Positions 1 through 22,879 of a stretch of 22,879 nt of DNA are shown piece by piece (the stretch's first letter is position 1; every line of letters begins with the position of its first letter). The position numbers and the translations under genes are program-made. Location of the stretch: positions 1 through 22,879 of the IMG/VR virus record IMGVR_UViG_3300042485_000046, one strand, 5' to 3'. The stretch is from a virus. The notes beneath the pieces are model-generated. The model saw only the letters and a program-made list of their open reading frames with translations, ran no database searches and was not told the origin of the DNA.

Positions 1-216
1 GAAGGCAAGAATCCCAGTGGTGGTTTAAACGCCAAGGGCCGAGCCTCTGCCAAAAAACAAGGCATGAACCTGAAACCCCCTCAACCCGAGGGCGGCAGCA
101 GGCGCGACTCTTTCTGTGCAAGGATGTCTGGCATGAAGAAAAAACTGACCAGCGCCAAGACTGCCAACGATCCAAACAGCCGCATTAATAAAAGCCTGAG
201 AGCGTGGAACTGCTGA
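1..216 (+). CDS. Small basic phage protein, 5' truncated
   Basis: The frame is open from the first base to a TGA at 214-216, giving 71 C-terminal residues; the start lies outside the window. It is rich in Lys and Arg (16 against 4 Asp/Glu). It contains the motifs NPSGGLNAKGRAS near the left end and RRDSFCARMSGMKKKL in the middle, and it ends in RAWNC. I recognise this pattern as a small conserved family common in aquatic phage genomes and, from memory, also in some large eukaryotic viruses. Its function is not established. The net positive charge would suit binding DNA or another virion component, but that is inference. The next gene starts one base after the stop, so the two are probably cotranslated. 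It is certainly coding, but its role is unknown. Confidence 0.85.
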   Translation, partial: EGKNPSGGLNAKGRASAKKQGMNLKPPQPEGGSRRDSFCARMSGMKKKLTSAKTANDPNSRINKSLRAWNC

Positions 217-217
217 C

Positions 218-466
218 ATGGACCTAACTCTATGGAACGCTGCTCTGTCCCTAATCTCGGCCTTAATTCTGTTCTGGGTCAAGACATCAACGGACGAGGT
301 CAAGCGCATTCAAATTCTTCTTAACCGCACCCGGGAGGAGATTGCGAAAGAGTATGTCACCAAAGCAGAGGTGCATACCGACATCAATCGCGTCTTGGAT
401 CGACTGGATCGGCTTGAGAAGAAGATTGATGACTTCATGAAAGAGCAAAGAAGTGCCCTCGGTTAG
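218..466 (+). CDS. Small membrane-anchored coiled-coil protein
   Basis: This 82-residue protein has one hydrophobic segment at about residues 5-21, followed by a charged, heptad-like helix from about 27 to 80 that includes TREEIAKEYVTKAEV and RVLDRLDRLEKKI. The layout, a short N-terminal membrane anchor with a long coiled coil, recalls phage inner-membrane spanins and small holin-like accessory proteins. No partner lipoprotein is seen next to it, and the recognisable lysis genes lie 14 kb downstream, so lysis is only one possibility. The ATG is one base after the preceding stop. Its last 14 bases overlap the start of the next gene, suggesting coupled translation. I do not recognise a named family with certainty. 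Confidence 0.8.
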   Translation: MDLTLWNAALSLISALILFWVKTSTDEVKRIQILLNRTREEIAKEYVTKAEVHTDINRVLDRLDRLEKKIDDFMKEQRSALG

Positions 467-833
467 TCCCGAACAAAAGCGTTTGATGGATGCAGCGGCC
501 CATAACCCTGCATTTGCCAAGAAGGTCGGCGTTCCTGTAAAGGTCGCCAAAGAGTTTAGTCAGGCCGATAAAGGTCGTAAATTTGCTGGAGGTGGTGAAA
601 TGAAAGAGTCCAAGAAGATGATGGGTAAAGAGATCTCCTTTATGAAAAAGAAGGGCGCTCCCAAGTCCATGATCAAACATGAGATGGCCGAAGCCGGCAT
701 GAAGAGTGGCAGCAAGGCCAAGGGCTACGCTTCCGGTGGCCTCGCCGGTGGCCACAAGGCTGCTGACGGCATTGCCCGCAAAGGCAAGACCCGTGGTATG
801 CAAGTCAAAATGATGGGCGGCGGTAAGTGCTAA
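453..833 (+). CDS. Small basic phage protein with DGxxxxGKTRG tag
   Basis: The 126-residue protein starts at GTG 453, inside the end of the previous gene. That start gives the N-terminus PSVSPEQKRLMDAAAHNPAF, which matches a conserved N-terminal module I know from aquatic phages (residues 1-41). A second module at about 49-84 is Met/Lys rich, with ISFMKKKGAPKSMIKHEM. The C-terminal part has YASGG (92-96) and the tag AADGIARKGKTRG (103-115), followed by a Met/Gly tail ending in Cys. The tag recurs in two of the next three genes. No enzymatic motif is present. The function is unknown; a virion or assembly role is inferred from its position upstream of connector genes. Confidence 0.85.
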   Translation: MPSVSPEQKRLMDAAAHNPAFAKKVGVPVKVAKEFSQADKGRKFAGGGEMKESKKMMGKEISFMKKKGAPKSMIKHEMAEAGMKSGSKAKGYASGGLAGGHKAADGIARKGKTRGMQVKMMGGGKC

Positions 834-843
834 GAGGTGCATC

Positions 844-1155
844 ATGAAACGATCTCCCAAGATTTTTACTGAAGAGATGGGGCAGCCTCCTATGGACCCA
901 GAAGGCGGTTCTGTCCGTCCTTCTAAGCCCGTTGTTCCGGACATGAGTCAATACAAGCCTCGTCGTCCCAAAACAAAGGCAGAGGACGCCATTTCTTCTG
1001 AGCAAAAGAAGCAAATGCTTCAAAGCATTCAGGATGAAAAGGATCGTCAGAGGATCAAAGGCATGGGGTTTGCCAGTGGCGGCAAAGTTAGCTCTGCGTC
1101 TAAACGGGCAGATGGTTGCGTACAACGTGGTAAAACCCGAGGCGTGATGGTGTAG
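844..1155 (+). CDS. Small phage protein with GKTRG C-terminal tag
   Basis: This 103-residue protein has a Pro-rich, probably unstructured N-terminal half, with short proline-containing motifs such as MGQPPMDPEGG. A charged helical segment follows at about 51-70 (EQKKQMLQSIQDEKDRQRIK). The C-terminal tail has FASGGK and then the tag RADGCVQRGKTRG (88-100). The tag matches those of the proteins at 453-833 and 1458-1952. An AGAGGTG Shine-Dalgarno-like sequence precedes ATG 844. The N-terminal part is unlike its neighbours, so the tag looks like a portable tail on unrelated proteins. I do not recognise a function; it is probably part of the late virion gene block. Confidence 0.83.
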   Translation: MKRSPKIFTEEMGQPPMDPEGGSVRPSKPVVPDMSQYKPRRPKTKAEDAISSEQKKQMLQSIQDEKDRQRIKGMGFASGGKVSSASKRADGCVQRGKTRGVMV

Positions 1156-1157
1156 CC

Positions 1158-1442
1158 ATGATGGCAAGTCGCGGCATGGGGGCCATCAATTCCTCAAAAA
1201 TGCCCAAAGGTGTCGTCAAAAAACGCCGAGACAACACCGACTTCACTGAGTACGCAGAGGGCGGAAAAGTAAAGTCTAAGGTAAACGAAGCTGGCGTTTA
1301 CACAAAGCCCGGTATGCGTAAGTCTTTGTTTGAGTCAATCAAATCTCGTGAGACTCAAGGCACAGGCGCAGGCCAATGGAGCGCCCGTAAGGCACAGCTT
1401 CTGGCCAAGCAGTACAAAGCCCGTGGCGGCGGTTACAAGTGA
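1158..1442 (+). CDS. Small basic protein, QWSARKAQL family
   Basis: The 94-residue protein begins with two Met codons (1158 and 1161), two bases after the previous stop; either could be used. It has YAEGGKV at about 34-40 and a C-terminal module from about 45 with NEAGVYTKPGMRKSLFESIK and GAGQWSARKAQLLAKQYK, ending in RGGGYK. That C-terminal module is a family I recognise from phages and from large eukaryotic DNA viruses; I believe it is catalogued as a domain of unknown function, but I cannot confirm the number here. The protein is strongly basic. It is one of three small basic families clustered here (with 1-216 and 1949-2182). A nucleic-acid-binding or virion-packaged role is possible but unproven. 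Confidence 0.87.
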   Translation: MMASRGMGAINSSKMPKGVVKKRRDNTDFTEYAEGGKVKSKVNEAGVYTKPGMRKSLFESIKSRETQGTGAGQWSARKAQLLAKQYKARGGGYK

Positions 1443-1457
1443 CGAGAGGTATTCAAA

Positions 1458-1952
1458 ATGCCAAAAGGTATTCGTAAGCCAATGGAAGAGATGCTGCTCG
1501 GTACTGAGGGCGGCAAAGGCGGTGGTGGCGGTGGAGTTGGCGGCACAAAATGGAGCAGCCTGCCTTCTTTTCGGGGCAATGCAAGCACTATGGATGACTT
1601 GCGGAAACTCACCAAAGACACTTCGCATCTCAAAGGTGGCGCAAAAGCATCGGCAGACGAAGCCAAAACTAGAGCGGCAAAACGCACTGGTGTGCGGGCT
1701 GCTGGCGCTACCGCAGCGGCTGAAGGTGCCAGAACCGCTTTGAGCAGCAGCGAAGCAAAGAGCAAGCCGCAGCAGGATACGGAAGAAGAAAATTTCCAAG
1801 AAGTACAGCGCATCCTTCGCAAAGTTGACGAAGACATTGAAGCTGAGAAGTACGCAAAGCCTGACAAATACAAAAGCGGCGGCGCAGTTTCGGCATCTAG
1901 GCGCGGAGATGGTATTGCTCAACGAGGCAAAACACGCGGCAAAATGGCATGA
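1458..1952 (+). CDS. Glycine-run protein with GKTRG C-terminal tag
   Basis: This 164-residue protein starts at ATG 1458 after a GAGAGG Shine-Dalgarno-like sequence. It has a short basic N-terminus, a Gly-rich run at residues 18-29, an Ala-rich charged helical region at about 61-100, and an acidic helical stretch at about 106-133 (including EEENFQEVQRILRKVDEDIE). It ends with YKSGG and the tag RGDGIAQRGKTRG (149-161). The tag is nearly the same as in the proteins at 453-833 and 844-1155. The stop overlaps the next start as ATGA (1949-1952). I recognise no enzyme fold. The composition suggests a flexible linker plus coiled coil, with the conserved tail as a probable docking signal. Confidence 0.83.
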   Translation: MPKGIRKPMEEMLLGTEGGKGGGGGGVGGTKWSSLPSFRGNASTMDDLRKLTKDTSHLKGGAKASADEAKTRAAKRTGVRAAGATAAAEGARTALSSSEAKSKPQQDTEEENFQEVQRILRKVDEDIEAEKYAKPDKYKSGGAVSASRRGDGIAQRGKTRGKMA

Positions 1953-2182
1953 AAGACCCGCAGCAGTCGCTCAAGGACTGGGGCGCTCAAAAATGGCGCA
2001 CTAAGTCTGGTAAGCCGTCTTCTAAGACGGGTGAGCGATATTTGCCTGAAAATGCCATCAAAGCTTTGACTCCAGCAGAATACGCAGCAACAACTCGCGC
2101 AAAACGGGCTGGCAAAAAAGCAGGCAAACAGTTTGTTGCTCAACCAAAGAACATTGCCAAAAAAACAGCGGGGTACAGATAA
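1949..2182 (+). CDS. Small very basic protein, KTGERYLP family
   Basis: The 77-residue protein starts within the stop of the preceding gene (ATGA), a typical coupling arrangement. It carries about 19 Lys/Arg against 5 Asp/Glu. Recognisable motifs are SLKDWGAQKWRTKSGKPSSK, TGERYLPENAIKAL and AEYAATTRAKR, with a Lys-rich end PKNIAKKTAGYR. I know this pattern as a small conserved family of phages, with relatives in bacteria and giant viruses; its function is undescribed as far as I know. The size and charge are like those of a DNA-binding or DNA-condensing peptide, which is inference only. Its TAA directly abuts the ATG of the adaptor gene at 2183. Confidence 0.87.
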   Translation: MKDPQQSLKDWGAQKWRTKSGKPSSKTGERYLPENAIKALTPAEYAATTRAKRAGKKAGKQFVAQPKNIAKKTAGYR

Positions 2183-3115
2183 ATGGCAACCACTGGTTCA
2201 ACGGCATTTGATCTTGAGTTTACGGAGCTTGCTGAAGAAGCTTGGGAGCGGGCTGGGCGCGAGATGCGTACAGGTTATGACCTGCGTACTGCTCGCCGGT
2301 CAATGAATCTGATGACCATCGAGTGGCAGAACCGTGGTATCAACATGTGGACAATTGAGCAGGGTTCCTTCAACCTGACTCAAGGTCTAAGCACATACGC
2401 TCTGCCATTGGATACCATCGATCTGATGGAGCATGTCATCCGAACCGGCGGGAACAATCAGAGCACACAGGCTGATTTAAACATCACTCGCATCAGCGTT
2501 TCGACCTACGCCACAATTCCAAACAAGCTGACGCAAGCCCGACCGATTCAGGTCTGGGTTCAACGCATGTCGGGAGAGTTGTCTCCAGCCAATGCCACGC
2601 TCGTAGGAACGATCAATTCCTCGACGACAACCATTGTGCTCAGTTCCGTCTCAAGCCTGCCTTCCAGCGGTTTTATTCGGATTGATGACGAAGACATCTA
2701 TTATGGATACATCACCGGGACAACACTTGGCGGCGTATTCAGGGGGCAGAACGGAACCACTCCAGTCAGCCACACTAATGGCGCTGTGGTCTACAACCCC
2801 AATCTGCCATGCATCACTGTGTGGCCTGTACCGGATAGTGTGACCCCATACACATTCGCTTATTGGCGTATGCGAAGGATTCAGGACACTGGTGCCGGCA
2901 TCCAGACAAGTGATATGAACTTCCGTTTCCTGCCTTGTGTTGTTGCAGGATTGGCGTACTACATTGCCATGAAGGTGCCGGAGCTTATGCCCCGGATGGA
3001 CATGTTGAAACAGGTCTATGACGAGCAGTTCAACCTCGCGGCAGGTGAAGATCGAGAGAAGGCCGCAGTGCGTTTCGTCCCTCGTCAGACATTCATTGGC
3101 GGATCGAGTTCGTAA
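2183..3115 (+). CDS. Head-tail adaptor-type protein with inserted beta module
   Basis: This 310-residue protein resembles a phage connector/adaptor family (P22 gp4-like in role) common in aquatic phages. The N-terminal helical part (1-60) includes LAEEAWERAG, GYDLRTARRSMNLMTIEWQN and RGINMWTIEQ. It is followed by a beta segment with TYALPLDTIDLMEHVIRTGG and by RISVSTYATIPNK. The C-terminal helices (244-310) contain RFLPCVVAGLAYYIAMK and DREKAAVRFVPRQ. Between about residues 133 and 205 lies an extra Ser/Thr/Gly-rich beta module with IRIDDEDIYYGYITG and GVFRGQNGTT; the core resumes at LPCITVWPVPDS. Such proteins bind below the portal and help form the exit channel. The family match is from memory; the exact ring position is inferred. 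Confidence 0.78.
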   Translation: MATTGSTAFDLEFTELAEEAWERAGREMRTGYDLRTARRSMNLMTIEWQNRGINMWTIEQGSFNLTQGLSTYALPLDTIDLMEHVIRTGGNNQSTQADLNITRISVSTYATIPNKLTQARPIQVWVQRMSGELSPANATLVGTINSSTTTIVLSSVSSLPSSGFIRIDDEDIYYGYITGTTLGGVFRGQNGTTPVSHTNGAVVYNPNLPCITVWPVPDSVTPYTFAYWRMRRIQDTGAGIQTSDMNFRFLPCVVAGLAYYIAMKVPELMPRMDMLKQVYDEQFNLAAGEDREKAAVRFVPRQTFIGGSSS

Positions 3116-3504
3116 TGGGCAATAGGTTTGCAGCCGGCAAGAAGGCGATTGCCATGTGCGATCGTTGCGGGCAACAGTTTAAATTGAAGACTCTGAAAGA
3201 AGAGGTCATCAAGACAAAACGGTACAACTTGCTTGTCTGTAATGAGTGCTGGGATCCGGATCACCCGCAGCTTCAGTTGGGGATGTATCCTGTAGATGAC
3301 CCTCAAGCCCTGAGGAATCCGAGGACAGACACAACTTATCGTCAAGCAGGTTTAAACCCTGTCGGATTTCCGACAGATGGTTCAAGGGTCATTCAGTGGG
3401 GTTGGAATCCGGTTGGCGGAGCTAGTGCAGACGATGCAGGATTAACGCCAAATTATTTGGTATTGACCGTACAGGTCGGTACAGTGACAATTGCAACAAC
3501 TTAA
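3115..3504 (+). CDS. Four-cysteine (zinc-ribbon-like) phage protein
   Basis: The 129-residue protein starts in a TAATG overlap with the adaptor gene. Two CxxC pairs, Cys15/Cys18 in CDRCG and Cys42/Cys45 in CNECW, are 23 residues apart, which fits a small zinc ribbon. Downstream is DPDHPQLQLGMYPVDDPQAL, a stretch I recognise as conserved in this phage family, and then a Trp/Gly-rich segment. The C-terminal 20 residues are beta-prone (YLVLTVQVGTVTIATT). The position between two adaptor-type genes suggests a virion or assembly role rather than transcription control, but a regulatory zinc-ribbon protein cannot be excluded. The stop codon overlaps the Shine-Dalgarno sequence of the next gene. Confidence 0.82.
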   Translation: MGNRFAAGKKAIAMCDRCGQQFKLKTLKEEVIKTKRYNLLVCNECWDPDHPQLQLGMYPVDDPQALRNPRTDTTYRQAGLNPVGFPTDGSRVIQWGWNPVGGASADDAGLTPNYLVLTVQVGTVTIATT

Positions 3505-3508
3505 GGAG
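3503..3508 (+). promoter_or_regulatory. Shine-Dalgarno AAGGAG fixing the start at 3515
   Basis: AAGGAG lies six bases before ATG 3515 and overlaps the TAA stop (3502-3504) of the preceding gene. It supports the ATG over the upstream in-frame TTG at 3491. Confidence 0.8.
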
Positions 3509-3514
3509 TTGATC

Positions 3515-3691
3515 ATGGACGCAAAGAAAGCAGTTCACAAGCATGAATCGCACATGCACCCCGGCAAAACGCCAACTAAATTTGCCAAAGGCGGTAAAAC
3601 CAATCTGCAAATGAAGCAGCTTGGTCGTAATCTTGCCAAGGTTGCAAACCAGCAAAAACCTGTTCGTAGTGTTCGTAAAGCGGGGATTTAA
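3515..3691 (+). CDS. Small basic His-rich phage protein
   Basis: This 58-residue protein is read from ATG 3515, well placed after AAGGAG. The N-terminus is His/Lys rich (KKAVHKHESHMHPGKTP). The middle has FAKGGK, matching the glycine-glycine motif of the small proteins at 453-1952, followed by TNLQMKQLGRNLAKVANQ, a stretch I have seen repeatedly in aquatic phage small proteins. It ends in RSVRKAGI. No catalytic motif is visible. Its position between adaptor genes and its basic charge suggest a virion accessory peptide, without direct proof. It is separated from the next gene by two bases. Confidence 0.8.
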   Translation: MDAKKAVHKHESHMHPGKTPTKFAKGGKTNLQMKQLGRNLAKVANQQKPVRSVRKAGI

Positions 3692-3693
3692 TC

Positions 3694-3957
3694 ATGGCTT
3701 TTACGATGAAAAAAATGGGCAAAGAAGTTGGTCCTGCCAGCGTCTACGCCATCCCCCACACAATGGATGGCAAAAAAGGTGTTGACCTGAAAAACAGCGG
3801 TTATCAGGGCGGCACAAAAAATACACCCAACGATGTCAAAATGTCTGTTGGTAATTTGACTCGGGACAAGTATCCCGAGCCAAAGACAAGCGGCATCAAA
3901 ATTCGCGGCACCGGAGCGGCCACAAAAGGCGTGATGGCTCGTGGCCCTATGGCGTGA
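3694..3957 (+). CDS. Small basic phage protein, RGTGAATKG family
   Basis: The 87-residue protein is Lys/Gly rich. The N-terminal part has MKKMGKEVGPASVYAIPH. The middle has GGTKNTPNDVKMSVGNLTRD. The end is KIRGTGAATKGVMARGPMA, a C-terminal signature I recognise from many aquatic phage small proteins. It resembles the GKTRG tails of the proteins at 453-1952 in being a short basic Gly-rich terminus, but it is a different sequence. It has no membrane segment or enzyme motif. It is followed seven bases later by the second adaptor-type gene. The coding assignment is firm; the function is unknown. Confidence 0.82.
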   Translation: MAFTMKKMGKEVGPASVYAIPHTMDGKKGVDLKNSGYQGGTKNTPNDVKMSVGNLTRDKYPEPKTSGIKIRGTGAATKGVMARGPMA

Positions 3958-3964
3958 GGTTTAA

Positions 3965-4888
3965 ATGAATTACTCTGAACTTGTCACCGCTGTTCAAGAT
4001 TACTGTGAGAACACATTTCTCACGGTAGATATGAACGCGATGATTCGTATCGCAGAGCAAAACATTTACAACACAGCCCAGCTTGCCAGTCTTAGAAAGA
4101 ATATGACCGGCAATCTTTCTGTTGGCAACCCGTATCTTTCTGCGCCAAATGATTTTTTGTCGGTATATTCATTGGCCGCAATTAAGCCCAACGGTGAATA
4201 TTTGTATCTTCTAAATAAAGATGTAAACTTTATTAGAGAAGCATACCCAAACCCCGGAACCTCATCCGTCAGTTCAAGAGGGTTGCCAAAGCACTATGCA
4301 ATTTTTGGCCCTACATACGGCAGCCTAAATGAGTTGTCGTTTATTTTGGGACCAACGCCAGATCAGGCATATGGCGTAGAACTGCATTTTTATTATTTGC
4401 CAGAATCAATTGTTCAGGCAGCCATTAATCAAGTAACAATTTCTTCTGGCGGATCTGGATACGCCAATGGGACATATTTTAATGTCCCACTAACTGGGGG
4501 CAGTGGTTCATCGGCAACGGCTAATATTATTGTTTCTGGCAACGCCGTCACATCAGTTACTATTTCAAAGAGTGGTTGTTTTTATGCTGTAAACAATTCA
4601 CTTAGCGCAAACAATTCCAACTTGGGCAACTCGGGAAGCGGGTTTGTTCTTACAGTAAACAGTGTTTTCAATTCAACAGGAACCACTTGGCTTGGCGACA
4701 ATTTTGAAACGGCATTGTTTAATGGCGTCATGGTTGAGGCCATTAGGTTTATGAAGGGTGATCCTGATCTTGTGCAACTCTATGATCAGCAGTACAAGCA
4801 ATCCATCAGTCTTCTCAAGAATCTTGGCGACGGCAAGCAGCGCATGGATGCTTATCGTGATGGTCAAGTAAGAAATCCGGTGGTTTAA
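3965..4888 (+). CDS. Second head-tail adaptor-type protein with inserted GSGY module
   Basis: The 307-residue protein resembles the phage adaptor family related to those under the portal of short-tailed phages. The N-terminal helices (1-45) include YSELVTAVQDYCENTF and IRIAEQNIYNTAQLASLRK. Next come YLSAPNDFLSVYSLA and LLNKDVNFIREAYP, then FILGPTPDQAYGVELHFYYL. C-terminal helices (242-307) contain WLGDNFETALFNGVMVEAI, FMKGDPDLVQLYDQQYK and LGDGKQRMDAYRDGQV. Between about residues 152 and 238 an extra module with SSGGSGYANGTYFNVPLTGG interrupts the fold; it is of the GSGY beta type common in phage structural proteins. Its core differs from that of the first adaptor, so the two are likely successive rings, by inference. 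Confidence 0.78.
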   Translation: MNYSELVTAVQDYCENTFLTVDMNAMIRIAEQNIYNTAQLASLRKNMTGNLSVGNPYLSAPNDFLSVYSLAAIKPNGEYLYLLNKDVNFIREAYPNPGTSSVSSRGLPKHYAIFGPTYGSLNELSFILGPTPDQAYGVELHFYYLPESIVQAAINQVTISSGGSGYANGTYFNVPLTGGSGSSATANIIVSGNAVTSVTISKSGCFYAVNNSLSANNSNLGNSGSGFVLTVNSVFNSTGTTWLGDNFETALFNGVMVEAIRFMKGDPDLVQLYDQQYKQSISLLKNLGDGKQRMDAYRDGQVRNPVV

Positions 4889-5296
4889 ATGGCAATAGTC
4901 CAAACAGCCACAAACACGTTTAAAACGCAGTTGCTTAATGGTGGATTTAATTTCACCTCAGACACGTTTTACATTGCTTTGTATACTGCAAATGCAAATT
5001 TAAACGAAAACACAACTGCGTATACATCTGAAAATGAAGTTGTGGCATCCGGGTATGCTCCCCAGCCTTTGACAGTATCTATAACGCCCACATCCAGTAA
5101 CGATGTGTCTTATATTTCATTTAACAATGTATCTTGGAACGCAGCCATCACGGCCCGTGGTGCTTTGATTTACAAAGCAGGCGATAACGGTGCTGTTTGT
5201 GTTTTAGATTTTGGATCTGACAAAACATCCACCTCCACATTTCAAGTGCAGTTTCCTGCTGCAAGCAGTAACTCCGCAATCATTCGCATCAATTAA
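4889..5296 (+). CDS. Virion structural protein, probable decoration type
   Basis: This 135-residue protein begins directly after the previous TAA. It belongs to a pattern I recognise from many phages: an N-terminal stretch ATNTFKTQLLNGGFNF, then FYIALYTANANLNENTTAY, a VVASGYAPQPLTV strand, VSYISFNNVSWNAAITARGA and LIYKAGDNGAVCVLDFGSDK. It is predominantly beta and has no signal peptide or membrane segment. Its position next to fibre genes supports a virion role, such as head or tail decoration or a fibre adaptor. The precise location in the particle cannot be read from the sequence. The stop is fused with the Shine-Dalgarno sequence of the next gene. Confidence 0.75.
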   Translation: MAIVQTATNTFKTQLLNGGFNFTSDTFYIALYTANANLNENTTAYTSENEVVASGYAPQPLTVSITPTSSNDVSYISFNNVSWNAAITARGALIYKAGDNGAVCVLDFGSDKTSTSTFQVQFPAASSNSAIIRIN

Positions 5297-5305
5297 GGAG
5301 CAATT

Positions 5306-5914
5306 ATGTCCAAAGAATTTTCAAATTTTGGCGATCACGCAAAAGTTACCATGCAATCCAACGTCACGGGCAACGAGTCCGTTGGCATTGAAGGCCACTA
5401 CCATGTGGTCTGCCGAGATGCTGACGGCAACATCAAATGGGAAGATGAGTTTCCCAATCTGGTCAACGAAGGCGGCAAGCAATTGATGCTTGATACGTTG
5501 CTTCGCACTTCTGGCACCTACACCACTGTTGGCCCGTTTCTGGGCCTGATTTCTGGTGCTAGCCCGACCTTTGCCGCCGCTGACACCATGACCTCTCATG
5601 GCGGATGGACTGAGTTCATCAACTACACCGTTGGTGGTTCTGCTGTTCGCGGCACGGCTGTATTTACTGCTTCTACATCGACTGGAACCACGCCGTCGAA
5701 TGTGACTACTTGCGCTGCTGCGGCTATCACCTACACCATCACTGGTGCGGGCGGCACGGTGGGTGGCTGCTTCTTGGTGACCGGCGCTGGCGCTGTCAGT
5801 ACTCAAAGCAGCACGGCAGGTACTCTGTATAGCGCAGGCGCATTTGCCACTGCCAAAGTAACCACCGCAGGCGACACTGTAAGCGTTACCTACAGCACCA
5901 CTGCAACTTCTTAA
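5306..5914 (+). CDS. Virion-associated beta protein
   Basis: The 202-residue protein starts after AAGGAG with five-base spacing. Residues 1-70 carry HYHVVCRDADGNIKWEDEFP and NLVNEGGKQLMLDTLLRT, which resemble the start of a phage structural family I have seen beside fibre genes. A middle region has PFLGLISGASPTFAAADTM and SHGGWTEFINYTVGG. The last 90 residues are Thr/Ala/Gly-rich beta sequence (for example ITYTITGAGGTVGGCFLVTG). It is likely a tail or head decoration protein, perhaps partner to the protein at 4889-5296. No enzymatic residues are evident. The stop is fused with AAAGGAG of the next gene. Confidence 0.72.
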   Translation: MSKEFSNFGDHAKVTMQSNVTGNESVGIEGHYHVVCRDADGNIKWEDEFPNLVNEGGKQLMLDTLLRTSGTYTTVGPFLGLISGASPTFAAADTMTSHGGWTEFINYTVGGSAVRGTAVFTASTSTGTTPSNVTTCAAAAITYTITGAGGTVGGCFLVTGAGAVSTQSSTAGTLYSAGAFATAKVTTAGDTVSVTYSTTATS

Positions 5915-5925
5915 AGGAGTCTTAA

Positions 5926-8900
5926 ATGGCTCTGGTCCTTGCAAACCGTGTCCAAGAGACGGCCACGGCGAATACTACCGTAAGCTTCACTCTTACGGGT
6001 GCGGTGCCGGGGTTCCAATCGTTTGCCGTTATCGGCAATACAAACACAACCTACTACTCGGCCACTGACGCTTCTGGCAATTGGGAGGTGGGCGTTGGCA
6101 CATACTCCACAACTGGGCCGACGCTGGACCGCACTACGGTTTACGCTTCCAGCAACTCTGGTAACGCGGTGACCTTCTCGGGCGCTGTAAACGTCTTTGT
6201 GACGTACCCGTCTGGCCGGTCAGTTAATTTAAATGAAACCGGCAATGTCTCTGCGCTGGGCACAGTATCCTCTGGCACGTGGCAGGGATCGACTGTCGGG
6301 GTAGCTTACGGCGGAACGGGCGTAACGGCTTCTTCCGGGGCCAACTCGGTTGTGCTGCGCGATGCCAATGAAAACATCACAGTAAACCGCCTCAATCAAG
6401 GTTTGCAAAACATTACCGCTTCTGGCGGCACAACGACGCTGACGGCGGCGTCAGACTTTAATCAGTTGTTGACGGGCACTGGAAACCACACATTCAGATT
6501 GCCTGATGCAACCACACTGACCGACACCACGGCGTTTCAGTTCAACAACGCCGCTACCGGAACGCTGACCATCCAGAACAATGCTGGCACAACTGTTGGC
6601 ACTGTTACGACGGGCGGGGCGGCTAATGCAGTTCTCATATCAAATGCCACTGTTGGTGGCACATGGGAATTCCACGGCTACTTGCCTGAAGGTGTCACAT
6701 GGGGCACCAATGCTCTTGATTTGGGCACAACCGTTATTTCAAACGGCACATGGCAAGGCGGCACAATTCAGTCTGGCTACGGTGGTACAGGCCTGACCAC
6801 GTTTGCAGGCGCAAACAACGCCCTGTACTCTACAAGCGCATCTGCTCTTGTAGCTGGCACCCTGCCTGTTGCTGCGGGCGGCACCGGCAATACCACGGGG
6901 CAAGCTGCTTCCGTGGCCAACGCCGTCACGTTCAACGACGGCGGCTCTGGCGGCGCGTCAGGCTCGACCTTCAACGGTTCGGGTGCCCTGACTGTCAGCT
7001 ACAACACCGTTGGAGCACCCAGCACTGGAGGTGCAAACGCCAGTGGCACTTGGGGCATCAGCATTTCGGGTAATGCTGCGACTGCAACCACTGCTACGAC
7101 GGCCACCACCGCCACCAATCAAAGCGGTGGCACGGTAAGCGCGACGACGGGGTCTTTTACAAGCAACTTGACCTCTAATTTTGGGTACTCAAACCAAGAC
7201 AACGCCCTGCGCATCTTTGCCCCGGGCGGCGCGTCTTATGCAACTACCGCCAGCACCGTTACGGGGGCCATTAAGGTAAGAATACCGGCAGCCGCAAGGG
7301 GCTCCAATACCATGATCTCATTTAAGGTCAAGGTATATCAGTACAGTGCCGGCTTGTCTGGTGAGTTTCAGATAAGCGGCTACAACTATAGCGACGTTGC
7401 GTTCACTTGGTATAACATAACTGCCACCAGTCTGTCGCAGTCACTCCCTGACCTTACTGTCCGGTTTGGCGATGATGGTACTTCTCAGTGTGTATACATT
7501 GGAGAACTTGCCTCGACATGGTCATATCCACAGGTAGTCGTCACCGACTTGATTGCGGGATATAGCGCCTATACCACAGCACTGTGGGCCTCGGGCTGGT
7601 CAGTTAGTTTCGAGTCATCGGCATTCGCTGGCGTTACAAACTCCACCGTCGCACAGAGAACAATTAACACTGCCAACTACACCAGCTACTCGCCCACCCT
7701 GACGGGCGGCGGTGCTTCGGGCACTTGGGGCATCAGCATTTCGGGTAATGCTGCGACTGCAACCACTGCAACCACTGCTACTACGGCCACCACTGCCGAC
7801 GCTCTGAATGCTGGAAACAACTACACCGGCAACCAATTTACGGCCAGCGGTTCAAACGGGTATTTCTTTGCAAACAGAAGTGCAATAGCCAACCAAGCAG
7901 GTATTCAATTTCAAACTGCTGGGACTACTAACTGGTATAATTATTTAGACAATAGCACTAACACACTTGCTTGGTATCAAACGAATACCAACACGCAGGT
8001 GATGACGCTCACCCAAGCGGGCGTCCTTAACGTTGTTGGCACAGTTACAGGCATCAATTTTGCTGACGCCATTGGCACATACAACGTCAATCTCGGCTCT
8101 GGCGGCACTGAGGGACGCGGTGCAGTTGCGGGTTACAGTGGTGGTTCGTATGGCGGTATTGGCTACAATGTTCGGCACACTACGACCAGCGGCCAATACA
8201 TTGCCCCATCTGGCGATACATCCAACTACCTGCTGTTCAATCAAGGATTTATCTTCCTTGGCGCAGGTTCAGGATCGGCAGGGCGCACACTTTCCTATAC
8301 GACACTTGCAACCATTAACGCCTCCGGCAACTTCGGTCTGGGGGTGACGCCGAGTGCGTGGAGTAGTTCTGTTGCCACACAGGTTGGCTACGGTGCGGCA
8401 CTCTCTAGCCGTTCTGCTGGCAATACCGCTAGCGACGTGACGCACGGTGCTTACTGGAACGGCACGAACTGGCTATACCAACATGGCAGTGTTGGGGCGG
8501 CGCGGTATCAAATGACCGGCGCAAATGGAGGTAGCACTCACGCATGGTTTGTTTCAGCAGGTGGCACAGCAAATACCGCCATCACCTTCACCGAACGAAT
8601 GTACCTAGACTCTTCGGGTCTGGGGGTCTATGGCGCACAAGCCTCAAGTGCCGGTCGATTGAGTGTCTCCACCAGCGGTGGCTCAAGTGGAAATTCTGCT
8701 TACTTTACCCACTTCGACGGCTCACAAAACATATATCTGCAAGTTCAGCACAGTTCCGACGGTATAAAACTATTCAACTCTTCCGCCGGAAGTTCTTCCA
8801 ACAATTTAATTTTTGGTAATGGCACAACGTCGGAGACAATGCGTATTAGCGGTCCCGGCAACCTGTCAATGGCTGCTTCTGGGGCAATCACAAGCTCTCG

Positions 8901-9222
8901 CATAAACCCTCGGGCGTCGTCGTCAGCATCCCCGGCTACTCTCACGCCAGACATCCAAGCTGCTGACCAATACGGCGTCACAGCCTTGGCCAACGCGCTT
9001 ACGATCAATGCCCCCGCAGGAACTCCTGTGGATGGCAACAAGCTGCTGTTCAGGATTCTCGACAACGGTACTGCCCGAGCTATCACTTGGAATGCCACCT
9101 ACACCGTGATTGGCACCACTTTGCCGACCACCACAACGGCAAACAAAACAACGTATGTTGGATGTGTGTACAACGCCAACAACACCCGTTGGGATGTGGT
9201 CGCCGTAACCACCCAAGCATAA
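5926..9222 (+). CDS. Large modular tail fibre protein
   Basis: The 1098-residue protein is almost entirely beta-type, low in charge, and rich in Thr, Ser, Gly and Asn. Residues 1-100 form an N-terminal module (ALVLANRVQETATANTTVSF, then WEVGVGTYSTTGPTLDRTTV) that I know from many phage fibres, presumably for virion attachment. Fibre repeats follow with GTWQGSTVGVAYGGTG, GTWQGGTIQSGYGGTG and AAGGTG. A cassette of about 210 residues lies between two copies of GTWGISISGNAATATTA (residues 374 and 599). Distal modules include SGNFGLGVTPSAW and a C-terminal domain at 1024-1098 with TINAPAGTPVDGNKLLF. No S74-type peptidase chaperone motif was recognised. Its likely role is host receptor binding. Confidence 0.82.
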   Translation: MALVLANRVQETATANTTVSFTLTGAVPGFQSFAVIGNTNTTYYSATDASGNWEVGVGTYSTTGPTLDRTTVYASSNSGNAVTFSGAVNVFVTYPSGRSVNLNETGNVSALGTVSSGTWQGSTVGVAYGGTGVTASSGANSVVLRDANENITVNRLNQGLQNITASGGTTTLTAASDFNQLLTGTGNHTFRLPDATTLTDTTAFQFNNAATGTLTIQNNAGTTVGTVTTGGAANAVLISNATVGGTWEFHGYLPEGVTWGTNALDLGTTVISNGTWQGGTIQSGYGGTGLTTFAGANNALYSTSASALVAGTLPVAAGGTGNTTGQAASVANAVTFNDGGSGGASGSTFNGSGALTVSYNTVGAPSTGGANASGTWGISISGNAATATTATTATTATNQSGGTVSATTGSFTSNLTSNFGYSNQDNALRIFAPGGASYATTASTVTGAIKVRIPAAARGSNTMISFKVKVYQYSAGLSGEFQISGYNYSDVAFTWYNITATSLSQSLPDLTVRFGDDGTSQCVYIGELASTWSYPQVVVTDLIAGYSAYTTALWASGWSVSFESSAFAGVTNSTVAQRTINTANYTSYSPTLTGGGASGTWGISISGNAATATTATTATTATTADALNAGNNYTGNQFTASGSNGYFFANRSAIANQAGIQFQTAGTTNWYNYLDNSTNTLAWYQTNTNTQVMTLTQAGVLNVVGTVTGINFADAIGTYNVNLGSGGTEGRGAVAGYSGGSYGGIGYNVRHTTTSGQYIAPSGDTSNYLLFNQGFIFLGAGSGSAGRTLSYTTLATINASGNFGLGVTPSAWSSSVATQVGYGAALSSRSAGNTASDVTHGAYWNGTNWLYQHGSVGAARYQMTGANGGSTHAWFVSAGGTANTAITFTERMYLDSSGLGVYGAQASSAGRLSVSTSGGSSGNSAYFTHFDGSQNIYLQVQHSSDGIKLFNSSAGSSSNNLIFGNGTTSETMRISGPGNLSMAASGAITSSRINPRASSSASPATLTPDIQAADQYGVTALANALTINAPAGTPVDGNKLLFRILDNGTARAITWNATYTVIGTTLPTTTTANKTTYVGCVYNANNTRWDVVAVTTQA
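7045..7094 (+). repeat. 50-bp direct repeat, copy 1
   Basis: This sequence is identical to 7720-7769, exactly 675 bases (225 codons) downstream in the same frame. It encodes GTWGISISGNAATATTA within the fibre gene and leads into a Thr/Ala codon run. Confidence 0.9.
7720..7769 (+). repeat. 50-bp direct repeat, copy 2
   Basis: This is a perfect copy of 7045-7094. Together the two copies bracket a distinct fibre cassette (about 7095-7719), and recombination between them would delete it in frame. Confidence 0.9.
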
Positions 9223-9231
9223 GGGGTCAAT

Positions 9232-11418
9232 ATGGCGGATAGATACTGGGTGGGCGGTACAGCAGCATGGGACGCTACTGCGGGTACTAAATGGGCGCTG
9301 ACTTCTGGTGGTGCTGGGGGGCAAGCCATTCCTACTCTTGCTGATGATGTATTTTTTGATGGCGCTTCTGGTGCTGTAACTTGTACCATAAGCTCTGGCC
9401 TGCCTAGTGGTGCTGCGGCCAAATCAATTACTTGCACTGGGTTTACTGGAACTTTGGCGGGTACTGCGATACTCGGCGTGGCTGGCTCTATTACGCTTGT
9501 AGCGGGTATGACTTTTTCGTACACGGGCATTCTCACAATTAGCGGTACTGCCACGGTAACAAGTGCTGGTAAAACGTTTGGCTCCATCTCAATTAACGGT
9601 ACTGGAATTACTGTTACGCTTGCGGATGCAATGACGCTGGGTACAACAAGTACGTTGACACTAACTGCCGGTACGCTTGCTCTTGCAGGCTTCACTCTAA
9701 GCACTGGCACTTTTAGTTCCAGCAATTCAAACACCCGCGCAATTTCATTTAGTACAGGTAATATTGCAATTACCAACTCACTTGGTGTGGGTACAAACTT
9801 AAGCATGGCAACAGCCACGGGATTTACTTGGACTGGCACGGGTGGCTTTACAAGAAATAACACTAACAGCACCACGCTTAATTTTGGAAGCACCGCCGGT
9901 GGAACTGTTTCTAATGCCCCAAACTTAACAGTTACTGGCGGTCCAAGCTCATTGACAATTACAAGTGGAAGTTACTTTAAGAATGTAATTTTTACAGGCA
10001 GTACAAGTACGGTGACTGCCAGCGGCTTAAACATTGCTGGAAATTTAACCCTTGCCACTGGAGGAGCGTATACGGCTGTTTTTCCAACATTCCTTGCGTC
10101 AGCAACAGTTACAAGCAACGGTAAGACGCTTGGCAGTACAACGGTCAACGGCTCAGGTATTACCGTCACGCTTGCTGATGCAATGACGACTGGGACATCT
10201 AGCACATTTACCCTTACTCAAGGGACTCTTAATCTTGCAGGCTTTACTCTAAGCACTGGTATCTTTTCCTCCTCTGGAACATCCACCCGAGCAATTTCAT
10301 TTGGCGCTGGCAACATTGCGCTCACCAGCACAACTGCCTCAACGACCGTGTTGAGCATGGCAATTTCTACCAACTTTACATTTACGGGTACAGGGGGTTT
10401 TACTCGCAATATGGCAGCTACAGCAACTGTGGCTTTTGGCACCCAGCCGGGCGGCACAGTATCAAACGCCCCTAACCTAACAGTCAATGCTGGCGCATCG
10501 GCGCTTACGATTACCAGCGGAAGTTTCTTTAAAGACTTGATCTTTACAGGCAGTACAAGTACGGTGACTGCCAGCAACGTAACAATAGGGGGTAATTTGA
10601 CGCTTGCTTCTGGTGGAACGTATACAGCCGTTGTGCCAACATTCCGTGCGTCAGGAACAATTACAAGCGCAGGCAGAGCACTTGGTGCCACCACAATCAA
10701 CGGCTCTGGTATCACGGTCACACTTGCTGATGCATTGCAGCTTGGTTCCAGTGGAACGGGCACTCTTACTCTGACAGAAGGAGCGTTTAACGCTGCCGGT
10801 TTCAATGTATCTATAGGAACTTTCAGTTCAAGCAATACCAATACTAGGACGCTTAGTATGGGGTCTGGAACTTGGACTATTTATACAACCGGCGTTCCCG
10901 GTGCTACGGTGTGGAACATAGCGACTTCCACCAATATGACATTAAACCCAAGCACCTCAACAATAAACCTCAACATATTTGGGTCGTCGTCGCCGTATGT
11001 GTTTAGTGGGGGCGGGCTGACATACTACAACCTTAGCCTTTCAAGGGCAGATGCTTTTTCAGGAAGCACGGCAAGAATTGTTGGCTCCAACACATTCAAC
11101 AACATTACGAATACTTCTCAGCCTCTTACATTTCAACTCACGGCGGGTACAACTCAAACGGTGTCTAATTTTGGCCTGTCGGGCACCGCAGGCAACTTGG
11201 TCACAATCAATAGCACGACCGGGGGATCACAGGCAACATTATCAAAGGCTTCCGGCACAGTCAACGCGCAGTACCTGTCGATTCAGGATAGTATCGCAAC
11301 GGGTGGGGCCACATGGAACTCTTTGCTCACAAGCGGAAATGTGAATAACGGCAACAACACCGGGTGGTTTTTCGGTGCTGTTGCAGCAACCGGCAATATG
11401 TTTTTGATGTTTAATTAA
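9232..11418 (+). CDS. Repeat-rich beta virion protein (YWVGG type)
   Basis: This 728-residue protein is nearly all Thr, Ser, Gly, Ala and Asn with very few charges, typical of a beta-solenoid or parallel-beta virion protein. The N-terminal module RYWVGGTAAWDATAGTKWAL and DDVFFDGASG is widespread in phage structural proteins. From about residue 108, units of exactly 184 residues follow; each contains NGSGITVTLADAM (or near), SSSN.NTRAISF, GGTVSNAPNLTV and GSTSTVTAS. Two units are full and a third diverges after about 65 residues. The C-terminus has SKASGTVNAQ and GNNTGWFFG, shared with the protein at 13090-14733. The Shine-Dalgarno AAGGGG overlaps the previous stop. It is probably a fibre or surface decoration protein. 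Confidence 0.8.
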   Translation: MADRYWVGGTAAWDATAGTKWALTSGGAGGQAIPTLADDVFFDGASGAVTCTISSGLPSGAAAKSITCTGFTGTLAGTAILGVAGSITLVAGMTFSYTGILTISGTATVTSAGKTFGSISINGTGITVTLADAMTLGTTSTLTLTAGTLALAGFTLSTGTFSSSNSNTRAISFSTGNIAITNSLGVGTNLSMATATGFTWTGTGGFTRNNTNSTTLNFGSTAGGTVSNAPNLTVTGGPSSLTITSGSYFKNVIFTGSTSTVTASGLNIAGNLTLATGGAYTAVFPTFLASATVTSNGKTLGSTTVNGSGITVTLADAMTTGTSSTFTLTQGTLNLAGFTLSTGIFSSSGTSTRAISFGAGNIALTSTTASTTVLSMAISTNFTFTGTGGFTRNMAATATVAFGTQPGGTVSNAPNLTVNAGASALTITSGSFFKDLIFTGSTSTVTASNVTIGGNLTLASGGTYTAVVPTFRASGTITSAGRALGATTINGSGITVTLADALQLGSSGTGTLTLTEGAFNAAGFNVSIGTFSSSNTNTRTLSMGSGTWTIYTTGVPGATVWNIATSTNMTLNPSTSTINLNIFGSSSPYVFSGGGLTYYNLSLSRADAFSGSTARIVGSNTFNNITNTSQPLTFQLTAGTTQTVSNFGLSGTAGNLVTINSTTGGSQATLSKASGTVNAQYLSIQDSIATGGATWNSLLTSGNVNNGNNTGWFFGAVAATGNMFLMFN
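9553..10104 (+). repeat. 552-bp tandem coding unit, copy 1
   Basis: The unit encodes 184 residues beginning TVTSAGKTFGS. The next unit starts exactly 552 bases later. A 33-base segment at 9991-10023 is identical to 10543-10575 at the same 552-base offset. Confidence 0.85.
10105..10656 (+). repeat. 552-bp tandem coding unit, copy 2
   Basis: The unit encodes TVTSNGKTLGS onward, with the same internal order of motifs as copy 1 and identical length. A third, partial copy begins at 10657 and loses similarity after roughly 65 codons. Confidence 0.85.
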
Positions 11419-11423
11419 CCACC

Positions 11424-12323
11424 ATGTTTGGAATATCAAGCTTCGCCCAAACACCGTTTGCCTCCCTTGCGGGGACGGCAAGTGCGTTGTCTATTGTGGA
11501 GGGCATTCAGCTTGGTGACGCCAGCACACAAATATCAGCTTTCCTGATAAGCCAAACAGAGCCGTTCACAGTAGACGAGGTTGATGCAACGGCGGGTGAT
11601 TTTTTTGGCAGCGTGATTGAAAACTTAAACGCCGCTGATGCGGCCACGGTGCTGGCTGCTTTCCTTGCATCAGCCACTGAAAACTCTTCCCTAGCCGACA
11701 TCCCAATCATCGCGGCACAGTTTGCACAGTCCGTCGCTGAAAACAGTGCGCTGGCTGACGCCCAAGAAGTTTATTCAGAGTTCCTGCAAACCCGCACGGA
11801 AGGCTTCACGATAGACGATTCCAGCGCCCAGCAGTCAGCGTTTGTGCAGTCTATTACTGAAGACAGCCAAATGGCGGATGCGCCAACAATCTTGGCTCAG
11901 TTTGCCCAATCTATATCAGAGGACATGACGCTTGAAGACATTGAAGATATTGCAGCGCAGTTTGTTCAGGCAGTCACCGAAGGCACCACAGTAGCAGACT
12001 TGATCGAAATCATTCAGATGTTCTTTGAAACAGTCACAGAGAACCTGAACAGCGCCGATGCAAACACAGCCATACAAGGCTTCTTCTTTACCGTAGCTGA
12101 AAACCTGAATAGCGCAGATGCGGCAACAGTGCTGGCAGCGTTTCAAACAGCAATTACAGAAAATATAAACTTGGCAGATAACTTTGATGTTTCGGGTTGG
12201 ATAAGAATTATTGACTCTCAGGCTGTTGTCTGGACTGATGTAAGCGTTGGTCAAAATCCGGGTTGGGCAGGTGTAAACGATGCTCAAACATCTAACTGGC
12301 AAAACATAAACAATTTACAATGA
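11424..12323 (+). CDS. Virion-type protein made of eleven 20-residue repeats
   Basis: The 299-residue protein has three zones. Residues 1-25 are a Ser/Ala-rich lead. Residues 26-245 are eleven consecutive repeats of exactly 20 residues without insertion or deletion; each begins Glu-(Asn/Gly/Asp/Pro), usually has Asp at position 7 and always has Phe at 15 (for example ENLNAADAATVLAAFLASAT). A twelfth partial repeat follows. Residues 259-299 are three 11-residue repeats with Trp at 259, 270, 281 and 292 (WxxVxxxQxxx type). The strict period suggests a solenoid with one coil per repeat. It lies between fibre-like genes, so a tail or fibre role is likely. No clear Shine-Dalgarno precedes ATG 11424. 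I know similar Glu/Ala/Asp repeats from phage proteins, but no function. Confidence 0.8.
   Translation: MFGISSFAQTPFASLAGTASALSIVEGIQLGDASTQISAFLISQTEPFTVDEVDATAGDFFGSVIENLNAADAATVLAAFLASATENSSLADIPIIAAQFAQSVAENSALADAQEVYSEFLQTRTEGFTIDDSSAQQSAFVQSITEDSQMADAPTILAQFAQSISEDMTLEDIEDIAAQFVQAVTEGTTVADLIEIIQMFFETVTENLNSADANTAIQGFFFTVAENLNSADAATVLAAFQTAITENINLADNFDVSGWIRIIDSQAVVWTDVSVGQNPGWAGVNDAQTSNWQNINNLQ
11499..12158 (+). repeat. Eleven 60-bp (20-residue) tandem repeats
   Basis: Residues 26-245 of the protein at 11424-12323 divide into eleven 20-residue units in perfect register. Copies 3, 10 and 11 are closest (ENLN.AD); the others keep mainly the Glu, Asp and Phe positions. The DNA copies have diverged, so selection acts on protein period. 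Confidence 0.9.
12198..12320 (+). repeat. 33-bp (11-residue) Trp repeats
   Basis: The C-terminal end of the same protein has Trp every 11 residues, with a Gln seven residues after each Trp: three full units (such as WAGVNDAQTSN) and a final partial unit WQNINNLQ. Confidence 0.85.
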
Positions 12324-12355
12324 GTGTTGGGTCAGCCCAAGCACAGGAGATTTAA

Positions 12356-13078
12356 ATGGCATCCACACCGCTTCTTGGACTATCACTGCCAGCAGACGGC
12401 ACCACAAACTGGGGTGCATTGGTAAACACGAGCATCACGGCGCTGTTGGATTCGGCTATTGCTGGTACAACAATCTTGTCGTCTGATGCAGATGTAACGC
12501 TGACCACCACGGCCGAGGCATCAAACCAAGCAAGGCAGGTTGTACTGCTATGCACTGGATCTAGAGCAACAGTACGCAACATCATTGCACCAGCACAAAG
12601 CAAAACCTATGTTGTGATTAATAACACAGTAGGCGGCTTTGGAGTGACTATTCGTGGCGTTGGACCTACCACTGGCGTAACAGTTCCAAGCGGCAAGACT
12701 TTCATGGTTGCGTGGAATGGCAGCGACTTTGCATTGGTGAGTACAGAGATCGCCAAACGAGTTGTATCCACGGCATCGGCGACATCTGTTACGCCCAACT
12801 CCGATACCACAGATATCTTGATACAGGCAAACACAGAACCTATTGGAACGTTGACCATCAATGCTCCAACGGGTTCACCAGTCAATGGGCAAACATTCGT
12901 GTTTCGACTGAGCAGCACAGCCGTTCAGACGTTTGCTTGGAACGCAATCTATCAAGGATCCACTGATAGTCCATTGCCTTCTGCTTCATCTGGAGCAAGC
13001 AAGACAGACTACATGGGATTTATCTACAACACATCAAACAGCAAGTGGCAGATGCTGGCCAAGAACTTTGGCTTCTAA
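12356..13078 (+). CDS. Short fibre-like virion protein
   Basis: The 240-residue protein starts at ATG 12356 after AGGAGA. Its N-terminus, STPLLGLSLPADGTTNWGAL, is a type I recognise at the start of phage tail-fibre-like proteins. The middle has strands VVLLCTGSRATVRNIIAP, KTYVVINNTVGGFGVTIRG and PSGKTFMVAWNGSDFALV. The C-terminal domain (165-240), beginning TLTINAPTGSPVNGQTFVF, aligns along its whole length with the last 75 residues of the large fibre at 5926-9222. The two proteins therefore share a terminal module, perhaps for trimerisation or receptor contact. The protein is short for a complete fibre and may be a fibre tip or a decoration protein. Confidence 0.78.
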   Translation: MASTPLLGLSLPADGTTNWGALVNTSITALLDSAIAGTTILSSDADVTLTTTAEASNQARQVVLLCTGSRATVRNIIAPAQSKTYVVINNTVGGFGVTIRGVGPTTGVTVPSGKTFMVAWNGSDFALVSTEIAKRVVSTASATSVTPNSDTTDILIQANTEPIGTLTINAPTGSPVNGQTFVFRLSSTAVQTFAWNAIYQGSTDSPLPSASSGASKTDYMGFIYNTSNSKWQMLAKNFGF

Positions 13079-13080
13079 TT

Positions 13081-13085
13081 GGAGG
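13081..13085 (+). promoter_or_regulatory. Shine-Dalgarno GGAGG selecting GTG 13090
   Basis: GGAGG begins two bases after the preceding stop and lies four bases before GTG 13090. It supports that start, and the N-terminus it gives aligns with the protein at 9232. Confidence 0.65.
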
Positions 13086-13089
13086 CACC

Positions 13090-14733
13090 GTGGCTACATA
13101 CTATTGGGTTGGTGGAAACGGCACTTGGGATACCGTAAGCACAGCAAACTGGTCTTTGACATCAGGTGGTGCTGGAGGCGCAGGTGTTCCAACAACTGTT
13201 GATGATGTAGTGTTTGACGGCCTATCTGGCACCGCGCTCAATACGGTAACGATAGATGCTGCTGTCTGTGCAAATTTTCTTTCCACTGTTGTTGCAGCAA
13301 TAAACTTTAATGGCGCAGGTAGTAGCCTAGAGGTTTACGGCTCTTTCATAATGCTGGCAACTCCGTCGTCTGGATCTTTTAATGTTGATTTTTTAAATGT
13401 TAGGGTATCTGTTGCCACAGGTACTGTTTTTGAAAGTGTATCAAGTTTTACTGGGGCGACGTTTCGCATCAGCAATAACATTGGCTCCCAAGCTACGGTT
13501 TCTTTAAATTCAAACATAACATGTAATCAATTTCAACTCACTGGAGCCAGTCTTGTTCCGTCTGGGACATACAGCATCAACTGCATAAACTGTGAGATAG
13601 GACCGTTTGGCCCAGCATACACAAAAATTCTCGGCAGTAATTTGTCCAATCTGACGATAAACATTACTCCAACAGTTGTTAGTACAATTTCTTTTAGTTG
13701 TCAGTGGGCAGGAGTAAATGACGAGCTTAGAAATGTTTTTGTGACAATAAACGGTGGTGTTTCTTCTGATATTGACACACTTGGTAATGCCGCTTATGCA
13801 ACAAGTTTTAATTTAACACTAAATGGCACAACAATATCGCAGGCCAGTATACAAAGTGGGCTTAACAATTTAACTTTATTGAGTGGTGCAATAGTTAAAT
13901 TTAACAACACAGTTGCTGTGTTTGGAAATGTTTCTATTAGTTCTACTTCGACACTGGATCAAGACAGTGTTTTCTATCCCGGCCCTTGGCGGTTTGAGGT
14001 GCGGAAAAAAACAGGCAGCCCGAACGTGGCCCGAACCATAACCAACTCGGGGTCTTGGTTCGGCATAGGTGTTCGAAACTTGTTGTCGGCGGGCACAGAC
14101 ACTCTGAGTATCAATGGGTCTTTCGGCTCCGCCCTAAAACCAATCGAAAGTTTTTTGCCCGGCGCATCGACTGTTGGCGCCGGCACCATCTATGCCGACA
14201 CGGTGACGCTTGCCACGGGCGTTGTTTTGACAAACAACGTGTTCAATGTTCCGACTACGTTCACAATTGCCGTCGGTGCTATTGTTACGGGCAACTTCAC
14301 AGTCAACAGCCCTTCTACGATTAACGCAAACGGCGGGACAATACCAATACTAAACATTGCGGAAACTACGGTTACCGTGGTTACAAACGTAACTGCTGGC
14401 ACTATGTCTATCACTAGAACACTTGCCGGAACGCTTACGTTTCAAGTGCAAAACGGATCAACAGTGACGGTTTCTGGGTCTTGTACGATTGCAGGTACAT
14501 CTCCCACAGCAAACGTGGTTTTGAAAGCGTACGATTTTTTTGTAACGCCAGTACCTTGGTACATCTCCAAAGCATCTGGTACTGTGAACGCACAATTTAC
14601 AACTATTAGCTACTCGAACGCAATTGGTGGTGCTTCATTCCAAGCGTTGGAAATAAATGGCTGTGTAGACGGGGGCAACAACACAGGGTGGATATTTAAG
14701 GCAACAACTGGCAATTTCTTTTTGTTTTTGTAA
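13090..14733 (+). CDS. Second YWVGG-type beta virion protein
   Basis: I chose GTG 13090 (547 residues) over an upstream ATG at 13045 that lies inside the previous gene, because GGAGG precedes it and the N-terminus MATYYWVGGNGTWD aligns with that of the protein at 9232. The first 45 residues (to DDVVFDGLSG) and the last 55 (SKASGTVNAQ to GNNTGWIFK and the end) match that paralogue, but the 440 residues between do not show its 184-residue units. The middle is Asn/Thr/Ser-rich beta sequence. Base composition changes inside the gene near 13975, from about 30-37% GC to about 57-60%. It is probably a fibre or decoration protein with an exchanged middle part. Confidence 0.78.
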   Translation: MATYYWVGGNGTWDTVSTANWSLTSGGAGGAGVPTTVDDVVFDGLSGTALNTVTIDAAVCANFLSTVVAAINFNGAGSSLEVYGSFIMLATPSSGSFNVDFLNVRVSVATGTVFESVSSFTGATFRISNNIGSQATVSLNSNITCNQFQLTGASLVPSGTYSINCINCEIGPFGPAYTKILGSNLSNLTINITPTVVSTISFSCQWAGVNDELRNVFVTINGGVSSDIDTLGNAAYATSFNLTLNGTTISQASIQSGLNNLTLLSGAIVKFNNTVAVFGNVSISSTSTLDQDSVFYPGPWRFEVRKKTGSPNVARTITNSGSWFGIGVRNLLSAGTDTLSINGSFGSALKPIESFLPGASTVGAGTIYADTVTLATGVVLTNNVFNVPTTFTIAVGAIVTGNFTVNSPSTINANGGTIPILNIAETTVTVVTNVTAGTMSITRTLAGTLTFQVQNGSTVTVSGSCTIAGTSPTANVVLKAYDFFVTPVPWYISKASGTVNAQFTTISYSNAIGGASFQALEINGCVDGGNNTGWIFKATTGNFFLFL

Positions 14734-14743
14734 TGGAGTAGGT

Positions 14744-15169
14744 ATGGACAAAACAGAAATCACACTACTTAAAGCGCAAGCCCAGATTGAGCTTGATAGG
14801 CTAGAGGCTCAAGCTTCGGCCCGTGATGTTGCGTCCAAGGCTATTGGAAAAGATGCGCTTTTTTGGATTTTTGCTTTGGTGTTGGTTGGTGTAGCATCAT
14901 CTGCGTTCCTGCCAAACGAGGCTTTGCCTGCGGTCATTGGACTGGTTGCCACGGCTACGATGGCTTTGATCCAGATGGTGAACGGTATCGTGAATGAAGC
15001 AAAGAAAGAAGAAAAACCTGAAATCACAATTATTAAGAACTTAATTGAGCGGCTGTCTGAACGTGAACAGCCTATGTCTGTTGAGGTTGGCGCAGGAGGT
15101 CGTGTTACCGTTACAAAAGGTGCTGATCGCAGCGTTATTGATTCCGCCGTAGTTGGTGGCACTGATTAA
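14744..15169 (+). CDS. Two-segment membrane protein, possible holin
   Basis: This 141-residue protein has a charged N-terminal helix (1-33, KAQAQIELDRLEAQASARD). Two hydrophobic segments follow at about 38-57 (FWIFALVLVGVASSAFL) and 61-82 (LPAVIGLVATATMALIQMV), joined by a four-residue turn. The C-terminal tail is charged, with EEKPEITIIKNLIERLSE, and ends in a beta-prone stretch GGRVTVTKGADRS. A hairpin of two membrane segments next to a holin and an endolysin is typical of class II holins or antiholins. The function is inferred from topology and location. It starts after a GGAG sequence and is followed nine bases later by the next gene, whose Shine-Dalgarno is fused to this stop. Confidence 0.72.
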   Translation: MDKTEITLLKAQAQIELDRLEAQASARDVASKAIGKDALFWIFALVLVGVASSAFLPNEALPAVIGLVATATMALIQMVNGIVNEAKKEEKPEITIIKNLIERLSEREQPMSVEVGAGGRVTVTKGADRSVIDSAVVGGTD

Positions 15170-15178
15170 GGAGTACAC

Positions 15179-15682
15179 ATGCTTTCTCTTATTTCCACCC
15201 TCGGCGGCTTGCTAATCAGCGGCCTGCCCAAACTGCTTGAGTTCTTCCAGAACAAGGCAGACCAGAAGCACGAGCTTGCACTGGCCCGGATGCAGAATGA
15301 GCGTGAGCTTGCTTTGGCCGCTCAGGGGTATGCCGCCCAGCAGAAGATCGAGGAAATCCGCACCGATCAGGTTGCAATGCAGACCGAGGCGCAGATGACC
15401 GAGGCTGCGCTCAAGCACGACGAGCAAGTGCTGGAGAAGGCCCACAAGTGGGTGGCATCCTACGTCGGCACTGTGCGCCCAACGGTGACCTACATCTTCG
15501 TGATCGAGCTTGTGCTGATCAACGCCTTCATGGCGATATACCTGTGGAACCACCCCAACTTGATCACCAGCATCGACGATGTGGTCAAGTACAGCAGCCT
15601 GATCTTCTCCAGCGATGAAATGGCAATGCTGGGCGGGATCATCGGCTTCTGGTTCGGATCTCGCCAGTGGAGCAAGAGGTGA
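15179..15682 (+). CDS. Three-segment holin of the GTA-holin type
   Basis: The 167-residue protein begins with a hydrophobic segment (1-23). A long charged coiled coil follows at about 28-90 (KADQKHELALARMQNERELA). A second membrane segment spans about 102-123, just after TVRPTVTYIF, and a third about 146-161 (MAMLGGIIGFWFGSR). The RPT motif before a membrane segment and the terminal FWFGSR fit the family of three-segment holins named after gene transfer agents. It would permit release of the endolysin encoded next. Its stop overlaps the endolysin GTG by four bases. GC content is visibly higher than in the preceding fibre genes (65% at 15421-15480), suggesting separate ancestry. Confidence 0.78.
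   Translation: MLSLISTLGGLLISGLPKLLEFFQNKADQKHELALARMQNERELALAAQGYAAQQKIEEIRTDQVAMQTEAQMTEAALKHDEQVLEKAHKWVASYVGTVRPTVTYIFVIELVLINAFMAIYLWNHPNLITSIDDVVKYSSLIFSSDEMAMLGGIIGFWFGSRQWSKR
15669..15672 (+). promoter_or_regulatory. Shine-Dalgarno GGAG selecting GTG 15679
   Basis: GGAG sits six bases before GTG 15679, inside the end of the holin gene. The upstream GTG at 15667 has no comparable site. Confidence 0.65.
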
Positions 15683-16194
15683 AACTGAGCAAAGCAGGAA
15701 TTGCTCTGATGCACAAGTACGAGGGGTACAGAAACCGCCCGTACCTGTGCCCAGCGCACATCTGGACAATTGGCTATGGCCATGTGCTGTACCAAGAGCA
15801 GATTCGCCTGCCGATGTTCCGGCCAGAAGGCAAGACCAAGGCCGACATCCCCATGATCCGCAGTGAGTACCCGCTCAAACCGGAGGACAATCGTGTCTGG
15901 AGCAAGCAGGAAACTGATGATCTCTTCGCGTCTGATGTCGCAAGTTTTGAACGTGGTGTTCTTCGACTTGTTCCCGGCAGTGTTGGCAGTCAAGGCCGCT
16001 TTGACGCTCTGGTCAGTATTTCCTTTAATTTTGGGCTAGGCAACCTCCAGCGCAGCACCATCCGCATCAAGGCCAATCGGCAAGAGTGGGAGGCTGCGGC
16101 AGATGCTTTCTTGCTTTGGAACAAGGGCGGGGGTAAAGTGCTGGCAGGGCTGGATCGACGGCGAAAAGACGAACGCGCCCTATTTCTATCGTAG
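15679..16194 (+). CDS. Endolysin, GH24 muramidase
   Basis: The 171-residue protein is a lysozyme of glycoside hydrolase family 24, which cuts the MurNAc-GlcNAc bond of peptidoglycan. With the start at GTG 15679 (GTGA overlap with the holin stop), the N-terminus is MKLSKAGIALMHKYEGY. The catalytic pattern Glu-x8-(Asp/Cys)-x5-Thr is visible as Glu15, Cys24 and Thr30, within YEGYRNRPYLCP and WTIGYGH. Thus Cys replaces the Asp of T4 lysozyme, as in P21-type and other endolysins. Later family features are RFDALVSISFNFGLGNLQ and LLWNKGGGKVLAGLDRRRKD. No signal peptide or SAR-type N-terminal membrane segment is present, so it depends on the holin for export. The length fits the family. Confidence 0.93.
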   Translation: MKLSKAGIALMHKYEGYRNRPYLCPAHIWTIGYGHVLYQEQIRLPMFRPEGKTKADIPMIRSEYPLKPEDNRVWSKQETDDLFASDVASFERGVLRLVPGSVGSQGRFDALVSISFNFGLGNLQRSTIRIKANRQEWEAAADAFLLWNKGGGKVLAGLDRRRKDERALFLS

Positions 16195-16201
16195 GACGAT
16201 C

Positions 16202-18532
16202 ATGCCACTTAAAAAACTAACTCTGCGTCCCGGCGTCAATCGAGAGAACACTCGATACACCAGTGAGAATGGCTGGTACGAAGGGGACAAAATTCGATTT
16301 CGCCAAGGTACGCCAGAAAAAATTGGCGGTTGGAGTCGCCTGTCTTTAACATTTTTTAAAGGTGTGTGCCGTTCCCTTTGGGCATGGATCTATGGCGTTG
16401 CAACTTATATCGGTGTTGGTACTCACCTCAAATTTTATTTGGAGCTTGGTGGTGAATACAACGACATTACACCTATTAGATCTACACAAACTTTAACAAA
16501 CCCGTTTACTTGGATATCAGCCACAACGTTTCAGGTAACGGATCTATCTGGTGGATACATTGTCAATGACTTTGTAACCTTTAGCGGAGCAACGGCTACT
16601 GGTGGAATTACTCTCAATGGAGAGTATCAAATAATTAATGTGACAACAACAAACTATGTTGTGTCTACCGCTCAACAAGTAACGTTGGCAACCAACTATT
16701 TAACGTTTACTGGTGTTTCTGCTTTGGCAAACGGGGTGGCAGTTACGCTTTCAACTTCAGGTTTAAACACTGCATTGCCGGGTGGGTTTAATGCATCAAC
16801 AACCTATTATGTTGTAAACACAGCAGGAAACACATTTCAACTGGCGTTAGCTCCGGCCGGTACTCCAATAACGGCAACCTCTTTCCCAAGTGGCGTATTG
16901 ATTGCAACGCCCCAATTTACTGGTCCGTTTGTTTCGGCTGGTGGTACGGTTACGGCCGTCTATCAAATCAACACAGGCTATGAGATTCAAATTCAAGCTA
17001 GTGGCTGGGGTGGCGGTGGCTGGGGACTTGGTGGTTGGGGCGTAGGTATCCCATCAGCAACAAACATTAGGCTATGGTCACAGTACAACTATGGCAATGA
17101 CCTTGTCTTTGGTTATGTTGGTGGCCCAATATATTATTGGGATGCAGCGGCAGGAGTAAACGTAAGAGGTGTGTTGCTTAATTCGCAAGGCGGGACCATC
17201 ACTGTATCTACAGTTGGCGCTCCAGCAACATTTACTTTGCAGAACACGTTTGTTAATGGCACAGGCATCAAGGTAAACGTAACTGTTGGCGGAACGTTGC
17301 CTACTGGGTTGTCGGCATCAACGCAATACTACATTCAGAACATAGCTGGCTTGTCATGCAACCTGTCTACTGATAGGGGCGGAGCATCGCTTGTTTCCGT
17401 GTCTACGACTGGGAGCGGGCTGTATATTTCTGAATTGACAGATGTACCAACAAATCAAAACTGGCTGCTAATCTCAGATGCTTTTAGATTTTTGTTTGCA
17501 TTTGGATGCAATGACTACGATTCGGTCATTCAAAATCCAATGCTTATCAGGTGGACTGCTCAAGAAGATCTGTTGAACTGGTATCCAGCGGCTGTTAATC
17601 AAGCAGGCAGTTTGACACTGTCGCATGGTTCAAGGATTGTGACGGCCGTACAGGCTAGGCAGGAGATTCTTGTCTGGACAGATTCAAGTTTGTATTCACT
17701 TCAATATCTGCAGCCGCCAGTAGTGTGGGGATCCCAGCTGCTTGGTGACAACTTGTCTATTGTTAGCCCAAACTCAGCTACATATGCAAGCGGTGTGGCT
17801 TTCTGGATGGGTGTTGATAAGTTCTATGTCTACGATGGCCGGACTCAAACTCTGCCGTGTGATCTGCGGCAGTTTGTTTTTACGGACAGTGGCACAAAGC
17901 TGAACCAAGATCAGAAGCAGCAGGTAGTGTGCGGCACCAACGAAGGCTTCAACGAAGTTTGGTGGTTCTACCCATCAGAAGGATCGACAGTTGTAGACAC
18001 ATATATTGTTTATAACTATCTTGAGAAAATCTGGTACTACGGATTCTTGGGGCGTACAGCTTGGCTTGACACAGGTTTGTTGCCAAATCCATTGGCGGCA
18101 ACGTATAACAACAACTTGGTCAATCACGAGGTTGGAGTAAACGACAACACACTTGGTGTGTCGCAGCCTATCGAATCTTACATTTCGTCAGCAGAGTTTG
18201 ACATTGATGACGGATACAAGGTTGGTTTCATTTGGCGGTTATTGCCGGATGTTACTTTCCGTGGCTCGACTTCAAACAGTCCGTCTGTTACGATGACGCT
18301 CAAACCCATGCAGAATTCTGGATCTGGCTACAACGATCCTGAGTCTGTGGGTGGTGTAAGTAACGCGCCTGTTGTTAGAACGGCGGTGATTCCGATTGAG
18401 CAGTTTACCGGGCAGATCAACACAAGGGTCCGTGGTCGGCAGATTGTTATGGAAGTTCGTTCGACAGAACTTGATGTGCAATGGCAACTTGGATCGCCAA
18501 GGATTGACATTAGACCGGACGGGAGACGTTGA
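16202..18532 (+). CDS. Tail nozzle/stabilisation-type protein
   Basis: The start is ATG 16202, after AGGA, giving 776 residues; upstream Met codons lie within the endolysin gene. The N-terminus LTLRPGVNRENTRYTSENGW, with YEGDKIRFRQGTPEKIGGW, is characteristic of a large phage tail protein comparable in role to P22 gp10 or T7 gp12. Other conserved parts are WGGGGWGLGGWGVG (269-282), IRLWSQYNYGNDLVFGY, FGCNDYD, QNPMLIRWTAQEDLLNWYP, EILVWTDSSLYSLQY and the end TRVRGRQIVMEV to RPDGRR. Two extra beta modules with TTYYVVN or TQYYIQN motifs sit at about 155-235 and 328-411. The family is recognised with confidence from memory; the nozzle function is inferred. Confidence 0.78.
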   Translation: MPLKKLTLRPGVNRENTRYTSENGWYEGDKIRFRQGTPEKIGGWSRLSLTFFKGVCRSLWAWIYGVATYIGVGTHLKFYLELGGEYNDITPIRSTQTLTNPFTWISATTFQVTDLSGGYIVNDFVTFSGATATGGITLNGEYQIINVTTTNYVVSTAQQVTLATNYLTFTGVSALANGVAVTLSTSGLNTALPGGFNASTTYYVVNTAGNTFQLALAPAGTPITATSFPSGVLIATPQFTGPFVSAGGTVTAVYQINTGYEIQIQASGWGGGGWGLGGWGVGIPSATNIRLWSQYNYGNDLVFGYVGGPIYYWDAAAGVNVRGVLLNSQGGTITVSTVGAPATFTLQNTFVNGTGIKVNVTVGGTLPTGLSASTQYYIQNIAGLSCNLSTDRGGASLVSVSTTGSGLYISELTDVPTNQNWLLISDAFRFLFAFGCNDYDSVIQNPMLIRWTAQEDLLNWYPAAVNQAGSLTLSHGSRIVTAVQARQEILVWTDSSLYSLQYLQPPVVWGSQLLGDNLSIVSPNSATYASGVAFWMGVDKFYVYDGRTQTLPCDLRQFVFTDSGTKLNQDQKQQVVCGTNEGFNEVWWFYPSEGSTVVDTYIVYNYLEKIWYYGFLGRTAWLDTGLLPNPLAATYNNNLVNHEVGVNDNTLGVSQPIESYISSAEFDIDDGYKVGFIWRLLPDVTFRGSTSNSPSVTMTLKPMQNSGSGYNDPESVGGVSNAPVVRTAVIPIEQFTGQINTRVRGRQIVMEVRSTELDVQWQLGSPRIDIRPDGRR

Positions 18533-19929
18533 TGTTTGTAACGTCTGATTATGAAATCACAAAGATTGCCGCACCAAGTTTGCCGTCTCCTCCACCGGCA
18601 TACTCGCCACTTTATGGTGAACAGTTCAACAACATTCTGCGTCTGTACTTCAACAGAATCAACAGTATATTGGGGCAGCTTGTGACCAACGGCACCTTTG
18701 GAACAGAAAATGATCCGCTCTATGTGGCGATCAATGGCACAAACACCGATGCGTTTAATCGTCTGCGGGTAAGCAATCCCCTGACCCTGTTTGATTCTTC
18801 CCACCGTTACGCCGACAACAACCTGTGGGTCAACAGCATCACCGGGACCGCAGCAGCAACGTTTAACGCAAATGAAGGATTGGTAGATCTAACAGTTGGA
18901 TCAGCCAATGGGGATCAGATCATCCGGGAAACCATCAAAGTCTTTTCGTACCAGCCGGGGAAGAGCTTGCTGGTGATGAACACGTTTATTTTCGGAACAG
19001 CCAAGGCCAATTTGCGCCAACGTGCTGGCTACTATGGCGAGGCCAACGGCATTTACTTTGAGCGTGAAGGCTCGATTAACTACATGGTCGAGCGTAGCAG
19101 CGTGACTGGCGCTCCAATCAACACCCGTGTAGCGCAAGCAAACTGGAACCAAGACAAGCTTGATGGCTCTGGTCCGTCTGGGCTTGTTCTTGATGCATCC
19201 AAAGCTCAAATCCTGTACATGGATATTGAGTGGCTGGGTCTTGGTACGGTGCGTACTGGGTTCATCATCAATGGTGCTTTTGTCCCATGCCACAACTTTG
19301 ACCACGCCAATCTTATCAACACCACCTACATCACCACCGCCTCACTCCCGCTGCGGTATGAGATGACAAACTTGGGTGCTACCACAGGGGCAAGTACCCT
19401 TAAACAGGTGTGCTCAACGGTAATCTCTGAGGGTGGTTATGAATTGCGCGGCGCTCAGTTGTCCGCAGGGAACACAATCACAGCCCCCACAACTCTGACA
19501 ACTGCCGGGACGTTCTACCCCATTGTGTCAATACGCCTAAAGACAACAAGGCTGGACGCAATCGTTATTTTGACGGCAATCTCCATCCTTGGCATTTCAA
19601 ACAATGCAAACTACAAGTGGGAAGTTGTGGCGTCTGGCACTACAACCGGCGGCACTTGGGTAAGTGCTGGAACAAACTCGGCAGTGGAATACAACATTAC
19701 TGGAACTGCATTCACTGTGGGCACCGGTCGTATTTTGGCGACGGGCTTTTTCCAAGGCTCCAACCAAGGGTCCAACAGCGTGGACATTCTCAAGGAAGCG
19801 CTGTTTGCCTCACAGCTTGAGCGCAACCCCTTTGTCCCAACCCCCTACGAGCTGACGCTGGCCTGCACTGCAGCGGCCAATGGGGATCAAGTGCTTGGGT
19901 CTGTGGATTGGGAAGAGATCAGCCGATGA
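18532..19929 (+). CDS. Virion protein, probable tail component
   Basis: This 465-residue protein starts at ATG 18532 in a TGATG overlap, with GGGAG six bases upstream. The N-terminal part has a Pro-rich LPSPPPAYSPLYGEQFNNIL, then RLYFNRINSILGQL (a short helix). Next come DAFNRLRVSNPLTLFDSSHR and QPGKSLLVMNTFIFGTAKAN, followed by LRQRAGYYGEANGIYFEREG, which I recognise as a conserved core of an aquatic phage structural family. The middle contains a jelly-roll-like series of strands, and the C-terminal part has ASQLERNPFVPTPYELTLAC. It follows the nozzle-type gene directly, so a tail hub, fibre or spike role is likely. No enzymatic motif was identified. Confidence 0.75.
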   Translation: MFVTSDYEITKIAAPSLPSPPPAYSPLYGEQFNNILRLYFNRINSILGQLVTNGTFGTENDPLYVAINGTNTDAFNRLRVSNPLTLFDSSHRYADNNLWVNSITGTAAATFNANEGLVDLTVGSANGDQIIRETIKVFSYQPGKSLLVMNTFIFGTAKANLRQRAGYYGEANGIYFEREGSINYMVERSSVTGAPINTRVAQANWNQDKLDGSGPSGLVLDASKAQILYMDIEWLGLGTVRTGFIINGAFVPCHNFDHANLINTTYITTASLPLRYEMTNLGATTGASTLKQVCSTVISEGGYELRGAQLSAGNTITAPTTLTTAGTFYPIVSIRLKTTRLDAIVILTAISILGISNNANYKWEVVASGTTTGGTWVSAGTNSAVEYNITGTAFTVGTGRILATGFFQGSNQGSNSVDILKEALFASQLERNPFVPTPYELTLACTAAANGDQVLGSVDWEEISR

Positions 19930-19994
19930 CTGCTCCTGCAACATCGCTTGTTAATTTTTACAAATGGCAATTAACTGGAGTGCCATTTAAATGA
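19926..19994 (+). CDS. Possible 22-residue coupled mini-ORF
   Basis: An ATG at 19926 overlaps the preceding stop (ATGA), and the frame ends in a TGA that overlaps the next ATG at 19991 (ATGA again). It would encode MTAPATSLVNFYKWQLTGVP and two more residues (FK). An AAGAGA sequence lies about eight bases upstream. The exact four-base overlaps at both ends suggest that ribosomes pass through it to reach the next gene. It could be a real micropeptide, or only a coupling device. No homologue is known to me. Confidence 0.45.
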   Translation: MTAPATSLVNFYKWQLTGVPFK

Positions 19995-22879
19995 ACCAAG
20001 ACATTGTTTCTCAACTTCGAGATTTTGGGCTTGAGGAAGAGGTTGACTACAGCCTGCCCACGGCTCATTTTGACGCTGGCGGTGACGCTGGTGGTGATGG
20101 CGGCGGGATGGGTTTTGACTATGGTATTCCAGCATACGACCCAGAGGCCGAAGCTCGTGAGGTTGCAAGGTTAAAAAAAGAACACGAAGAGTTTCTTGCT
20201 TCTCCCGCCGGCAAAGTCTACAACCAAATTCTTTCTCAAGGAACCACTGGCAAATGGAGTGGTGAGGGCTTTGGTGGCGCAGAAGCAAACGCCAAAGAAA
20301 TGGCCCGAATGCTGTCTAAAGCCGGCATTACAGACATTCGTGATTTTGGAAGAATTGAAAAGACTACCTACAGCCAAATGCCTGTTCAGGCAGAAATTGG
20401 TTATACAACAAATGGGATGGGAGAGACGGCGGAAGTTACAGCCGCTCCAACGGGAAGATATTACACACAAGACCCAGACTCAGGGGTAAGAACTTATGTT
20501 GACGCCTCACAAGTAAAAACATCAGAAAGATCTGAAGGCTCTGCATATAGTTATGATGACCCTATAAGAACTTATACAAGCTATTACACTGAAGTACCGC
20601 AAACAACAACTGTTTTTGGCAACAAGAAAACAGGACAAGAGGTAGACCCCAACTACAACCGAGCCGGCGGCGACGTTTTTGGCGGAACTTATATCGGCAA
20701 AGGCAGAACCAACTTTGGGGTTCATTTTGCCCCTGACGGTACGCCAGTTTTTTATACACAATACGGCGGCAGCACAAGTACATTTAAAGACATAGCGCCA
20801 ATTGTTGGAATTGGCCTTGCTTTGTTTGCTCCCGGAATTGGCGGAGCAATTGGCTCTGCTTTGACAGGCACGGCAGCAACATCAATCGCATCCCAAGTTA
20901 TCGGCAGTGCAATTGTGCAGGGCGCAATGACAGAAATGTCAGGTGGAGACTTCATTGATGGCGCAATCAGGGGCGCTGTAACTGCTGGTGCTGCACCGAT
21001 CGTCTCTCAAACAATTGGTTCTTCTGTTGCAAGCGCGATGGGAGATTCTGTATTTAAAAATCTTGTAACCAACAGCGTCACCTCTGCTGCCACAAATGCT
21101 GTGGTTGCAGGATTTACTGGCGGCGACATATCCGACGCCGCACTGTCAGGCGCGTTAAGTGGTGCGGCTGGCTCCATTGGCCAAGAGCTTGGAGTTTCCA
21201 CAGAGTACGGCACAGATCCTTTTACCAAACAAAACCAAATGCTCATGTCCCAAGAGCGGGGCATGGGTCTGTCTGGAGACATTGGAAGGATTGCAGGAAG
21301 AACCGGCGCAAGTATTTTGATGGGAGCAGACCCGACGCAGGCGATCCTGTCTGGTTTAATAAGAGCTTCTGAGGTAGATGATCTAAGCCGGCCGGACACA
21401 CCAGAACAAGAACAAGTAAGATCTGAAGAAACTTTTACCTTTTCTTACCCTGATTTTTCCCATTTTGGTTTTAATAACATTAATCTTGATGACGCGGGAC
21501 TAATGGGGCCGTTTGGTCCTTTTGAAAATCAAGCGCCGTTGTTGCTGGCACAAGAGACTCCTTCTTTCGAGTCAATTTTCAATTACCCGTCGACCCAAAC
21601 AGCAGGACTTTCTGACGGCTCAAATGCATCAGATCTTGAGATCATTGACTCTCTGACAAAAGAGAAGCCAACAGAAATCGGTACAAATGTAATCACTGCC
21701 CCAGACGGCAGCCAATTGGTATATGACCAAGACAACAATCTGATTGATGTAATTGCGCCATCAGATGAAACTAGTGAGTTAGATGTTGATAAATCACTGA
21801 CATCAGATGTCACAGCAGCAGATTTGAATTTTCCGTCTCAATTGGAACAAAAAGAAGATGGAACGTATCAATTAACAAATGACGACGGCAGCACAATCAC
21901 AATTGATAATGCCGGTAATATTGTTAATGTTACACCAGAAGACATTGTTACCACGCCATCTGTTGTTGATACTACTGATAATAAACCTGCAGCGGATACT
22001 GTAACTGGCGGTACAGTTGTTGATACTGTTACAGGCGGTCAAGTAAATGATGCCGTAACAGAACAAGATTTCAATGTTGTAACTGCACCAGATGGCAGTC
22101 AATTAGTCTTTGACCAAGACAACAATCTTGTAGACATTATTGAGCCAGAGCAAGCGCCTGCCACGGAAGCTGATACGGACCTTACATCAACTCCCGGCCA
22201 AGACTTCAACATCATTACGGCAGATGACGGAAGCCAACTTATTCTTGATCAAAACAACAATATTGTTAACGTCATAGATGCCAATGATTCTGTGGCAAAA
22301 GATACAGAAATTTCAGAAATTGACTACGGTGCCGGCACAGAAAAACCAACAGATTTCCAAGGCCCAATGGGGCCGATGACAGAAGATCAGGTCAAAAGAT
22401 ACAACGATGAATTTGCAAAATACTTGGATTTTTTGCAGGCCGGAGAGCCTCCCCCTCCAGATTACGGTGTGCAAGATCTTGGCATCACCGATGAGAACTG
22501 GAATTCGTTTAACCAAAACCTTCTTCAGATGCAGGAAGAAGGCAGACTACCAACGCAGTGGGCACCAAACGAAGACGGCACCTTCACGTTTACATCTGAC
22601 GATGGAAGCTCAATAACCATCAACGATTCTGGAGAGATCACGCATTACACAGATGCGCCGGAAGGTAATCTGTTGACCGATATCGTCACCACCCCTCCGG
22701 CCACATCTACCAGTGGAGGTGGTGGAGGTGGCGGCGGTACTAGCACCAAACAGGGATCAGGTTTAAACTTTGGATCTCTTTTCTCAGCTTTGGGCGGACT
22801 TGGTGCGCTTGGCGGAGCCGGTGGAGTTGGAAGCCGGGTTGTCTCCAAACCAGCCTATGCAACAGATATTCCAGAATTC
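19991..22879 (+). CDS. Very large acidic virion-type protein, 3' truncated by window
   Basis: The frame is open from ATG 19991 to the end of the window, at least 963 residues. GGAG lies ten bases before the ATG. Residues 1-60 are acidic and Gly-rich (DAGGDAGGDGGGMGF), then a charged helix follows. About 269-400 is Gly/Ala-rich and hydrophobic, with IAPIVGIGLALFAPGIGGAI and two related blocks, GGDFIDGAIRGAVTAG and GGDISDAALSGALSG. From about 560 on the protein is acidic and holds five copies of a DGS-type beta repeat (as in APDGSQLVYDQDNNLIDVI). It ends here with a Gly run and more Gly-rich sequence. The hydrophobic Gly/Ala zone is like that of phage internal or ejected proteins; fibre or tail-tip roles are alternatives. 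I do not recognise a named family. Confidence 0.82.
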   Translation, partial: MNQDIVSQLRDFGLEEEVDYSLPTAHFDAGGDAGGDGGGMGFDYGIPAYDPEAEAREVARLKKEHEEFLASPAGKVYNQILSQGTTGKWSGEGFGGAEANAKEMARMLSKAGITDIRDFGRIEKTTYSQMPVQAEIGYTTNGMGETAEVTAAPTGRYYTQDPDSGVRTYVDASQVKTSERSEGSAYSYDDPIRTYTSYYTEVPQTTTVFGNKKTGQEVDPNYNRAGGDVFGGTYIGKGRTNFGVHFAPDGTPVFYTQYGGSTSTFKDIAPIVGIGLALFAPGIGGAIGSALTGTAATSIASQVIGSAIVQGAMTEMSGGDFIDGAIRGAVTAGAAPIVSQTIGSSVASAMGDSVFKNLVTNSVTSAATNAVVAGFTGGDISDAALSGALSGAAGSIGQELGVSTEYGTDPFTKQNQMLMSQERGMGLSGDIGRIAGRTGASILMGADPTQAILSGLIRASEVDDLSRPDTPEQEQVRSEETFTFSYPDFSHFGFNNINLDDAGLMGPFGPFENQAPLLLAQETPSFESIFNYPSTQTAGLSDGSNASDLEIIDSLTKEKPTEIGTNVITAPDGSQLVYDQDNNLIDVIAPSDETSELDVDKSLTSDVTAADLNFPSQLEQKEDGTYQLTNDDGSTITIDNAGNIVNVTPEDIVTTPSVVDTTDNKPAADTVTGGTVVDTVTGGQVNDAVTEQDFNVVTAPDGSQLVFDQDNNLVDIIEPEQAPATEADTDLTSTPGQDFNIITADDGSQLILDQNNNIVNVIDANDSVAKDTEISEIDYGAGTEKPTDFQGPMGPMTEDQVKRYNDEFAKYLDFLQAGEPPPPDYGVQDLGITDENWNSFNQNLLQMQEEGRLPTQWAPNEDGTFTFTSDDGSSITINDSGEITHYTDAPEGNLLTDIVTTPPATSTSGGGGGGGGTSTKQGSGLNFGSLFSALGGLGALGGAGGVGSRVVSKPAYATDIPEF
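21681..22663 (+). repeat. Five dispersed DGS beta repeats
   Basis: Units of about 27-31 residues lie at 21681-21760, 21857-21943, 22064-22150, 22199-22288 and 22571-22663. Each has T.(x)DGS, two short strands, and an Asp/Asn-rich turn before a (I/V)(V/I/T) strand. Copies one, three and four are closest to each other; two and five form a second subtype (DDGS.ITI). Confidence 0.82.

Follow-up and report, generated by a model that had tools for sequence, protein, structure and literature searches.

The viral contig analysed here (the window, 22,879 nucleotides) encodes on its + strand, at 11424..12323, a repeat protein of 299 amino acids plus stop, P0001, homologues of which occur at over 50 IMG/VR loci. 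We read it, with a probability of roughly 0.55, as a modular tail-region fibre or spacer of an uncultured podovirus-like phage, composed of a docking peptide, a rod body that is built in 20-residue steps and a tip of W-repeats. The protein appears to be a fixed-ended rod and is probably a tail component. One architecture, consisting of a near-invariant start, a body with a 20-residue pitch and a tail of 11-residue W-repeats, recurs in more than 50 environmental viral contigs.

The ATG of P0001 lies 5 bases past the stop of the upstream gene, and no obvious Shine-Dalgarno sequence precedes it. The protein starts with a 17-residue 'anchor', MFGISSFAQTPFASLAG (11424..11474, +), which is near-invariant among relatives, whichever body follows. 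Next come residues 18–25 (11475..11498, +), where, according to a direct reading of the alignment, most relatives have F15 and I19 of a 'unit 0'; only this F15-I19 part of the unit is present, immediately ahead of unit 1. The initial annotation had described eleven contiguous 20-residue units without insertion or deletion, and the translation of 11424-12323 bears out both the array and its location (residues 26–245; 11499..12158, +). The units follow the pattern E1-x-h3-x-h5-x-D7-x7-F15-x3-I19-x, and the anchoring residues that had been named recur as claimed: E1 and F15 in 11 of 11 units, D7 in 10 of 11 (E7 in unit 2). A degenerate twelfth unit, ENINLADNFDVSGWIRIIDS (12159..12218, +), runs into a C-terminal repeat of period 11, W-x2-I/V-x3-Q-x3 (12198..12320, +), which starts at Trp259 and has W at 259, 270, 281 and 292 and Q at 266, 277, 288 and 299.

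Pairwise identity among the units averages 33% (range 10–75%). Identity at a lag of 20 residues was 0.335 compared with 0.089 ± 0.020 in shuffled sequences (none of 20,000 shuffles exceeded 0.17). The column statistic peaked at period 20 (z = 30) with no competing fundamental period. At the DNA level, the median identity between units was 43%, and Tandem Repeats Finder gave no report over the repeat region. We therefore rejected the idea that a recent duplication of DNA produced the periodicity in the window; at the DNA level, the units are old.

A search of IMG/VR with P0001 yielded 54 loci, 51 of them matching beyond the N-terminus; scanning for the start pattern, and separately with the second type of body, brought in further relatives. 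All relatives found with P0001 begin with MFGISSFA-Q/E-xPFASL or a closely similar sequence, and nearly all complete ones possess the C-terminal W-x2-I-x3-Q-x3 array. P0001 belongs to the group that we define here as MFGISSFA-anchored tail-slot repeat proteins: it has the anchor MFGISSFA[QE]xPFASL at residues 1–15, as well as the 19+20n body, the 11-residue W tail and the gene slot within the fibre block, ahead of the gp240-type gene. tblastn against INPHARED phages gave no match with P0001 (E 1e-3), with its relative L044 or with the W tail alone, and the body of L036 retrieved just weak Lactobacillus phage tail-fibre matches (E 0.2–0.8). No relative of P0001 was detected in a scan of bacterial and archaeal genomes, Pfam and PHROGs returned sub-threshold or scattered matches only, and sequence searches of the PDB were empty or at chance level, with no solved structure or fibre matched. 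We found no paper that describes the family.

Repeat number had been proposed as a property to compare among relatives, and the differences proved to be whole 20-residue units. Measurement was possible in 57 anchored proteins. In 55 of them, the first tail Trp followed Met1 at a distance of 19+20n residues with an excess of 0–3; one exception is L069, at −1, and in the other, L014, the matched Trp is not the one that opens the tail. Among the 57 proteins, n takes the values 4, 6, 8, 9, 11, 12, 13, 16, 17 and 20, and W259 of P0001 gives n = 12.0. The Rayleigh R at period 20 was 0.92 for this set, a figure that overstates independence because the proteins are related and that has no independent-sample p-value. 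The W tails of the same proteins have lengths that group around 8+11k, to within a few residues. Within arrays, adjacent units were spaced by 20 residues in 387 cases and by 21 in 24, and the remaining spacings were near-multiples at places where a weak unit failed to score. A relative of only 69 amino acids (L072, 6009-6218), in which a single 20-residue unit joins the start peptide to the W tail, fits n = 1; its gene has a cluster of structural-type genes on one side and a tail-fibre gene of gp240 type on the other. The whole-unit length differences together with the 20-residue spacings are the strongest evidence for the unit as an indivisible structural step, which suggests that each step is one structural brick.

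A rule restricting the arrays to multiples of four units, drawn from the first relatives (8, 12, 16 and 20 units), was dropped, since 6, 9, 11, 13 and 17 exist and unit identity has no peak at offset 4. In L004 (16 units, against 12 in P0001), units 6–13 look as if four 20-residue units had been duplicated in tandem. In L040 (2414-2674), the frame ends at 87 residues and tblastn tracks the repeat body beyond this point, indicating a frameshift or a stop.

P0001 is under purifying selection, with a dN/dS of ~0.14 in comparison with L002 and ~0.18 with L004. Unit i is closer to unit i of the relatives (0.39) than to other units (0.25); therefore, the array is old and each unit position is individually constrained. 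E1 is conserved at ~92% and D7 at ~80%, the net charge is ~−2.3 per unit, and conservation extends to the aromatic F15 and to h3, h5 and I19.

AlphaFold2 produced no confident fold for the P0001 monomer from 34 sequences (mean pLDDT 32.5, pTM 0.15). This result is notable because the program assigns confident beta-solenoids to 20-residue repeats too readily, as it did in 36 of 50 cases of random ten-fold repeats (PMC11795689). The initial annotation had deduced a structural solenoid from the strict period. The strictness of the period despite divergence, the conservation of whole units, the purifying selection and the location in a tail/fibre gene block agree with this deduction, whereas the pLDDT of P0001 does not; a solenoid is thus a partly supported, reasonable but unproven reading. 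The low pLDDT comes formally close to disorder, which had been set against the solenoid, but low confidence from a shallow alignment is also compatible with an oligomer of intertwined chains or with an unusual fold. If the body were an intrinsically disordered or flexible spacer, its periodicity would come only from ancient duplication and weak constraints on composition. Such a spacer would account for a pLDDT below 50 throughout and for a body rich in Ala, Thr, Ser, Asp and Glu and almost devoid of Lys and Arg. We nevertheless consider it unlikely, as length changes in whole units across many lineages, F15 and the h3/h5/I19 positions are conserved, dN/dS is ~0.14–0.18, and the composition of P0001 falls on the folded side of the charge-hydropathy (Uversky) boundary.

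The same start precedes different bodies. Besides the pattern of P0001 (type a, E..h.h.D.......F), we found bodies of TGVTATGSVGTV... repeats (type b), which look unrelated to type a and have the same 20-residue pitch, and a third type, GSVNATATVxSxGxRVxxxS, in L082, L096 and L112. The dominant body period is 20 or its double in nearly all proteins (21 in L053, 39 in L069). The upstream flanks of type a and type b contigs share 66–79% nucleotide identity over 1.1–2.6 kb; downstream, the type b contig L069 is 72% identical to the type a contig L125 across 1,072 bases. Bodies are exchanged within one and the same slot. The MFGISSFA-anchored IMG/VR proteins with TGVTATGSVGTV bodies (L140-L154, L173) resemble P0001 in anchor, slot, 20-residue pitch and W-repeat tail, but differ from it in having a Gly/Val/Thr body of up to 726 amino acids that is modelled as a beta-solenoid.

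For the type b protein L142, AlphaFold2 gave a pLDDT of 53 overall and roughly 58–79 over residues 24–120, and the model is a moderate-confidence beta-solenoid with two short strands per 20-residue coil, to which the solenoid bias of AlphaFold2 applies (PMC11795689). Foldseek with this model found nothing in the PDB at E ≤ 0.001, and its BFVD matches (best 8.6e-4) were to uncharacterised phage proteins; VIA against the PDB matched generic beta-helices with Z up to 14.6, a score subject to the same bias. The monomer prediction that had been proposed as a check thus supports a solenoid, moderately, only for a same-slot sister protein with a different body. Single-chain beta-solenoids such as right-handed beta-helices, curli CsgA and RsaA have ~20 residues per coil; it is only the type b model that matches them in shape, there is no relation in sequence, and P0001 itself is not modelled in this way.

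We tentatively entertain the possibility that the body of P0001 is also a single-chain solenoid with 20 residues per coil, either a beta-solenoid or an alpha/beta one with a strand at positions 3–5 and a helix at 8–19. The pitch common to several unrelated body sequences speaks for it, as do the two-stranded coils of the type b model (pLDDT 63–79 over residues 24–120) and its resemblance to generic beta-helices. The hydrophobic moment over positions 8–19 is helix-like (90–95 degrees) in core type a proteins, which counts for such a solenoid too, and strand-like (180 degrees) in L044 and L047, so that the secondary structure of the unit is ambiguous. Against a single-chain solenoid stand the failure of AlphaFold2 to produce such a fold for P0001, the unreliability of its solenoids for 20-residue repeats and the empty Foldseek search of the PDB with the sister model.

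The body may instead form an intertwined trimeric fibre akin to a triple beta-spiral or triple beta-helix, with one axial repeat for every 20 residues of each chain, although we regard this as somewhat unlikely. In an intertwined trimer, prediction of the monomer would fail, as it did for P0001; in addition, the gene lies among tail-fibre genes, and phage fibres are commonly trimeric. However, solved fibres were not matched by sequence, the sister body was modelled with moderate confidence as a single chain, and the signature of the triple beta-spiral, a ~15-residue repeat with a conserved Gly/Pro turn, is not evident in P0001.

The conserved acids and the negative charge of the units would also suit a calcium-binding ladder of E1 and D7, similar to an RTX beta-roll, that folds only with metal. 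We judge this improbable: there is no RTX nonapeptide or Pfam RTX match, and the acids are missing from the type b bodies that occupy this slot. The signature of the RTX calcium beta-roll proper was absent (no Pfam RTX match at E ≤ 1, no GGxGxDxUx in the consensus), as were those of the leucine-rich repeat (no Pfam LRR match, consensus spacing unlike LxxLxLxxN) and the pentapeptide repeat (period 20; only the relative L036 matched, below threshold, with 23.3 vs 38 bits). The fold of the P0001 body is most likely, though this is not established, stacked, solenoid-like or intertwined and beta-rich, with F15, I19, h3 and h5 in the core and E1 and D7 as an acidic ladder.

The upstream neighbour of P0001 (9232..11418, +) is a fibre-like protein of 728 amino acids with an 'RYWVGG' N-terminus and internal repeats, which matched no named family above the cut-off. 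The downstream neighbour (12356..13078, +; 240 amino acids) has an N-terminus of phage tail-fibre type (PHROG 12796, tail fiber protein, E 1e-3), and a gene of this type is the conserved next gene in most relatives. The surrounding genes encode PHROG 644 and 8123 proteins, a fibre-like protein of 1098 amino acids, two 'YWVGG' proteins, a tail-fibre-type protein and lysis proteins, and the order gp307 - PHROG 644 - PHROG 8123 - fibre - P0001-type gene - gp240 - stabilization protein recurs in relatives. The last of these, a head-closure or 'stabilization' virion protein (16196..18532, +; PHROG 3287), has its best annotated relatives in the Roseobacter phages CRP-901/902, in DSL-LC04 and in the Pelagibacter phages HTVC023P/HTVC027P, which places the window in an HTVC023P/DSL-LC04-like podovirus group. 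From this context, a phage tail/fibre gene block, we infer that P0001 is located in the virion. The two 'YWVGG' proteins (9232-11418, directly upstream of P0001, and 13078-14733, one gene away downstream; both +) have a common 'YWVGG..WD' N-terminus, and such proteins recur in just 2 of the 54 related loci. The internal repeats of the upstream one read NLTV...SLTITSGS..K..IFTGSTSTVTAS.

Counterparts of P0001 exist in named phages. gp68 of the cultured Pelagibacter phage HTVC023P (QGZ17697.1, annotated as hypothetical) starts with an anchor, LLGITAISQSPIASLGG, like that of P0001, scoring 19.7 bits under the start profile, whereas the next best site in 31 kb scores −1.0. It shares with P0001 the slot, a regular repeat body and the 11-residue W tail, and is followed by a gene for a 'putative tail protein'; in contrast to P0001, its body is of VTG type with a ~22-residue period and lacks the E1/D7/F15 pattern. 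In DSL-LC04, a phage assembled from a metagenome of Dishui Lake (PMC10611076), the hypothetical protein WJZ48131 (OR003939) has the gene slot, the W-repeat tail and repeats of ~20–22 residues in common with P0001, but a different N-terminus, GWGEGYWGQVPWG, and a VTGVQ body. gp68 of the cultured HTVC027P is likewise a repeat protein in the P0001 slot ahead of a 'putative tail protein', with a different start.

In the modular fibre or spacer that we propose, the N-terminal peptide, conserved independently of the body, would dock P0001 on the virion. The quantised body would form a rod whose length is set by the number of units: twelve steps in P0001 and 1 to about 20 in relatives, where type b bodies may have over 30. 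The C-terminal array of 11-residue W-repeats would serve as tip or cap. Gain or loss of whole units could then tune the length of the rod, and a wholesale swap of the body for another repeat of the same pitch in the same slot could retune the appendage. A bolder and rather doubtful extension is that these are fibre rods of a new kind: bodies unrelated in sequence, with acidic and part helix-like E..D..F units in some and strand-like Gly/Val/Thr units in others, would share a fixed 20-residue step between the same docking peptide and tip, so that rod length is quantised. If our reading of P0001 as a fibre or spacer is correct, one gene slot of aquatic phages would encode a natural range of rod lengths, spanning 1 to at least 20 units between unchanging ends, and the question of how the length of a phage appendage is set and tuned would become testable. 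An indivisible 20-residue step encoded by very different sequences would also be a useful test for the prediction of repeat folds, where AlphaFold2 is unreliable. Even with an ordinary fold, many unannotated phage proteins, including one in the cultured HTVC023P, would gain a structural reading.

Two further features were observed elsewhere in the window. Several small basic ORFs at 453-1952 (+) share an end motif (ADGIARKGKTRGMQV, ADGCVQRGKTRGVMV, GDGIAQRGKTRGKMA) and look like a repeated family of short phage peptides. In the protein encoded at 3965-4888 (+), a Gly/Ser-rich domain is inserted at residues ~150–235; many PHROGs of tail, baseplate and head-closure proteins match it (best phrog_5342, E 5e-16), and it is apparently a mobile phage domain.
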